This document shows, piece after piece, positions 1 to 64,000 of a stretch of 64,000 nucleotides of DNA. Below the pieces are notes generated by a model, which saw only the letters and a list, made by a program, of their open reading frames with translations, was not told the DNA's origin and searched no databases. The DNA is from Xanthomonas theicola (lineage in GTDB: Bacteria; Pseudomonadota; Gammaproteobacteria; Xanthomonadales; Xanthomonadaceae). The position numbers and the translations under genes are program-made. Each line of letters opens with the position of its first letter. Position 1 is the first letter of the stretch. The stretch is from the NCBI RefSeq assembly GCF_014236795.1, contig NZ_CP049017.1, positions 3,574,001 through 3,638,000 on the forward strand. Reading direction: 5' to 3'.

Positions 1-1
1 C

Positions 2-190
2 AAGTTCGGCGGCATGAGCGTGCCGGAGGCTAAGCGGCTGAAGGACCTGAAGTTGGAGAACGGCCGCCTGAAGAAGCTGCTGGCCGAGCAGCTTCTGGAA
101 AATGAGGTCGTCAAGGAAGCCCTGCGAAAAAAATGGTGCGCGCACCGGACCGGCGTGAGCTGGTGCGCTACTTGGTCGGCCGGGAACTGA
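2..190 (+). CDS. IS3-family transposase OrfA, 3' end (partial)
   Basis: This is the C-terminal part of the small OrfA of an IS3-family element; the rest lies upstream of the window. The frame reads a Lys/Leu/Glu-rich coiled-coil tail ([17 protein letters not shown]) of the kind that precedes OrfB in IS3 elements, and stops with TGA at 188-190. At 126-133 it crosses a run of seven A residues. OrfB begins on that run in the -1 frame, so the fusion transposase is probably made by programmed -1 frameshifting on A7. The family is secure; the subgroup (IS407/IS2-like) is only a guess. Confidence 0.8.
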
Positions 191-951
191 GCGAGCGCCG
201 CTCGCTGACGATTGCCGGCATGAGCGCAAGCGCCTATCGCTACGAACCGCGGCCCGACCGTAACGTCGAGCTGCGCAAAATAATCTGTGCGTTGGCCAAT
301 CGCCATAAACGCTACGGCGTCGGGATGATCTGCTTAAAAATTCGCCAGGCGGCACATGTCGTAAATTACAAACGGGTCGAGCGCTTGTATCAGGAAGCCA
401 GCCTCCAGGTGCGTCGGCGCAAGCGAAAGAAAGTCCCTCCGGCCGAAAGGCAGCCACTGGGTCGCCCGGACACGGCGAACGTGGTTTGGTCCATCGATTT
501 TGTGTTCGATCGCACAGCGGAAGGACGCGTCATCAAATGCCTGACGATCGTCGACGACGCAACGCATGAGGCCGTCGCCATCGGAATCGAGCGAGCCATC
601 TCGGGCATAGGCGTGACGCGTGTCATGGATCGCCTAGCCGTCACGCGCGGGCTGCCGAGGGTGATTCGTAGCGACAACGAAAAGGAGTTCTGCGGCAAGG
701 CGATGGTCGCCTGGGCGCACGAACGCGGCGTGCAACTAAGACTTATCGAACCCGGCAAGCCGAACCAGAACGCGTATATCGAATCGTTCAACGGCCGCCT
801 TCGCGACGAATGCCTCAATGAACACTGGTCTCCCAGCCTTCTGCACGCCCGCACGGCGATCGAAAACTGGCGCCGCGAATACAACGAGGAGCGACCGAAG
901 AAAATGCTGGGCGGGCTGATGCCCGCTGCCTATGCAAAGCAGTTACAGTAA
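133..951 (+). CDS. IS3-family transposase OrfB (DDE integrase)
   Basis: This 272-residue DDE-type recombinase has an HTH_21-like N-terminus followed by an rve core. The catalytic acidic residues are visible: Asp in WSIDFVFD (about residue 121), Asp in RSDNEKEF (about 180) and Glu in [14 protein letters not shown] (about 216). The Asp motif is SDNEKEF rather than the common SDNGPEF, a small oddity. The ATG at 133 overlaps the A7 slippery run, so OrfB is most likely made as a frameshift fusion with the preceding OrfA. The reading frame is full length and undamaged. The element's right end should lie within about 50 bp after the stop, but I could not match it to a left end outside the window. 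Confidence 0.9.
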
Positions 952-1002
952 TTGCGGACTCAAACCGGACCGCTACTGAAGACGGGGGGACGTCGGCGCA
1001 AT

Positions 1003-1240
1003 CCGAACAATCCGCACGCCGTGAATCGCGCCTACGTGGACAAGCAGCATGCCGCGATGGTGACGCTGGAGCAGAGCCAACAGCAACTGGCGGCCGAGAC
1101 CCGGCGCCAGACGCAGGAGCAGCAGACCCAGGACCAGCAGCGCACCCAGGCCAGACGCAGTCGCCGACCCGCTGATCGGCGTCGCCGGCATCGGTTGCCG
1201 CCGACAGCGATGTCGGACGACAGCCGGTGGCGGTTCGGTC
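1003..1240 (+). pseudogene. Gln-rich tail fragment, possibly an XVIPCD-type T4SS effector C-terminus
   Basis: After the IS3 element, an open frame reads NPNNPHAVNRAYVDKQHAAM followed by an Ala/Gln-rich helix (EQSQQQLAAETRRQTQEQQ). The pattern 'NP/DP-H-x-A-Y-V-D...QS-x-QQL' followed by a Gln-rich tail resembles the C-terminal half of the XVIPCD secretion domain of Xanthomonas type IV secretion killing effectors. Only about 50 residues are recognisable, no start codon belongs to it, and it runs into unrelated sequence. I read it as the stump of an effector gene destroyed by the neighbouring insertion sequences. The family assignment is by memory of motif style and is uncertain. Confidence 0.3.
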
Positions 1241-1249
1241 TTCGATCGG

Positions 1250-1500
1250 GCGTGCTATCGCAATGTGCCTCGCGTCGCGGAGCGGCGGATGTACTTGTGG
1301 GTCAGCGTTGCGAACCAGCGCCCAACTTGCATGTCGGCGCGAAGTGCACTTGCAAGCGAGGATGCCGAGCAAACCAGGCGTTGATCGAAGGCGTCTTGTG
1401 CGTGCCGTAATTGTCCATCACCAGATGCACGTCCAACTCGGCGGGCACACTGGTCTTGATGGCCCGCAGGAACCGCAGGAGATCTGTGCCGCCCCATTGC
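1250..1500 (-). pseudogene. IS630-family transposase remnant
   Basis: Read on the minus strand, the sequence encodes DVHLVMDNYGTHKTPSINAW and HFAPT, the second catalytic-Asp region of IS630/Tc1-mariner transposases. After a frameshift and a small deletion it continues RWFATLTHKYIRRSATRGT, the stretch that follows the final Glu motif. The WLNQVE segment carrying that Glu is missing between the two halves. No N-terminal half is present. This dead fragment abuts the downstream end of the PqqD-like gene and may mark where a larger gene cluster was truncated. Confidence 0.8.
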
Positions 1501-1791
1501 TCAGGAACTCAACCAGCCCAGTTCTGTGAGTTCATCTATCAGTTTAATGACAGGTGCCGCAGCATCTTCTAAATCGCAATTGGCTGCTTCGGCAAGTGTC
1601 ACAACCAGATGTTCTTTGGTGCATGGTTGATGAAGCGCCTGAAGAATGACATAAGCGGCCTTATTGATGTAGGCTGCCGTCAAGGTACGATCGTCAATGA
1701 CGATAGCTCCGCCATCCTCCTCTGGCTGCAGGTGAACAGCACTGATGAGTTGCATCGTTCTTTGAGACTCGAATGACGTGTCATATTCCAT
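1501..1791 (-). CDS. PqqD-like protein (RiPP recognition element)
   Basis: This 96-residue protein has the PqqD-type winged-helix fold pattern: a beta-hairpin segment GGAIVIDDRTLTAAYINKAA, then helices containing ILQAL, the KEHLVVTLAEAANCDLEDAA segment and a terminal helix VIKLIDELTELGWL. PqqD and other RiPP recognition elements bind leader peptides and present them to modifying enzymes. The ATG at 1791 is preferred over the TTG one codon upstream. The start overlaps the 3' end of the upstream 313-residue gene by 11 nt, so the two are translationally coupled. Codon use is AT-rich compared with the flanking housekeeping genes. No radical-SAM, cyclodehydratase or lasso cyclase gene is adjacent; the downstream side is cut off by an IS630 remnant. 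Confidence 0.75.
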   Translation of the reverse strand: MEYDTSFESQRTMQLISAVHLQPEEDGGAIVIDDRTLTAAYINKAAYVILQALHQPCTKEHLVVTLAEAANCDLEDAAAPVIKLIDELTELGWLSS

Positions 1792-2722
1792 CAAGATGCG
1801 CCTCCATTGATATGAAGTCGAAATGCATACCGTTTAGACCATTGCCAATTCCTATATGGATGCCACACGCGCCTTCGTTGAGTAAGCAATTGAGATCCCA
1901 GTTCACGCGACTTAGTGGCAATATTCCTGTGCCTACAGCGACTTCCGTTATAGCCGTATAACCAGGTCCGCTCAGGGCATAGAGGCTACCCATCCAAGGA
2001 CCGAGGCCATCGACAATCCGATTGTCGCGAATCGAGAGCTGCAGGGGGCATGCCTGCCTGATTTCCTTAGCCAGTTTGGTCGCAGCAATAAAGGAAGCCG
2101 CTTTTTCAAATTTCAACTCGCGGTGCTTCGCCACCAATACAGCATCGACGCGGAACACCCCTGACATGGATAACTCTGTGTCAACATGACCAGAAAGATC
2201 GGTCGGCGACATTGCCACTTCGAAATAATTCCCAATAGTCGCATGCTCATCGGGCAGCATCGCTAGACGAGTGCGGCAAAGGAGTTGAAGGTCTTCCGAC
2301 AGACGCAACTTCAACATTGTATCGGGTCCTGACAGAGTGACCACCTCTCGAGCCAAAAGAAGTTGAGTCAGGACCCGACGATTCATGCTCACGGCCTCAG
2401 CGACATCAACTTCCGAGAACCGCTCTACGGCATATTTTGCCGTATCCACATCGGAAGAAAAAGATGCCAGCGGCATCCACAGTACGCTAGAAGCAGAAAA
2501 CATCTCGCGCAATAACTGGCGGGAAGGAAGACGCTCCCAATCCAAGGGGATTGCGAGAGCTTTTGGCGGGACGTTGCTGGTATCGCGCAGTAACTCATCA
2601 AAGGTTACCGTTTGTACTTCGGACGTTACGAGCCAATCTGCAAGCACTTGATCGTCCGTGACGATAACAGCATTGTCATTCGCAAAAATCTGATTAAGGT
2701 TTTTTTTCAATCCATCATGCAT
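1781..2722 (-). CDS. Aminopeptidase T (M29)-like metalloprotein, part of a RiPP-like cassette
   Basis: This 313-residue protein has no signal peptide. Its C-terminal half carries the metal-ligand pattern of M29 aminopeptidases (aminopeptidase T/S, AmpS): Glu in YFEVAMSP (about residue 167), Glu in AITEVAVGTG (about 259), His in GACGIHIGIG (about 287) and His-x-Asp in MHFDF (about 298-300). The linking segment LNCLLNEGACGIH also matches the family's 'L-DENA-x-H' stretch. The N-terminal half is divergent, and the protein is shorter than true M29 enzymes (about 400 residues). Directly upstream is a 74-residue ORF (20-nt gap); directly downstream is the overlapping PqqD-like gene. I infer a peptide-processing role, perhaps leader or follower trimming; an inactive, scaffold-like role is also possible. 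Confidence 0.65.
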   Translation of the reverse strand: MHDGLKKNLNQIFANDNAVIVTDDQVLADWLVTSEVQTVTFDELLRDTSNVPPKALAIPLDWERLPSRQLLREMFSASSVLWMPLASFSSDVDTAKYAVERFSEVDVAEAVSMNRRVLTQLLLAREVVTLSGPDTMLKLRLSEDLQLLCRTRLAMLPDEHATIGNYFEVAMSPTDLSGHVDTELSMSGVFRVDAVLVAKHRELKFEKAASFIAATKLAKEIRQACPLQLSIRDNRIVDGLGPWMGSLYALSGPGYTAITEVAVGTGILPLSRVNWDLNCLLNEGACGIHIGIGNGLNGMHFDFISMEAHLDGI

Positions 2723-2742
2723 GAGTTACCTCTGAGGCCGGA

Positions 2743-2967
2743 TTATTCATCATCATGCCCCTGAGGCGACGGGACATCAAGGCACGGACATGAAGGTATG
2801 TCGCCCAAGTGCGTCTTGAGAACTACAGCTTGCATGCGCTGCACATCGCTTCCACTGCTCAATGACGCAAAACGATTGCGCACATCCCCGGTGGGCAGTT
2901 GCAAAGCACGGCCGTATATGTGTCCATCGCTAGAAAAACCCTCTGCGACCCAGATGCGTCTTGCCAT
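2743..2967 (-). CDS. Small protein of unknown function in the RiPP-like cassette
   Basis: This 74-residue protein starts at ATG 2967, preceded by a GGAAAG Shine-Dalgarno; an in-frame TTG at 2982 is less likely. The N-terminal half is a mixed hydrophobic/basic domain (ARRIWVAEGFSSDGHIYGRA) and the C-terminus is GDIPSCPCLDVPSPQGHDDE, with two cysteines in a CPC motif and an acidic end. I do not recognise the family. Its place between a candidate precursor and the M29-like gene makes it either an accessory protein or a second precursor whose C-terminal CPCLDVPSP segment is the core. It ends 20 nt before the next gene and is AT-rich like its partners. Confidence 0.5.
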   Translation of the reverse strand: MARRIWVAEGFSSDGHIYGRALQLPTGDVRNRFASLSSGSDVQRMQAVVLKTHLGDIPSCPCLDVPSPQGHDDE

Positions 2968-3046
2968 TTTTTTACTTTCCAACTAACTTGGAGGATTGAA
3001 ATCTTAAATATCATCAAGCCTGGTAATTCAGATGCAAAAAACAATC

Positions 3047-3272
3047 CGATTAGCCCCGACCCTCAGCCGCAGGAATTGCGAGCCCCTCTGCGAGTCCCTC
3101 GCAGTACTGGACTGGCCACAATCCAGGCTGGAAGCGCATCACGGCTGCGGAAAGTCGCGGCAGCACTTCGCGCAGGCTAGAGCCTGAGGCTGAAACGATA
3201 GGAAGCTTCGGACAAGTTGCACCGCAAGCGACCCATGCCTGAAAGCTGGCTGAAACTCAGCGCTAATCAGGG
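3047..3272. repeat. MITE-like element, copy A (226 bp, 9-bp direct repeat)
   Basis: This non-coding element is flanked by the exact 9-bp direct repeat AAAACAATC (3038-3046 and 3273-3281), which looks like a target-site duplication. Its ends are imperfect inverted repeats (CGATTAGCCCCGACCCTCAG at the left; CTGAAACTCAGCGCTAATCAG-like at the right). A second copy lies in inverted orientation at 37857-38071 with about 85-90% identity by eye. It has no ORF, so it would be moved in trans by an unidentified transposase. It sits between the two small-peptide genes of the RiPP-like cassette and may interfere with their co-transcription. Confidence 0.75.
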
Positions 3273-3331
3273 AAAACAATCGACGCCAACCTTGAGATTG
3301 ACGTCGACTGGTAAGACCGATGGCCTGAAAA

Positions 3332-3517
3332 CTAAATTCCCGTGTAGATAATTGCCAGGAACGGCTTTGGATTTTCGGCCTCAAGCTTCATTCCGCCAGT
3401 TCCCCGATCATCATCGAGAGAGCCAAGCAAAGTGATGCTCGGAGAGTCGAGATCTCCAACCAACGATGGCTGGAATAGCGTTTTCTGCTGCTCAGCGGCA
3501 TGGCTGTGATTCATCAT
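3332..3517 (-). CDS. Candidate ribosomal peptide precursor (61 aa)
   Basis: This 61-residue ORF starts ATGATG with GAGG seven bases upstream. The N-terminal part (MMNHSHAAEQQKTLFQPSLV) is polar and helical-looking. It is followed by an acidic linker GDLDSPSITLLGSLDDD and a TGG motif (RGTGGMK), then a C-terminal segment of Pro, aromatic and aliphatic residues ending AIIYTGI. This leader-GG-core layout is typical of RiPP precursors but is not proof. It is the first gene of the AT-rich cassette and has a TTGACA -35-like promoter upstream (3572-3600). The MITE at 3047-3272 separates it from the rest. I do not recognise a family; it could also be a non-peptide small protein. Confidence 0.5.
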   Translation of the reverse strand: MMNHSHAAEQQKTLFQPSLVGDLDSPSITLLGSLDDDRGTGGMKLEAENPKPFLAIIYTGI

Positions 3518-3571
3518 TTTTATACCTCATAAGTTGAGGACGTGATCTACTATCGATCTGATCACGATCTT

Positions 3572-3600
3572 AAGCTAGGCTTTTCCCTGTTACTTGTCAA
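3572..3600 (-). promoter_or_regulatory. Candidate sigma70 promoter of the RiPP-like cassette
   Basis: On the minus strand a perfect TTGACA (3595-3600) is followed after 17 bases by TAGCTT (3572-3577), a poor -10. It lies about 55 bp upstream of the candidate precursor in an AT-rich stretch. The -35 and spacing support it; the weak -10 keeps confidence low. Confidence 0.35.
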
Positions 3601-3742
3601 TTGATTTCCATGTCAAAATCAGTGATCGCAATTCTTGAAGTTGATCGATTTATCGACTCCAACTGAGAGCGCCTATCGATCTGGCCTTAACTGTGCCATA
3701 AATGAGTTGCCCTATACGGAACTACGAAGCGACCGGATCGTC

Positions 3743-4508
3743 ATGGTGGCAAGCAGCAACGCGACTCGTTTTTCAGCCTATCTGGATGAATTGTGCGCCG
3801 CACTGGGCCATGCCGATCGTGAGGCCAGGATTGCGCGGCGATTGCAGTGGGTTGATGCTGCCGCTGGAGCGCAAGAGCGTGGAGTCGTTGGCCGCGCATC
3901 TGGATCCGCTGCGGGTGCGCGCCCCCGGCATCGAGCCTTGTACAACTTCGTGTGGCCAAGTCGCAATGGTCCGATGAAGCCGTGTTGGCACGGGTACGGG
4001 AGTACGTGTCGTGGCGGATGGACTTGAAGGGCGAGGTGTACTGGATCGTGGACGACACCGGTTTTCGCAATGAAGGGGCGGCATTCGGTCGGGGTGGCCC
4101 GCCAGTAGTGCGGCGGTGAGCTTGGCAAGCAGGACAATTGCCAGGTGGCGGTGAGCGTGTCGCTGGCGAGGCCGGTGGCGAGGGCGCCCATCGCCTTCGG
4201 CCTGTACCTGCCCGAGACCTGGGCCGCCGCGACGGCCCGGCGGGAGAAGGCGGGAGTTCCCGAAGACGTGGCGTTTGCCACCAAGCCGGAGCTGGCGCTG
4301 GCGCAGATGAAAGCGGCCGATGCCGCCGGTGTGGCGCGGCACGGTGCCGGCCGATGCGGCTTATGGCAGCAACACCGCCTGGCGCGATGCGTTGGCAGCC
4401 TTGACGCTGGACGACGCGGTCGGCATCGTTTCGCGCGTGAAGGTCTGGCCACCGGGCATCACGCCCGAACCGCCGGCGCCATGGAAAGGCAAAGGCCGTC
4501 CTGCGGGG
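3743..4508 (+). pseudogene. IS701-family transposase, multiply frameshifted and truncated
   Basis: Successive frames read an IS701-type transposase: TRFSAYLDELCAALGHADRE, GLMLPLERKSVESLAAHLDP, KSQWSDEAVLARVREYVSW, VYWIVDDTGF (first catalytic Asp region), QDNCQVAVSVSLA, FGLYLPETWAA, KAGVPEDVAFATKPE, then PADAAYGSNTAWRD (second Asp) and VKVWPPGITPEPPAPWKGKG. At least four frame changes are needed, so the gene is dead. The copy ends exactly where the inverted repeat of an IS3 element begins (4509), so that element probably inserted into it and took the remainder. The in-frame ATG at 3635 upstream belongs to unrelated sequence. Confidence 0.85.
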
Positions 4509-5391
4509 TGAACCGCCCCGGCTTTTCTGGAGGCCGTTCGGTTTGAGTCCGGCCGCCTCGGCCCGACCGGCTTGCTGCCGAGGGTAAGCCGCTTCGGCTT
4601 CTGCCGGCCGGCTGTGCCCGATCGGCCCCAGCCGTCGTTTGTGGTTGTACCCGTGCACCCCATCCAGCGCGGCCGGTTCCACCTGCTCGCGGTTGCCCCA
4701 CGTCCTGCGGTGGATCACCCCGGCCTTGTACAGACCGTTGATCGTCTCGGCCAGCGCGGTGTGCCCCAGGGCAGGCTTCGCGCTCGCAGCTGTCACCGAC
4801 GCGGCCCACCGACGGCGCGATCCTGGCCTCGGTCGGCCGTTCGCTGTCGCCAATGCCGACGTATTGCACGCCGCGGTCGCGGTGATGGATCAGTGCCTGG
4901 TTTCCGACCCGCGCCCGGGCCTGCGCGGCCTGCTCCAGCGCATCGAGCACGAAGTCCCCGGCAGATCGGCTCGACCCCGTCGGCATCGCGATGCGCGGCG
5001 ACGAACCCGGTCATGGCGTGAAGCGGCGGTCCAGCTCCGCCTGGGCGAAAGACGCCGATGCCTTGCGCAGGATCCCGTTGGCCTGCCGCAGCTCCTGGAC
5101 CTGGCGCTCCAGCGCCTTCATCCGCGCCCGCGCCTGCGCCGTCAGGCCAGGCCGCAGCCCTTGGCCTTGGTCACGCTCGGCTCGGCGCACCCACCAGCGC
5201 AACGTCTCGGCCGTGCAACCGATCTTCCCGGCCATCGATTCGATCGCCGCCCACGGCGAGCCGTGCCTGTCCTGGCGCTCCAGCACCATCGGCGCCGACC
5301 GCCCCCGCACGTCCGGGGGAATACTTCACTGGCTTGCTCATGACGCCATCCTCTCAACAGTTGGAGCCTCCTGGAATCCCGCGGCGGTTCA
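4509..5391 (-). mobile_element. IS3-family element, internally deleted (883 bp)
   Basis: The ends form terminal inverted repeats: TGAACCGCCCCGGCTTTTCT at 4509 and, on the other strand from 5391, TGAACCGCCGCGGGATTCCA. Inside, on the minus strand, OrfA is recognisable (VLERQDRHGSPWAAIESMAG ... CTAETLRWWVRRAERDQG, 5011-5340) with a frameshift just after its start. OrfB starts at 5014 (MTGFVAAHRDADGVEPICR) but jumps to the C-terminal catalytic part (VGNQALIHHRDRGVQYV, LAETINGLYKAGVIHRRTWG) in several frames. About 300 bp are missing compared with a normal 1.2-kb element. The left end touches the leuB terminator hairpin. Confidence 0.85.
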
Positions 5392-5409
5392 CCCCCGGCT
5401 TTGCGGGGG
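5392..5409 (-). terminator. leuB-distal hairpin, U-tract displaced by an IS
   Basis: CCCCCG and CGGGGG pair around a six-base loop immediately after the leuB stop. On the minus strand the G-run is followed not by T residues but directly by the IS3 terminal repeat TGAACCG. The hairpin may be the former terminator of the ilv/leu operon, separated from its T-tract by the insertion. Confidence 0.4.
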
Positions 5410-5410
5410 C

Positions 5411-6490
5411 TTACTCTTGGATCGCAGCCGCGACTGCATCGTGCGCCACCACCGCGCGCGCCGCGGCGTTGGTGGAAATACCGTGGCCGGGCGCAGCCAG
5501 ATCGGAGGTGAACGCCTGTGCGTTGAGCGCGGCGTCCACCGCTTGCTCGATCGCTTCGGCTTCGGCGTTCAATCCCAGTGAGTGGCGCAGCAGCAGCGCG
5601 GCGCTGAGGATGGTCGCGTAGGGGTTGGCGATGCCCTTGCCCGCGATGTCCGGGGCCGAGCCGTGGATCGGCTCGTACAGGCCGATCCGGCCTTCGCCCA
5701 GCGACGCCGACGGCAGCAGGCCCAGCGAGCCGGCCAGCATCGAGGCCTCGTCGGTGAGGATGTCGCCGAACATGTTCTCGGTGACGATCACGTCGTATTC
5801 GCGCGGCTTGGCCAGCAGGTGCATGGCCATCGAATCGACCAGTTGGTGCTCCAGGCGCACGTCCGGGAACTCGTCGCGGCCGATGCGCGCGGCCACGTCG
5901 CGCCACAGTCGCGAGGTCTCCAGCACGTTGGCCTTGTCCACCGAGGTGACGTGGTTGCGGCGCTGCCGCGCCAGGCGGAACGCGCTGCGCAGCACCCGCT
6001 CGATTTCCTCGACGCTGTAGCGGCACAGGTCGCTGGCCTCGGTGGCGCTGCGGGTCTTGTCGCCGAAGTAGATGCCGCCGGTCAGTTCGCGCACCACCAC
6101 GATGTCCACGCCGACGAGCAGGTGCGGCTTGATCGGCGAGGCGTCCAGCGCCGCCGGATGCGGCTTGACCGGGCGCAGGTTGGCGAACAGGCCCAGGCCG
6201 CGGCGGATCGCCAGCAGGCCCTGCTCGGGACGGATCCTGGTGTTGGGGTCGGACCATTTTGGCCCGCCGACTGCGCCCAGCAGCACCGCATCGGCCCGCT
6301 GGCAGGCGGCCAGCGTCGCCGCCGGCAGCGGTTCGCCATGGCGGTCGATGGCGATGCCGCCGATGTCGTGTTCGTGGAATTCGAAGGTGTGCTGGTAGCG
6401 GCGGGCGATGGTGCGCAGCACCGAGACCGCGGCGGCGGTGACCTCGGGGCCGATGCCGTCGCCGGGCAGGACGACGATGTCAGCGTGCAT
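5411..6490 (-). CDS. leuB: 3-isopropylmalate dehydrogenase
   Basis: LeuB oxidises and decarboxylates 3-isopropylmalate to 2-ketoisocaproate with NAD+ in leucine synthesis (cytosolic homodimer). The 359 residues match the family length. Motifs: the N-terminal [10 protein letters not shown], the [10 protein letters not shown] substrate loop, [10 protein letters not shown], the basic/Tyr stretch around DLCRYS, and the NAD and metal-binding part [20 protein letters not shown] with [17 protein letters not shown]. The start ATG overlaps the leuD stop by 11 nt, giving translational coupling as the last gene of the ilv/leu operon. The stop lies just before a hairpin and the IS3 remnant, so the IS did not damage the gene. 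Confidence 0.97.
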
Positions 6491-7058
6491 GGGCGGCCTC
6501 GTACTGTTCGATGGCGGGTTGGCGCAGCAGCAGGTAGCCGAGTTCGTCGACGCCTTCGAGCAGGCAGGTCTGCGAGAACGCGTCGAGCGGGAAGGCGTAG
6601 ACGCGGCCGTCGGGCGTGCGCAGTTCGCGCGCGGCCAGGTCCACGGTCAGCGCGTCGTCCGGGCGCTGCATCAGGGTCTGCACGTCGGCCTCGTCCAGCA
6701 CGATCGGCAGCAGCCCGTTCTTGAGGCTGTTGTTGCGGAAGATGTCGGCGATCTCGCTGCTGACGATGGCGCGCAGGCCCAGGTCGGTCAGCGCCCACGG
6801 CGCATGCTCGCGCGAGGAGCCACAGCCGAAGTTGCGCCCGGCCAGCAGGATCTGGCGGCCGGCGTTGTGTGCCTGGTTGAACGCGAATTCCGGGTTCGGC
6901 GCGCCGTCGGCCTGCCAGCGCCAGTCGTTGAACGCGTTGCGGCCGAGGCCGGCGCGCTCGGTGGTGGACAGGAACCGCGCCGGGATGATCTGGTCGGTGT
7001 CGATGTTGGTCTGGCGCAGCACCACGCTGGCCGAGGTGAGGGCGGCGAATCCGGCCAT
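6480..7058 (-). CDS. leuD: 3-isopropylmalate dehydratase small subunit
   Basis: LeuD is the swivelling small subunit of isopropylmalate isomerase and works with LeuC to convert 2- to 3-isopropylmalate. It is 192 residues. Signature segments are [20 protein letters not shown] near the N-terminus and [17 protein letters not shown] in the middle, the latter the substrate-binding loop. The start codon overlaps the stop of a 47-codon ORF (TGATG) that separates it from leuC, and its own 3' end overlaps leuB, so the unit is translationally coupled on both sides. Confidence 0.96.
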
Positions 7059-7201
7059 CAGCAGGCCTCCTGGGACACGGTGGCGGGGTCGGCGGCGGCG
7101 CCGGACGGCGGCAGCAGCGGCTTGCCGCGATGGGCGAAGGCGCGGGTGGTGGCGGCGACGAAGGTCAGCGTGGCCGCGAACGCGGCGATGTGCGGCACCA
7201 T
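7058..7201 (-). CDS. Small hydrophobic protein between leuC and leuD
   Basis: This 47-residue ORF fits exactly between the two isomerase subunits. Its ATG overlaps the leuC TGA (TGATG) and its own TGA overlaps the leuD ATG (TGATG). The N-terminus has a hydrophobic, signal- or membrane-like segment (IAAFAATLTFVAATTRAFA) followed by a short polar tail. I do not recognise a family. The double stop/start overlap suggests it is really translated, if only as a coupling device that lets ribosomes pass from leuC to leuD. Its high GC matches the neighbours, so it is not a recent insertion. Confidence 0.6.
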   Translation of the reverse strand: MVPHIAAFAATLTFVAATTRAFAHRGKPLLPPSGAAADPATVSQEAC

Positions 7202-8616
7202 CACGCGACCTCCGCGAACAGCGTGCGCGGGTCGCTGACCTTGCCGTTCACCGCGGCCCAGGCCGCGGTCATCGGCGAGGCCAGCAGGGTGCGCGAGCCG
7301 GGACCCTGGCGGCCCTCGAAATTGCGGTTGCTGGTGCTCACCGCCAGCTGGCCCGGCGCGACCAGGTCGCCGTTCATCGCGATGCACATCGAACAGCCGG
7401 ATTCGCGCCATTCGGCGCCGGCGGCGCGCACCACCTCGTGGATGCCTTCGGCTTCGGCCTGGCGCTTGACGATCTCCGACCCCGGCACCACCAGCATGCG
7501 CACGTTCGGCGCGACGCGGCGGCCGCGCAGCACCTGCGCCACTTCGCGCATGTCGCTGAGCCGGCCGTTGGTGCAGGAGCCGACGAACACCACGTCCACC
7601 GGCGTGCCGATCAGGGCGTGGCCGGAGGCCAAGTGCATGTAGTCCAGGCCCTTCTGCGCGGCCGCGTCCTGCGCTGCCGGAATCGGCAGGTCCACCGCGA
7701 TCGCGGTGCCCGGGTGGGTGCCCCAGGTCAGGGTCGGGCGGATGTCGCGCGCGTCGATGCGCACGTCCACGTCGAAGCGCGCGCCCGCATCGCTGCGCAG
7801 CTGCGACCAGCGTTGCACGGCGGCGTCGAGGTCGGTGCCCTTCGGCCCGCGCGGCGTGTTCGCCATCCAGTCGAAGGTGACCTGGTCCGGGGCGACCATG
7901 CCGGCGCGCGCGCCGGCCTCGATCGACATGTTGCACAGGGTCATGCGCTGCTCCATGTCCATGGCCTCGATGGTGGAGCCGCGGTACTCGAGCACGTGGC
8001 CGGTGCCGCCGTTGACCCCGATCACGCCGATGATGTGCAGGATCACGTCCTTGGCGCCGACGCCCGGCGCCAGCGGCCCGTCGACGGTGATCGCCATGGT
8101 CCTGGCCTTGCGCTGCAGCAGGCATTGGGTGGCCAGTACGTGGCCGACCTCGCTGGTGCCGATGCCGAACGCCAATGCTCCGAATGCGCCATGTGTGGAG
8201 GTGTGGCTGTCGCCGCAGACGATGGTCATGCCGGGCTGGGTGAAGCCCTGCTCGGGCGCGATCACGTGCACGATGCCGCGGTCGTCCGAGGCCATGTCGA
8301 ACAGCTCGATGCCGTAGTCGGCGCAGTTGCGCGCGAGCATGTCCACCTGCGCCTCGGAGGCCTTGGTGTAGTAAGGCAGCTTGCCGTCGGCGCCGCGCGG
8401 CAGGGTCGGCGTGGAATGGTCCATCGTCGCCTTGGTGCGGTCGGGCCGGCGCGGCGTCAGGCCGCGCGACTTCAGTTCGGTGAACGCCTGCGGCGAAGTC
8501 ACTTCGTGGATCAGGTGCAGGTCGATGTACAGCACCGCCGGAGCGGTGCCGCTTTCGGGGACGACGACGTGCGCGTCCCACAGTTTGTCGTACAGGGTGC
8601 GGGGGGCTGGGTTCAT
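7201..8616 (-). CDS. leuC: 3-isopropylmalate dehydratase large subunit
   Basis: LeuC is the [4Fe-4S] catalytic subunit of isopropylmalate isomerase (aconitase family), partner of LeuD. It is 471 residues, the usual length. Visible motifs are [10 protein letters not shown] at the start, [29 protein letters not shown], and the cluster ligands Cys in VGSCTNGR and the Cys pair in [11 protein letters not shown]. It lies downstream of the methyltransferase gene with a 36-bp gap, and its stop overlaps the 47-codon ORF before leuD. Confidence 0.97.
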
Positions 8617-8652
8617 TGCCGATAACCTTGCGTGGGTCTGGAACGAGCGGGC

Positions 8653-9435
8653 TCAGGCGTGGGCCTGGGCCGACAAAATGGCGTGGAAACGCAGGCGGAC
8701 GTAGTCGGCGCTCCAGCGGCCGCGATCGTCGCACAGCGTCGGCGCCAGCAATGCGACGGCGGTGGCGAGTACGTCCTGCCGCGTCGCTGCGTCCACGCCG
8801 ATCAGGAACGGATCGGCGAAGGTGCGCAGCCAGCCGACCATGCCGGTCGGCAGCGGCGTGGGCCGCGGCAGCAGTGCGATCTGCGTGACCTGGAAGCCGT
8901 GCGCCTGCAGGCGCTGCGCATAGGCGTCGGCGCTGGGAAAGAACCAGGCGAACGCCGGCGCCGGCACGCCATGCAGGCGCCGCGCCGCATGCAGCGCGGT
9001 GACGATCGCCGCCACGTTGCCGTGGCCGCCGAATTCGCCGACGAAGCGCCCGCCCGGGCGCAGTGCGCGGCGTACGCCGTCCAGCACCCGGTCCGGCTCG
9101 CGCATCCAGTGCAGCGCGGCGTTGCTGAACACCGCATCGAAGCGCGGCTCGAACGCCAGCGCGTGGCCGTCCAGCACCTGCGCCTCCACTCCGCGTGCGC
9201 GTGCGGCGGCGACCAACTCCGGCGAGGCGTCCACGCCGAGGACGTCGGCGCCGCTGGCGGCCAGCCTGGCGGTCAGCACGCCGTCGCCGCAGCCTAGGTC
9301 GAGGATCCGTTCGCCCGGCTGCGGTGCCAGCAGATCCAGCACCGGCGCGCCCAGCGCCGGCACGAAGCCGGCGTCGTCGGCATAGCCCTGCGCGTTCCAG
9401 CACTGGCCGGCGGCGGGCACGATGCTCGCGCTCAT
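8653..9435 (-). CDS. Class I SAM-dependent methyltransferase within the leu operon
   Basis: This 260-residue methyltransferase starts at ATG 9435, four bases after the leuA stop; longer upstream extensions are just Pro/Arg-rich read-through of leuA. SAM-binding motif I is ILDLGCGDGVLTARLA and is followed by the acidic end of strand 2 (VLGVDAS) and FDAVFSNAALHWM, typical of the Methyltransf_11/25 group (trans-aconitate methyltransferase-like). The substrate is unknown. Trans-aconitate and related tricarboxylates are inhibitors of aconitase-type enzymes, so a gene next to leuC could serve to detoxify such an inhibitor, but that is inference. Its position between leuA and leuC with tight spacing shows it is part of the operon. 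Confidence 0.85.
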   Translation of the reverse strand: MSASIVPAAGQCWNAQGYADDAGFVPALGAPVLDLLAPQPGERILDLGCGDGVLTARLAASGADVLGVDASPELVAAARARGVEAQVLDGHALAFEPRFDAVFSNAALHWMREPDRVLDGVRRALRPGGRFVGEFGGHGNVAAIVTALHAARRLHGVPAPAFAWFFPSADAYAQRLQAHGFQVTQIALLPRPTPLPTGMVGWLRTFADPFLIGVDAATRQDVLATAVALLAPTLCDDRGRWSADYVRLRFHAILSAQAHA

Positions 9436-9439
9436 GGCG

Positions 9440-10995
<1,556 letters not shown>

Positions 10996-10999
<4 letters not shown>

Positions 11000-12102
11000 C
11001 AGATGGTTTCCTCTACGGCGGCGGTGGCTGGCGGATGGGGGAGCGGGGAAGCGGGGCGGGCGGGAGCGGGCGGGGCGGCGGCACGTTGGTTGCGAAGTCG
11101 CTCGGCACTGCGGCGGCGCGGCTTGCGCGGCGCGCGCGGGCGCACCTCCGACAGCAGCGTCGCCAGCATGCCGGCGTCGATGTTGCCACCGGACACCACC
11201 GCGCACTTGCGCTTGCCGGCGACGCGGCGGCCGGCCGCCAGGGCCAGCGCGCCGGCGCCCTCGGCGATGACGTGCTCCTCCAGCGCCAGGCGGACCAGCG
11301 TTTCGCGCAGTTCCGCCTCGCGCACGATCACCACGTCGTCGAGTAGGCTGGCGCACAGCCGGCGGGTGACGAACCCGGGGATTTTAACCTTGACGCCGTC
11401 GGCCAGGGTGGGCAACGGGTCGATCGCGCGGAGATCGCCGCGGATCGCCCGCGCCATCGAATCCACGCCCTCGACCTGCGCGCCGACGATGCGCACGCCC
11501 TGCGAGCGCAGCGCCAGGGCCACCCCGGCGGCCAGGCCGCCGCCGCCGATCGGCACGATCACCACGTCCGGGGCGTGCGCGGCCAGCTCGATGCCGACCG
11601 TGCCCTGGCCGGCGATCACGTCCGGGTCGTCGAACGCGGACAGGAAGCGGTAGCCGTTCTGCTCGGCCAGGTCGCGGGCGAAGCCGTAGGCCTCGTCGTA
11701 GCTGTTGCCGTGCTGGCGCACGGTGGCGCCCCAGTGCGCGACGCCGGCGATCTTGGTCTGCGGCGCGCCGTGCGGCATCACCGTGATCGCCTGCGCGCCC
11801 AGCCGATGCGCCGCCCAGGCCACGCCCTGCGCGTGGTTGCCGGCCGAGGCGCAGATGATGGTGCGCTCGTCGCCGCGCTCCAGCCCGGCCAGCAGCGCAT
11901 TCAGCGCGCCGCGCACCTTGTAGGATCCGGTGCGCTGCAGGTTCTCCAGCTTCAGCCACACGCCGAAGCGCTCGGCGTAGTGCAGCGGCGTCGGCGGCAG
12001 GTAGCGGCGCAGCCGCGCCTGCGCGGCCAGCACGTCGGCGACGCTGACCGCTACGTCGCCTACGTCCGGTTCCTTGGGGGCGGGACGGCCGCGGTCAGGC
12101 AT
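10996..12102 (-). CDS. ilvA: Threonine dehydratase (short form, no clear ACT-like domain)
   Basis: This PLP enzyme deaminates threonine to 2-ketobutyrate for isoleucine synthesis. The chosen ATG at 12102 gives 368 residues; the frame stays open upstream through a GGGACTC repeat that is unlikely to be coding. The PLP lysine lies in [11 protein letters not shown], the phosphate-binding glycine loop is IGGGGLAAG, and [14 protein letters not shown] is the Asn loop. The classical E. coli IlvA is about 514 residues with two regulatory ACT-like domains. Here the catalytic domain is followed only by a Pro/Arg/Ala-rich tail, as in catabolic or short forms. Position in the ilv/leu operon supports a biosynthetic role. 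Confidence 0.92.
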
Positions 12103-12112
12103 GGGGCTGCCG

Positions 12113-12296
12113 CCGGGACTCGGGACTCGGGACTCGGGACCCGGAAAGCGGGTGGGCGCGAAGAAGACTCCTCCGTGGAAGAAGGCGCCTCCGCGCCGTC
12201 GCGCGGCGCTGCCGCACGGCCGGCATGAAGCCCGAGACCAGGGAGCTGCCAGCGCCGCCCACGAGTCCCGGGTCCCGAGTCCCAAGTCCCGACCTG
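12113..12296. repeat. Paired inverted GGGACTC repeat clusters
   Basis: At 12116-12146 GGGACTC is repeated four times, ending GGGACCCGG. At about 12262-12292 the complementary GAGTCCCGGGTCCCGAGTCCC cluster occurs, so the two arrays can pair into a long stem enclosing about 115 bp. The spacer is GC-rich and non-coding. Similar paired clusters occur at 58976-59090 and 63186-63306, and a single one at 55036-55062. It lies between ilvM and ilvA in the operon. Confidence 0.7.
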
Positions 12297-12297
12297 T

Positions 12298-12546
12298 TCA
12301 TGGCGTCCCATCCAGCGCGGTGACCCGCACCGACTCGCAGTCGTACACCTTCTCCATCTGCAGGCGCAGGCTCTCGCCGGGGCGGCTGCCGTCGACCACC
12401 ATCTGCAGGTGCCAGCGGCCGGCGTCGTCGGCCACCGGCGCGCCGGTGATCGACAGCGGCGCGAAGCCGCGGCGCTCGGCCATGCCGATCGCGCGCAGCA
12501 AGGCGCCTTCGGCCGGCTTCAGCACCAGGTCAAGCTGGTATCGCAT
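12298..12546 (-). CDS. ilvM: Acetolactate synthase small (ACT) subunit, IlvM-like
   Basis: This 82-residue protein is a single ACT domain: LDLVLKPAEGALLRAIGMAERRGFAPLSITGAPV is the beta-alpha-beta start with the amino-acid-binding turn, followed by HLQMVVDGSRPGESLRLQMEKVYDC. IlvM-type subunits stimulate and sometimes confer valine control on the acetolactate synthase II-type large subunit. It begins inside the 3' end of ilvG (17-nt overlap), which is standard ilvGM architecture. Its length is that of the short IlvM form rather than the roughly 160-residue IlvH. Confidence 0.9.
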   Translation of the reverse strand: MRYQLDLVLKPAEGALLRAIGMAERRGFAPLSITGAPVADDAGRWHLQMVVDGSRPGESLRLQMEKVYDCESVRVTALDGTP

Positions 12547-14251
12547 GGGGGATCTCCTGGCGCTGGGTCGCGGGGTTGCTCTCCAGCATGGTGCTGTTGG
12601 CGGTGTTCGGCGGCACCAGCGGCCACACGTTGGCGCGCGCGTCGATGGCCACGTGCAGCAGCGCCGGGCCCGGCTGCGCCAGCAGGTCGGCCAGGCCGTC
12701 CTCGACCTGGCCGCGCGCGGTGATGCGCTTGGCCGGGATGCCGAACACCTGCGCCAGCGCGGCGAAGTCCGGGTTGTCGGACAGGTCGATGGCGCTGTAG
12801 CGCTCGGCGAAGAACAGCTCCTGCCACTGCCGCACCATGCCCAACGAACTGTTGTCCAGCAGCACGATCTTCACCGGCAGCCGGCAGCGCGCGATGGTGA
12901 CCAGCTCCTGCACGTTCATCATGAAACTGCCGTCGCCGCTGACCAGCACCACGGTGCGATCGGGGCAGGCGAACTGCGCGCCCATCGCCGCCGGCAGGCC
13001 GAAGCCCATCGTGCCCAGCGCGCCGCTGGTCAGGTGGTTGCGCGGGTGGTTGAAGCGGCAATGCTGGGCCACCCACATCTGATGCTGGCCGACGTCGCAG
13101 GCGATCACCGTGTCGGCCGGAGCCAGCTCGCTCAGCCGCTTCAGCAGGCCGGGCGCGTAGATGTCCTCGCCCGGCGCGTCGTAGCGGGCGCCGAACTTCT
13201 CGCGATGGCCGACGCAGCGCGCGTGCCAGGCCTCGCAGGTGATGGTGGCCGCGCTCAGCGCGCGCAGCGCCCCGGCCACGTCGCCGGGCACGGCGATGTC
13301 GGCATGGCGCAGCTTGGATATCTCGCAGGCATCGGCGTCCAGATGGATGACGCGCGCGAACGGGGCGAACTCGGCCAGCTTGCCGGTGGCGCGGTCGTCG
13401 AAGCGCGCACCGACCACGATCAGCAGGTCCGATTCCTGCACCGCCATGTTGGCGGCGCGGGTGCCGTGCATGCCGAGCATGCCCAGGTAGTGCGGATGCC
13501 CGTGCGGCAGCGCACCGAGCCCGCGCAGGGTCAGCACGGTGGGAATGCGGGTGGCGTCCACGAACTGGCCGAACGCGTCCACCGCGTCGGCCAGGGCGAT
13601 GCCGCCGCCGCCGTAGATCACCGGCTTGTCGGCGCCGGCGATCGCCGCCAGCGCCTCGGCCAGCGCCGCGGCGGACGGCGCCGGCGGCGCCGGCACCGCG
13701 GCCGGCACATGCTCGGGCAGCTGCGAGGCGTCGGCCAGCTGCACGTCCTTGGGCAGGTCGATCAGCACCGGCCCCGGACGCCCCTCGCGGGCGATGCGGA
13801 ACGCGTCGCGCACCACCTGCGGCAGGTCTTCCACGCGGCGCACCAGGAAGCTGTGCTTGACGATCGGCAGGGTCAGCCCGAACACGTCCAGTTCCTGGAA
13901 CGCGTCGGTGCCCAGCAGCGGTGTGGCGACCTGCCCGGTCAGGCAGATCATCGGCACCGAGTCCAGCATCGCGTCGGCGATGCCGGTGACCAGGTTGGAG
14001 GCGCCCGGGCCGGACGTGGCGACGCAGACCCCGACCCGCCCGCTGGCGCGGGCGTAGCCGTTGGCGGCCAGCGCCGCGCCCTGCTCGTGGCGGACCAGGA
14101 TGTGCTTGAGCTGGCTGTCTACCAGCGCGTCGTAGAACGGCATGATGGTGCCGCCCGGATAGCCGAACAGCGTGTCCACGCCTTCGGCTTCCAGGGCCTG
14201 CGTCAGCCAGCGCGCGCCGTTGCCGGGCGTGCCGTGAGCGGAGGAGTTCAT
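12530..14251 (-). CDS. ilvG: Acetolactate synthase large subunit
   Basis: This ThDP- and FAD-dependent enzyme joins pyruvate to pyruvate or 2-ketobutyrate for valine/leucine and isoleucine synthesis. The 573 residues are of normal length. Motifs: FGYPGGTIMPFYDAL, the activating Glu in RHEQGAALAANGYA, SGPGASNLVTGIADA, and the ThDP/Mg motif GDGSFMMNVQELVTIAR ending in LLDNSSLGMVRQWQ. It follows ilvC by 43 nt and overlaps ilvM. The short ACT partner suggests the IlvGM class (isoenzyme II type). Confidence 0.97.
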   Translation of the reverse strand: MNSSAHGTPGNGARWLTQALEAEGVDTLFGYPGGTIMPFYDALVDSQLKHILVRHEQGAALAANGYARASGRVGVCVATSGPGASNLVTGIADAMLDSVPMICLTGQVATPLLGTDAFQELDVFGLTLPIVKHSFLVRRVEDLPQVVRDAFRIAREGRPGPVLIDLPKDVQLADASQLPEHVPAAVPAPPAPSAAALAEALAAIAGADKPVIYGGGGIALADAVDAFGQFVDATRIPTVLTLRGLGALPHGHPHYLGMLGMHGTRAANMAVQESDLLIVVGARFDDRATGKLAEFAPFARVIHLDADACEISKLRHADIAVPGDVAGALRALSAATITCEAWHARCVGHREKFGARYDAPGEDIYAPGLLKRLSELAPADTVIACDVGQHQMWVAQHCRFNHPRNHLTSGALGTMGFGLPAAMGAQFACPDRTVVLVSGDGSFMMNVQELVTIARCRLPVKIVLLDNSSLGMVRQWQELFFAERYSAIDLSDNPDFAALAQVFGIPAKRITARGQVEDGLADLLAQPGPALLHVAIDARANVWPLVPPNTANSTMLESNPATQRQEIPHAIPA

Positions 14252-14294
14252 ACGGTGGCGACCTTTCGGTGGAAACGGGTGGGGGAAGGGCGGG

Positions 14295-15302
14295 TTACGC
14301 GGCCTGCTGGCCGGTCGCGGTCGGCTTGGCGGCGGCTTGGTCGTTCAGCCAGACCATCTTGGCGCGCAACTGCTTGCCGACCACTTCGATCGGGTGCTCC
14401 AGGTCGGCCTGCTTGAACTTGCTGTAGTTCGGCAGGCCGGCGTCGTACTCGGCGACCCAGTTCTTGGTGAAGGTACCGTTCTGGATGTCGGTCAGCACGT
14501 CGCGCATGCGCTGCTTGGTGGCGGCGTCGATGACCCGTGGGCCGCTGACGTAGTCGCCGTACTGCGCGGTCTCGGAGACGAATTCGAGCATGCGGGCGAT
14601 GCCGCCTTCGTAGAACAGGTCCACGATCAGCTTCAGTTCGTGCAGCACCTCGTAGTAGGCGATTTCCGGCTGGTAGCCGGCTTCCACCAGCACTTCGAAG
14701 CCGGCCTGGACCAGCGAGGAGGCGCCGCCGCACAGCACCGCCTGCTCGCCGAACAGGTCGGTCTCGGTCTCTTCCTTGAAGGTGGTCTGGATCAGGTTGG
14801 CGCGGGCGCCGCCCAGGCCGGCGGCGTACGCGAGCGCGAACTGCTCGGCCTTGCCGCTGCAGTCCTGGTACACCGCCCAGATGCACGGCACGCCGCGGCC
14901 GATCTCGTACTCGCGGCGCACCAGCGCGCCCGGACCCTTGGGCGCGACCAGCACCACGTCCAGGTCGGCGCGCGGCTTGATCATGTCGAAATGCACGTTC
15001 AGCCCGTGCGCGAACAGCAGGCAGGCGCCCTGCTTCATGTTCGGCGCCAGCACCTCGTCGTACAGCGTCTTCTGCACCATGTCCGGGGCCAGCACCGCGA
15101 CCAGGTCGGCGTCCTTGACCGCCTCGGCGGGGCGCTTCACCACGAAGCCGTCGGCCTGCGCCTTGGCTTCGGTCGGGCCGCCCGCGCGCAGGCCGACGGT
15201 GACGTCGAAGCCGGACTCGCGCAGGTTCAGCGCGTGCGCGCGGCCCTGGCTGCCATAACCGACGATGGCGATCTTGGTGGTGGGTTGGACGGAACTGGTC
15301 AT
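14295..15302 (-). CDS. ilvC: Ketol-acid reductoisomerase
   Basis: IlvC isomerises and reduces acetolactate/acetohydroxybutyrate using NADPH and Mg2+. The 335-residue length marks the short class I enzyme. The Rossmann motif is [17 protein letters not shown] and the metal/substrate site is in [17 protein letters not shown] and [15 protein letters not shown] segments (here [19 protein letters not shown]). It is the first structural gene of the operon; upstream come a terminator-like attenuator (15376-15407) and a leader peptide rich in Leu/Val/Ile codons. The last residues are the usual Ala/Lys-rich tail. Confidence 0.97.
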
Positions 15303-15375
15303 GGGGCGGATTTCCTCGGGAGGGTGTGGGTAGGGGCGTTTCGCGGTGACTTAAAGTTTTCGCGGTTACCAAAAT

Positions 15376-15407
15376 GAAAAACCCCGCGCCGTTGCCGGTG
15401 CGGGGTC
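15376..15407 (-). terminator. Attenuator terminator of the ilv/leu operon
   Basis: On the minus strand ACCCCGC...GCGGGGT pairs with an inner GCC/GGC extension and is followed by TTTTT and CATTTT, a classical intrinsic terminator. It lies between the leader peptide stop (15433) and ilvC (15302), in the position where ribosome stalling on the leader would be expected to permit an alternative fold. Confidence 0.85.
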
Positions 15408-15432
15408 TGATCGAATCGAGGCTGCTTGTCGC

Positions 15433-15564
15433 TTACATGCCGGTTCGTCCCGCACTTGTGGTCGAGGTAATAAGCACGAGTACGAGCAGCGACGCAGCGG
15501 CATCCGCGCGCAACGCGGCGGCGGGCAGGCGGGTCGGCTTCTGGCTGGTGTGGCGCTGCAACAT
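15433..15564 (-). CDS. ilv operon leader peptide with seven consecutive branched-chain codons
   Basis: This 43-codon ORF ends about 25 nt before the attenuator hairpin. Its C-terminal half reads AAASLLVLVLITSTTSAGRTGM, with Leu-Leu-Val-Leu-Val-Leu-Ile in a row, the hallmark of branched-chain amino-acid attenuation. When charged Leu/Val/Ile tRNA is scarce, stalling here would favour antitermination and expression of ilvC through leuB. The ATG at 15564 has no Shine-Dalgarno, and a TTGACA promoter places the likely transcript start at that ATG, so a leaderless mRNA is possible. It is longer than most leader peptides, and a shorter product from an internal start cannot be excluded. Confidence 0.75.
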   Translation of the reverse strand: MLQRHTSQKPTRLPAAALRADAAASLLVLVLITSTTSAGRTGM

Positions 15565-15570
15565 GCGGCG

Positions 15571-15600
15571 AGGTAACCATGGGCTCGGCAGGGCTGTCAA
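15571..15600 (-). promoter_or_regulatory. Candidate ilv operon promoter
   Basis: Minus strand: a perfect TTGACA (15595-15600), 18-bp spacer, then TTACCT (15571-15576) as a weak -10. The start point would fall about 6-7 nt downstream, at or next to the leader ATG (15564). The -35 is convincing; the -10 is not. Confidence 0.4.
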
Positions 15601-15970
15601 CCCTGGTCCGGGCGCGCCGCGGCGAATGTGCCGAAAACCGCGCCAGCACTGCATCGTTACGCCTGAAACGGTATGCCGGCACAGTGCGTGCCCGGCCGAT
15701 TGCGCGGAAACTCGCCCCGTTCGCGCCGCGCTGCGCACCGGGTGGCGGCGCAGGCGGCGCTGGCCTCGCTCGGCGCACCAACCGTGCGGCGGCACCAACC
15801 GGCGCGGGAGGCCGGGCAGTCCCTGGCGCCACCTGCGCGCGCGCCGCAGCTGCAGCACCGGCATTGCGCAAGATCCATCGGGCGCCGACGGCGCCGCTGC
15901 CGCGGCGCGTGCGGCGACACTCGGTTGGGGTGGCGCGGGATCCGCGGTGGGGAAGCACAGGTCCGTCAGG
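15601..15970. other. Gap upstream of the ilv leader, no gene recognised
   Basis: This stretch is GC-rich and holds no frame with recognisable protein similarity, although several open frames run through it on both strands by composition alone. Binding sites for an ilv regulator would be expected in the part nearest 15600; I see no clear palindrome. Its far end borders the BCCT transporter fragment. Confidence 0.5.
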
Positions 15971-16100
15971 CGCCGGCAGCAGCGCGGCCAGCGCCAGGTT
16001 GAAGTTGGACAGCCACTTGATGCCGCGCTCCACGCCGCTGGCGGTGGAGGCCATGTACAGCACGAAGGCCACGGCGATGATGCCCATCTGCACGGGCATA
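15971..16100 (-). pseudogene. BCCT-family transporter fragment
   Basis: About 43 codons on the minus strand read VQMGIIAVAFVLYMASTASG then VERGIKWLSNFNLALAALL. The pattern 'S-x-ASGV-x-RGIKWLSN-x-NL-x-LA' is the conserved helix junction of betaine/carnitine/choline (BCCT) transporters. Sequence on both sides is unrelated, so only an internal shred survives, presumably after an IS-linked deletion; an IS30 fragment lies 220 bp away. Confidence 0.6.
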
Positions 16101-16322
16101 CTTGCCCTCCACGCCGATCGCGGTGGCGGCGGCCGACGACCGGCTGCGGCATTGTCGCCGACCAGCCCGCGGCCTTGCCTGCTGGAGTGAGCCACGGCGA
16201 ATCCCGCACAAAAAACACCACCGGGGATGAGCCGGCGGCAGGGAGAGACGTCCTTCTTGTGCGGCCCAGCCCAGGCGCGGCATGTCGCCGTGGTTTGCCG
16301 GAGCGCCGCGCGCGGCGGGGCT

Positions 16323-16614
16323 GACACGAGGCTGGGCAGACTACGAGCAGCTGATGCACCGGCTGAAGATCGAGGTGTGGTTCGCCGACCCGCATGCGCC
16401 GTGGCGGCGCGGCAGCAACGAGAACACCAACGGCTTGCTGCGCCAGTTCTTGCCCAAGGGCGCGGACCTGTCGCAGGCCCGTCAGGAATACCTCAATCAC
16501 CTGGCCAAGCGGATGAATGGACGTGCGCGCCAGACACTGGGTTGGGCTACACCGGCCGCGGCTCTGGAGAAGGAAATCCTCCAATTCAGATCACGCGTTG
16601 CACTTGATTCTTGA
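16323..16614 (+). pseudogene. IS30-family transposase, C-terminal fragment
   Basis: The frame reads [20 protein letters not shown], then [12 protein letters not shown] and [20 protein letters not shown], the highly conserved C-terminal third of IS30 transposases including the catalytic Glu of RGSNENTNG. The first two-thirds of the protein are missing and the upstream frame is unrelated. The stop at 16612-16614 is probably the original one. Confidence 0.9.
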
Positions 16615-16667
16615 GACCGCCCTGGTCCGGTTGTGCGGCGATTCAGCTGCGCCCGGTTGGCGGCGGC

Positions 16668-18816
<2,149 letters not shown>

Positions 18817-18957
18817 TGTTCTGTCCGTCAAGAAACTGGCTCATCGCGGAATCGTGTGGGCGCTTCCTGGAGGGTGAGGTAGGCTGGATCCTGGGAAACA
18901 AGCGCTTTCCTGCGATGTGCGGGTACGTGCATCCTGCACTGACGTGAGGACGTGGAT

Positions 18958-19901
18958 TCGGGCATGAAATCGGGCCGCCGCCTGCGTGATCTGTTTGCCT
19001 TCCCCGGCTTCGTGGCGCAGTCCACGCTCAAGGGCGTGTTCGGCGATCCGAAGGCGCGGATCGAGACTTTGCGAGGCCGAAAAAACGGTTGTGTGCTCCA
19101 ACTGCGGGCATCGCTGCCGCAGCCGCTACGGCCAGCGTGTGCGGCGCGCCCGCGACCAGCGGGTGGCCGGCTGGTACCTGTACGTGGCGTTCGAGCGCTA
19201 GCCGGTCAAGTGTCCGCGGTGCGGCGGCATGCACGTAGAGCGGCTGGCCTGGCTGGCGAAGAATCCGCGCTACACCGGGCGCTTGGCCCTGCATGTGGGC
19301 CATCTGTGCCGGAGCATGACGAACAAGGCGGTGGCCGAGTTGGAGCGTCTGCACGACAGCACGGTCACGGACCTGTCCAAGCGGTACGTGGCCGAGCAGG
19401 TGCGCCGGGCCGGGGTGCCGGCGCCACGGGCCATCGGCATCGACGAGATCGCCATCCACAAGAGCCAGCGCTACACCCTGCTGTCCCACCACGAGAACCT
19501 CACGCTGGACGGCCGCCAGGCACTCAAGAAGCCACTGGCGGCCAACAAGCGGCTGAACACCGCTTACCTGTGGAAGGAATCGTTCGTCCAGTGGTGGAGC
19601 TACCGCAGCGAACGCGGCGCCCGGGCGTTCTTCGAGCGCTGCAAGCAGAGCCTGCGCTGGCAGCGGCTGGCGCCATCCCAGAGGTTCGTGAAGAGGATCG
19701 AGCGGCATTGGGGACGGCATCGCCGCCTACTGCCATCCCGACCACAAGGTCAGCCTCGGTCTGGTGGAAGGGCTGAACAACAAGATCCGGGTCATCCAGC
19801 GCAGCGCCTATGGCGACCGCGATGAGGACTACATCAAGCTCAAGGTCATCGCCAGCGTCCTGCCACCACTCCCCGGAAACGCCAGATTGCACTCACACTG
19901 A
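18958..19901 (+). pseudogene. ISL3-family transposase, frameshifted and internally deleted
   Basis: Frames in succession give the ISL3 pattern: VFGDPKARIETL, the zinc-binding VCSNCGHRCRSRYGQRVRRA and VKCPRCGGMHVERLAWLAKNPRYTGRLA, the HTH SMTNKAVAELERLHDSTVTDL, then RAIGIDEIAIHKSQRYT with the first catalytic Asp. The middle of the DDE domain is missing, and the C-terminal part (AANKRLNTAYLWKESFVQ, VEGLNNKIRVIQRSAYG) completes it. There is a stop after VAFER and at least two frame changes. It follows thiC by 140 bp. It belongs to a different ISL3 subgroup from the copy at 42603-43911. Confidence 0.85.
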
Positions 19902-20404
19902 TCCGCCAAGACCCATATTACAGAGCAGGCTAACCGCCCACGTCGGATTGACGTCGGCATCCGCAAGACGCGGAGATCCCAACCTCCACGTATGCGGCGA
20001 CGGACCCGAACGACAGCGCCTTGAAGAACGGAGCATCGGCGCACGGCCGGCGCGGGCGAACCCGCGCCGCTTCGCGCCTCGGCGCTCTGCCCAGACCTGA
20101 CGGTCGCCAGCTGCGGCTGTTCGCCTCGGAAGCTGCCGGGAGACTGCAAGCGGGCGCCCATGCGGCGCGGACGCTGGCATGGCTGGATCGCCTCGATGGC
20201 GCGGGATCGCACCGCTGGCGACCCGGCATGTGCTGCGCCGCCGCTGCACCGCAACAGTTCGAGGCGCGCAGCCGCGGCGCGACCCGGCCCGGCAACGCCG
20301 GCACGCGGCCAGCGCGCGCAACATGCCCTGCGGGCCGGCGGCGCTCACGCGGCAGGCGCAAGCGCCCGGCAGAATGCGGCCAGGCCCCCGTCCGTTCACA
20401 GCGC
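19902..20404. other. Gap between the ISL3 remnant and the nuclease gene
   Basis: About 500 bp with no gene I can support. The first 60 bp may be the IS end. The rest is GC-rich and open in more than one frame without recognisable similarity. In many relatives a cardiolipin synthase (ClsB) stands upstream of a YbhP-like protein; no trace of its HKD motifs is seen here. Confidence 0.5.
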
Positions 20405-21148
20405 ATGCCTTCGATCAACGTGTTGACCATCAACGCGCACATGGGCTTCAGCCTGCTCAAGCAGCGCTTCGTGCTGCCCGCGCTGCGCGACGCGATCGGC
20501 ACGGTGTCGGCCGGCTTGGTGTTCCTGCAGGAGGTGCTGGGCGAGCACGCGCTGCATGCAAGGTGTCGTTCCGATTGGCCCGCGCAGGCCCAGCACGCCT
20601 TCCTCGCCGACCCGCTGTGGCCGCAGTCCGCCTACGGGCGCAACGCGGTCTATGCGCACGGCCACCACGGCAACGCGCTGCTGTCGAAGTACCCCATCGT
20701 TGCATGGCGCAACCGCGACGTGTCGGTGCCGGGCCACGAGCGCCGTGGCCTGCTGCACGCCATCGTGCGCGTGCCGGGCCTCGACGTCGACGTGCATACG
20801 CTCTGCGTGCACCTGGGCCTGCGCGAAGCGCACCGGCAGCGGCAGATCGGGCTGCTGTGCGGGATCGTGACCGACGAGATCGCGACGGACGCGCCGCTGA
20901 TCGTGGCCGGCGACTTCAACGACTGGCGCGGGCGCGGGCATCCGCTGCTGCGCCGCTGCGGCCTGACCGAGGCCTTCGACGGCCTGCATGGCCGCATGGC
21001 GCCGACGTTCCCGGCGTGCCGGCCGCTGTTGCCGGTCGACCGTATCTACCTGCGCAACGTCCGCATCGAGCAGGCGCACGTGCTGTCGGGGCGTCCGTGG
21101 TCGCATCTGTCCGACCACCTGCCGTTGCTGGCGAGGATCGCGCTGTGA
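20405..21148 (+). CDS. Endonuclease/exonuclease/phosphatase-family protein (YbhP-like)
   Basis: This 247-residue EEP-fold hydrolase starts at ATG 20405 (reads PSINVLTINAHMGF). EEP motifs are present in order: LTINAHMG (Asn metal ligand), GLVFLQEVLGEH (Glu), HLGLREAHRQRQ (His), IVAGDFNDWRG (Asp/Asn) and SHLSDHLPLLARI (Asp/His). The arrangement is that of E. coli YbhP. It is followed 13 bp later by a YbhN-like membrane protein. The natural substrate is unknown; phosphodiester or phospholipid head-group hydrolysis is plausible. Confidence 0.88.
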   Translation: MPSINVLTINAHMGFSLLKQRFVLPALRDAIGTVSAGLVFLQEVLGEHALHARCRSDWPAQAQHAFLADPLWPQSAYGRNAVYAHGHHGNALLSKYPIVAWRNRDVSVPGHERRGLLHAIVRVPGLDVDVHTLCVHLGLREAHRQRQIGLLCGIVTDEIATDAPLIVAGDFNDWRGRGHPLLRRCGLTEAFDGLHGRMAPTFPACRPLLPVDRIYLRNVRIEQAHVLSGRPWSHLSDHLPLLARIAL

Positions 21149-21161
21149 GCGGTCGCAAGGC

Positions 21162-22097
21162 ATGACGCCGCCGCGCCATCGATGGCGACGCGCGCACCGG
21201 ATCGTGCAATGCGCGTTCCTGGCGCTGGTGGCGGTCCTACTGGTGCGCTACGGGCGTTCGCTCGACTGGGCGCAGGTCGGCGCGGCCCTGGCCGGCTACG
21301 GCGGCGGCACCCTGGCCCTGGCGGCCGGCCTGGCCCTGGGCGGTTACGGTCTGTACACCGGCTACGACCTGGCCGCGCGCCGCTACGCCGGCCACACGCT
21401 GCCCACACTGCGGGTGATGGCGATCGCCGCGATCGCGTACGCATTCAGCCTCAACCTCGGCGCGCTGGTCGGTGGCGCCGGCTTCCGCTACCGCATGTAT
21501 TCGCATGCGGGGCTGGGGCCGGGCAGTATCGGCCGCATCGTCGCCTTCGCCATCGCGACCAACTGGGTGGGCTACCTGCTGCTGGCCGGCACGCTGCTCG
21601 CTTGCGGCCAGCTGCGCACGCCGCCGCAGTGGCCAGTGCAGGGCGCGGACCTGCGCTGGCTGGGCATCGCGATGTTGCTGGCCGCCGTGGCGTATCCGGT
21701 CGCATGCCATCTGGCGCACGGACGCGCGTGGCGGGTACGCCGGCATGCGCTGCGCCTGCCGGCGCACGCACCGGCGCTGCTGCAACTGTTGCTTGGCAGC
21801 GCCAACTGGGCGTTGATGGGCGCGCTGCTGTTCGCGCTGATGCCGCCCGGCGTGGACTACGTTGCGGTGCTCGGCGCGCTGCTGGCGGCGGCGGTTGTCT
21901 CGGCCATCGTGCACGTCCCGGCCGGCATCGGCGTGCTGGAGGCGGTGTCCATCCCCATGCTCGGCCACCAGGCACCGTCGGCGCAGCTGTTGGCCGCGCT
22001 GCTCGCCTATCGCGCCTGCTACTACCTGGGGCCGCTGCTGCTGGCGACGGGCGGTTACGCCGCGCTGGAAGCGCGGCGGCGCGGCGCGACGGGATAG
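21162..22097 (+). CDS. YbhN-like integral membrane protein (UPF0104/LPG synthase TM family)
   Basis: This 311-residue polytopic inner-membrane protein has about eight hydrophobic segments. The family signature is visible in YAFSLNLGALVGGAGFRYRMY and in the late segment HVPAGIGVLEAVSIPMLG. These are the flippase-like transmembrane domains shared with MprF (lysyl-phosphatidylglycerol synthase) and AglD. It lies 13 bp after the YbhP-like gene, so they form an operon, matching the ybhPON order of E. coli with ybhO (clsB) absent. A role in lipid transport or phospholipid remodelling is inferred. Confidence 0.88.
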   Translation: MTPPRHRWRRAHRIVQCAFLALVAVLLVRYGRSLDWAQVGAALAGYGGGTLALAAGLALGGYGLYTGYDLAARRYAGHTLPTLRVMAIAAIAYAFSLNLGALVGGAGFRYRMYSHAGLGPGSIGRIVAFAIATNWVGYLLLAGTLLACGQLRTPPQWPVQGADLRWLGIAMLLAAVAYPVACHLAHGRAWRVRRHALRLPAHAPALLQLLLGSANWALMGALLFALMPPGVDYVAVLGALLAAAVVSAIVHVPAGIGVLEAVSIPMLGHQAPSAQLLAALLAYRACYYLGPLLLATGGYAALEARRRGATG

Positions 22098-22528
22098 GGC
22101 CGGTCGCCATGGGCGATGGCGGCCGGAGCGACAGCCGATCCGCGATCGCAGCGATCCGGCCGGTCGCGGATAAGGCGCGATTTTTCGCGGGCACTCCGGT
22201 CCAGCGTGCGCCCGGACACTCCGACCGGCCAGCGGCGCAGCGGGCCGGTTGGCGCAATCCGGCCGTACCACGGGATGATTTCCGGCACTGCGGCAACGCC
22301 GGTTGTCCGCGGAAACTGCAGCATAACGCTCACAGCGATCATGATGCGCATCATCCTGCGGAACGGGCGCGCACCCTGCGGCCTGCAGTGCAACGGCCGT
22401 GCTGCCGCCGCTTCCGTGCCACTGGCGCCAACGCCGCCGTCAACGCCGCCATCGGGATCGCGGTGAGCGCCTGGCCGTCGGCATCCCACTCACTCTGCAC
22501 CGCAGCGCAGCCACCAGGCGGACTCGCC
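22098..22528. other. Gap with one hairpin, no gene recognised
   Basis: No coding region is supported. ATCCGCGA at 22138-22145 pairs with TCGCGGAT at 22164-22171 about 40 bp after the ybhN stop, a possible weak terminator without a clean T-run next to it. Confidence 0.4.
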
Positions 22529-22720
22529 ATGAACACCGCGCGGCATGTTGCGCCACTCATCCTGACGCTGCTGGTATCGACCGGTTGCCAGCCACGCAAG
22601 ACCGGGATGTTCTCGACCCTGGAGATGGGCGAGGACGGCCTGGTCGACGGATACGGGATTTTCATCATCCAGGGCGACCGCGCGACAGGCGCGGACACAG
22701 GTCGCTACGCGATCGTGTAG
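22529..22720 (+). CDS. Small putative lipoprotein
   Basis: This 63-residue ORF has a typical lipoprotein signal: a basic N-terminus, hydrophobic core LILTLLVS and lipobox VSTGC at about residues 18-22. The mature part is about 40 residues (KTGMFSTLEMGEDGLVDGYG ... YAIV) with no family I recognise. It may be the N-terminal remnant of a longer protein, because the following 400 bp look degenerate and lead to a REP element and an IS island. Confidence 0.5.
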   Translation: MNTARHVAPLILTLLVSTGCQPRKTGMFSTLEMGEDGLVDGYGIFIIQGDRATGADTGRYAIV

Positions 22721-23016
22721 TGCGCGGACGGCAAGATCAGCCCGCCGCCGATCGGCCAGGTGAGATGATGGTGGAACAGATCGGCATCGCGCTTGCGCCG
22801 CATTCGCTCCCGGGCTGCCCGCCCTCCCGTTTCGGCGGTCAAGTCGGCTTCAAGGAGCCGCTGGGCGCTTCGGCGGCGGCAAGGATCTGGCGCTGTCTCG
22901 CAAGTACAGCTTCTGGGAATGAACGCCCACCCGCGATGCGCGCCGGCGTGGCGTCGGGCACGGCGGGTGCAGCAGGCCACCGGCCTCGCCGCGAGACCGG
23001 CGCCGGGACTGGCGCT

Positions 23017-23153
23017 AGAGCAATTTCGATCCAAGTGATGCCACTTGTGGGAGCGACTTCAGTCGCGAAGGGCTTTGCCTACAAAGTTCGGCGCGACTGA
23101 AGTCGCTCCCACAACACTGCGCTGGCTGCAAATACTCAAGCCGAAAATGCTCT
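23017..23153. repeat. REP-cored miniature element, copy 1 (137 bp)
   Basis: The core is a REP-type palindrome, GTGGGAGCGACTTCAGTCGC (23047) facing its complement ending at 23112. Outside it, AGAGCAATTTCGATCC at the left and CCGAAAATGCTCT at the right form terminal inverted repeats, bounded by CTAG-type TA dinucleotides. A second full copy is at 33108-33245, sharing the flanks GTGATGCCACTT and GCTGGCTGCAAATAC. No ORF is present. Confidence 0.75.
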
Positions 23154-23161
23154 AGGGCCTG

Positions 23162-23898
23162 TTAACACATCCGAAGCCCATCAACGACCAGGACGAAGCT
23201 GAGGAATCCAAGGAACATGGCATCCAGCTTCTCGAAGCGCGAGAAAATCCGGCGGTAGCCTTTCAGGCGACGGAACAGTCTCTCCACTTCGTTGCGCCGC
23301 TTGTACATCTCCCGGTTGTATTCCCAAGGCTCGACCCGATTGGATTTCGGCGGGACCACCGGCACGAAGCCAAGATCGAGCGCCAACTGGCGGGTTTGGT
23401 TGCCTTCGTAGGCACGGTCCATCAACAAATGAATCGGCCGCTCCACTGGCCCCAGGTGTTCAAGCAACGTGCGGCCTGCAGGTGCGTCATGCACGTTACC
23501 AGGCGTCAATCCAAAGGTGATGGCTGTTCGAGCATCTGCGGCAACCATATGAATCTTGGTGTTCCATCCACCGCGGGACTTGCCGACGGCCTGCGGACCG
23601 TTTTTTTTAATGCGCCCGTGCCATCGGGATGCACCTTGATGCTGGTGGAGTCCAGCGAGATTGCTTCGATTTTGATGCGCACGATCTGGGACTTCTGCAA
23701 TTGGGCCAACATCCGGTCCAGCACACCCGCCTTGGCCCAGCGGTTCATGCGTGTGTACACCGTGTGCCAGTTGCCAAAGCGCTTGGGCAGGCCGCGCCAT
23801 TTGCAGCCATGCTCGGCAACGTAAAGGATGGCGTTGACCACTTGCAGGTTGGTCATGCTGACATTGCCGCGCTGTGCCGGCAGGCAGTGTTCGAGTAA
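23162..23898 (-). CDS. IS5-family (IS427-type) transposase, two-frame, 5' end split by IS200
   Basis: OrfA (frame starting within 23898) reads NLQVVNAILYVAEHGCKWRG, then WHTVYTRMNRWAKAGVLDRM and the first Asp in SLDSTSIKVHPDG. OrfB continues in the -1 frame with KSRGGWNTKIHMVAADA, LLMDRAYEGNQTR (second Asp) and RRNEVERLFRRLKGYRRIF (Glu). The junction is a run of eight A residues (23601-23608), a normal programmed -1 frameshift site in this group. The IS ends are inverted repeats TAGGGCCTGTTAACAC (about 23154) and its complement at about 24552-24570. An IS200 copy (about 23899-24546) is inserted at the very start of OrfA and has removed the start codon region from the rest. Confidence 0.85.
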
Positions 23899-24546
23899 AT
23901 ATCCCCCGGCAAAGCCGGGGGCTTTAGAGATGTGAGCCGCTCAAAGCGGCTGCGGGAGCGCTACGCGCCTCCCTTGTTAGGGCCACCTGAAGGTGGCCGA
24001 CTACCTCAGCAACTGCAATTGGTCCAAGCGCCGATCTTCCGCCTCTTGGTTCTGGATGTATGCCCCGATCAACCCTTCATCCCGACCTACCCTCGTAACG
24101 AAGTAACCTCGCGCCCAGAAGCTCTGCCCTACAAAGTTCCGCTTCCGCTCCACATACACCCGCGCTAGGTGGATGGCGCTCTTGCCCTTGATATAGCCCA
24201 CCACCTGCGACACCGCCTACTTCGGCGGAATCTTCAACAGCATATGGACGTGATCTGGCATCAGATGGCCCTCCTCGACCCGGCTCTCCTTCTGCTCGGC
24301 CAATCGCCGGAACACCTCTCCTAGATGCTTCCTCAGACCCACATACAGTGTCTTACGGCGACACTTCGGTATGAACACAACGTGGTACAGACACTCCCAC
24401 CCGGTGTGACTTAAGCTCTCAAACTCATCCATCTCGGTTTCTCCGTCTCGTGTGCTTGGCCGCTCACGTTGCGGAGTCTCCGGGATGGACTCCCGGATAC
24501 GTCAAACTTCTACTGCCTCCCCGGCAGAGCCGGGGGAACTCTCAGG
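23899..24546 (-). mobile_element. IS200/IS605-family element with an amber-interrupted TnpA
   Basis: Both ends carry subterminal hairpins (CCCCCGGCAAAGCCGGGGG near 23903 and CCCCGGCAGAGCCGGGG near 24520), as expected for IS200. TnpA (24001-24432, minus strand) is a Y1 HUH transposase: YHVVFIPKCRRKTLYVGLRK, the HUH motif DHVHMLL, then a TAG at 24217-24219 and in the same frame AVSQVVGYIKGKSAIHLARV and the catalytic Tyr in GAYIQNQEAED. Without the TAG the protein would be about 144 residues. The stop stands where relatives have Tyr in IPPKYAV. It is inserted inside the IS5-family copy. Confidence 0.88.
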
Positions 24547-24569
24547 TTGGTTTAGTGTTAACAGGCCCT

Positions 24570-25736
24570 AGGGATAGTCTGATCAACGCGGTCGGAGGAT
24601 GAGGCAAGCCATATCGACCACGCCCACGGCGCTCAGACCCTCGGTTTTTCGCCGTTTCCGGCGCATTTCCGGGGTATTTCCCGGATTACAGGCACACCCT
24701 CCCCACGACAGGCAGCAACTGCTTTCGCTTCAGCCACAGGTTCGACAGCGCAAACAGCGTCAGCACTTGCGCCGTGTTCTTCGCCAGGCCGCGATAGCGC
24801 ACCTTGACGTAGCCAAACTGGCGCTTGATCACCCGGAACGGATGCTCCACCTTCGCCCTCAGGCTGGCCTTGGCGTGCTCCCAGCGCTGTGCCCACTTCA
24901 ATTCGCGCTTGCTCTTGATCTGCTTCAGCTTCGAGGGCTTCTCCGCGATCAGATAGCGCAGCTTGCGCTTGCTCGCCATCTCCTCGCGCTTGGCCAGCCC
25001 GGTGTAGCCGCTGTCGCCGCATACCGTGTCTTCCTTGCCGTGCAGCAGCTTGTGCGCCTGGGTGATATCTGCGGCGTTGGCCGCCGTGCATTCCAAGTGG
25101 TGCACCAGCCCGGACTCATCGTCCACGCCGATGTGCGCTTTCATCCCGAAGTAGTACTGATTGCCCTTCTTGGTCTGGTGCATTTCCGGGTCGCGCTCGC
25201 CGTTCTTGTTCTTGGTCGAGCTGGGCGCGGCAATGATCGTGGCGTCCACGATGGTGCCGCCGCGCAGGCTCTGGCCCTTGCGCGATAGGTGCGCGTTGAC
25301 CCGGTTGAACAGCGTGCGCGCCAGATCGTGCGTCTCCAGCAACCGGCGGAAGTTGAGGATCGTGGTCTCGTCCGGCACCTCATCCAACCCGCCGATCCTG
25401 GCGAAACGGCGCATCGACGCCGTGTCGTACAAGGCTTCTTCCGCGCCCGGGTCGCTCAGTGCGTACCACTGCTGCAGAAAGTGGATGCGCAGCATTGTCT
25501 CCAGCGGGTACGGCTGACGGCCCGGATGGCCCGACTTCGGATAGTGCGGCGCGATCAGCGCCAGCAGGTCTTTCCACGGCACCACCTGATCCATCTCGGC
25601 CAGCAACCTTTCGCGCCGCGTCTGCTTGCGCTTGCCGTTGTACTCCGCGTCGCCGAAAGACAATTGCATCGTCGTTGTCCTGTTGGGCTTTGTACGATTG
25701 TCGCAGGATCAGAGGGAGTTGTTCAGACCATCCCTA
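24570..25736 (-). mobile_element. IS5-family element, intact
   Basis: Terminal inverted repeats AGGGATAGTCTGATC (24570) and, from the other end, AGGGATGGTCTGAAC bound a 1.17-kb element containing one transposase gene. CTAG occurs at both boundaries, compatible with insertion at a CTAG/TA target; on the left this CTAG is shared with the end of the neighbouring IS5-family copy, on the right with the IS630. Confidence 0.88.
24686..25669 (-). CDS. IS5-family transposase
   Basis: This 327-residue intact transposase has the IS5 N-terminal domain (DUF772) as MDQVVPWKDLLALIAPHYPK and PLETMLRIHFLQQWYALSDP. The DDE residues lie in IVDATIIAAPSSTKN (first Asp), VCGDSGYTGL (second Asp) and the Glu region around RAKVEHPFRVIKRQFGYVKV. 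A truncated near-identical gene lies at 26907-27612, on the same strand beyond an IS630. The frame is undamaged, so this copy may be active. Confidence 0.93.
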   Translation of the reverse strand: MQLSFGDAEYNGKRKQTRRERLLAEMDQVVPWKDLLALIAPHYPKSGHPGRQPYPLETMLRIHFLQQWYALSDPGAEEALYDTASMRRFARIGGLDEVPDETTILNFRRLLETHDLARTLFNRVNAHLSRKGQSLRGGTIVDATIIAAPSSTKNKNGERDPEMHQTKKGNQYYFGMKAHIGVDDESGLVHHLECTAANAADITQAHKLLHGKEDTVCGDSGYTGLAKREEMASKRKLRYLIAEKPSKLKQIKSKRELKWAQRWEHAKASLRAKVEHPFRVIKRQFGYVKVRYRGLAKNTAQVLTLFALSNLWLKRKQLLPVVGRVCL

Positions 25737-25737
25737 G

Positions 25738-26906
25738 TGTGCCGTCTCAGAAATAATATCCCTCACGCTTGCGATGCCATTGCTTCGCGGGCTCACTGAA
25801 TTTTGTTAAAGATGTTTTCCCATTTGGCGTTCCAAACGTAGCGAGTGGGCTGTGCATTGGGCAGTGCCAAGAAGGTAGTCATGGCGCTTTCCAGCTCTCG
25901 CACGGAGGCAAAGCTACCATCGCGCAGGTACACCGTGGTGTCGCGAAAGAAGCGTTCAACCATGTTCATCCAAGAACTTGAGGTGGGGATGAAATGCATG
26001 TGCAAGCGTTTGCGCTTTTCAAGCCAGGCCTTCACCGCCGGGGGTTTGTGCGTGGCGTAGTTGTCCATGATCAGATGCAATTGAAGATATTTGGGCGTTT
26101 CTCGATTGATTTTCTTGAGAAATTCCAGCCACTCCTGATGCCGGTGTTGGCGCTCGATGCAGCTGATCAAGCGTCCCTGTAGATAGTCCAGCGCGGTGAA
26201 CAAAGTGACGGTCCCGTGGCGGACATAATCGTGCGATTGCGTTCGGATATGGCCGATCCCCAGTGGCAGTCCCGGCTGAGTGCGTTCAAGAGCCTGTACC
26301 TGACTTTTTTCATCGCAGCAGAGCACCAGTGCCCTGTCTGTCGGATTGATGTATAGCCCGATCACATCCCAAAAATTCTCTTCAAAGTGCGGATCATTTG
26401 AGAGTTCAAAGGTGCGCGTCAGATGCGGTTTGATATCGTTGGCGGCCCAGATTCGTTGGACACTGGGCGGAGAAATACCTGTGAATTCAGCCATGCTTCG
26501 GCAACTCCAGCGAGGTTGCCCGATGCGCGGTTGAACCACCTGTTCAAGTACTCGACTCAATGCCTCTGCGGGTAACGACGAAGGGCGCCCGCGTCCAGGT
26601 TTATCAATCAGCCCATCTAATCGCAGCTCTTGAAAGCGCTGGCACCATCGAGTGACAGAGGGAAGTGAAAAACCAATCAGGCGGGCTATATCGACTCGTG
26701 ATTTGCCTTGAGCCGCCAACAAAATGACCCGCGCACGTCGGCCATCACGCTGACTGATGGCGGCAGCCCTGACGCGACGACTGAGTTCGCTGTGCTCTTC
26801 GGGTGTCAGGGTAATGTTCTGCGAGTTCATCTGCCCGTCTCCGGTCTGTTGCTGACAGGGGAAGCATAGACAATTTTTAGGAAGCGTTATTTTTGAGACG
26901 GAACAC
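25738..26906 (-). mobile_element. IS630-family element, intact, bounded by TA
   Basis: Inverted repeats GTGCCGTCTCAGAAATAA (left) and GTGTTCCGTCTCAAAAATAA (right, complement) enclose the transposase gene, with a TA dinucleotide at each boundary as IS630 elements produce. The right TA falls inside an IS5 transposase codon (KRKLR-Y), but the left TA belongs to a different IS5 copy, so the two flanks do not rejoin into one target. Confidence 0.88.
25793..26830 (-). CDS. IS630-family transposase
   Basis: This 345-residue transposase has an N-terminal paired HTH region (SRVDIARLIGFSLPSVTRWC, then GIGQPRW-like RIGQPRWSCRSMAEF) and a DDE domain: first Asp in LVLCCDEKSQVQALERTQ, second in LHLIMDNYATHKPP and the Glu in SSSWMNMVERFF. 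The gene is full length and in one frame. It belongs to a different subgroup from the remnant at 1250-1500. Confidence 0.93.
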   Translation of the reverse strand: MNSQNITLTPEEHSELSRRVRAAAISQRDGRRARVILLAAQGKSRVDIARLIGFSLPSVTRWCQRFQELRLDGLIDKPGRGRPSSLPAEALSRVLEQVVQPRIGQPRWSCRSMAEFTGISPPSVQRIWAANDIKPHLTRTFELSNDPHFEENFWDVIGLYINPTDRALVLCCDEKSQVQALERTQPGLPLGIGHIRTQSHDYVRHGTVTLFTALDYLQGRLISCIERQHRHQEWLEFLKKINRETPKYLQLHLIMDNYATHKPPAVKAWLEKRKRLHMHFIPTSSSWMNMVERFFRDTTVYLRDGSFASVRELESAMTTFLALPNAQPTRYVWNAKWENIFNKIQ

Positions 26907-27612
26907 TAGCGCAGCTTGCGCTTGGCCGCCATCTCCTGGCGCTGCTCCAGCCCGGTGCAGCCGCCGTCCCCGCACACCGTGTCTTCCTTGCCGTGCAGCA
27001 GCTTGTGCGCCTGGGTGATGTCAGCCACATTGGCCGCTGTGCATTCCACGTGGTGTACCCGCCCGGAGTCGTCGTCCACGCCGATGTGCGCCTTCATCCC
27101 GAAGGAGGACTATTGCCCTTCTTGGTCTGGTGCATCTCCGTATCGCGTTCGCCATCCTGGTTCTTGGTCGAACTGGGCGCGGCAATGATCGTGGCGTCCA
27201 CGATCGTGCCACCGCGCAGGCTCTGGCCCTTGCGCGACAGGTGCGCGTTGACCCAGTTGAACAGTGTGCGCGCCAGATCGTGCGTCTCCAGCAACCGGTG
27301 GAAGTTGAGGATCGTGGTCTCGTCCGGCACATCATCCAGGCCGCCGATCTTCGCGAAACGGCGCATCGACGCCGTGTCGTACAACGCCTCTTCCGCCGCC
27401 GGATCGCTCAGTGCGTATCACTGCTGCAAAAAGTGGATGCGCAACATCGTCTCCAGCGGGTACGGCTGACGGCCCGGCTGGCCCGACTTCGGGCAGTGCG
27501 GCTTGATCGGCGCCCGCAGGCCACTCCACGGCACCGCCTGATCCATCTCAGCCAGGAACACCTCTCGCCGCGTCCGCTTGCCCTTGCCGTTGTACTCCGC
27601 GTCCCCGAAACC
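26907..27612 (-). pseudogene. IS5-family transposase, second copy, truncated
   Basis: The minus-strand sequence is a close relative of the intact gene at 24686-25669: MDQAVPWSGLRAPIKPHCPK, PLETMLRIHFLQQ, then an in-frame TGA, YALSDPAAEEALYDTASMRR, IVDATIIAAPSSTKNQDGER, a small indel at KKGNS, and KAHIGVDDDSGRVHHVECTA. It stops at KRKLR where the IS630 TA begins; the C-terminal third is absent. The N-terminus runs into unrelated sequence at 27612. Confidence 0.9.
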
Positions 27613-27873
27613 CAAAGGACTTGGCCAGCAACCAGTCGGACAGCAGCACGATGCTATGCCCAGGCGATGCCACGTACAAGAGTGCAAGGCAACGACCACG
27701 GTCGGCTTTGCAGGTGGTGACAACAAGATGCGGTGGCATTCCTCCCGCTCCCCGAAACCAGCGCGCGCGCGCCCGACAGGCTCGCTCGGCCAAATGCGAT
27801 CGCATTCCGGGAACGGCAGAGATTCTCACACCGTTGCACTGGTGGCCGCCCAAGGGACTGTGTGCGATGTCGC

Positions 27874-29034
27874 TCAGCGGAAGTAGCGGGCCTTGAGCGG
27901 CAACGTGGCCGCCCCGACCGCGCTGGCGTCGGCCATCGCGGCGGCGGGCAGCAGCACCGGCAGCGGCCGCACCTGGCCGCGGCGCGGCTGGTTGTCGATG
28001 CGCAGCTGCGGGATCAGTCGCAGCGACAGGTCGCGCGGCAGGCGCCCGCCGAACACCACCGCCTGCGGATCGAACACCGCGCTGATCGCCGAGACGATCA
28101 GCGACAGGCCCGGCGCCACGCGCGCGATCCAGCGCTCGAGCGTTGGCCAGGCCGGATCATAAGCGGCCAGCAGCGCACGGATGTCGGCCAACATTACTCC
28201 GTCCTTGATCAGCATCTGCCGCAGCAGTTCCAGCGTGCCGCGCTCCAAGCCCTGCTCGGGCAGCATGCCGGCGAACTCGCCCGCGTTGCCGTGCGCGCCT
28301 CGCAGGCAGGCGCCGTCGATCACCACCCCGCCGCCGAGGCCGTAGCTGAAATACAGGTAGGCGAAATCGCGATACTGCCGGCCGGCCCCGAGCAGGCTCT
28401 CGCCGACCGCGGCGACGCTGCCGTCATTGTCCACCCACACCGGCAGGCCCAGCGCCTCGGCCAGCCAGTCGCCGATAGACAGCTCGCCCAGTGCGCGCAG
28501 CGGATCGGGCGGGTTGATGCGCGCGGTTGCGTCGACGAAGAAACCGGTCATCGCCACGCCCACGCCCAACCGCGGCCCGAGTCCGGGTCCGGCTGCGGCC
28601 AGCAGCGCTGCATCGGTCTCGCGCAGTTGTAGCAGCAAAGCCGCCGGCTCGGCCGAGCACAGCGGGTGCTCGGCGGTGGCGCGCACCTGCCCGCTGAAGT
28701 CCAGCAGCGCCAGCGATAGCACGTCGGTGGCGATCGAGTAGCCGACAGTGTGGCCGTGGCCGGGATTGAGCGCGATCGCCGCTCCCGGCTTGCCGCGGCC
28801 GCCATGCGCCAGCGAGGCGCCGATGACGACCAACCCGCGTTCGGCCAGGGCATCGATCAGCCGCACCGTCGATTGCACGGTCAATCCGGTGATGCGGCTG
28901 AGCTCGGCGCGGGTGGTGGTGCCGGCGAGGCGCAGGCTGTCGAGCATGCGCCGCTCGTTGTCGCTGAGACCGGGATGCACGGTATGGATGGCACGGGAAG
29001 CACGCGGCAGGGCGACAGGGACCGGAGCAGGCAT
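27874..29034 (-). CDS. ROK-family transcriptional regulator
   Basis: This 386-residue NagC/Mlc/XylR-type regulator is divergent from a TonB receptor. The N-terminal winged helix is LRLAGTTTRAELSRITGLTV followed by QSTVRLIDALAERGLV. The ROK sugar-binding domain has VWVDNDGSVAAVGE and the motif GAHGNAGEFAGM. The usual zinc cluster (His after GE and the C-x-CG-x-x-GC loop) is not seen, which is odd for an active kinase but common in regulators. I chose ATG 29034; ATG 29067 is also possible. It probably represses the adjacent receptor/glycosidase genes in the absence of a sugar ligand. Confidence 0.88.
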   Translation of the reverse strand: MPAPVPVALPRASRAIHTVHPGLSDNERRMLDSLRLAGTTTRAELSRITGLTVQSTVRLIDALAERGLVVIGASLAHGGRGKPGAAIALNPGHGHTVGYSIATDVLSLALLDFSGQVRATAEHPLCSAEPAALLLQLRETDAALLAAAGPGLGPRLGVGVAMTGFFVDATARINPPDPLRALGELSIGDWLAEALGLPVWVDNDGSVAAVGESLLGAGRQYRDFAYLYFSYGLGGGVVIDGACLRGAHGNAGEFAGMLPEQGLERGTLELLRQMLIKDGVMLADIRALLAAYDPAWPTLERWIARVAPGLSLIVSAISAVFDPQAVVFGGRLPRDLSLRLIPQLRIDNQPRRGQVRPLPVLLPAAAMADASAVGAATLPLKARYFR

Positions 29035-29085
29035 GGACGGAGGCGGGTGGGAGACCGGCGAAAGCATACCGGGCCATGTTGAAAC

Positions 29086-29111
29086 ATTTAATTCACGCCA
29101 AGTTAGTAAAT
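29086..29111. promoter_or_regulatory. Candidate ROK operator in the divergent promoter region
   Basis: ATTTA (29086) and TAAAT (ending 29111) form short inverted half-sites 16 bases apart in an AT-rich patch between the ROK gene and the TonB receptor, resembling the AT-rich boxes used by NagC/XylR-type proteins. Evidence is the position and composition only. Confidence 0.25.
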
Positions 29112-29140
29112 TGTCGATTCCACACACCAGGGGACGCAAC

Positions 29141-31834
29141 ATGCATCACATTTCCGCCCACCGCCGGCCCGGCAGGCCACTCCGCCTTTCCGCGCTGGCC
29201 CTGGCCCTGGGCAGCGCGGCCGGCACCCACGCCGCGACCGGTCCGGGGCTCGGCGCCGCAGGCACCGCGCCGGCCGCCGACCCGACCCTACTGGACACCA
29301 TCACCGTCAGTGGCCAGCGGCTGTCGATCCGCCAGGCGATCGGCGCCAAGCGCGAGGCCGAGGTGATCTCCGACGGCGTCTCCGCCGACGACGTCGGCTC
29401 GATCCCCGACTTCGGCCTGGGCGAAGCGCTGCAACGCGTGCCCGGCGTGTCGATGATGATCAACAACGGTCGCGGCGAAGCGCAGTTCATGAGCCTGCGC
29501 GGGCTCAACCCCGACTACAACGCGGTGCTGATCGACGGCGTCGCCCTGCCCTCGACCGAGACCAGCCGCCGCACCCAGTCGCTGGACGTGATTCCGGCCT
29601 CGCTGGTGCAGCAAGTCGACATCAACAAATCGTTCCGCGCCAACATGGATGCCGACGCGATCGGCGGCGTGGCCGCGCTGCGTACGCGCAGCGCCTTCGA
29701 CAAGCCCGGTCCCTTCGCCGCGGTCCGCGCCAACCTGGCCGACTGGGAGAACCGCCGCTACCTGCACGATTCCGGCCCGTCCGGGCAAGCGCAGGTCACC
29801 CTGAGCGACACCTTCGGCGCCGACGGCCATTTCGGCTTCGTGCTGTCGGCCGACTATTTCCGCCGCGACTCCTCGTCGCTGGATACCGCGATCGACAGCT
29901 ACAGCTACTACCGCAACGGCGTGCGCCAGACCCTGCGCCCGGGCCTGGACACCGCCGGCATGGCGCTGGCGCCGGACCGATTCCGCCCGCTGACCTACGA
30001 CAACGTCCGTCAGCGCCGCAGCGTGTTCGGCAAGCTGCAGTACGACGACTTCGACGCGCTGACGCTGAACCTCAGCGCCGGCCGCTTCGAGCACGACAAC
30101 GACGAGCAGCGCCGCGCGCAGTTCGTCAATCGCAGCGGCGACGCGACGATCGCGTCGGCCGACAGCGGCCACTACGCGCAGGGCAACGCGCAGGTGGACG
30201 CGGACGCGTTCCACCAGACCCGCGAGCTGCGCTATGCGCAGTTCGACGGACGCTACACCGCCAATGCCAGCGGGCACCTGGACTTCCTGCTCAACCGCGC
30301 GCGCGGCAGCTACCGCCAGGACACCCGCGAGGACGTGTTCGCCAGCGCCGCATCGGCGCAGCTCGGCTTCGGCTACGCGCTACGTGGGCGCGCGCGGCCG
30401 ACACTGGCGCTGGACAACCCCGGCTACTACGGCAACGCCGCCAACTACCTGCAGTCCTACTTCTTCAATCGCCTCGAGGACAGCCGCACCGACACCACCA
30501 CGCTGAAGCTGGACTACAGCCAGAACGCAGACGCCGACGCGCGCGGCTGGGGCCTGCGCACCGGGCTGCAGTACCGCAACCTGCGCCAGCGCTACGACCT
30601 GGACGAAGTGCGCTACACCCCGCTCGGCCGTGTCACCCTGGCCGACGTCGGCAGCGACGGCGCGCGGGTCTGCCCGTACGCCGACTTCAGCTGCCTGCTG
30701 CTGATCGATCCGGCCAAGGTCGCCACCTACTTCGCGGCCAATCCGTTGCGCTACGCGCTGGCCGCCAGCAACCTGCGCAACAGCGCGCTCAGCGACTTCG
30801 CCGTCGACGAGCGCGGCGGCGCTGCGTATCTGATGGGCACCTGGCACGGCGACGCCGCCCAGGCTGCGTTCGGCTTGCGCAACGAGACCCTGCAGCGCTC
30901 GGTGACCAGTCCGGTACCGCAACCGTTGAACAGCACCAGCAACTACGTCGGCCAGCGCACCGACAGCAGCGAGCGCCACCTGCTGCCGTCGGCGGACTTC
31001 GGCTGGGACATCGCGCCGACGCTGAAGCTGCGCCTGGCCGGCAGCCGCACGCTCGGCCAGCCGACCTACGCCGATCTGGGCCAGAACAGCACGCCCACGA
31101 TCAGCACCACCGCGTTCACCATCTCGCGCAGCATCGGCAACCCGGCGCTGCGCCCGCGCCGCGCCGACAATCTGGACCTGTCGCTGGAATGGTATCCGGA
31201 CCGCGACGCGCAACTGTCGCTGGGCCTGTTCCAGAAACGCATCCGCGACGAGATCGTGCGCCGGACCGCGACCGATACCCAGACCGATCCGGGCGGACTG
31301 ACCGGCACCTACCGGGTCACCACCACTCAACAGGTCAATGCCAGCGGTGCGCGCGTGCGCGGCGCGGAGCTCACCGCGATCGACACCCACTTCGACTTCC
31401 TGCCCGGCGCGCTGGCGCGTTTCGGCGGCATGTTCAACGTCACCGTGCTCGACGCGCGCACCGGCGACCTGCAGATGGCCGACGGCAGCCTGCGTGCGCT
31501 GCCGGCGCTGATGGAATCGCCCAAGCGCACCGCCAACGCTTCGCTGCTGTACGACCTGGGACCGTTCAGCGCGCGCCTGAGCGGCAACTACACCGACAAG
31601 CAGCTGATCGCCTTCGCCACCGACAACCCGGCCAACGACCGCTACTACGACGCGATCACCACTTACGACCTGCAGCTGGCCTACCGCGCCGGCGAACACT
31701 TGCGCATCACCGTGCAGGGCAAGAACCTCGCCAACGCCAAACTCTCGCGCACGACCGGCGTGGACCAGACGCTGCTGCGCGAGGAACTGGACAACGGCCG
31801 CGCGTACTATGTCGGAGTGGACTATGTGTTCTGA
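29141..31834 (+). CDS. TonB-dependent outer-membrane receptor
   Basis: This 897-residue receptor has a signal peptide (MHHISAHRRPGRPLRLSALA, then ALALGSAAGTHAA). The plug begins at about residue 50 with DTITVSGQRL and contains EALQRVPGVSMMIN, SLRGLNPDYNAVLIDGVALP and MDADAIGGVAALRT. The barrel ends in the expected aromatic residue (YVGVDYVF), needed for BAM assembly. Length and plug style match the Xanthomonas receptors of the TIGR01782 type, which often import glycans. It lies between a divergent ROK regulator and an overlapping phosphodiester glycosidase, so a carbohydrate (perhaps amino-sugar) substrate is likely but not proven. Confidence 0.93.
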   Translation: MHHISAHRRPGRPLRLSALALALGSAAGTHAATGPGLGAAGTAPAADPTLLDTITVSGQRLSIRQAIGAKREAEVISDGVSADDVGSIPDFGLGEALQRVPGVSMMINNGRGEAQFMSLRGLNPDYNAVLIDGVALPSTETSRRTQSLDVIPASLVQQVDINKSFRANMDADAIGGVAALRTRSAFDKPGPFAAVRANLADWENRRYLHDSGPSGQAQVTLSDTFGADGHFGFVLSADYFRRDSSSLDTAIDSYSYYRNGVRQTLRPGLDTAGMALAPDRFRPLTYDNVRQRRSVFGKLQYDDFDALTLNLSAGRFEHDNDEQRRAQFVNRSGDATIASADSGHYAQGNAQVDADAFHQTRELRYAQFDGRYTANASGHLDFLLNRARGSYRQDTREDVFASAASAQLGFGYALRGRARPTLALDNPGYYGNAANYLQSYFFNRLEDSRTDTTTLKLDYSQNADADARGWGLRTGLQYRNLRQRYDLDEVRYTPLGRVTLADVGSDGARVCPYADFSCLLLIDPAKVATYFAANPLRYALAASNLRNSALSDFAVDERGGAAYLMGTWHGDAAQAAFGLRNETLQRSVTSPVPQPLNSTSNYVGQRTDSSERHLLPSADFGWDIAPTLKLRLAGSRTLGQPTYADLGQNSTPTISTTAFTISRSIGNPALRPRRADNLDLSLEWYPDRDAQLSLGLFQKRIRDEIVRRTATDTQTDPGGLTGTYRVTTTQQVNASGARVRGAELTAIDTHFDFLPGALARFGGMFNVTVLDARTGDLQMADGSLRALPALMESPKRTANASLLYDLGPFSARLSGNYTDKQLIAFATDNPANDRYYDAITTYDLQLAYRAGEHLRITVQGKNLANAKLSRTTGVDQTLLREELDNGRAYYVGVDYVF

Positions 31835-33053
31835 GCTGCGCTGGATGCTGACCCTGGGTGGCGCGCTGTTGGCGGCCAGCGCATGCGCTGCAGAACCGGC
31901 ACCGGCGGTGCCGGCGTTCGTGCCGATGGAAACCGTGCTCAGTGCCGATTGCTGGGGCGCGTTCGCCGACGACGTGCTGCAGGCCGTGCGCGATTGCCGC
32001 AAGGCCGACGGCACGCGCATCGCCCTGCAGGTCGCCGATGCCGAGGCCGGCCCGGCGCGCGCCGGCTTCGATGCGCGCTGTGCCGGCGCACGCTGCGCGG
32101 ACCTGGCGCAGCTGCTGCAAGTTGCACCGCAGCGGCGCCTGCTGCTACGCACGCCGCCGCGGCGCATCGATGCGGTCCTGGCTGCGGTGCAGGCCGCCTC
32201 CGCAGGCGCGCGCGTGGCGATCGAACCGCAGCTGCAGCGTCCGCAGGGCGCCAGCGCGCCGATCGCGCTGGCGCAGGGCGTGCGCTACTGGCGCAGCGCG
32301 CGCAGCACGCCGGCGCCGGCGATGCTGCACATCGCGCAGATCGACCTGCGCACGCCCGGGCTGGAACTGGTCGGCACTCCCGGCGACCGCAGCGGCGGCA
32401 AGGAATTCGTCGCCACGCCGACCAGCGCCTTCGTGCGCGAGCACGGCCTGGCGCTGGCGATCAACGCCGACTATTTCCTGCCGTTCGACGGCGGCCGCCT
32501 GCTCGACAAGGCCTTCGTGCCGCTGGCCGGCAGCGGCGTCACCGCCGAGGGCCTGGCGATCAGCGACGGCCGGCTCGCCTCGGACACGCGGACCGAAGAC
32601 GCGCGCGTGGACGGCGCCTTCTGCGCCGGCGCGCGCGGCGCGCGGATCGTCCGCGGCGGCTGTCCGCGCGGCACCCGCGTCGGCATCGGCGCCGGTCCGC
32701 TGCTGCTGCTCGACGGCAAGCGCCAGCCGCGCGAGGCCAGCCGTGCCGCGTACTACGACGAACGCGAGCCGCGCACCGCGCTGGGCCTGGACGCGGCGCG
32801 GCAGACACTGTGGCTGGTGGTGGTCGACGGCCGCCAGCCGCACTACAGCGAGGGCATGACCCTGGACGAACTGAGCGCGGTGTTCGAGCAACTCGGCGCC
32901 AGAAGTGCGATGAACCTCGACGGCGGCGGCTCCAGCACCATGGCCGCGCGGGTGGACGGCCAGGTGCGCGTGCTCAACAGCAGCATCCACACCGGCATTC
33001 CCGGCCGTGAGCGCCCGGTGGCCAATCAGCTCGGCATCCGCGCGCGGCCGTGA
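31824..33053 (+). CDS. Phosphodiester glycosidase family protein (NAGPA-like), exported
   Basis: This 409-residue protein starts at ATG 31824, overlapping the receptor stop (ATGTGTTCTGA). It has a signal or lipoprotein-type N-terminus (WMLTLGGALLAASACAAEPA). The C-terminal two-thirds carry the NAGPA domain: LHIAQIDLRTPGLEL, LALAINADYFLP, RTALGLDAARQTLWLVVVDG and the signature MNLDGGGSSTMAARV, ending RPVANQLGI. Family members uncover GlcNAc-1-phosphodiesters by releasing the sugar. Tight coupling with the TonB receptor suggests periplasmic processing of the imported or captured ligand. Confidence 0.88.
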   Translation: MCSELRWMLTLGGALLAASACAAEPAPAVPAFVPMETVLSADCWGAFADDVLQAVRDCRKADGTRIALQVADAEAGPARAGFDARCAGARCADLAQLLQVAPQRRLLLRTPPRRIDAVLAAVQAASAGARVAIEPQLQRPQGASAPIALAQGVRYWRSARSTPAPAMLHIAQIDLRTPGLELVGTPGDRSGGKEFVATPTSAFVREHGLALAINADYFLPFDGGRLLDKAFVPLAGSGVTAEGLAISDGRLASDTRTEDARVDGAFCAGARGARIVRGGCPRGTRVGIGAGPLLLLDGKRQPREASRAAYYDEREPRTALGLDAARQTLWLVVVDGRQPHYSEGMTLDELSAVFEQLGARSAMNLDGGGSSTMAARVDGQVRVLNSSIHTGIPGRERPVANQLGIRARP

Positions 33054-33107
33054 GCGGCATCTGCATGCAGCAGTTGCACCGGCGCGGACGGATCTCGTCA
33101 GCTTGCC

Positions 33108-33245
33108 AGAACACTTTCGATCCATAGTGATGCCACTTGTGGGAGCGACGTCAGTCGCGACGAGCTTTACAGGTAGAGCCCTTCGCGACTGAAGTCGCTC
33201 CCACAGCACTCCGCTGGCTGCAAATACAAGAATCGGAAATGCTCT
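33108..33245. repeat. REP-cored miniature element, copy 2 (138 bp)
   Basis: Same layout and flanks as the copy at 23017-23153: left end AGAACACTTTCGATCC, GTGATGCCACTTGTGGGAGC, a palindrome core (33139-33204), GCTGGCTGCAAATAC and right end CGGAAATGCTCT. The terminal inverted repeats are slightly more diverged than in copy 1 and there is no CTAG at the borders. Confidence 0.75.
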
Positions 33246-33895
33246 GGCCGCCACACCTCTGGACTACGCATCGCACACATTTTCGATTCGTATAGCGTGA
33301 CCTGATCAGCACGGAGTTTCAGCGGAGAAGGTCGGCAAGTCGCGCAGCGCTTGAGGAACGGCAGCAGCGAAAGTCACGGCTTGGAACTGCGTGCGCTTCA
33401 TGGTCGTCCGTCAGGTCTCAGGAGAACGATGGACTCATCCTCGGCTCCAGTTCCCTCACAGGCTGCGATCACGCTGAAACTCCGGGCCAATCAGGTAGCG
33501 CGACGCTTTTCGTATACAGGGAATTTCCTGACGCCCTGATAGAAAGTCGGAAAAAAGTGGAAATTGGGATAAATACCCCAATCCACAGCACGACCCAATA
33601 CTGCAACCTAAATAAGGCACTATCTATTCCGTAAAATTCCGGGCGGCCAGGTCGATATCGAAACAAATATATTATCAATATGAAATAATAACTCAATAAA
33701 GTCTTGCTAGCATCATTGCTGGCAGCGCGGGTGTATCTTGAAAAATATAATAATTTCCATCTCATACTGTCTTCCTGCTGTACTGATGTGTATTCAACGC
33801 TGTGCTGCCAGCTAAAAGAAGCGTCAGTGTCCGCCCCAAAGTATCGAACATTGCTTCCTCGTTCTTATCCCACAATAGTAGAGAGAGACCGTGAG
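33246..33895. other. AT-rich intergenic stretch before the GDPD gene
   Basis: Composition drops sharply to AT-rich after about 33530, unlike the rest of the window. No supported gene is present. Runs of A/T (33600-33780) could hold promoters for the downstream exported proteins or be an H-NS/MvaT-type bound region, as often seen in acquired DNA. Confidence 0.5.
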
Positions 33896-35011
33896 ATGAA
33901 TAGTTATCCGAAAATGCAAGTCAGTGGCGCGCTTTTCACTGCGTGTCTGTTTGCCATGCTCGGCGTGTCGGCAGAGGCATCAGCTTGTGCGAGCGCCACT
34001 CAAAGGATGCGTGAGATACGCAACATCGACAGGACCGCGGACACGCTTTTACTTGCGCACCGTGGTCTGTGGGGTCCTCTCAACAGTCGTCCGGAAATTC
34101 CGGAGAATTCGTTGGGGTCGGTGGAGAGCGCCATGAATTCCTGCGTGGACGGCATCGAAGTGGATGTCAAGATGACGAGTGACGGAGTTCCCGTCCTCAT
34201 GCACGATCTCAACCTGGGGCGTACCACGAACTACTATGAAGTGATGCGGGTGCCCAAGTACAACCCGATAACCAATCAAGGCAGCAATCCACCCGTTTCC
34301 TCCGTGACTTGGAATTTTGTCAAGAACCTCAAATTACTGTACGACAATCGCAATGCGATCAGTCGATTCACCGTTCCCTCCGCCGAGATGGCGCTCCAGT
34401 TATGGGCGGATAAGCCCAATCCTGCGCCGATCATCTTCGACATCAAGACGGCTGATGCCGTCGCGGCGGTGGACAAGCTGGCCGCCAAATACAGTTCCGT
34501 TCCCCACCTGACGGCTGCGATCAAGGTCAATGCCTCGCTTTTCCCGACACCTGCGGACTACCGCCGATACGCCAACAACGTGACCGCGATTCCGGTCTTC
34601 ACCACCAATATGCTGGAGAAAATCAGCATCGCCAGCAGCTTCAACGCCTGGGTCACCGAGGTAGGGACGCTTGAGATAAACGTCAAGCAGCCGAACGGAT
34701 TGCTTAGTTTCCAGAAAACCCAGGCCGGCCAGCGCATGAGGAAAGTAGCGGTGTTCCATGCCATCCCAGACGGTCCATATCCCAATAACTTCTACAACAA
34801 CACCGGTGCGTGCTGCTACAAACTGTCGGATCTGCACTTCACCTACCGTGTCAATGGCCAGATTGCCGGTCGCGACACCGACGATCGCCGCCACGACATT
34901 AACTTCCTCTACGATCAGGGATTTGGCTTGATCACGACGGATGGCATGCGTGACGACCTCGATTTCCTAACACGTAATGGTCGCCGCAAGACTCATCCCC
35001 AGCGTCTGTAG
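33896..35011 (+). CDS. Exported glycerophosphodiester phosphodiesterase-family protein
   Basis: This 371-residue protein starts at ATG 33896, preceded by GAGAGAGACC. The signal peptide has the hydrophobic core GALFTACLFAMLGVS with a cleavage site after SAEASA. The GDPD catalytic motifs are LLAHRGLWG (His-Arg), EIPENSLGSVESAM (Glu), GIEVDVKMTSDGVPVLMHD (Glu-x-Asp and His) near the N-terminus, and the C-terminal GLITTDGMRDDLDFL. The length exceeds simple GDPDs, with an inserted region around residues 120-230. It is AT-richer than core genes. The next gene is a secreted parvulin 61 bp downstream. Substrate likely phospholipid-derived glycerophosphodiesters; a role in host interaction is possible. 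Confidence 0.85.
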   Translation: MNSYPKMQVSGALFTACLFAMLGVSAEASACASATQRMREIRNIDRTADTLLLAHRGLWGPLNSRPEIPENSLGSVESAMNSCVDGIEVDVKMTSDGVPVLMHDLNLGRTTNYYEVMRVPKYNPITNQGSNPPVSSVTWNFVKNLKLLYDNRNAISRFTVPSAEMALQLWADKPNPAPIIFDIKTADAVAAVDKLAAKYSSVPHLTAAIKVNASLFPTPADYRRYANNVTAIPVFTTNMLEKISIASSFNAWVTEVGTLEINVKQPNGLLSFQKTQAGQRMRKVAVFHAIPDGPYPNNFYNNTGACCYKLSDLHFTYRVNGQIAGRDTDDRRHDINFLYDQGFGLITTDGMRDDLDFLTRNGRRKTHPQRL

Positions 35012-35072
35012 TGCTGCAATGCGAATCTGGTAGTAGGAATCGCTGAACCCTGTCACTTCTACAGAGAATTCC

Positions 35073-35927
35073 ATGGACTTTCGTCGTTTGCGTATGACGG
35101 CCGCGCGTTTGATGGCCTCCATCATGATAATGGGTTCGGCATTTCAGGGAACCGCGGCGCCTGCCGCGGTTCCCCCTCCCATTCCCGCGTCGGCTTCGAA
35201 AGCAGAAGGTGAGCGCTATCTGGACAGCGCCATAGGAAGGATGCTGCGCATCGGCACCAACTTGTCGTGGCTGCTTCGTCCTTCTGATCCGGAGATGGCG
35301 GTTCCTTCGGCCGCTCAGATGATTGAAATCCATCGGATCCGAAACCTGGCCTCGATCGCCGAGAAGCGTGGCTTGGATCACTCTGGCGCGGCGCAGGATG
35401 CGATCTCCGCCGTGCGGGCCGTCATCCTGGCGGAGATCGCATGGGAATCGATCATGAGGGACGCGACTGTCACCGATGACGACATCGCGCGCTATGGAGC
35501 CGCCCACCCGGGCATCTTCGATCAGTACGCCATTCGCCACATCTTCGTGGCGTCCGGCCAGATCGATGCGGAAACCAAACGCAGCGAGTCGGATGCATCG
35601 CGCCGGGCGATGGAAATCAAGCGCAAGATCGATTCGGGCGCCGATTTTTCCGCATTGGCGAAAACGCATTCCGACGACGCTGCCACCGCATCGGAGGGAG
35701 GCCTGCTTTCCCCCGTACTGGGCAGCAACATCGCAGACACGTTTTTCCCGCTACTGGCCCAACTGCCCGAGGGCGGCACCGCCGGGCCGGTGCAAGGGCA
35801 GTCGGGCTACCATGTACTGCGGCTGGATCGGCGGATCACTCCCGATAAGGATGTGTATCGGCGGCAGGCAAGGGACGCCATCATTGTCGAGAGAAGAGAC
35901 ATGCTGATCCAACAGGCGCTGAAATGA
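35073..35927 (+). CDS. Exported PpiC-type peptidyl-prolyl isomerase
   Basis: This 284-residue protein has a signal peptide (LMASIMIMGSAFQGTAAPA). Residues about 45-150 are a helical SurA/PrsA-like N-domain. The parvulin domain follows: YAIRHIFVASG (catalytic His start), GADFSALAKTHSDDAATASEGGLLSPV, and QSGYHVLRLDRR. Such proteins act in the periplasm as foldases. It lies just after the exported GDPD, so it could fold that protein or others from this island. An intact IS5 is inserted 48 bp downstream of the stop. Confidence 0.85.
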   Translation: MDFRRLRMTAARLMASIMIMGSAFQGTAAPAAVPPPIPASASKAEGERYLDSAIGRMLRIGTNLSWLLRPSDPEMAVPSAAQMIEIHRIRNLASIAEKRGLDHSGAAQDAISAVRAVILAEIAWESIMRDATVTDDDIARYGAAHPGIFDQYAIRHIFVASGQIDAETKRSESDASRRAMEIKRKIDSGADFSALAKTHSDDAATASEGGLLSPVLGSNIADTFFPLLAQLPEGGTAGPVQGQSGYHVLRLDRRITPDKDVYRRQARDAIIVERRDMLIQQALK

Positions 35928-35974
35928 CGCAAGCGGCGGGTGGAACGATATCCTTCCGCGATTACCGTGCCTTA

Positions 35975-36831
35975 GAGCGTGTTATGAACTTTGAGTCGAT
36001 CCGGCTATCGTAGCGGGATGCAGAGCAAACGCCCATATCCGACCGACATTTCCGACGAAGAGTGGGCGTTCGCAGCGCCTTACCTGAGCCTGATGACCGA
36101 GCACGCTCCGCAGCGCAAGTACGAGCTGCGGGCAATGTTCAATGCGCTGCGCTGGATGGCACGTGCTGGAGCGCCATGGCGCCTTTTGCCCAAGGACTTC
36201 CCGCCATGGGAAGCGGTCTACCAACAGACACAACGCTGGCTGCAGGCGGGCTGCTTTGAAGCCATGGTCAACGACCTGCGTTCCATCCTGCGTGTTGCCC
36301 AAGGCAGACATGGCCAACCCAGTGCTGTCATCCTGGACGGGCGGACGCTGCAATCCACCTGCGAGAGCGGCACACGTGCAGGCTACGACGGCTATAAGCG
36401 CAAGAAGGGCAGCAAGGTGCATATGGCGGTGGACACGCTCGGATATTTGCTTGCAGTGCAAGTCACACCTGCCGACGAGCAAGAACGCGCTCAGGTGCGC
36501 TCGCTGGCGCAAGAGGTGCAACATGTCACGGGCGATACGGTAAAACTGGCGTTCGTGGATCAAGGCTACACCGGGCAGGAGCCGGCGCAAGCCGCGCAGG
36601 CAGAAGGAATCGAACTGCACGTGGTGAAACTTCCCGAAGCCAAGAAAGGATTCGTCTTGCTTCCTCGGCGCTGGGTCGTCGAACGCAGCTTCGGCTGGGT
36701 CAACCGATTCCGACGATTGGCACGCGACTATGAGCGCTTGCCGGAAACCTTGGCTGGCTTGCACTTCGTCGTCTTCACCGTGCTCATGCTCAGCAACGCC
36801 GCTACCATCCTTCAAAGTTCATAACACGCTC
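35975..36831 (+). mobile_element. IS5-family element with perfect 20-bp inverted repeats
   Basis: GAGCGTGTTATGAACTTTGA at 35975 is repeated exactly in inverted orientation ending at 36831, with TA at each border. The element is 857 bp and encodes one transposase. Perfect ends and an intact gene indicate a recent insertion. Confidence 0.93.
36018..36824 (+). CDS. IS5-family transposase (IS427/IS1031 type)
   Basis: This 268-residue transposase starts at ATG 36018 (reads QSKRPYPTDISDEEWAF). The N-terminal DUF4096 region is followed by ALRWMARAGAPWRLLPKDFP. DDE residues: Asp in AVILDGRTLQS, Asp in LAFVDQGYTGQ, Glu in RRWVVERSFGWVNRFRRLAR. Single frame, undamaged. Confidence 0.93.
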   Translation: MQSKRPYPTDISDEEWAFAAPYLSLMTEHAPQRKYELRAMFNALRWMARAGAPWRLLPKDFPPWEAVYQQTQRWLQAGCFEAMVNDLRSILRVAQGRHGQPSAVILDGRTLQSTCESGTRAGYDGYKRKKGSKVHMAVDTLGYLLAVQVTPADEQERAQVRSLAQEVQHVTGDTVKLAFVDQGYTGQEPAQAAQAEGIELHVVKLPEAKKGFVLLPRRWVVERSFGWVNRFRRLARDYERLPETLAGLHFVVFTVLMLSNAATILQSS

Positions 36832-36863
36832 TAAAAAAAAGATCCTATGAAACGGCTCGTCCC

Positions 36864-37634
36864 ATGAAATGGCTTGGCGTAATGACGATGTTTGGGATCA
36901 TGCTGGCCGCTGGCTGCGGTCACGGCGATGGCCAGACGTTGGCTCCCGCCGAATCTCGTTCTACCGGAGTTCCGGTCGCTGCTGCTGCGGGCGAATTGGC
37001 GTCGGGAGCGCCCGCACCTCGACATACGGCGGACGAGCTCCGCCGGCTTGCCGAACATCTGCTCGAGTGCGCCACGCTGGCCGAGAATGCCTTGAACGCC
37101 CCCGCCATGGGGATCACAACCACAGACGTGGCGGCGCTGGAGACGCCCGAGGCCAAGCATCGTCGCCAGCGTTGCGGTCGACTCGGTCCCGGAGCTCGCG
37201 TCGAGGCCCTGCGCCTGTTGCACCAGGCCGCCGCACAAGGCGACGGCGACGCGAAGGTGATATTGCTGGATCAGCAAACCGGCGCCTTGCTGGACACGCT
37301 GGCGGCCCGGGTAGACGGCGACGGGAGGGTGGAGATGACGTTGGCCGAGCGCGAGCAGTTTAAGCAGATTGTGCTCGGGCTTGAGCAGCAAGCTTATCGC
37401 GGTAATCGGCGCGCCATGAGCAGCCTGCAACAGGCGATGGACTCAAGCGTGCTGGAAATGTCCGAGCCGTCGTATTCGGCCGCCTGGGGACTGGTTGTGC
37501 AACAGCCCATGGGTAGACCGATGCCGTCGGGTCCGCTCTTGGGGGAAGCCGCGCTGGATGATCTGGATGCCGACAAAAAACAACAGATCGTGACGATGGC
37601 ACGTGATCTGCACGCCCTTTGTTGTGTCCGTTGA
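36864..37634 (+). CDS. Putative lipoprotein of unknown function
   Basis: This 256-residue protein has a lipoprotein signal (MKWLGVMTMFGIMLAAGCGH; lipobox LAAGC). The mature part is helical and Ala/Leu/Glu-rich, with a repeat-like segment RLLHQAAAQGDGDAKVILLD and AYRGNRRAMSSLQQAMDS that recalls Sel1/tetratricopeptide-type helical pairs, but no consensus is certain. It follows the exported PpiC gene and was separated from it by the IS5. It shares their exported character, and a common function is plausible. Confidence 0.7.
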   Translation: MKWLGVMTMFGIMLAAGCGHGDGQTLAPAESRSTGVPVAAAAGELASGAPAPRHTADELRRLAEHLLECATLAENALNAPAMGITTTDVAALETPEAKHRRQRCGRLGPGARVEALRLLHQAAAQGDGDAKVILLDQQTGALLDTLAARVDGDGRVEMTLAEREQFKQIVLGLEQQAYRGNRRAMSSLQQAMDSSVLEMSEPSYSAAWGLVVQQPMGRPMPSGPLLGEAALDDLDADKKQQIVTMARDLHALCCVR

Positions 37635-37856
37635 ATGCAGCCCATGCACAATAATCGGACGCACGCGAGCGGAGCCGGCGCGGCCTCTGCTGCCAACGGG
37701 CTGGAACTGATGAATCTGCGTTCCACCAGCCGCGATGCTCGGATGGAGCCGGTGTCCGCCGCAGTGCTCTCCTGCGCAACCAACGCCGTGAGCTGATCGA
37801 GATCGCCCCCCTTAACAGGCTGCTGAAATACTGGTCGACAGCCTTCAAAAGTCGAC

Positions 37857-38071
37857 CTGATTAGCCCTGATTCTCAGCCAGCTTTCAGGCATGGGCCGCT
37901 TACGGTGCGACTTGTCCGAAGCTTCCTATCGTTTCAACCTCAACCTCAGGCTTTGCCTGCGCGAAGTGCTGGCGCGACTTTCCGCAGCCGTGATGCGCTT
38001 CCAGCCTGGACTGTGGCCTGTTCTGCGAGGGACTCGCCATTGCAGCGGCTGAGGGTCAGGGCTAATCAGGA
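37857..38071. repeat. MITE-like element, copy B (215 bp)
   Basis: This is the inverted counterpart of 3047-3272; ends CTGATTAGCCCTGATTCTCA and GAGGGTCAGGGCTAATCAGG are inverted repeats. AAAGTC flanks both sides (37848-37853 and 38072-38077) with 7 of 9 bases matching as a direct repeat. No ORF. Confidence 0.75.
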
Positions 38072-38074
38072 AAG

Positions 38075-38103
38075 TCAATGACTTGCCATGCAAGTCATTG
38101 ACC
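38075..38103. other. 12-bp perfect inverted repeat
   Basis: GTCAATGACTTG (38075-38086), loop CCATG, CAAGTCATTGAC (38092-38103). It is part of the 373-bp element, next to the nested MITE. No T-run follows, so it is not an obvious terminator. Confidence 0.6.
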
Positions 38104-38195
38104 TTTCGTTTGGCGTGCGTCATTTTGGGCGGGAAAAGTATCAAAATTCACCCCGGAAATAAGTATTTCAGCAGCCTGTTAAGCTGCGCCAGAGT

Positions 38196-38333
38196 CAGGA
38201 CTTCGACTGGATGTCCAAGCTCTGGCGCGAACACGTGCTTGGCAAGAAGGCCAACACGGCAGGCTCAGGATGGATGCATCGCAAGTACTTCGAACTGGCG
38301 GTCGTGGTGCATCTCAAGGACGAGCGCGCAATC
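38196..38333 (+). pseudogene. Short Tn3-like transposase fragment
   Basis: About 45 codons read DFDWMSKLWREHVLGKKANT and HRKYFELAVVVHLKDE. The segment 'R-x-Y-E-L-x-x-x-x-L-x-D-x-LRSGD' is typical of Tn3-family transposases, and the present RKYFELAVVVHLKDE matches it loosely. The frame is lost afterwards. Only a tentative call. Confidence 0.3.
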
Positions 38334-38829
38334 CACTCTAGTTTTCCGCGGCGCACTCCACGGCTTCCGACACGCTCGTCCGGGTTCGTAGGTGCGCCGC
38401 ACCAAGGCTGCCTTCCCGGCGAGGGACCAGCGCCTGCGGCGCTGGTTTCTCAGAATCACTTCTACCGACCCCACATGCTAGGCGAATTCATAGTCCTGTT
38501 CCTACCTCGAAGACAAGCGATAGAACGAGGCCGGGGATTCAGCGGGCAATCTCAAAGATCGCCGCATCGCCACGACCATTGCCTGGCAGTCCAGTGACAT
38601 CCGCGAAGAGGCGGGGGCGGTCCGTCCCATTGATGGCAGCGCACCGCCGTTGATCGCCGCAGCATCGCGACCCCAAGCCTTAACGTGCGGCCCCGGCGCA
38701 GCATGCCGCCGGCGGCATGCTGCGCCGGGCCTGCGCGCGGCGCTGGCGGCCGGCGCCTGGGCCAGGGCGCAGACGCGCTCCGGCTCCCACTGCGCCGGGC
38801 GCGATCGCGTTGTCATCCGGCCGCGCGCT
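38334..38829. other. Gap, degenerate sequence
   Basis: No gene supported. GC content rises from left to right, suggesting a junction between acquired DNA and the core threonine-aldolase/trpE region. One inverted repeat (GCCGGCGGCATGC-type) occurs near 38705. Confidence 0.4.
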
Positions 38830-39775
38830 GCGCGCCGGGGGAACCGCAAGCGCGGCGAAACGCGACACAATGCATCGACCGCTTCCGCCTGCGTGGCCCA
38901 CGAGGTCGCCAGGCGGATCCCCCAGCGGCCATCGGCGAGCCGCTGCCAGCGCTCGAAATCGTAGCGCTGCGCCAGCGCCGCGACGGCGGGCAGGGCCATC
39001 AACAGCTGGTTGGTCGGCGAGTCCGAGGCGAACTGCGCGCAGGCGCGCGGCCATGCGGCTGGCGTGCGCGGCCAGTGGGTAGGACAGGCCGTCCTCGAAC
39101 AGCGCGGCGGACTGCACGCCCAGCACCATGCCTTTGGCCAGCAGCACGCGGCGCTGCTTGAGCAGGTAGCGGAAGTCGGACTGCGTGTCGGGCTCGCGAT
39201 CACCAGCGCCTGGCCGAGCAACGCGCCGTTCTTGGTAACGCCGATGTAGAACGCATCGGTCCGCGCGGCGATGTCGGCCAGCTGCAGGTCGTTGCCCACG
39301 GCGGTCAGTGCGCTACCGAGGTGCGCGCGGTCCAGGAACAGCCACAACCGGTGCGCGTCGCAGAATGCACGCAGGACCTGCAGCTCGCGCTTGCGGTAGA
39401 GCGTGCCGACCTCGGTGGTGTTGGATACGTACAGCCGCCGCGGCTGCACCCTGTGCTCGTTGCCGTGCTCGGCCAGCAGCGGCACGACCAGCGCCGGCGC
39501 GAGCCGGCCGTCGGCCGCCTCGACCGTCGGCACCTTGTGCCCGGCGGCCTCGATCGCGCCGGTTTCGTGGGTGGCATGGCCCGCATCAGGCGGCGATCGC
39601 CGCCTGATGCGGGCGCAGGCGATCTGGCGGTGGATCAGCGGCGCCGCGCGGCGCGGCGCCGGTCCAGGCCGTAGCCGCCGTGCTGCGCGGCGCCGGCCGC
39701 GGCCAGCGCGGCGAGCAGGCGCGGATGCGCGCCTTGGCTGTAGTCGTTGCGGAAGCTGATGCGCGCGCTCGGCAC
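38830..39775 (-). pseudogene. ltaE: Low-specificity L-threonine aldolase, multiply frameshifted
   Basis: Minus-strand frames in order read ISFRNDYSQGAHPRLLAALA, HKVPTVEAADGRLAPALVV, RLYVSNTTEVGTLYRKREL, LFLDRAHLGSALTAVGN, then FYIGVTKNGALLGQALVIAS containing the PLP lysine, and finally QRRVLLAKGMVLGVQSAALF and FERWQRLADGRWGIRLATSW. Breaks occur near 39640, 39205 and 39010, so the enzyme cannot be made in one piece. The gene starts right at the trpE stop, so it was probably co-transcribed with trpE. Confidence 0.8.
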
Positions 39776-39783
39776 GATCCCGC

Positions 39784-41259
39784 TCACAACCCTTTCGCCG
39801 CCTCGGCCACCGCGCGGAACAGCGCGCGGCCCTTGTTCATGGTCTCGTCCCATTCCTTCTGCGGATCGGAGTCGTAGACGATGCCGGCGCCCGCCTGCAC
39901 GTGCAGGCGGCCATGCTTGATCACCGCGGTGCGGATCGCGATGGCGGTGTCGGCATCGCCGTGCCAGCCCAGGTAGCCAATGCTGCCGGCATAGACGTTG
40001 CGCTGGATCGGCTCCAACTCGCGGATCACTTCCAGTGCGCGGATCTTCGGCGCGCCGCTGACGGTGCCGGCCGGGAACGTGGCGCGCAGAACGTCGGCAT
40101 AGCTGAGCCCGGGCAGCAGCGTGCCGGTGACCTCGCTGACGATGTGCATGACGTGGCTGTAGCGCTCGATCACGAAGCGCTCGCCGACCGCGACGGTGCC
40201 GGCCTGCGACACCCGGCCGGCATCGTTACGGCCCAGGTCGATCAGCATCAGGTGCTCGGCGCGCTCCTTCGGATCGGCCAGCAGCTCCGCTTCCAATGCC
40301 AGGTCCTCTTCCACGGTCCTGCCGCGCGGTCGGGTGCCGGCGATCGGGCGCACGGTGACTTGACCCGCTTCCAGCCGCACCAGGATCTCCGGCGAGGAAC
40401 CGACCACCTGGGTGTCGCCGACGTCGAGGAAGTACATGTACGGCGACGGATTGAGCGCGCGCAGCGCGCGGTACACGTCCACCGGGCGCGCGCCGAACGG
40501 CACGCTCAGGCGCTGGCTCAGCACCACCTGGAAGATGTCGCCGGCGCGGATGTATTCCTTGGATTTCTCCACCGCGTCGATGAAGCCCTCGCGGGTGAAG
40601 CCGGACACGAAGTCGCGTTCGTCGAGCACCTCGCGCGCCAGCGGCGCCGGATAGCCGGCGCCGGGCCGGCGCAGGGTGGCGGTCAGCGTGTCCAGCCGCG
40701 CCTGCGCCCGTTCCCAGGCCTGGGCGTCGCGCGGATCGGCGTGCACGCTCAGGTACAGGCGGCCCTTGAGGTTGTCGAACACCGCCACTTCCTCGGACAG
40801 CATCAACAGGATGTCGGGGGTGTCCAGCTCGTTGCGCTTGTCGCCGCTGGCCAGGCGCGGCTCGATGTAGCCGATGCATTCGAAGCCGAACCAGCCGACC
40901 AGGCCGCCGGTGAAGCCAGGCACGCCGTCGAGCTTGGGCACCGAATGCGCCGAGCGCAGCGCCTCGACCTCGGCGAACGGATCGGCGACCTCGCGGCGCT
41001 CGACCAGTTCGCCGCGATCGCGCACTTCCAGCGTATGCCCGCGGAAGGTGTAGACGCGGCGCGCCGGCAGGCCGATGATCGAATAGCGGCCGAAGCGTTC
41101 GCCGCCTTCCACCGATTCGAACAGATAGGTGTGCGGTGCGTCGGCGAGCTTGAGATAGACCGACAGCGGCGTATCCAGGTCGGACAGCACTTCGCGGACG
41201 ACGGGGATGCGGGTGTGGCCTTCAGCGGCGTAGCGCTGGAACTGCTCGCGGGTGATCAA
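39784..41259 (-). CDS. trpE: Anthranilate synthase component I
   Basis: TrpE converts chorismate to anthranilate with the TrpG glutaminase. The start is TTG at 41259 (reads ITREQFQRYAAEGHTRIPVV), preceded by GGAAGG; no ATG fits. The 491-residue length is normal. The feedback-binding segment is YLFESVEGGERFGRYSIIG, and the catalytic core has DIFQVVLSQRLSVPFG, VRPIAGTRPRGRT, HLMLIDLGRNDAGRVS and FPAGTVSGAPKIRALEVI. Upstream is a possible leader ORF with Trp codons (41222-41368). The downstream gene on the same strand is the broken threonine aldolase; trpG is not adjacent within the window. Confidence 0.96.
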   Translation of the reverse strand: MITREQFQRYAAEGHTRIPVVREVLSDLDTPLSVYLKLADAPHTYLFESVEGGERFGRYSIIGLPARRVYTFRGHTLEVRDRGELVERREVADPFAEVEALRSAHSVPKLDGVPGFTGGLVGWFGFECIGYIEPRLASGDKRNELDTPDILLMLSEEVAVFDNLKGRLYLSVHADPRDAQAWERAQARLDTLTATLRRPGAGYPAPLAREVLDERDFVSGFTREGFIDAVEKSKEYIRAGDIFQVVLSQRLSVPFGARPVDVYRALRALNPSPYMYFLDVGDTQVVGSSPEILVRLEAGQVTVRPIAGTRPRGRTVEEDLALEAELLADPKERAEHLMLIDLGRNDAGRVSQAGTVAVGERFVIERYSHVMHIVSEVTGTLLPGLSYADVLRATFPAGTVSGAPKIRALEVIRELEPIQRNVYAGSIGYLGWHGDADTAIAIRTAVIKHGRLHVQAGAGIVYDSDPQKEWDETMNKGRALFRAVAEAAKGL

Positions 41260-41368
41260 GACGGCTTTCCTTCCAGGACGCGGTGGCGGGGCAGACGACG
41301 GCTGCAGGCCACCATCGCCACGCACGGCGAGCGGAAGTGAGGGAAAGCGGGGTCGTCAGGCTGGACAC
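41222..41368 (-). CDS. Possible trp leader ORF with a Trp-x-Trp-Trp run
   Basis: A 48-codon frame from GTG 41368 reads SSLTTPLSLTSARRAWRWWP and overlaps the trpE start by 38 nt. Three Trp codons lie within four positions, an arrangement seen in trp leader peptides. No terminator hairpin was found between the Trp codons and trpE, so classical attenuation is not supported; coupling of translation is possible. A promoter-like TTGCCA-16-TAAAGT sits so that the transcript could begin at the GTG. Confidence 0.3.
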   Translation of the reverse strand: MSSLTTPLSLTSARRAWRWWPAAVVCPATASWKESRLDHPRAVPALRR

Positions 41369-41375
41369 GGCGGTT

Positions 41376-41403
41376 ACTTTACCGCAACTGCGGCGACTGG
41401 CAA
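41376..41403 (-). promoter_or_regulatory. Candidate trpE promoter
   Basis: Minus strand TTGCCA (41398-41403), 16-bp spacer, TAAAGT (41376-41381): 5/6 and 4/6 matches to sigma70 consensus. It lies about 120 bp upstream of the trpE start. Confidence 0.4.
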
Positions 41404-41424
41404 CGGTTGCAGCCGCGCGCGCCG

Positions 41425-42363
41425 CTAGCCTGCCCGGCCGCGCAGCAATGCCGAGTGTGGCGGCAGGTGCATGCGCAGGCGGCCGGCGACGCAATCGACG
41501 CGGAAGTGCCGCGAGGTCTCCGGCTCGCCATCCAGGTTCAAGGTCAGCGGCATCGCCGCGTCGATGCGCAGCCAGGGCAGGCGCGCGCGCACCGCGACCC
41601 GCTCCAGCGCGGCCTGCTTGCCGGCGGTGACCAGCGTGCCCAGCGTGGCGGCGACCGCGCCGGTCATCTCCGGGACGATGGTCAGGTCGAGCAGGCCGTC
41701 GTCGAGCAGCGCGTCCGGGCACAGCGCTTGGCCGCCGCCGGCCTGGCGCCCGTTGCCCAGGCCCAGCGCGATGAATTCGCCTTCCCAGCGGAAATCCGGC
41801 CCCTCGAACCGCGCCTGGATCGGATCGATCCGGCCCAGCCGGCTCATGCCGGTGATCAGGTAGGCCAGGCCGCCGAGCATCTTCTTCAGACCCTCGTCGG
41901 TTTCCACCGTCACCTGGGTGCCGAAGCCGCCGCTGGCGACGTTGGCGCACCAGTGCGGCCCGTGCTCGGCCTCGATGCGCAGCAGGTCGATGGCCAGCGC
42001 CGGCGCCTGCGCGACCAGCTCCAGCGCCGCCAGCGGCGTGTCGGGAATGCCGGCGGCAGTGGCGAAATCGTTGGCGGTGCCCAGCGGCACCAGGCCCAGC
42101 GCCGGCAGCGCCGCGGCATCGGCATCATGGTGCGCCAGCGCGCTGGCCACTTCGCTCAAAGTGCCGTCGCCGCCGGCGGCGACGATGCAGTCCGCGCCAT
42201 CGGCCACGGCCTCGGCCACGTAGCGTTCGGCGTCGCCCTCCTCCCAGGTCACCCGCACCTGCAGTTGGATGCCGCGCGCGCGCAATGCGGCCACGGCCTC
42301 GCGCAGCGGCTCCTCGCCCGCCGACTTGCCATTGAGGATCAGACGCCAATGCGGTGCTGCCAT
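41425..42363 (-). CDS. yegS: YegS-like diacylglycerol/lipid kinase family protein
   Basis: This 312-residue lipid kinase starts at ATG 42363 (reads [15 protein letters not shown]). The DAGK catalytic signature is [20 protein letters not shown] (GGDGT nucleotide loop), followed by [19 protein letters not shown] and the beta-sandwich with [16 protein letters not shown] and [16 protein letters not shown]. The layout matches E. coli YegS, which phosphorylates phosphatidylglycerol in vitro. It is convergent in neither direction with a clear partner; the next minus-strand gene upstream is beyond the ISL3 copy. Confidence 0.93.
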
Positions 42364-42499
42364 GCAGACCTTCCCGGGATCAGGCGCGCAGCCTAGCCGG
42401 CGGCGGATGCGGGAATCGTGAATGCGCGCGGCGGGCCGGCGCCGCGCCAGCGCGCGACCGCCGCTGCGATGTCCCCGTGCTGTCATCCGCACGTCACCG

Positions 42500-42602
42500 A
42501 TCGCGCGGACCATGGGAGTCCATAGCAAGGACGACGGATGGAGGCAGGATCGGCCTCCGCTCTCTACCCAGAGCCGCACTGGCGACAGTGCGGCTCTTTT
42601 TT
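42500..42602 (+). ncRNA. Candidate small RNA ending at an orphan intrinsic terminator
   Basis: The stretch has a 6-bp hairpin (GGAGGC...GCCTCC, about 42540-42558) followed by a strong terminator, with no ORF on the plus strand that it could serve. The upstream gene is on the opposite strand. The 5' end and promoter are not recognised; the left boundary is a guess. It could instead be the terminator of an unrecognised short transcript. Confidence 0.35.
42571..42602 (+). terminator. Strong rho-independent terminator
   Basis: GAGCCGCACT pairs perfectly with AGTGCGGCTC around the loop GGCGAC, followed by a T6 run. The T-run is the target duplicated by the ISL3 insertion (TCTTTTTT at the left, TCTTTTTG at 43912-43919). 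Confidence 0.9.
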
Positions 42603-43911
42603 GGTTCATCTCCCAACTGCGTGGAAGGCAGCGCGATCTTGAGGAAGAAGTGGGCGTCATCGCGTTAGCCGTAGGCGATGGGCTTGATGACCTTGATCTT
42701 GTTGTGGATGCCTTCGAGCAAGCCGGTGTGCCTCGGCCAGCGTACCCGACGGAGGATGCCGCGCCAGTCGGGCCGCAGGCACCTGGCGAAGTGCATCAGG
42801 GCCGGGATCGCACTCTCCCGGGCGTGGCGTCGCCACTGCCTCCAGGCACGGCGCCAGGCCCGGGCCGTACCTGCATTCCACAGCGCCTTGCGTTGTTCCT
42901 TCATCGCGTAGACCGTCATCAACGTCTGGTTGGCTTGCAGCACCTCGCTCAGCTGGATCCGTTCGGACTCGGCCAGGTTGGCCCGATTGCGCAACAGGAG
43001 CCAGTGCGCACGCTCGACCGCCTTGCGCGCCGGCTTGTCGTGGCGCAGGGGGTTGGCCGCATCCACCCGCCCCCGGCCGATGACCTCGCGGCCGTCTTCG
43101 GCGATGACATGGAACAGGTCGTAGACCACGCGCGCGTTTGGGCGGTGCTGGCGCACTTCCAGGTCCTAGGCGGCGTTCATGTCCATCGCCACCGCCTGGA
43201 TGTCGGCACAGCGCTGGGGGCCGAGCAGTTCGAAGAAGGCTCTGACCTGGACCCGTGGGCGGCCCCGTCCCACCCACAGCACCGGCTTGCGCTCCACGTC
43301 CACCACGACGGTGGCGTAGCGATGGCCCTTGTGCACCGCGAACTGGTCCATCGCGATCGCGCGTACCCCGTCCAGCTCCAGCGGCCCCAGCGTGCGCTCC
43401 AGGGTCCTGAAAGCGATTGTCTTGGCCGTCTTCCAGTCGATCCCATGCCAACGGGCGGCGTGCAGTACCGAGGTCGCCGCGCATGGCCGCGCCACGCTCT
43501 CGGCCAGCCGTCGTGTCGCCCGGCCATGCCGATCCAGCCAGTCCAGCCGCTGCCGCCGGGGGCCGCCCCTCGGACAAGCCAGGCGCAGACACGGCACATG
43601 CAACTCCACCGGATCGCCGAATACCGGCAACTCGCCGATGCGCCGCATCGTGCGGTCATCAATCGCTGTCACCGTCTGCCCGCAGCCCATGCAGTGCCGT
43701 TGCGCACCCGGCGCCGGCTCCAGGTCGATCACTCCCCAACGCTGCTGCCCACGGGACGCATGCCGCCGCTTGCGGACACCGCACCCCTCCCAGCCGCCCA
43801 GCCGGGACATACAATCCTGCTCGGCCGCGGCCGACCTTCAGTGGGTTGCCTGGACAACAGCAAGTCCGACCGGTCGGCCGTGCGCCTCTCCACTCAGTTG
43901 GGCGATGAACC
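42603..43911 (-). mobile_element. ISL3-family element with 8-bp target duplication
   Basis: Left end GGTTCATCTCCCAACTGCGT and right end (complement) GGTTCATCGCCCAACTGAGT are inverted repeats of about 24 bp. The 8-bp flanks TCTTTTTT and TCTTTTTG match at 7 of 8 positions, as ISL3 elements produce. The target is the T-run of a terminator. The element is 1309 bp with one transposase gene. Confidence 0.9.
42665..43810 (-). pseudogene. ISL3-family transposase with a single in-frame TAG
   Basis: The gene reads in one frame from ATG 43810: zinc-like HCMGCGQTVTAIDDRTMRRI and VPCLRLACPRGGPRRQRLDW, the HTH WHGIDWKTAKTIAFRTLERT, RAIAMDQFAVHKGHRYATVV (first Asp), AVAMDMNAA then TAG at 43166-43168, and continues DLEVRQHRPNARVVYDLFHV, then ending [18 protein letters not shown]. 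The stop stands where relatives have Tyr (GAYxLEV). Apart from it the frame is complete (381 codons). It is dead unless the TAG is read through. Confidence 0.88.
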
Positions 43912-43927
43912 TCTTTTTGCACGCCGC

Positions 43928-44410
43928 TCAGCCGGCCGCGAACCTGGCCAGCGCCTCGCCCTGCAGGCGGTACACGGTCCACTCGTGCTGCGCGCGCGCG
44001 CCGGCCGCTTCGTAGAAGTCGATCGCCAGCTGGTTCCAGTCCAGCACCGACCATTCGAAACGGCCGCAGCCATCGGCCAGCGTCTGCCTGGCCAGATGTC
44101 GCAGCATGGCCGTGCCGGCGCCGCTGCCGCGGTGCGCCGGGTCCACGTACAGGTCTTCCAGGTACAGGCCGTTGCGGCCGAGCCAGGTCGAGTAGTTGTA
44201 GAAGTACACCGCATAGCCGATCGGCTGCACATCGGCTTCGCAGATCAGCGCGTGCGCGGTGGCGCCGGGCCCGAACAGACTGGCGCGCAGGCCGGCCTCG
44301 TCGGTCTGCACCGCCTCCTCGGCGCGCTCGTAGCGGGCCAGGTCGCGGATCAGGCGCAGGATCAGCGCGGCGTCGTCGGCCGTGGCCGGGCGGATGCGCA
44401 GCGCGGCCAT
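43928..44410 (-). CDS. GNAT-family N-acetyltransferase
   Basis: This 160-residue acetyltransferase has the GNAT layout: RIRPATADDAALILRLIRDLARYE at the N-terminus, strand YAVYFYNYSTWLGRNGLYLEDLYVDPAHRGSGAGTAML with the acetyl-CoA loop (R-G-S-G-A-G), and WSVLDWNQLAIDFYEAAGA at the C-terminus. The pattern (NYSTW...LEDLYV) is that of diamine/spermidine N-acetyltransferase-like and thialysine acetyltransferases. The stop is one nucleotide from the start side of rpe's stop region, so it is co-transcribed with rpe. Confidence 0.88.
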   Translation of the reverse strand: MAALRIRPATADDAALILRLIRDLARYERAEEAVQTDEAGLRASLFGPGATAHALICEADVQPIGYAVYFYNYSTWLGRNGLYLEDLYVDPAHRGSGAGTAMLRHLARQTLADGCGRFEWSVLDWNQLAIDFYEAAGARAQHEWTVYRLQGEALARFAAG

Positions 44411-44411
44411 C

Positions 44412-45080
44412 TCAGCGCGCCGCCACCGCGGCGCGCATCTGCGCGATCACCGCGGCATAGTCCGGCGCATTGAAGATGGCCGAGCCGGCGACGAAGGTGT
44501 CGGCGCCGGCGGCGGCGATCGCGGCGATGTTGTCCGGCTTGACCCCGCCGTCGATCTCCAGGCGGATAGGCTTGCCGCTGGCGTCGATCCTGGCGCGGAT
44601 CGCGCGCAGCTTGTCCAGCGCCGAGGGAATGAAGGCCTGGCCGCCGAAGCCCGGGTTGACCGACATCACCAGCACCAGGTCCAGGTCGTCGAGCACCCAG
44701 TCGAGGATGTCGACCGGGGTGGCCGGGTTCAGCACCAGCCCGGCCTTGCAGCCGTGCGACTGGATCAGCTGGATGCTGCGGTGCACGTGGCGGCTGGCCT
44801 CGGGATGGAAGCTAATGAGGCTGGCGCCGGCCTCGGCAAAATCCGGGATCAGCCGGTCCACCGGCTTGACCATCAGGTGCACGTCGATCGGCGCGGTGAC
44901 GCCGTGCCTGCGCAGGGCCTGGCACACCATCGGGCCAATGGTCAGGTTCGGCACGTAGTGGTTGTCCATCACATCGAAATGGATCCAGTCGGCGCCGGCG
45001 GTCAGCACGGCGTCCACTTCCGCGCCGAGGCGGGCGAAGTCGGCGGAGAGGATGGACGGGGAAATGATGCAATCGGTCAT
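44412..45080 (-). CDS. rpe: Ribulose-phosphate 3-epimerase
   Basis: This 222-residue TIM-barrel enzyme interconverts ribulose-5-phosphate and xylulose-5-phosphate. Motifs: [36 protein letters not shown] (catalytic Asp and metal His), [34 protein letters not shown] and [12 protein letters not shown] (second catalytic Asp). It sits between the J-domain gene (9 bp upstream) and the GNAT gene, which follows immediately. Confidence 0.97.
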
Positions 45081-45089
45081 GGCGAGGTC

Positions 45090-45422
45090 TCAGCGCTTGC
45101 GCAGGGTGCGGATGCGGTCGTAGGCGGTGTTGAGCTGGCTGGCCTTCTTCTCGGCGCGCGCGCGCAACTCCGGGGCGCCGCCGGCGACCTTGTCGGGGTG
45201 GTACTGGGAGATCAGCCGGCGGTAGGCCAGTTCGATCTCGGCGTCGCTGGCGTCGCGGGTCACGCCCAGTTCGCGGTAGGGATCCTCGCGCTGGCCGAGC
45301 TTGAACCAGTCGGCGTCCAGGGCGTGCCCGATCAGCAGCCCGAGCGCCGCGCCGAACACCGGATTGGGCCGCAACAGCAGCGCCCCGGCGATCGCGCCGA
45401 GCAGTTTTCCGTACCAGTGCAT
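45090..45422 (-). CDS. Short J-domain protein with a hydrophobic N-terminus
   Basis: This 110-residue protein begins with a glycine-rich membrane-type segment ([31 protein letters not shown]), similar to the start of DjlA/TerB-type proteins. The J-domain follows with [33 protein letters not shown], the HPD motif being intact. It should stimulate a DnaK-type chaperone at the membrane. It is much shorter than DjlA because the TerB-like middle is missing. It precedes rpe and GNAT on the same strand. Confidence 0.88.
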
Positions 45423-45565
45423 GGGCGAGGGCGGGCTCGGCGGACAAGGCCGCGCATTTTACGGCACAGCGGGCCTTTCCGGCCGTACACTACGCGGCCC
45501 GCTGTCCAGCCGCCGGCTCGCCGGGTTCCGGGACAGCCGCCATTGCGAAGTCCGTAGGAGTGCCT

Positions 45566-46492
45566 GTGTCCACCACGCTGTTGCAATCCGATCTGCCCGG
45601 CCTGCCGTTGCGTCACCGGGGCAAGGTCCGCGACGTATTCGATCTTCCCCGCGAGCGCCTGCCTGCCGATGCCCCGCCCGGGGACTACCTGCTGATGGTC
45701 GCCACCGACCGCCTGTCGGCGTTCGACGTGGTGCTGCCCGATCCGATTCCCGGCAAGGGCGAAATGCTGTGCCAGGTCTCCAACTTCTGGTTCAAGAAGA
45801 CCGAGCACCTGATGCCCAACCACCTCACCACCATCGACGTGGCCGCGGTGCTGCCCGCCAGCGTGGACCCGGCGCTGTACGCCAGGCGCGCGGTGGTGAC
45901 CAAGAAGCTCAAGCCGGTGCCGGTGGAGGCCATCGCCCGCGGCTACCTGATCGGCAGCGGCTGGAAGGACTACCATCGCACCGGCAAGGTCGGCGGCATC
46001 GAGCTGCCCGACGGCCTGCGCCAGGCCGAGAAACTGGCCGAACCGATCTTCACTCCGTCGACCAAGGCCGCGGTCGGCGACCACGACGAGAACATCGACT
46101 TCGACGCCATGGTCAACACGGTCGGCGCCGAACTGGCCGAGCGCGTGCGCGACGCTACCCTGCGCATCTACCGCTTCGCCGCCGATTTCGCCGCCGAGCG
46201 CGGCATCCTGCTGGCCGATACCAAATTCGAATTCGGTACCGACGCCGACGGCCGCCTGTACATCATGGACGAGATGCTGACCCCGGATTCCTCGCGTTAC
46301 TGGCCGGCCGACGCGTACGCCGTGGGCACCAGCCCGCCCAGCTACGACAAGCAGTTCGTGCGCGACTACCTGGAGACGCTGGACTGGGGCAAGACCGCGC
46401 CCGGCCCGCGCCTGCCGCAGGAGGTGATCGACCGCACCCGCGGCAAGTATGCTGAAGCGCTGCAGCGGCTGGCGGGGATTTCGGTCGACTGA
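45566..46492 (+). CDS. purC: Phosphoribosylaminoimidazole-succinocarboxamide synthase
   Basis: PurC (SAICAR synthase) adds aspartate to CAIR in purine synthesis. I choose GTG 45566 (reads [11 protein letters not shown]) because AGGAG lies five bases upstream; the in-frame GTG 45560 overlaps that site. It is 308 residues, longer than E. coli PurC (237) and typical of the longer bacterial/plant-like form. Motifs: [48 protein letters not shown], and the C-terminal [40 protein letters not shown] -10-like box occurs at 45486. Confidence 0.95.
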
Positions 46493-46625
46493 CACGCACC
46501 GGGACGAGGCCGCCGCGCCCCTGGCGCCGCCAGGCGCCGCCGCGCGAACCGCGATGGCGTCGGTGCGCGGCGCGCATACCTGCCAAGCCTGGGCTCCTCC
46601 CACGCAAAGGTCTCACGATGCAAAC

Positions 46626-47235
46626 ATGCCGATCCGCTCGCGTTTTCTGCCTGGCCTGTGCAGCGCCGGGCGGCTGCTCGGCCTGGGCGCATGCGCACCG
46701 GGCGACCCTCCTGGCCCTGCCGCGCCCGCACAGGCGCCGGCAAAGGCAGCGGCCGCAGGTGCCGCCAGCGCCGCGGGCGATCGGCTGCAAGCGCTGATCC
46801 GGGCCAGCGGTGCCCGTTGCGACACCGCCACCTACAGCGCTGTAGCGCCGCAGGCGAGCGCTACAGCGTGGACCTGGACGTCGACTGCGGCAAAGGCGAT
46901 TTCTTTGCCGGCGTCGCCATGGACGTGGACGTGTCCGAGCGCATCCCGGACAGCGCCAGCGCCGCGCGGCCGCGCGCCCGCTTCGCGCAAGGGAGCTGGT
47001 GTGCGTGCAGGGCATCACCCGCACCGCGCAGAACCCGCTGTACTACTACGTGGTCGCGATCCCGGCCAGCAGCGTGGAGGAGTGCCAGGGCAATGCGCTG
47101 TGCGACCACGACGGCGATCGCCCGATCCAGCGCCTGGTGGCGGCCGGCGCGACCGCGCCGGGCCTGTACAGCGGCGACTGCGCGCAGGGCTGGGTGAGCG
47201 CCGATGCGCTCGACGCGTTTCGCAACGGCATGTAG
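46626..47235 (+). pseudogene. Lipoprotein gene broken by frameshifts
   Basis: The start (46626) encodes PIRSRFLPGLCSAGRLLGLG with a lipobox-like GLGAC, then a low-complexity Ala/Pro linker. The reading frame shifts near 46850 (YSVDLDVDCGKGDFFAGVAM) and again near 47000 (CVQGITRTAQNPLYYYVVAIPASS), finally ending with GWVSADALDAFRNGM at 47235. Two frame changes are needed to join a sensible small exported protein, so I treat it as a pseudogene; sequencing errors in GC-rich DNA are the alternative. Function unknown. Confidence 0.5.
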
Positions 47236-47385
47236 CCAGCGGCGGCGCTGCGCGTCGCTGCACGCGGGCGGCAAGCGGCAAGATCCTGACGGATCGGGAC
47301 GCCGGCCGCCTGCGCTGACGTCGCGGCGCTGTCTCCGCAGCGCCGCGGCGATGGCGCTATGCTGGCCCGATCCCTGGGAGGGACG

Positions 47386-47868
47386 ATGGACACTACCGCC
47401 TACGCGCGCCCGATCGACCGTTACTTCGCCCGCTATGCCGACGATCACCGCAATGCCGCCAACCAGCGCATCCACGTGTTCGCGGTGCCGGCGATCCTGT
47501 GGTCGGTGGTGGCGCTGCTGTGGTGCATCCCGGTCGGCGGCAGTTGGTTCCAGAACGGGCTGTGGGCGGCGCTGGCGATGTTCGCGGCGTGGATGTTCTA
47601 CAACCGGCTGTCGCGGCCGCTGGGCTACGGCATGCTCGCAGCGTTCTTCTTCTGCGGCTGCCTGTGCCGGCTGCTGGAGGCGCGCATCGGCCTGCAGGGC
47701 CTGCTGTGGCTGGCGCTGGGCGTGTTCGTGGCGGCGTGGTGCGCGCAGTTCGTCGGGCACAAGCTGGAAGGCCACACGCCCAGCTTCCTCACCGACCTGG
47801 TGTACCTGCTGATCGGGCCGGCGTGGGTGCTGGCCAAGCTCTACCGGCGCCTGGACTGGCGCTACTGA
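47386..47868 (+). CDS. Mpo1/DUF962-family membrane protein
   Basis: This 160-residue protein starts at ATG 47386 with GGGAGGG upstream. The DUF962/Mpo1 signature is RPIDRYFARYADDHRNAANQ then RIHVFAVPAILWS, and a second conserved stretch is CAQFVGHKLEGHTPSFLTD. Four hydrophobic segments make it an integral membrane protein. Yeast Mpo1 is a dioxygenase acting on 2-hydroxy fatty acids; conserved His residues (RIHVF, GHKLEGH) are present here. A fatty-acid role is inferred from the family. Confidence 0.88.
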   Translation: MDTTAYARPIDRYFARYADDHRNAANQRIHVFAVPAILWSVVALLWCIPVGGSWFQNGLWAALAMFAAWMFYNRLSRPLGYGMLAAFFFCGCLCRLLEARIGLQGLLWLALGVFVAAWCAQFVGHKLEGHTPSFLTDLVYLLIGPAWVLAKLYRRLDWRY

Positions 47869-47883
47869 GCCAGCCGCTGCGTT

Positions 47884-48807
47884 TCAGCGCGGTACGCCGA
47901 GCATTGCCGCGTCCGGCGAGAACGCGCGCGGCGCATAGCCGAAATCGCGCCGCGCCGGCGCCAGGTCGAATACCAGGTCATCGCCCATGCGCAGCAGCGC
48001 GGCGCGGTTCATGCCGCGCAGGCGGCCGCCGGCGTGGGCGGTGGCCAGGACCAGGACGAAGGCCGCGTGCGGCAGCAGCAGCAGCCGCGCCGGCGGCTGC
48101 AGTGCGGCCAGGACGCGCCGCACCATGTCGCGGTAGCTGAGCACCTCGCCGCCGCCCAGTGCATAGCTGCGGGCATGCGTGGCCGGGTACGCCAGCACCG
48201 CCAGCGCCGCGTCGGCCAGGTCCTGCACATGCACCGGCTGGCGCAGGCCACGGGCGCTGCGCGGCAGCACGAACCAGCCGCGACGCCGCGCCAGCGCCGC
48301 GATCGCGCTCAGCGTGCGGTCGCGGCCGGCGCCGTAGACCAGGGTCGGGCGCAGCACGGTGACCGCCGCGGCGCGCGCGGCCGCGGCGGTGAACAGCGCG
48401 GCCTCGGCCTCGCGCAGGCGCCGCGCGACGTCGCGTTCGGCCGCATCCGGCGAATCGCGCTTGACCGCCAGGCTGGTGGAACCGAACGCGACCACGCGCG
48501 GCACGCGCAGCGGCGTGCGCCGGTACCAGTCGGCGAAGGCATCGAGCGGCCCGCAACTGAAGATCGCAGCGGCCTGCACTGGCGGCGCCTGCAGCTGGCT
48601 CAATTCGCCCCGATGCCAGTGCACGCCGGCACGCGGCGGCTGCTCCATGCGCGAGAACGCATGCACCTGCCAGCCGGCGGCCAGCAGGCCGTGCAGCAGG
48701 CGCTCGCCGATCTGGCCGCTGCCGCCGAACAGCAGCGCCACGCGCGTTGCCGTGGCGGTCGCGAGCGCGGCGGGAGCGGAAGCGGCGATGGCGGGCGCGT
48801 CGGTCAT
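47884..48807 (-). CDS. NAD(P)-dependent sugar epimerase/dehydratase-type SDR
   Basis: This 307-residue extended SDR starts at ATG 48807. The Rossmann loop is ALLFGGSGQIGERLLHGLLA (GGSGQIG), followed by AIFSCGPLDAFADWY and RVVAFGSTSLAV; VLRPTLVYGAGRDRTLSAIA resembles the atypical SDR proline-rich loop. The usual catalytic YxxxK is not evident, so it may be an atypical member (UDP-sugar or NmrA-like). It is convergent with the Mpo1-like gene; the C-terminal part includes a hydrophobic segment. Confidence 0.8.
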   Translation of the reverse strand: MTDAPAIAASAPAALATATATRVALLFGGSGQIGERLLHGLLAAGWQVHAFSRMEQPPRAGVHWHRGELSQLQAPPVQAAAIFSCGPLDAFADWYRRTPLRVPRVVAFGSTSLAVKRDSPDAAERDVARRLREAEAALFTAAAARAAAVTVLRPTLVYGAGRDRTLSAIAALARRRGWFVLPRSARGLRQPVHVQDLADAALAVLAYPATHARSYALGGGEVLSYRDMVRRVLAALQPPARLLLLPHAAFVLVLATAHAGGRLRGMNRAALLRMGDDLVFDLAPARRDFGYAPRAFSPDAAMLGVPR

Positions 48808-48954
48808 GCCGCCAGCATAGCGAGCCGTTGCCGCCACGCCCAATGCCCGAGGCCGCGGCGCGCTCGCAAGCGCGTCACTCCGGCTGCGCTACGGTGCGGC
48901 CATGATGCCGTATGCGTGGACCACCATCGCAAGCCTGGGCCCGGATGCGCCTGT

Positions 48955-48960
48955 TATACT
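48955..48960 (+). promoter_or_regulatory. -10-like box upstream of the mnh operon
   Basis: TATACT (5/6 match) lies 34 bp before the mnhA start. No good -35 is found at the expected distance. Confidence 0.3.
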
Positions 48961-48993
48961 CGGGCTTCTGCTCGCGAAGCTCGTATTCCCTGC

Positions 48994-51825
48994 ATGATTC
49001 GGCTCCTGGACGTCCTGCTGGCGTTGCCGTTTCTGATGGCGGCGGCCGCGGTCGCCCTGCGCCATCGTTCGCGCACCACGCTGGCCTGGGTCGCCGCGGC
49101 GGCGCCGCTGGCCGGGCTGGCGCTGCTGGGCATGATGACCCCGACCGTGCTGGACGGCGGCATCGTCCGCGCCGACCACGCCTGGCTGCCGCAGATCGGG
49201 CTGCTGTTCTCGCTGCGCCTGGACGGATTGGCGTGGATGTTCGCCGGGCTGGTGCTGGCGATCGGCGCGCTGGTGGCGATGTACGCGCACTATTACCTCG
49301 GCGCGCGCGAGAACGTGGCGCGCTTCTACGGCTATCTGCTGCTGTTCATGGGCGCGATGCTGGGTATGGTGATCGCCGGCAACCTGCTGTTGCTGATGGT
49401 GTTCTGGGAACTGACCAGCATCAGCTCGTTCCTGTTGATCGGGTTCTGGTCGCATCGCCAGGATGCGCGCGACGGCGCGCGCATGGCGCTGGTGATCACC
49501 GGCGGCGGCGGCCTGGCGCTGCTCGGCGGGGTGCTGCTGATCGGTCGCATCGTCGGCAGCTACCAACTCGATGCGGTGCTCGCCGCCGGCGACGCGATCC
49601 GCGCCAGCGCGCTGTATCCATGGGCGCTGGGCCTGATCCTGCTCGGCATCTTCACCAAGAGCGCGCAGTTCCCGTTCCATTTCTGGCTGCCGCACGCGAT
49701 GGCCGCGCCGACCCCGGTGTCGGCCTATCTGCACTCGGCGACGATGGTCAAGGCCGGCGTGTTCCTGCTGACGCGGCTGCATCCGGCGCTGGCCGGCAGC
49801 GAGCTGTTCTTCTACGCGGTCAGCGGCATCGGCGCGGTCACCCTGCTAGTCGGCGCCTGGTGCGCAATCTTCCAGCACGACCTGAAGGGCCTGCTGGCGT
49901 ATTCGACGATCTCGCACCTGGGCCTGATCACCATGCTGTTCGGGCTGTCCACGCCGATGGCGGTGGTGGCCGGGGTGTTCCACATCCTCAACCACGCGGT
50001 GTTCAAGGCTTCGCTGTTCATGGCCGCGGGCATCATCGACCACGAGACCGGTACCCGCGACATGCGCCGGCTCGGCAACCTGCGCCGCTGGATGCCGTTC
50101 ACCAGCGCGCTGGCGATCACCGCTTCGCTGTCGATGGCCGGCATTCCGCTGCTCAACGGCTTCCTGTCCAAGGAGATGTTCTTCGCGCAGGCGCTGCGCG
50201 CCGACGGCCCGGTGGCGATGCGCGTGTTCACCGCCACGGCGGCGTTGCTGGCCGGCGTGTTCGCCGTCGCCTACAGCCTGCGCTTCGTCTACGAGACCTT
50301 CTTCGGCGAGGGGCCGCGGCAACTGGACGGGCTGCCGCACGAGCCGCCGCGCTGGATGAAGATCCCGGTGGAAGTGCTGGTGCTGGCGTGCGTGGCGGTC
50401 GGCATCTTTCCGGCGCTGACCGTGGCGCCGGTGCTGCACGCGGCGGCCGGCGCGATCCTCGGCGACGCGCTGCCCGACTACAGCTTGGCGGTGTGGCACG
50501 GCTGGAACGCGCCGCTGGCGATGAGCATCGCCGGCATGCTCGGCGGCGTGGCGCTGTACTTCGGCCTGCGCCGCCTGACCGCGCTGTACACCGAGGTGCG
50601 CCGCTCGCTGGGCAAGCGCGCGTTCCACTGGCAGGTGGATGCCTTGTTCGGCGTCGCCGCGCGCTTCACCCGGCTGCTGACCAACGGCAGCCTGCAGCGC
50701 AGCCTGCGCTGGCTGCTGTTGAGCGCGGTGGTCGTGGCGGCGGCGCCGTTGGTCGCCGCGCCGCCGCCGTGGAGCCAGTGGCCGGCGCCGCAGCCGATGC
50801 CGTTGCTGGGCTGGGCGCTGTGGCTGCTGATCGTCGGCTGCGCGCTGGCCACGCTGTTGCTGTACCGGGAGCGCCTGCTGGCGATCCTGGTGATCGGCGG
50901 CAGCGGCCTGGGCGTGAGCCTGGTGTTCGTGTTTCTGTCGGCGCCGGACCTGGCGCTGACCCAGCTGCTGGTGGAGATGGTCACGCTGCTGCTGATGCTG
51001 CTGGCGATGAACTACCTGCCCAAGGCCTCGCCGGTCGAGCCGCAGCGCTGGCGCAAGGCGCGCGATGCGATGCTGGCGGTCGCCGCCGGCGCCGGCATGG
51101 CCATGCTGGCGTACTCGGTGATGACCCGGCCGGCGTCGACGATGGCCGGCGAACTGCTGCAGCGCGCGCTGCCGGAAGCCTACGGGCGCAACGTGGTCAA
51201 CGTGATCCTGGTCGATTTCCGCGGCTTCGACACGTTCGGCGAGATCACCGTGTTCGGCATCGCCGCGCTGGTGGTGCATGCGCTGCTGCGGCGCGCGCGG
51301 ATGGCGCCGGAGAAGGTGATGCCGGGGCCGCCGATCAAGTTGCCGGTGCCGGCCGACCTGGCGCAGCTGATGTTCCCGCTCACCCTGACCGTGTCGATCT
51401 TCCTGTTCCTGCGCGGGCACAACGCGCCCGGCGGCGGCTTCATCGCCGGCCTGGTGCTGGCGGTGCCGCTGCTGATCCAGTACGTGATCCAGGGCGCGGC
51501 CTCGGTGGAATCGCGCTTCGGCTTCGACTACATCCGCTGCATCGGCCTGGGCCTGTCGCTGGCCGCGCTCAGCGGCATGGCCTCGATGCTGTTCGGGGCG
51601 CCGTTCCTGACCAGCGGCCACTACGACCTCTACGTCCCGCTGATCGGCGACATCGCGCTGGCCAGCGCGCTGGGTTTCGATACCGGCGTGTACCTGGTCG
51701 TGTTCGGCGGCACCATGCTGACCCTGTCGATGATGGGCACGATCAAACCCTCGCGCACGCGCGAGTCCCAGCGCGGCGAGATCGACCCGGCGCAGCGCTC
51801 CGCACGCACCGGGGAGATGCGCTGA
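48994..51825 (+). CDS. mnhA: Mrp/Mnh cation/proton antiporter subunit A, fused to subunit B
   Basis: This 943-residue polytopic protein is the large proton-translocating subunit. The NuoL/MrpA-like core contains FWELTSISSFLLIGFWSH, HFWLPHAMAAPTPVSAYLHS, ATMVKAGVFLLTRLHPAL and HAVFKASLFMAAGIIDH with the expected Glu, Lys and His residues of the proton path. The C-terminal part from about residue 770 (LMFPLTLTVSIFLFLRGHNA, PGGGFIAGLVLAVPLLIQY) is the MnhB domain, so A and B are fused, as in several proteobacterial Mrp systems. It starts the six-gene operon A(B)-C-D-E-F-G, with overlapping stops and starts throughout. Confidence 0.95.
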   Translation: MIRLLDVLLALPFLMAAAAVALRHRSRTTLAWVAAAAPLAGLALLGMMTPTVLDGGIVRADHAWLPQIGLLFSLRLDGLAWMFAGLVLAIGALVAMYAHYYLGARENVARFYGYLLLFMGAMLGMVIAGNLLLLMVFWELTSISSFLLIGFWSHRQDARDGARMALVITGGGGLALLGGVLLIGRIVGSYQLDAVLAAGDAIRASALYPWALGLILLGIFTKSAQFPFHFWLPHAMAAPTPVSAYLHSATMVKAGVFLLTRLHPALAGSELFFYAVSGIGAVTLLVGAWCAIFQHDLKGLLAYSTISHLGLITMLFGLSTPMAVVAGVFHILNHAVFKASLFMAAGIIDHETGTRDMRRLGNLRRWMPFTSALAITASLSMAGIPLLNGFLSKEMFFAQALRADGPVAMRVFTATAALLAGVFAVAYSLRFVYETFFGEGPRQLDGLPHEPPRWMKIPVEVLVLACVAVGIFPALTVAPVLHAAAGAILGDALPDYSLAVWHGWNAPLAMSIAGMLGGVALYFGLRRLTALYTEVRRSLGKRAFHWQVDALFGVAARFTRLLTNGSLQRSLRWLLLSAVVVAAAPLVAAPPPWSQWPAPQPMPLLGWALWLLIVGCALATLLLYRERLLAILVIGGSGLGVSLVFVFLSAPDLALTQLLVEMVTLLLMLLAMNYLPKASPVEPQRWRKARDAMLAVAAGAGMAMLAYSVMTRPASTMAGELLQRALPEAYGRNVVNVILVDFRGFDTFGEITVFGIAALVVHALLRRARMAPEKVMPGPPIKLPVPADLAQLMFPLTLTVSIFLFLRGHNAPGGGFIAGLVLAVPLLIQYVIQGAASVESRFGFDYIRCIGLGLSLAALSGMASMLFGAPFLTSGHYDLYVPLIGDIALASALGFDTGVYLVVFGGTMLTLSMMGTIKPSRTRESQRGEIDPAQRSARTGEMR

Positions 51826-52184
51826 TGGAACTGGCCCTGGCGAGCGCGATCGGCGTGCTGACCGCGGTCGGCGCGTACCTGCTGCTGCGTGCGCGCAGCT
51901 TCGACGTGATCCTGGGCATGACCGTGCTGTCCTATGCCACCAACCTGCTGATCTTCGCCGGCGGGCGGCCGGTGCAGGGCAAGGCGCCGGTGTTGCGCGA
52001 CGGCGTCGCCGCCACCCTGGCCGAGCATACCGATCCGCTGCCGCAGGCGCTGGTGCTGACCGCGATCGTGATCGCCTTCGCGCTGACCGCGGTCAGCGTG
52101 GTGCTGGCGATGCGCAGCCGCGGCGACAACCGCAGCGACCACGTCGATGCGCGCGTCGATCGCGACGGCGACAGCGCGCTATGA
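51825..52184 (+). CDS. mnhC: Mrp/Mnh antiporter subunit C
   Basis: This 119-residue NuoK-like subunit has three hydrophobic segments; GAYLLLRARSFDVILGMTVLSYATNLLIF and LPQALVLTAIVIAFALTAV match MnhC. The start ATG shares its A with the mnhA stop (TGATG). Confidence 0.95.
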   Translation: MELALASAIGVLTAVGAYLLLRARSFDVILGMTVLSYATNLLIFAGGRPVQGKAPVLRDGVAATLAEHTDPLPQALVLTAIVIAFALTAVSVVLAMRSRGDNRSDHVDARVDRDGDSAL

Positions 52185-53743
52185 ACCACCTGGTCATCCT
52201 GCCGATCCTGATCCCGCTGCTGGGCGCGGCGCTGTCCCTGTTCGTCGAGCACCGCCGCTACGGGCGCCACGTGCGTCGCGCCGTGGCCTGGACCGCGATG
52301 GCGGCGCTGGCCGCAGCGGTGATCGCGCTGTTCGTGCGCGCCGGCGACGGCCATGTGCAGGTGTACCTGCTCGGCGATTGGCCGTCGCGGCTGGGCATCG
52401 CGCTGATGGCCGACCGCCTATCGGCGTGGATGCTGCTGACCACCACCCTGCTCGCCGCGGCCTGCCTGCTGCACGCCTGCGCCGGCTGGGACCGGCGCGC
52501 GCCGCACTTCCACGCGTTGTTCCAGTTCCAGCTGGTCGGCCTCAACGGCGCGTTCCTGACCGGCGACGTGTTCAACCTGTTCGTGTTCTTCGAGGTGATG
52601 CTGGTCGCCTCCTACGGCCTGCTGCTCAGCGGCGGGCGCGGCCTGCGCCTGCGCGTGGGCTTCCATTACGTGGTGTTCAACGTCACCGCCTCCACCCTGT
52701 TCCTGATCGCGCTCGGCCTGCTGTACGCGCTGCTCGGTTCGTTGAACATGGCCGAGCTGTCGCAGCGCATCGCGCAGGCGCCGGCGGAGAACCTGCGCCT
52801 GATCAAGGCCGCGTTCGGCCTGTTGCTGCTGGTGTTCTGCGCCAAGGCCGCGCTGCTGCCGCTGTACCTGTGGCTGCCGGAAACCTACGCGCGCGCGCCG
52901 GCGCCGGTGGCGGCGCTGTTCGTGGTGATGACCAAGGTCGGGCTGTACGCGGTGCTGCGGGTGAGCACGCTGATCCTGGGCAGCCAGACGCAGGCGCTGG
53001 ACGGCTACGGCCGCGACTGGCTGCTGTGGCTGGGCATCGGCACGCTGCTGCTGGCCGCGCTCGGGGTACTGGCGGCGGTACGCCTGCGGGTGCTGGTCGG
53101 CTACCTGGTGATCGTGTCGGCGGCGACGCTGTTCGTCGCCTTCGCCCTGGACGCGCCGGGCACGCTCGGCGCCGGCCTTTACTACCTGGCGCACAGCAGC
53201 TTCGTCGCCGCGGCGCTGTTCCTGATCGCCGACCTGATCCGGCGCCGCCGCGGCGACGCCAGCGACCGCAAGGAAGTGATCGCGCCGCTGCCGGGCAAGA
53301 CCGTCCCCGGCGTGCTGTTCCTGATCGCGGCGGTCTCGGTGGCCGGGCTGCCGCCGCTGTCTGGGTTCCTGGCCAAGGTCGCGATCCTCAGCGCCACGCC
53401 AGCGGCCGACGTGGCGCCGATCTGGGCGGCGGTGCTGCTCAGCAGCCTGATGGTGATCATGGGCCTGGCCCGCGCCGGCGTGCGCCTGTTCTGGCGCGTG
53501 CCGGGCGACCAGCAGGCCCTGCACGACGAGGGCGCGCAACCGCGGCAGGCGCGGCCGCACAAGGCGCCGGCGCGGCCGCTGGAGACCGCAGCGACGCTGC
53601 TGCTGCTCGGCTATGGCATGGCGATGACCGTCGCCGCCGGGCCGATGCTGCGCTATACCGAATCGGCGGCCGCGCAGTTGCTGCGCCCGGCCGATTATGT
53701 TGCCCAACTGCGCGCCGCCGCGCCGGTCCTGCGGGAGCCCTGA
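52181..53743 (+). CDS. mnhD: Mrp/Mnh antiporter subunit D
   Basis: This 520-residue NuoM/N-like subunit carries LFVFFEVMLVASYGLLL (conserved Glu), AFGLLLLVFCAKAALLPLYL (conserved Lys in the broken helix) and LYLWLPETYARAPAPVAALF. It overlaps mnhC by four bases (ATGA). The C-terminal loop is Ala/Arg-rich and a little long. Confidence 0.96.
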   Translation: MNHLVILPILIPLLGAALSLFVEHRRYGRHVRRAVAWTAMAALAAAVIALFVRAGDGHVQVYLLGDWPSRLGIALMADRLSAWMLLTTTLLAAACLLHACAGWDRRAPHFHALFQFQLVGLNGAFLTGDVFNLFVFFEVMLVASYGLLLSGGRGLRLRVGFHYVVFNVTASTLFLIALGLLYALLGSLNMAELSQRIAQAPAENLRLIKAAFGLLLLVFCAKAALLPLYLWLPETYARAPAPVAALFVVMTKVGLYAVLRVSTLILGSQTQALDGYGRDWLLWLGIGTLLLAALGVLAAVRLRVLVGYLVIVSAATLFVAFALDAPGTLGAGLYYLAHSSFVAAALFLIADLIRRRRGDASDRKEVIAPLPGKTVPGVLFLIAAVSVAGLPPLSGFLAKVAILSATPAADVAPIWAAVLLSSLMVIMGLARAGVRLFWRVPGDQQALHDEGAQPRQARPHKAPARPLETAATLLLLGYGMAMTVAAGPMLRYTESAAAQLLRPADYVAQLRAAAPVLREP

Positions 53744-53744
53744 G

Positions 53745-54245
53745 ATGCGCCGTCCCCGGTTGCGCCGCCTGTTCCCCTCGTGGCCGTTGAGCGTCACCGT
53801 CGCCGTGTTCTGGCTGCTGATGAGCGACAGCTTCGGCCTGGGCCCGCTGCTGCTGGGCACGCTGCTGGGAGTGGCGGTGCCGCTGTTCGCCGCGCGCCTG
53901 GACCGCGAGTTCGCGCGCATCGGCTCGCTGCGCTCGGTGCCGAAGATGCTGTGCGTGGTCGCCTGGGACATCGTGCGTTCCAACGTGGTGGTGGCGCTGC
54001 AGGTGCTGGGCCCGGAATCCAGGATCCACCCCGGTTTCGTCTGGGTGCCGCTGGACATCGCCAACATCCACGGCATCGCCGCGCTGACCAGCATGATCAC
54101 GCTGACCCCGGGCACGGTGTCGGCGGCGCTGTCGGATGACCGCAAGCATTTGCTGGTGCACGTACTGCACCTGGACGATGCCGAGACCGTGATCCGGCAG
54201 ATCAAAACGCGCTACGAAGCGCCGCTGATGGAGATCTTTCCATGA
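53745..54245 (+). CDS. mnhE: Mrp/Mnh antiporter subunit E
   Basis: This 166-residue subunit starts at ATG 53745, one base after the mnhD stop. It has two N-terminal membrane segments (SVTVAVFWLLMSDSFGLGPL, LLLGTLLGVAVPLFAA) and the conserved cytoplasmic domain with ALTSMITLTPGTVSAALSDD and HLDDAETVIRQIK. Confidence 0.95.
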   Translation: MRRPRLRRLFPSWPLSVTVAVFWLLMSDSFGLGPLLLGTLLGVAVPLFAARLDREFARIGSLRSVPKMLCVVAWDIVRSNVVVALQVLGPESRIHPGFVWVPLDIANIHGIAALTSMITLTPGTVSAALSDDRKHLLVHVLHLDDAETVIRQIKTRYEAPLMEIFP

Positions 54246-54526
54246 CGGGACACCTGTTCATCGAGGGCAGCATCGCCGTGTGCATGCACGTGGTGGCGTT
54301 GGCGATGCTGCTGGCGCTGTGGCGACTGCTGCGCGGGCCGACGGTGCCGGACCGCATCCTGGCGCTGGACACACTGTCGGTGACCGCGATCGCCGAGCTG
54401 ATGCTGTTCGGCATGCACCTGAACTCGCCGGTGTACTTCGAGGCGGCGCTGGTCATCGCCATGCTCGGCTTCGGCAGCACCGTGGTGCTGAGCAAGTACG
54501 TGCTGCGCCGGAACATCGTCGAATGA
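54242..54526 (+). CDS. mnhF: Mrp/Mnh antiporter subunit F
   Basis: This 94-residue, three-helix subunit contains LWRLLRGPTVPDRILALDTL, characteristic of MrpF, and FEAALVIAMLGFGSTVVLSK. It overlaps mnhE by ATGA. Confidence 0.95.
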   Translation: MTGHLFIEGSIAVCMHVVALAMLLALWRLLRGPTVPDRILALDTLSVTAIAELMLFGMHLNSPVYFEAALVIAMLGFGSTVVLSKYVLRRNIVE

Positions 54527-54891
54527 TCGGGCTGCTGCAGGTGGCGCTGTCGCTGCTGCTGATCATCGGCTGCTGCTTCATCCTGGTCGGCGCGCTGGGG
54601 CTGGTGAAGCTGTCCGACTTCTTCAAGCGCCTGCACGCGCCGACCAAGGCCGGCACGCTGGGCGTGGGCTGCGTGCTGCTGGCCTCGGTCGGCTACCACC
54701 TGTTCCTGGGCCAGGACCCGCAACCACGCGAACTGCTGATCACCGCATTCCTGTTCATCACCGCGCCGATCAGTGCGCACATGATGGCCAAGGCCGCGCT
54801 GTCGCTGATGATGGAACAGCGGCCGCAAGTGCCCAGCAACGATCATGCCGACAAGGAAGGGCCGCCGCCGCCGACGCAGGACGAGCGCTGA
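54523..54891 (+). CDS. mnhG: Mrp/Mnh antiporter subunit G
   Basis: This 122-residue subunit contains GLVKLSDFFKRLHAPTKAGTLG and LLITAFLFITAPISAHMMAKAA, typical of MrpG. It overlaps mnhF by ATGA and closes the operon. The complete operon should exchange Na+ (or K+) for protons in alkaline or saline conditions; an RNA polymerase-terminating hairpin is not obvious, but a REP palindrome follows at 54911. Confidence 0.95.
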   Translation: MIGLLQVALSLLLIIGCCFILVGALGLVKLSDFFKRLHAPTKAGTLGVGCVLLASVGYHLFLGQDPQPRELLITAFLFITAPISAHMMAKAALSLMMEQRPQVPSNDHADKEGPPPPTQDER

Positions 54892-54908
54892 GGATTACGG
54901 TCACCGCA

Positions 54909-54983
54909 ATGTTGTGGGAGCGACTTCAGTCGCGACAGCTTTTACCGGTACCGCCCGTCGCGACTGAAGTCGCTCGCACAAGT
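54909..54983. repeat. REP palindrome, third copy
   Basis: GTTGTGGGAGCGACTTCAGT and the facing copy ending near 54980 form the same core as at 23047 and 33139. The right flank (CACAAGTGACATCATCGAAT) resembles the left flank of those copies in opposite orientation; the terminal inverted repeats are missing. Confidence 0.7.
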
Positions 54984-55062
54984 GACATCATCGAATCAAC
55001 GACTCCGGCCGCGAGCTGGCCCCCGCTTTTCCGAGTCCCCAGTCCCGGGTCCCGGGCCCGCC

Positions 55063-56013
55063 TCACCCCACCAGCACCACTTCCAACCCGACCCAAGCCA
55101 GAAACGCGGCCAGCAGCACCGCGCCTTCGCCGCGGCTGATGCGCATGTCGCCGCGCAGCATCGGATACAGCACCACGCTGAACGCGATCGCCGCCGGCAG
55201 TTCCAGGCGCACGAACGAGGCCGGCAGCGGCAGCGGCCGCAACGCCGCCATCCCGCCGATCACCACCAGCAGGTTGAACAGGCTCGAGCCGAGCACGTGG
55301 CCGACCACCATGTCGCCCTGTCCGCGACGCGCGGCGGCGATCGCGGCGGCCGCCTCCGGCAACGCGGTGCCGATCGCGACCGGCAACAGGCCGACCAGCA
55401 GCGGCGACAGGCCCCAAGCGGCGCCGAGCCGCGGCGCGGCATCGACCACCAGCTTGGCGCCGGCGTACAGCAGCACGACCGCGATCAGCAGCCGCAGCAG
55501 GTTCAGGCCGAGCGCGGTGCGGGTCACCGCATAGCCGGACAGGCCGAGTTGGCGCGCGGCGTCTTCGCTGCGCGCACGGCGCAGCAGGAACGCCAGCACG
55601 CCGACGAAGCCCAGCAACAGCAGCCCGCCTTCCAGCCGCGAGATCGCCCCGTCCAGGCCGAAGCCGATCAGCGCCAGCGTCGCCAGCGCCAGCAGCACCA
55701 GCAGCGGCGCCAGCATCCGCGTGCGCACCAGCAGCGGCGCCGCCAGCGCGGCCAGCGCCAGGGTGAGGCCAAGGTTGGCCAGGTTGCTGCCGATCGCGTT
55801 GCCCAGCGCCAGGTCCTGCGCCCCGATCGCGTAGGCGCGCGCATTGACCGCCAGTTCCGGCAGCGAAGTGCCGAAGGCCACCAGCAGCAGGCCGGCCACG
55901 AACGGCGAGACGCCGCAACGTTGCGCCAGGCCCGAGGCCGCCTTCACGATCGAGTCGCCGCCCAATGCCAGCAACAGCAGTCCCACCAGCACCAAGCCGA
56001 TCGCGCTCGCCAT
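55063..56013 (-). CDS. Calcium/sodium exchanger (CaCA family, YrbG-like)
   Basis: This 316-residue membrane protein has about ten hydrophobic segments and the two alpha-repeats of the family: LLLVAFGTSLPELAVNARAY followed by LALGNAIGSNLANLGLTLAL, and VAIGTALPEAAAAIAAARRG followed by MVVGHVLGSSLFNLLVVIGG. These GTSLPE/GNxxGSN motifs bind the ions. It is likely an inner-membrane Na+/Ca2+ or H+/Ca2+ exchanger. The stop lies against a single GGGACTC-type repeat (55036-55062). Confidence 0.93.
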   Translation of the reverse strand: MASAIGLVLVGLLLLALGGDSIVKAASGLAQRCGVSPFVAGLLLVAFGTSLPELAVNARAYAIGAQDLALGNAIGSNLANLGLTLALAALAAPLLVRTRMLAPLLVLLALATLALIGFGLDGAISRLEGGLLLLGFVGVLAFLLRRARSEDAARQLGLSGYAVTRTALGLNLLRLLIAVVLLYAGAKLVVDAAPRLGAAWGLSPLLVGLLPVAIGTALPEAAAAIAAARRGQGDMVVGHVLGSSLFNLLVVIGGMAALRPLPLPASFVRLELPAAIAFSVVLYPMLRGDMRISRGEGAVLLAAFLAWVGLEVVLVG

Positions 56014-56099
56014 CGTCCACTTCCTCTTTTACGATGCGCGATTCTATGCGCAGCGCGGATGATGCGGCCGTCATCGTGGCGACGGCATGGAAGGGATAT

Positions 56100-56421
56100 G
56101 GCGGTGGGGGGCTGAGTGCACTGCAGCGGGAGCTTCGGACTCGAGGGCTGCCGACGCGCACCAGCGCGGCGCGGCGTCTGTCGCGGTTGAAACCACTCCT
56201 GCAGGGAGCATGGCCGACCGGCGGGTTGCACTGTAGGAGGGGCTTCAGCGCCGACAACTGACGAAGCCTGCCAACTCGCCGCTGCAACTGCCGCGGTTGA
56301 AACCGCTCTACAGGGAGCATGGCGGACTGGCGCGGACACTGTGGGAAGGACTTCAGTCCCGACGCGTTCGCTAACTGCACCTGTGAGGTTCTTCGCGGCC
56401 ACGCCCCTGAAAGCAACGGCG
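56100..56421. repeat. Tandem diverged REP-like units, about 110 bp apart
   Basis: CGGTTGAAACCACTCCTGCA (56183) recurs as CGGTTGAAACCGCTCTACAG (56293), each followed about 55 bp later by a REP half (GTAGGAGGGGCTTCAGCGCC and GTGGGAAGGACTTCAGTCCC). A more degenerate unit precedes them at about 56115. No gene is present. Confidence 0.65.
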
Positions 56422-57036
56422 CTAGCCGCAGCCCTCGACGTAGTCCACCTGCGGCGGCAGGCCGACGCGCCAGACGCTGGCCCTGCCGACGGCGTCGATC
56501 TTGAACACCAGCACGCCGGACTGGGCGGCATTACCGCCGATGCGCAGGACCTTGTCGCCTCCGACGTACTCGTGCGGCTGCTCCTGCACGCGTCCGGCAT
56601 ACAGCGTGCGCAGTTGCGCCAGCGCCATGCCGACCTTGCCGCCGCCCGGCGCGGTCTCGCTGGCGGTGCGCACGTCGTAGCGCACCCGCCGGTCGGCTTC
56701 GAACATCAGGCCGATGCCGGTGCCGCCCTTGGCCCAGCGCGGCGTCAGGGAATAGCAGCCGCCGGCCGCGCCCGGCTCGCCGTCGAGCGCGCCGCCCCAG
56801 GCCGCGCACATGCCCAGGCGCAGGTCGCCATAGCCGTCCTCGCGCGCCAGCTGACGGTCGGCCGGCGCCATCTACGGCGGCAGCGCCGCCGCCAGGGCCT
56901 GCGCCGGCGGCACGTCGGTATCGAGCTGGTCCAGCGCCGGCGGCGGCAGGGCGTGGTCGCCCGCCGGCGCCGGCGACGTGTCGCAGGCAGCCAGTGCGAG
57001 CAGCAGCGAGGCAACAACGGGCAGGGTCGGCTTCAT
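56422..57036 (-). pseudogene. Lipoprotein interrupted by one TAG codon
   Basis: From ATG 57036 the frame has a lipoprotein signal (PTLPVVASLLLALAACDTSP; lipobox LAAC), reads 54 residues and meets TAG at 56872-56874. In the same frame it continues with ATG and 149 residues (LAREDGYGDLRLGMCAAWGG, GGDKVLRIGGNAAQSGVLVF, WRVGLPPQVDYVEGCG). The joined protein would be about 204 residues. A nonsense mutation is the simplest reading; independent translation of the second part from the following ATG is possible. The second part resembles small Xanthomonas exported proteins of unknown function. Confidence 0.6.
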
Positions 57037-57181
57037 CGCAGGTCCTCGAAACAGCAGCGCAAGAGAGCAGCGCATAGGCTGGCGCGCGCCGCAGGCCGAC
57101 AGCGCCACCGGCCGCACGCAGCGCCTGTCATCGGTGTTTCATCGCCGACGGCGACACTGCCCACCTTCCGGAACCATTGCC

Positions 57182-57646
57182 ATGCCGCCGCGCAAGACCG
57201 CCCTCGCCCTCGCCGCGCTGCAATCCCACGCCGCACCACTGGACATGCGCCACCGGCGCGTGTTGATCCTGGCCGACGGCCGGCGCAGCGCCGACGAACT
57301 GGCCGCACTGGGCGGCAGCAATGCCGCGGCGATCGTGCAGACGCTGCTGCAACTGGGCTATCTCGACGATGGCCGCGCGGATGCAGCGCCGCCGGATCCG
57401 CGCCGCGCCCTGCTCAACGCGCGCATGTACCTGCTCGACCTGCTGCAACTGCAGCGCCACCCGGCCTCGCGCCTGCTGCAGCAACGACTGCGCGACGCGC
57501 GCGAGGAGGCCGCCACGCTGCAGGCGATCGCGCACGCGCTGCGCGCGATGCCGGAAATGACCTCCCAGCGCTACGCGCAGCGCATCCGCGAGCGCGTGCT
57601 GGAAGTGCTGCCGGCGCCGTTGCACGCGGCGCTGGCCGCCGCCTGA
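57182..57646 (+). CDS. Hypothetical protein, all-helical
   Basis: This 154-residue protein starts at ATG 57182. The N-terminal half (RHRRVLILADGRRSADELAAL then LGGSNAAAIVQTLLQLGYLDD) looks like a winged-helix module of the type seen at the ends of some Xanthomonas signalling proteins; the second half is a Leu/Arg-rich helix bundle with RMYLLDLLQLQRHPASRLLQ. No family is certain. It is convergent with hmgA, 13 bp apart. Confidence 0.6.
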   Translation: MPPRKTALALAALQSHAAPLDMRHRRVLILADGRRSADELAALGGSNAAAIVQTLLQLGYLDDGRADAAPPDPRRALLNARMYLLDLLQLQRHPASRLLQQRLRDAREEAATLQAIAHALRAMPEMTSQRYAQRIRERVLEVLPAPLHAALAAA

Positions 57647-57659
57647 GCGCGGCGCGCGC

Positions 57660-58961
57660 TCAGGGCGCGCGGAAGTGGCGAGGCAGGCCCTGCCAGCACT
57701 GCTGGTAGTCGCGTTGGCGATGCGGCGCTGACAGCGCCTGCGCGGTCGGGCGCAGCACCGCGCGGGTCTCGAACATGAAAGCCATCGTGTCGGCGATGAC
57801 GTCCGGCCGCGACAGGTCCGCCTGCGAGGCCTTGTCGAACGTGGCTGCGTCCGGGCCATGTCCACTCATGCAGTTGTGCAGCGAGGCGCCGCCCGACGCG
57901 AAGCCTTCGGCCTTGGCGTCGTAGACGCCGTGCACCAGTCCCATGAACTCGCTGGCCAGGTTGCGGTGGAACCACGGCGGCCGGAACGTGTGCTGCGCCA
58001 CCAGCCAGCGCGGCGGGAAGATCGCGAAATCCAGGTTGGCGGTCCCCGGCGTGTCGCTGGGCGCGGTGAGCACGGTGAAGATGCTCGGATCGGGATGGTC
58101 GAAGCTGATCGAGCCGATCGTGTTGAAGCGGCGCAGGTCGTACTTGTACGGCGCGTAGTTGCCGTGCCAGGCGACCACGTCCAGCGGCGAATGCGCGATC
58201 GGCGCGCGCCACAGGTGGCCCTGGAACTTGGCGATCAGTTCGAACGCGCCCTCGTCCTCCTCGAAGGCGGCCACCGGAGTGAGGAAATCGCGCGGATTGG
58301 CCAGGCCGTTGGCGCCGATCGGCCCCAGGTCGGGCAGCCGCAGCAGCGCGCCGAAGTTCTCGCACACGTAGCCGCGCGCCTGGCCGTCGGGCAGCGCGAC
58401 GCGGAACCGCACGCCGCGCGGGATCACGGCGATTTCCTGCGGTTCGACCTCGAGCGCGCCCAGTTCGGTGCACAGCTGCAGCCGGCCGAGTTGCGGCACG
58501 ATCAGCAGCTCGGCGTCGGCGTCGTAGAAGAAACGCCCCTGCATCGACGCGTTGGCGGCGTACAGATGCACCGCCACGCCGTGCTGCGCCGCGGCCGAGC
58601 CGTTGCCGGCCATCGCGTACAGGCCATCGACGAAATCCAGCGGCGCCTGCGGCAGCGGTAACGGACTCCAGCGCAATTGGTCCGGCGACACCGGCCCGGC
58701 ATCGAAGTCGTTGTGGAAGCCGACGGCCTGCGTGTAGGCGGCGAACGTGCCGTGCACCGCCGCCGGGCGGATCCGGTACAGCCAACTGCGCCGGTTGAGT
58801 CCGCGCGGCGCGGTGAACGCGGTCCCGGACAACTGCTCGGCGTACAGGCCATGGGCCACGCGCTGCGGCGAGTTCTGCCCGACCGGCAGCGTGCCCGCCA
58901 CCGCCTCGCTGGCGAATTCGTTGCCGAAGCCGGATTGGTAGTGGAGCGTGCCGTTGTGCAT
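57660..58961 (-). CDS. hmgA: Homogentisate 1,2-dioxygenase
   Basis: HmgA opens the homogentisate ring to maleylacetoacetate in tyrosine catabolism. It is 433 residues, the usual length. Recognisable segments are [20 protein letters not shown] near the start, [19 protein letters not shown]-type core [21 protein letters not shown] (here [13 protein letters not shown]), [31 protein letters not shown] with the Fe-binding His residues, and [17 protein letters not shown]. It follows hppD on the same strand with a 130-bp gap that contains paired GGGACTC-type repeats. Confidence 0.96.
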
Positions 58962-58975
58962 GGTTGGGCTCGGGA

Positions 58976-59090
58976 AGTCGGGACTCGGGAAAAGCTTGAC
59001 GAACGAAACGCTTGCGGCATGCCGCCGACAGGCCCAAGGACATGAACTGCCGGGACTGCTTTACCGAGTCCCCTGTCCCCGGTCCCGGCT
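58976..59090. repeat. Paired GGGACTC/GAGTCCC clusters between hppD and hmgA
   Basis: GAAGTCGGGACTCGGGAAAA (58976) and ACCGAGTCCCCTGTCCCCGG then TCCCGGCTC (59066-59090) are inverted clusters about 75 bp apart in the hppD-hmgA gap. They could pair in the transcript. The same type occurs at 12113-12296. Confidence 0.65.
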
Positions 59091-59091
59091 C

Positions 59092-60204
59092 TCAAAGCAC
59101 CCCGCGCTTCATCTGGTCGCGCTCGATGCTCTCGAACAGCGCCTGGAAGTTGCCTTCGCCGAAGCCTTCGTTGCCCTTGCGCTGGATGATCTCGAAGAAG
59201 ATCGGGCCGATGCAGTTCTGGGTGAATATCTGCAGCAGCTTGCGCTGCTTGGTCTCCGTGTCGGCGTCGATCAGGATCTTGTTCCTGGCCAGCCGCGCCA
59301 CGTCTTCGCCGTGGTCGGGAATGCGCTGGTCGATCACCTCGAAGTAGGCCTCCGGGGTGTCCAGGAACTCCACGCCCGCCGCACGCATGCGCTCCACCGT
59401 CACGTAAATGTCGTCGGTAAAGCAGGCGATGTGCTGGATGCCTTCGCCATGGTAGGCATCGAGGTACTCGTTGATCTGGCTCTTCGGGTCGGAGGACTCG
59501 TTGAGCGGGATGCGCACCACCCCGTCCGGCGCGGTCATCGCCTTGGAGGTCAGACCGGTCTTGGCGCCCCTGATGTCGAAGTAGCGGATCTCGCGGAAGT
59601 TGAACAGGCGCTCGTAGTAGTCCGACCAGCGCTGCATGTTGCCGAAGTACAGGTTGTGGGTCAGGTGGTCGATGAAGGTCAGGCCGAAGCCGGCCGGATG
59701 CGGTTCGGCGCCGGGCACCGGTTCGAACTCGGCGTACACCGAACCCTTCTCGCCATAGCGGTCGACCAGGTACAGCATGCAGTCGCCGATGCCCTTGACC
59801 ACCGGCGCCGGCACCGCGCGGGTGTCGGCCTTGTCGCCGATGGCCTCGCCGCCGTTCTCCAGCACCTTGGCGAACACCTCCTCGGCCGGATGCCGGAAGC
59901 GGATCGCGAAGCCGCAGGCGCAAGGGCCGTGCGCGGCGGCGAAATCGGCGGCGAAGGAGTCCGGGTCCTCGTTGAGCAGGAAACTGACCCCGCCCTGCCG
60001 GTACACGGTGATCGCGCGGCGGCGGTGGCGCAGCACCGCGCTGAAGCCCATGCTGCGGAAGTACGCGTGCAACCGTTCGCCCTGCCCGGCGGGCGCGGCG
60101 AACTCGACGAATTCGAAGCCGTCGATGCCCATCGGGTTCTCGAAGGTGGTGACCTGCATGCCCAGGTTGGCCGGCTGGGACGGATACTGCGGTTGTGCGC
60201 TCAT
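59092..60204 (-). CDS. hppD: 4-hydroxyphenylpyruvate dioxygenase
   Basis: Hpd converts 4-hydroxyphenylpyruvate to homogentisate (Fe(II) enzyme). Start at ATG 60204; 370 residues, typical. The iron ligands lie in LTFIDHLTHNLYFGNMQRW (His), GIQHIACFTDDIYVTVERM (His) and the C-terminal IIQRKGNEGFGEGNFQALFE (Glu). It is divergent from a MarR-family regulator and probably co-transcribed with hmgA. Confidence 0.96.
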   Translation of the reverse strand: MSAQPQYPSQPANLGMQVTTFENPMGIDGFEFVEFAAPAGQGERLHAYFRSMGFSAVLRHRRRAITVYRQGGVSFLLNEDPDSFAADFAAAHGPCACGFAIRFRHPAEEVFAKVLENGGEAIGDKADTRAVPAPVVKGIGDCMLYLVDRYGEKGSVYAEFEPVPGAEPHPAGFGLTFIDHLTHNLYFGNMQRWSDYYERLFNFREIRYFDIRGAKTGLTSKAMTAPDGVVRIPLNESSDPKSQINEYLDAYHGEGIQHIACFTDDIYVTVERMRAAGVEFLDTPEAYFEVIDQRIPDHGEDVARLARNKILIDADTETKQRKLLQIFTQNCIGPIFFEIIQRKGNEGFGEGNFQALFESIERDQMKRGVL

Positions 60205-60301
60205 GGCGCGTCTCCTGGAGGATGCGGGTGGTGGCCGGCCGACATTCGAATGCGGACGGACGCCAGACTCGCGAGAATGAACGATCGTGTCCTCCGTTAT
60301 A

Positions 60302-60315
60302 GTTACAAATGAAAC
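60302..60315. promoter_or_regulatory. Candidate MarR operator between hppD and its regulator
   Basis: GTTACAAATGAAAC is an imperfect 14-bp palindrome (GTT-CA--TG-AAC half-sites) in the 133-bp divergent region, close to the regulator start. MarR proteins bind such short palindromes; identity of the binding protein is inferred from position. Confidence 0.4.
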
Positions 60316-60337
60316 CACAAGCAAGGTGCAATGCAGC

Positions 60338-60826
60338 ATGACGTCGATCGCCCCCGCCGCCCCGCGCGTCCCCGAGCCGCCCTCGCTCGACCTGGAGCAG
60401 TTCCTGCCCTACCGGATCAGCGTGCTGTCCAACCGGATCAGCAGCAACATCGCCCGCGTCTACGGCGAGCGCTACGGCATGGCGGTGACCGAGTGGCGGG
60501 TGATGGCGGTGCTGGCGCTGTACCCGGGGCTGTCCGCCGGCGAGGTGTCCGAGCGCACCGCGATGGACAAGGTGGCAGTGAGCCGCGCGGTGGCGCGGCT
60601 GCTGGAGCGCGACTTCATCCAGCGCGAAACGCATGGCGACGACCGCCGTCGCTCGGTGCTGCACCTGTCCGACGCGGGGGTAGAGGTCTACCAGGTGGTC
60701 GCGCCGATGGTGCTGGAATGCGAGCGCCGCCTGCTTGCGCCGTTGAGCGAAGAAGAACAGCGCGTGCTGAACCGGCTGATCGATCGCCTGGCCGCCGAGG
60801 GGCTGCCGAGCATGACCGGCAAGTGA
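60338..60826 (+). CDS. MarR-family regulator of tyrosine catabolism
   Basis: This 162-residue MarR protein starts at ATG 60338 with AAGGTG upstream. The core is YRISVLSNRISSNIARVYGE, the winged helix VTEWRVMAVLALYPGLSAGE then VSERTAMDKVAVSRAVARLL, and the wing RETHGDDRRRSVLHLSDAGV. Divergent orientation to hppD and the palindrome in between suggest control by homogentisate or hydroxyphenylpyruvate, as for HpdR/HmgR-type regulators. Confidence 0.9.
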   Translation: MTSIAPAAPRVPEPPSLDLEQFLPYRISVLSNRISSNIARVYGERYGMAVTEWRVMAVLALYPGLSAGEVSERTAMDKVAVSRAVARLLERDFIQRETHGDDRRRSVLHLSDAGVEVYQVVAPMVLECERRLLAPLSEEEQRVLNRLIDRLAAEGLPSMTGK

Positions 60827-60827
60827 G

Positions 60828-60858
60828 GCGCCACGCCCGCGCGTGGCGGGCGTGGCGC
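60828..60858. other. 13-bp perfect hairpin between convergent genes
   Basis: GCGCCACGCCCGC (60828-60840) is fully complementary to GCGGGCGTGGCGC (60846-60858) with a five-base loop. It lies just after the MarR stop and before the convergent thioredoxin-like gene; there is no T-run, so it may be a bidirectional barrier or mRNA 3' structure. Confidence 0.6.
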
Positions 60859-60940
60859 GCAGATGCGGCGCTATCGAACTGCGCGCCGCAGGCACGTAGG
60901 AGCGGCTTCAGCCGCTGCTGCAAACAGCCCGCCGCTCCGC

Positions 60941-61549
60941 TCAGGTCTTCGGCGGCGCCCACTGCTTGAGGAAGTCGAAGAACTTCTTGCGGTCGTAGCC
61001 CTCCCCCTTCTCCAGCTCGCCGGTGAACTGCGAGTGCAGCAGCTTGCCGTTGGCATCCAGCACCAGCAGGTGCGGATAGGACTCGATCTTGGGGTACTGC
61101 GCCAGGAAGGCCTCGTTCTTGTCGTCGTCGCTGTAGTTGACCTTGACCCACACGTAGTTGGCGTCGCGGAAACTGCGCAGCTCCGCGTCGCCCTCGATGA
61201 AGGCATCGAGGATGTGGCACCACGAGCACCACTCGCCGCCCACGTCGAGCAGGATGCGCTTGCCGCCGCGCTTGGCTTCCACCTCGGCCGTTTCCAGGTC
61301 GTTGGCCGGGTCGCGGGCCGGGTCGAACTGCGCGCCCAGCGCCGCCACCGCGGCCACGTCGGCGGCGGCCGGGGTGTTGCCCGAGGCCACCGGCTGGTTC
61401 GGATCGGCCACCGGCGGCTTCTGCACCGAGGTGTCCAGCGGCTTGGCCGGCGCCTGTCCGGCGTCCGGCGCAGGCGCCTTGCCGCAGCCGCCCAGTGCCA
61501 GCATCAGCGCCGCCGCGCTTGCTATCGTCTTGATCGTCTTGTTCGACAT
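60941..61549 (-). CDS. Thioredoxin-fold lipoprotein
   Basis: This 202-residue protein starts at ATG 61549. It has a lipoprotein signal (ASAAALMLALGGCGKAP), then a Pro/Ala linker to about residue 85, and a thioredoxin-like domain with LLDVGGEWCSWCHILDAFIE (WCSWC active site), VWVKVNYSDDDKNEAFLAQY and ESYPHLLVLDANGKLLHSQF. The WCxWC type and the cis-Pro (SYPHL) resemble the DsbD-gamma/thioredoxin_7 group. It lies 16 bp after the POT transporter gene, so may be co-transcribed. Confidence 0.88.
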   Translation of the reverse strand: MSNKTIKTIASAAALMLALGGCGKAPAPDAGQAPAKPLDTSVQKPPVADPNQPVASGNTPAAADVAAVAALGAQFDPARDPANDLETAEVEAKRGGKRILLDVGGEWCSWCHILDAFIEGDAELRSFRDANYVWVKVNYSDDDKNEAFLAQYPKIESYPHLLVLDANGKLLHSQFTGELEKGEGYDRKKFFDFLKQWAPPKT

Positions 61550-61565
61550 TGCGATCCACCTCACG

Positions 61566-63089
61566 TCATTTGACACCGTGCATCAACTTGCTGATCAACG
61601 GCGCAATCAGGAACAGCAAGACTCCGGCACCGAGCAGCGCCCAGAAACCGAAGGTATACCCGCTCAGCGCGGACGATACCGTCATCCCGCTTTCGCCGCT
61701 GACATGGCTGGCGAAGATGCCGGACAGATTGTTGCCGATGCCGGTGGACAGGAACCAGCCGCCCATGCCGAAGCCGACCAGACGCAGCGGCGCCAGCTTG
61801 GTCACCATCGACAGGCCGATCGGCGACAGGCACAGCTCGCCGACCGACTGGATCACGTAGACCATGAACAAGGTCCAGAACGGGATCTTGCCGGCATCGT
61901 CGACCAGGCTCGACAGCGCGAACATCAGCAACAGGAACGCCAGGCCGTTGAACACTAGGCCCAGCGCGAACTTGCGCGAGATCGAAGGATTGAAGCGGCC
62001 GGCCTCGACCCAGATCCAGGCGATGATCGGCGCCAGGGTGATGATGGCCAGGGAGTTCACCGACTGGAACCAGGCGGTGGGGAGGGTCCAGTCGCCGAAC
62101 TGGCGATCGACGATCTCGTCGGCGAGGAAGGTGAAGGAACTGCCTGCCTGCTCGAAGAACATCCAGAACAGCACGTTGAAGGCGAAGATGATCAGCATCG
62201 CGATCACCTTGTCGCGCGCCACCTTGCCGTTGCGCACGCCCTCCACCAGCAGCATCGCCGCCAGGATCACGAACATCGTGCTGAGGATCCATTGCAGGAT
62301 CTCCGCGCCGGCGGCCAGCGCCAGGTACACCGCCGGGATCGCAAGCAGCATGCCGAGCAGCACATAGACCACGCGCATGCGGCCGGTGCCGTCGTGCAGC
62401 GGCGCGCCGATGCCCTTGAGCTGGCTGCGGCCGAACCAGAACCACACCAGGCTGATCAGCATGCCGATGCCCGAGGCGATGAACACCATCTTGTACGACG
62501 GCATCGCCTCGGTGCCGAATACCTTCTCGGCCAGTTGCTGGGTCAGCCACGGCGCAATCATCGCGCCCAGGTTGATGCCCATGTAGAAGATGGTGAACCC
62601 ACTGTCGCGGCGCGGATCGGCGACGCTGTACAGCTTGCCGACCATGGTCGAGATGTTGGGCTTGAACAGGCCGTTGCCGACCACCACCGTCGCCAGGCCC
62701 AGCTCGAAGATCTGCGGGTTGGGTATCGAGATCAGGAACAGGCCCGCGGCCATCACCCCGGCCCCGACCAGGATCGAACGCTGGTAGCCGAGCACCCGGT
62801 CGGCGATGTAGCCGCCGAAGATCGCCGCCGCGTAGACCAGCGCCAGATAGGCGCCATAGGTGGCGCTGGCCGAGGCCTGGCCCGAACCCTGGCCGCCATG
62901 GAACTGCGCCACGATGTACAGCACCAATGCCCAGCGGATGCCGTAGAACGCGAAGCGCTCCCAGAATTCGGTCATGAACAGCATCCACAATGGCCGTGGA
63001 TGGCCCAGCAAGGTCTTGAATTCGGGCAGTTGCACTGGCGGCTGCGGCGGTGAGACTGGGTGGCGCGACACGACGTCGTCAACGCTCAT
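61566..63089 (-). CDS. Proton-dependent peptide transporter (POT family)
   Basis: This 507-residue MFS transporter starts at ATG 63089 (reads SVDDVVSRHPV). The POT motifs are MTEFWERFAFYGIRWALVLY (ExxER), IFGGYIADRVLGYQRSILVG, and NGLFKPNISTMVGKLY; the C-terminal half has the family's QSVGELCLSPIGLSMVTKLA. About 12-14 membrane segments. It should import di- and tripeptides with protons, feeding the adjacent aromatic amino-acid catabolic genes. Confidence 0.94.
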   Translation of the reverse strand: MSVDDVVSRHPVSPPQPPVQLPEFKTLLGHPRPLWMLFMTEFWERFAFYGIRWALVLYIVAQFHGGQGSGQASASATYGAYLALVYAAAIFGGYIADRVLGYQRSILVGAGVMAAGLFLISIPNPQIFELGLATVVVGNGLFKPNISTMVGKLYSVADPRRDSGFTIFYMGINLGAMIAPWLTQQLAEKVFGTEAMPSYKMVFIASGIGMLISLVWFWFGRSQLKGIGAPLHDGTGRMRVVYVLLGMLLAIPAVYLALAAGAEILQWILSTMFVILAAMLLVEGVRNGKVARDKVIAMLIIFAFNVLFWMFFEQAGSSFTFLADEIVDRQFGDWTLPTAWFQSVNSLAIITLAPIIAWIWVEAGRFNPSISRKFALGLVFNGLAFLLLMFALSSLVDDAGKIPFWTLFMVYVIQSVGELCLSPIGLSMVTKLAPLRLVGFGMGGWFLSTGIGNNLSGIFASHVSGESGMTVSSALSGYTFGFWALLGAGVLLFLIAPLISKLMHGVK

Positions 63090-63185
63090 GCGATGTTCCC
63101 TTGCGTAGTCAGTATGGGCTGGGCGACGCGGCGGCGGGGCCGGGCGGCAGGCGAGCATCACAGAGAGGTGACGGTGGCGTCAAAT

Positions 63186-63306
63186 TGGGTCGGGACCCGG
63201 GACCCGGGACTCGTAGGCGTTTCTCGACCTGAGCCGGCCGCTTGAAACCGACACCCAAGCGCGCGCTACGACGCCTGCGGCGTGCCATCGGGTCCCGAGT
63301 CCCGTC
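63186..63306. repeat. Paired GGGACCC/GAGTCCC clusters at the kynA 3' end
   Basis: TCGGGACCCGGGACCCGGGA (63188) and ATCGGGTCCCGAGTCCCGTC (63288) are inverted clusters. The second lies inside the kynA frame and encodes its last residues (RRDSGPDGT), so the repeat has been incorporated in the protein C-terminus. Confidence 0.65.
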
Positions 63307-64000
63307 TTTCCAGCCCCACCGAGGTGCGCACCTCGAACAGCTCCGGGAAGAAGGTCAGCGCCAGCGCCTGCTGCAGGAAGCCCACGCCGCTGGAGCCGCC
63401 GGTGCCGCGCTTGAAGCCGATCACCCGCATCACCGTGCGCATGTGGCGGAAGCGCCACAACTGGAACTGCGTCTCCAGGTCCACCAGGTCCTCGCACAGG
63501 GAGTACTCGCGCCAGTAACTGTCGGTGTTCTCGTAGACGCGCTCGAACACCGGCCGCAGCAGCGGGTCGCTCACGTGCGGCTGGCGCCAGTCGCGCACTC
63601 GGTACTGTTCGGGCACGGCATGGCCGAAGCGCGCCAGGTAGCGCAGGAATTCCTCGTACAGGCTAGGCGCCTGCAGCACCGCCTGCAGCGTCGCCTGGCC
63701 CTGCGGGTCGTGGCCGAACACGCGCAACATCTGCGCGTTCTTGTTGCCGAGCAGGAACTCGATGGTGCGGTACTGCAGCGACTGGAAGCCGGAGGCCGGG
63801 CCGAGCACATCGCGGAAGCCCATGTACTCGGACGGGGTCAGCGTCTCCAGCACCGACCACTGCTCGGTGAGCTGGCGCAGCACCTGCTTGCTGCGCGCCA
63901 GCACCTTGCGGCACTGCCAGACCTCGTCGCGCTGCAGGTGCGCGATCGCCGCGCGCAGCTCGTGCGCCAGCAGCTTCAGCCACAGCTCGGAGGTCTGGTG
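63266..64000 (-). CDS. kynA: Tryptophan 2,3-dioxygenase (3' part)
   Basis: The frame is open from the window edge for 244 residues to the TGA at 63266; the N-terminus lies outside. Tryptophan 2,3-dioxygenase segments are evident: [80 protein letters not shown] (heme-binding His region) and [20 protein letters not shown]. It opens the tryptophan indole ring to N-formylkynurenine. The terminal residues [13 protein letters not shown] come from a GGGACTC-type repeat and are not expected in the family. Confidence 0.95.

Follow-up and report, generated by a model that had tools for sequence, protein, structure and literature searches.

The stretch of Xanthomonas theicola DNA analysed here (64,000 nucleotides, referred to as the window) contains a cassette of four small genes, which raises the question whether these genes together constitute a peptide-modification system of the RiPP type and, if so, how this system relates to known ones. 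The initial annotation had proposed a RiPP-like locus, and this proposal is supported by the conservation of a short candidate precursor beside maturation genes in 7/7 related loci. We estimate, with a probability of roughly 0.7, that the cassette encodes a compact system of the RiPP type for modifying peptides, acting by the mechanism proposed below. The features of the region are as follows:

133-951: ORF with an integrase core
1302..1448, minus strand: DDE_3 transposase remnant, downstream of the cassette (PF13358, E = 1.1e-4, below the Pfam cut-off)
1501..1791, minus strand: PqqD-type protein, a predicted RRE, 96 aa from the ATG at 1791 (PF05402)
1781..2722, minus strand: CgnB/CgnE-family protein of 313 aa (matches to PDB entries 6zsv and 6zsu, profile matches)
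2743..2967, minus strand: 74-aa CPC peptide, a putative accessory peptide or second substrate (second gene in 7/7 loci)
2782..2790, minus strand: CPC motif of the 74-aa peptide (73/73 homologues)
3048..3271, no strand assigned: MITE-like interspersed repeat (four other genomic copies, 80-83% identity)
3277..3310, minus strand: RNA hairpin of 15 pairs with a T-run, attenuator- or terminator-like (terminator scan, folding z)
3332..3517, minus strand: candidate RiPP precursor of 61 aa, 60 aa from the second ATG (first gene in 7/7 loci)
3335..3355, minus strand: AIIYTGI, predicted core at the C-terminus of the 61-aa peptide (Tyr-anchored columns)
3440..3451, minus strand: LDSP (LxxP) leader segment, predicted PqqD-binding site (motif count in homologues)
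3952..4546, plus strand: DDE_5 transposase remnants, upstream of the cassette (PF13546 for 4145-4546 and 3952-4119)
5011-5310: HTH_Tnp_1

The cassette occupies 1501-3517 of the minus strand. The PqqD-type and CgnB-like genes overlap by 11 nt (1781-1791), and a gap of 20 nt (2723-2742) separates the CgnB-like gene from the 74-aa ORF, in full agreement with the four ORFs, overlap and gap given by the initial annotation. The low GC content that it had noted is likewise evident, with 49.8% for the cassette without the repeat versus 68.1% for positions 6001-64000. The same four genes in the same order, i.e., short peptide, CPC peptide, CgnB-like protein and PqqD, are present in seven of the nine loci found (L002-L008; the seven-locus counts leave out L009, with 26% identity, and L010, a fragment), and the CPC gene lies directly upstream of the CgnB-like gene in all seven. 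Two of the seven have one altered frame, the CPC frame being shifted in L002 and the PqqD frame split in L008. The existence of the four ORFs is confirmed, and they recur as a unit: in other genera and phyla, too, the two small ORFs accompany the PqqD and 313-aa genes, which was the check that had been suggested.

The 313-aa protein matches PDB entries 6zsv (E = 4.1e-9, residues 15-310) and 6zsu (CgnE; E = 5.1e-4), with E-values of 1.1e-34 and 6.1e-18, respectively, in a profile search of its family. By sequence, it is thus a member of the CgnB/CgnE peptide-binding family of crocagin biosynthesis. Its 75 database homologues (E 1e-3) carry PF26231, and some of them are named 'Crocagin biosynthetic protein' by a source. 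The zinc ligands of CgnB (E161, E252, E274, H280, H291 and D293) are all six kept in the window protein, where the predicted equivalents are E168, E260, E283, H289, H300 and D302; all six are present in 70/75 homologues and are invariant in a wider set of eight rows. The protein had been described as M29-like with its metal ligands kept. The ligands are indeed kept, but the protein belongs to the CgnB/CgnE family and matches neither PF02073 (M29; E up to 10) nor any M29 chain in the PDB by sequence, which rules out a classical M29 peptidase at the sequence level.

The assignment of the PqqD-like protein holds, with a PF05402 match at E = 1.1e-5, above the Pfam cut-off. Among seven PqqD members the domain is recognised at E 1e-3 in only four, the best PDB match of the PqqD profile has an unconvincing E-value of 0.15, and the closest NCBIfam match, NF033530, lies below its cut-off (E = 9.3e-7). 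In at least three homologues (P0010, P0014 and P0070) the PqqD and CgnB-like proteins are fused. An RRE/PqqD domain occurs in many, though not all, RiPP classes.

The 61-aa family comprises 77 database proteins at E 1e-3. A leader motif of the form [LFIMV]xxPx[ILVM] is present in 74/77, and a strict LxxP in 57/77; LxxP is named as a variant of the recognition sequence in section 7 of PMC12710340. The distance from this motif to the core tyrosine is 35 residues in 57 of the 65 homologues measurable by pattern. The best-conserved part of the family is AIIY, the peptides ending in the form AIIY-x-x-x: in the 67/77 homologues matched by the end pattern, the columns before the tyrosine hold A (94%), I (96%) and I (96%), and those after it N (70%), G (84%) and I (78%). 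The conserved leader with a variable core that had been expected is not what is found, and the conserved core contrasts with most RiPP families. None of the 77 precursors listed ends in Tyr-Trp, and no open-licence PMC full text holds the string IIYNGI.

The 74-aa peptide starts with an RRIWVAEG...YGR region and ends in GDIPSCPC. Its family has 73 database matches at E 1e-3, in which the N-terminal part is likewise well conserved; the CPC peptide may for this reason be an accessory protein. An AlphaFold2 model contains an N-terminal β-hairpin only (mean pLDDT 59.8, pTM 0.29). Between L004 and L005, dN/dS is 0.15 for the 61-aa peptide gene, 0.20 for the CPC gene and 0.58 for the PqqD gene, the last with few differences; both peptide genes look to be under purifying selection in this one genome pair.

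In the window the hairpin sits between the precursor gene and the next gene (z = -5.74, with 0/200 shuffles folding as well). Its z-score is below -2 in 5/8 loci; in the remaining three it is either weak (L005, -1.73; L002, -1.18) or nil (L006, 0.02). The single upstream promoter of the initial annotation could not be confirmed, as the promoter scan reports nothing on the minus strand upstream of 3517; the promoter and terminator totals of the scan are close to those of shuffles. A TTGACA is seen by eye at 3600-3595, without a good -10.

The flanks were compared for L002-L008 and the first 14 kb of the window, using all stop-to-stop frames of at least 60 aa at E 1e-8. Beyond the cassette no family occurs in more than two of these flanks, shorter genes and diverged ones being able to escape the comparison, and no transporter or immunity gene is common to them. 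The matches outside the cassette comprise a radical-SAM region with antisense frames (L004-L005), a transposase (L008 and the window) and four single pairs (L002-L007, L003-window, L006-L008 and a 36-aa L004-L005 match). In the two Streptomyces loci L004 and L005, the cassette is adjoined by a RiPP-maturation radical-SAM methyltransferase (TIGR03975, E = 7.6e-194) that directly follows PqqD, in L005 with an ATGA overlap; the two genes are 88% identical. These are the only relatives of the seven that add such a gene, and TIGR03975 is absent from the window genome. The suspicion that part of the cassette may be missing finds no support, its gene set being that of 5/7 relatives.

The cassette is rarely found, yet occurs in distantly related bacteria of two phyla, Pseudomonadota and Actinomycetota. 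Only the starting genome matched in the class of the Ktedonobacterales genome (1/47) and in the family of the OK074 genome (1/150), and a plasmid collection gave two distant CgnB-like matches, from Deinococcus and Thermus. None of 35 pattern stretches from an IMG/VR scan was confirmed, and this collection thus lends no support to a viral origin. In a tree of 27 CgnB-like rows, a single change between Pseudomonadota and Actinomycetota is enough, which makes no case for repeated transfer between the phyla. With equal length of the longest contig as a rough proxy of co-occurrence, 43 of the 75 CgnB-like entries can be paired with a precursor or CPC entry among those listed, 24 of them with both; this proxy misses P0009, although both peptides are present in its locus L002. 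The pairwise distances of the four proteins correlate with r of 0.65-0.91 over 6-8 loci (permutation counts 7/5040, 33/5000, 62/5040, 17/5040, 8/720 and 4/5040), as common ancestry of linked genes alone would also lead one to expect. This test leaves out the split PqqD of L008 and the shifted CPC peptide of L002, and the L004 PqqD piece includes a few codons that precede its likely start.

What we infer for the substrate, binding, catalysis, chemistry, product, role and function of the cassette can be combined as follows. The product of the first gene would be the precursor, the LxxP leader segment of which is predicted to be bound by the PqqD-type protein. The latter is predicted to deliver the precursor to the CgnB-like zinc protein, sometimes its fusion partner. 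Modification or clipping of the core around AIIY, usually at the fixed 35-residue distance from the leader motif, would then fall to the zinc protein, acting by itself or together with an unlinked enzyme of the host. Owing to the hairpin, the precursor would be expressed at a higher level than the enzymes, and the CPC peptide would be a dedicated partner, serving either as an adaptor or as a second substrate. That the CgnB-like protein is the catalyst is a prediction, since the loci share no modifying enzyme belonging to a known RiPP class. A single small and conserved product of the cofactor or signal type would be likelier than a diversified antibiotic, because the core is near-invariant in two phyla and the flanks share no transporter or immunity gene. 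More tentatively, the cassette may define a new minimal RiPP class, in which a PqqD-guided, lone CgnB-like di-zinc protein modifies the AIIY core to one conserved cofactor- or signal-like molecule in Pseudomonadota and Actinomycetota, with the CPC peptide as obligate partner or second substrate. If true, the large proteins conserved in this class would be limited to a CgnB-like zinc protein and a leader binder. From the near-invariance of the core one would expect both phyla to make the same single product, conceivably a new cofactor or signal.

A possible, if doubtful, alternative is that the CgnB-like protein in truth acts on the CPC peptide, the AIIY peptide being a second substrate or a PqqD-bound regulator. 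The position of the CPC gene, the complete conservation of the motif and the mostly unstructured prediction for the window peptide are in line with this, as are the distant CgnB-like loci L009 (Ktedonobacterales), L026 (Deinococcus plasmid) and L027 (Thermus plasmid). In these three, the HMMs of PqqD and both peptide families match nothing, and the ORF that immediately precedes the CgnB-like gene has the ending TCPCTSI, GCPCGTF and TCPCGVGI, respectively. However, the upstream peptides of the distant loci L023 and L024 end in VKAYVY and lack CPC, the 74-aa family HMM matches none of the distant upstream peptides, and the conserved N-terminal part would suit an accessory protein. It is rather unlikely that the window copy is a non-functional relic between IS remnants. 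Transposase remnants do lie on both sides, as had been claimed, with DDE_3 downstream and DDE_5 upstream (E = 2.9e-11 at 4145-4546 and 2e-4, below the cut-off, at 3952-4119); the flanking remnants presumably represent IS630 (DDE_3), IS701 (DDE_5) and IS3. A relic would also fit the repeat inside the cassette, the presence of the cassette in 1/395 family genomes examined and the decayed copies found elsewhere (L025 and L010). The MITE said to interrupt the cluster is real; it lies in the intergenic region between the precursor and CPC genes and leaves every ORF intact. Against a relic speak the four open frames and the conservation of the six ligands, LxxP, core, CPC and hairpin.

A small proteolytic or regulatory module without biosynthetic function, with the CgnB-like protein as an aminopeptidase and the peptides as regulators, appears improbable. 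According to the crocagin paper (PMC10070186), the CgnB/CgnE fold derives from M29 aminopeptidases, which together with the kept zinc ligands would fit such a module, but aminopeptidase activity was not observed for CgnB and CgnE; the presence of PqqD and, in two loci, of a RiPP radical-SAM enzyme also argues for peptide modification. Least probable is a reduced crocagin-type alkaloid pathway leading to a pyrroloindoline. The complete zinc site of the CgnB-family protein and the aromatic residue close to the precursor C-terminus would suit it, whereas the core AIIYxGI lacks a Tyr-Trp pair, the whole window genome has one CgnB-type match (E up to 10), and no dioxygenase family is found among the 29 neighbouring ORFs of relatives scanned, a subset of all neighbours. 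The hallmark tetracycle of crocagin needs a C-terminal Trp. The preferred reading, a RiPP-type system, would make the catalytic role of CgnB testable in a setting without an evident dioxygenase.

Among known systems, anti-phage defence was rejected, no PADLOC model matching the cassette at E up to 0.1. M29 aminopeptidases (aminopeptidase T, PepS, AMPS) are alike in the ancestry proposed for the CgnB fold and metal site in the text of PMC10070186, and unlike in the PF02073 and M29 PDB matches that the 313-aa protein lacks. The lasso-peptide PqqD-family chaperones (NF033530) share the closest NCBIfam match and an LxxP-type leader motif, but the cassette lacks a cyclase and a B2 protease; a lasso cluster was rejected, since a cyclase or leader protease is neither common to the flanks nor among the ORFs scanned, and transposase remnants bound the cassette. 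With crocagin, as described in PMC10070186, the cassette has in common a same-family protein that keeps all six CgnB ligands, and next to it a short precursor that bears an aromatic residue close to the C-terminal end. Precursor binding is described for CgnB, which 'appears to possess catalytic activity', and the supplements list putative precursors for single-copy CgnB homologues (PMC10070186). Unlike crocagin, which has two CgnB/E copies close together and the core IYW, the cassette has one copy, with PqqD and an extra CPC peptide, and combines AIIYxGI with a longer leader; a full crocagin cluster was rejected on the single CgnB-type gene and the missing precursor ending in Tyr-Trp. The statement that no characterised RiPP class is known to pair a PqqD-type protein with an M29-like enzyme needs qualification, as crocagin uses an M29-derived protein, while the word PqqD is absent from the main text of PMC10070186; no open-licence PMC full text holds both 'CgnB' and 'PqqD', or 'RiPP', 'PqqD' and 'aminopeptidase T' together. 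PQQ and mycofactocin, to judge from the text of PMC3023750, are alike in a PqqD-type or putative binding protein, a near-invariant short C-terminal core, a sporadic distribution and the lack of a transporter or immunity gene (for the cassette, common to the compared flanks), the invariant core and this lack being noted there for mycofactocin. Unlike these systems, the cassette has no adjoining radical-SAM gene in 5/7 loci and a CgnB-like protein instead. In its conserved core, the cassette is closer to RiPPs of the cofactor type than to diversified antibiotics, and the locus is a candidate for a new RiPP-type cassette, related to crocagin clusters yet distinct from them.

The cassette comprises four genes, all on the minus strand:

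3332-3517, minus strand: precursor ORF, 61 aa
2743-2967, minus strand: CPC (Cys-Pro-Cys) peptide ORF, 74 aa
1781-2722, minus strand: CgnB-like ORF, 313 aa
1501-1791, minus strand: PqqD-type ORF, 96 aa

A scan of the genome_contigs collection yielded nine loci, seven of which (L002-L008) contain these genes in the identical order precursor, CPC peptide, CgnB-like protein and PqqD, bearing out the recurrent co-occurrence considered in the initial annotation. The CPC peptide gene carries a frameshift in L002, PqqD is encoded by a split frame in L008 (Ralstonia sp. A12), and the CgnB-like and PqqD parts form a single protein in L006; the database homologues P0010, P0014 and P0070, the last from Marinobacter, are fusions of this kind. 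The distance matrices of the four cassette proteins correlate (r 0.65-0.91), which is the expected pattern for genes inherited together. The tight coupling noted before is evident from the 11-nt overlap of the CgnB-like and PqqD ORFs and the 20 nt between the CPC and CgnB-like ORFs. The low GC content is likewise confirmed (49.8%, versus 68.1% for window positions 6001-64000), with a smaller contrast between cassette and flanks in the seven relatives (-9 to +3 points). A promoter scan did not establish the proposed single upstream promoter for the cassette. An RNA hairpin is found 3' of the precursor gene (z -5.74), with corresponding values of -6.16 (L003), -2.80 (L008), -2.42 (L007), -2.13 (L004), -1.73 (L005), -1.18 (L002) and 0.02 (L006).

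The 313-aa protein was initially described as M29-like, but by sequence it has no match to PF02073 at E-values up to 10. A phmmer search against the PDB instead reveals similarity to 6zsv (E 4.1e-9) and to the crocagin biosynthesis protein CgnE (6zsu, E 5.1e-4), and an eight-member family profile strengthens the PDB match to E 1.1e-34. In the 6zsv alignment, residues E168, E260, E283, H289, H300 and D302 coincide with the six zinc ligands of CgnB, numbered according to the crocagin paper (PMC10070186) with a chain offset of 8 by our own count. Because the ligands named for CgnB fall in place in this way, we infer that 6zsv, entered in the PDB table as 'Uncharacterized protein', probably is CgnB. 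The six-ligand set is complete in 70 of the 75 listed database homologues; it is changed in P0050, P0069 and P0073, P0071 combines one change with a short end, and P0075 is a fragment. All 75 carry PF26231 as a precomputed domain, some being named crocagin biosynthetic protein at source; a local Pfam scan does not report this domain for the 313-aa protein.

The precursor family has 77 database matches, of which 74 contain the motif [LFIMV]xxPx[ILVM], at a distance of 35 from the core tyrosine in 57 of the 65 precursors measurable by pattern. A conserved leader with a variable core had been envisaged, but the C-terminus is the best conserved region: in 67/77 [IVM][IL]Y is followed by one to three final residues and five more have a four-residue tail, while His or Cys replaces Tyr in four and the core of P0134 is internal to a longer frame. 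In precursor P0076 the leader segment SLDDDQGTS is duplicated internally. The CPC motif is present in all 73 database matches of its family; in an AlphaFold2 model of the 74-aa peptide (mean pLDDT 59.8, pTM 0.29), the sole structural element is a hairpin at the N-terminus. For L004 versus L005, a single locus pair with few differences, dN/dS is 0.15 for the precursor, 0.20 for the CPC peptide, 0.15 for the CgnB-like protein and 0.58 for PqqD.

Outside the cassette no family occurs in at least three of the eight compared flanks; among the unshared neighbours, L002 has an M48 peptidase, L003 has both a methyltransferase and a cupin, and L004 has a gamma-glutamyltranspeptidase. When 29 ORFs selected from the neighbourhoods of the relatives were scanned with Pfam, one evident RiPP enzyme was found, a radical-SAM protein of Streptomyces locus L004 (TIGR03975, E 7.6e-194). 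This C-methyltransferase gene (L004:11192-13210) lies directly downstream of PqqD; its counterpart in the second Streptomyces locus, L005, starts at 11222, is 88% identical and overlaps PqqD by ATGA. Relatives located away from the cassette occur in OK074 (36%, another contig) and Paracidovorax (27%, partial). A whole-genome search found no TIGR03975 in the genome of the window.

The CgnB-like protein is present in 1/395 genomes of the window's family and 1/398 of its phylum, in both cases the window's own, in 1/398 of the Ralstonia genome's family, that Ralstonia itself, and in 5/392 of the L004 genome's genus set, where two genomes have the cassette, G900 and G1116 carry distant copies and G1066 a decayed one. 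Its occurrence across the sampled genomes is thus rare and patchy. Actinobacterial members cluster together in the tree with modest support (77/81). Transposase remnants flank the cassette on both sides, as originally described. The MITE-like repeat is also present (3048-3271), but it lies between the precursor and CPC genes and breaks no ORF. It has four other genomic copies, one inside the window (37856-38067) and three elsewhere. The integrase-core ORF and the DDE_3 remnant are separated by a glutamine-rich frame (952-1410) that has no Pfam match. The cassette of Ralstonia sp. A12 is situated between the same kinds of remnants (L008:8772-8909 and 11553-12975), with DDE_3 on its upstream side and DDE_5, integrase core and HTH_Tnp_1 on its downstream side.

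HMMs built from the close relatives for PqqD and for each of the two peptide families give no match in five distant CgnB-like loci. A CPC segment ends the ORF directly upstream of the CgnB-like gene in three of these (Ktedonobacterales, Deinococcus, Thermus):

L009:9529-9831: CPC-ended upstream ORF
L026:6620-6916: CPC-ended upstream ORF
L027:6668-6925: CPC-ended upstream ORF

The L026 ORF contains an EVKFSYAPE-like segment three times. In L023 and L024 the upstream peptide (L023:7060-7212, L024:7431-7640) ends in VKAYVY and, by reading, an MFS-like frame follows the CgnB-like gene, possibly representing a further RiPP-type locus. The CgnB-like family therefore adjoins small peptides that have either a terminal or near-terminal aromatic residue or CPC, and the window cassette has one peptide of each type.

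According to the crocagin paper, CgnB binds the precursor and is apparently catalytic, while CgnE seems merely to present it (PMC10070186); a second paper describes groups of PqqD-type RREs predicted to bind W/Y/LxxP-type segments (PMC12710340). On these precedents, PqqD would bind the leader of the 61-aa precursor, after which the CgnB-like protein would act on the predicted AIIY core. In a full-text search of open-licence PMC, the crocagin paper alone contains both 'CgnB' and 'CgnE', and no paper contains 'CgnB' together with 'PqqD', or the string IIYNGI. Since the crocagin paper mentions putative precursors for single-copy CgnB homologues in its supplements (PMC10070186), some cassette-type precursor peptides may already be listed there. 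Mycofactocin, as described in PMC3023750, has an invariant core, occurs sporadically and lacks a transporter or immunity gene. Similar features apply to the cassette, and by analogy its product may be hypothesized to be a cofactor.
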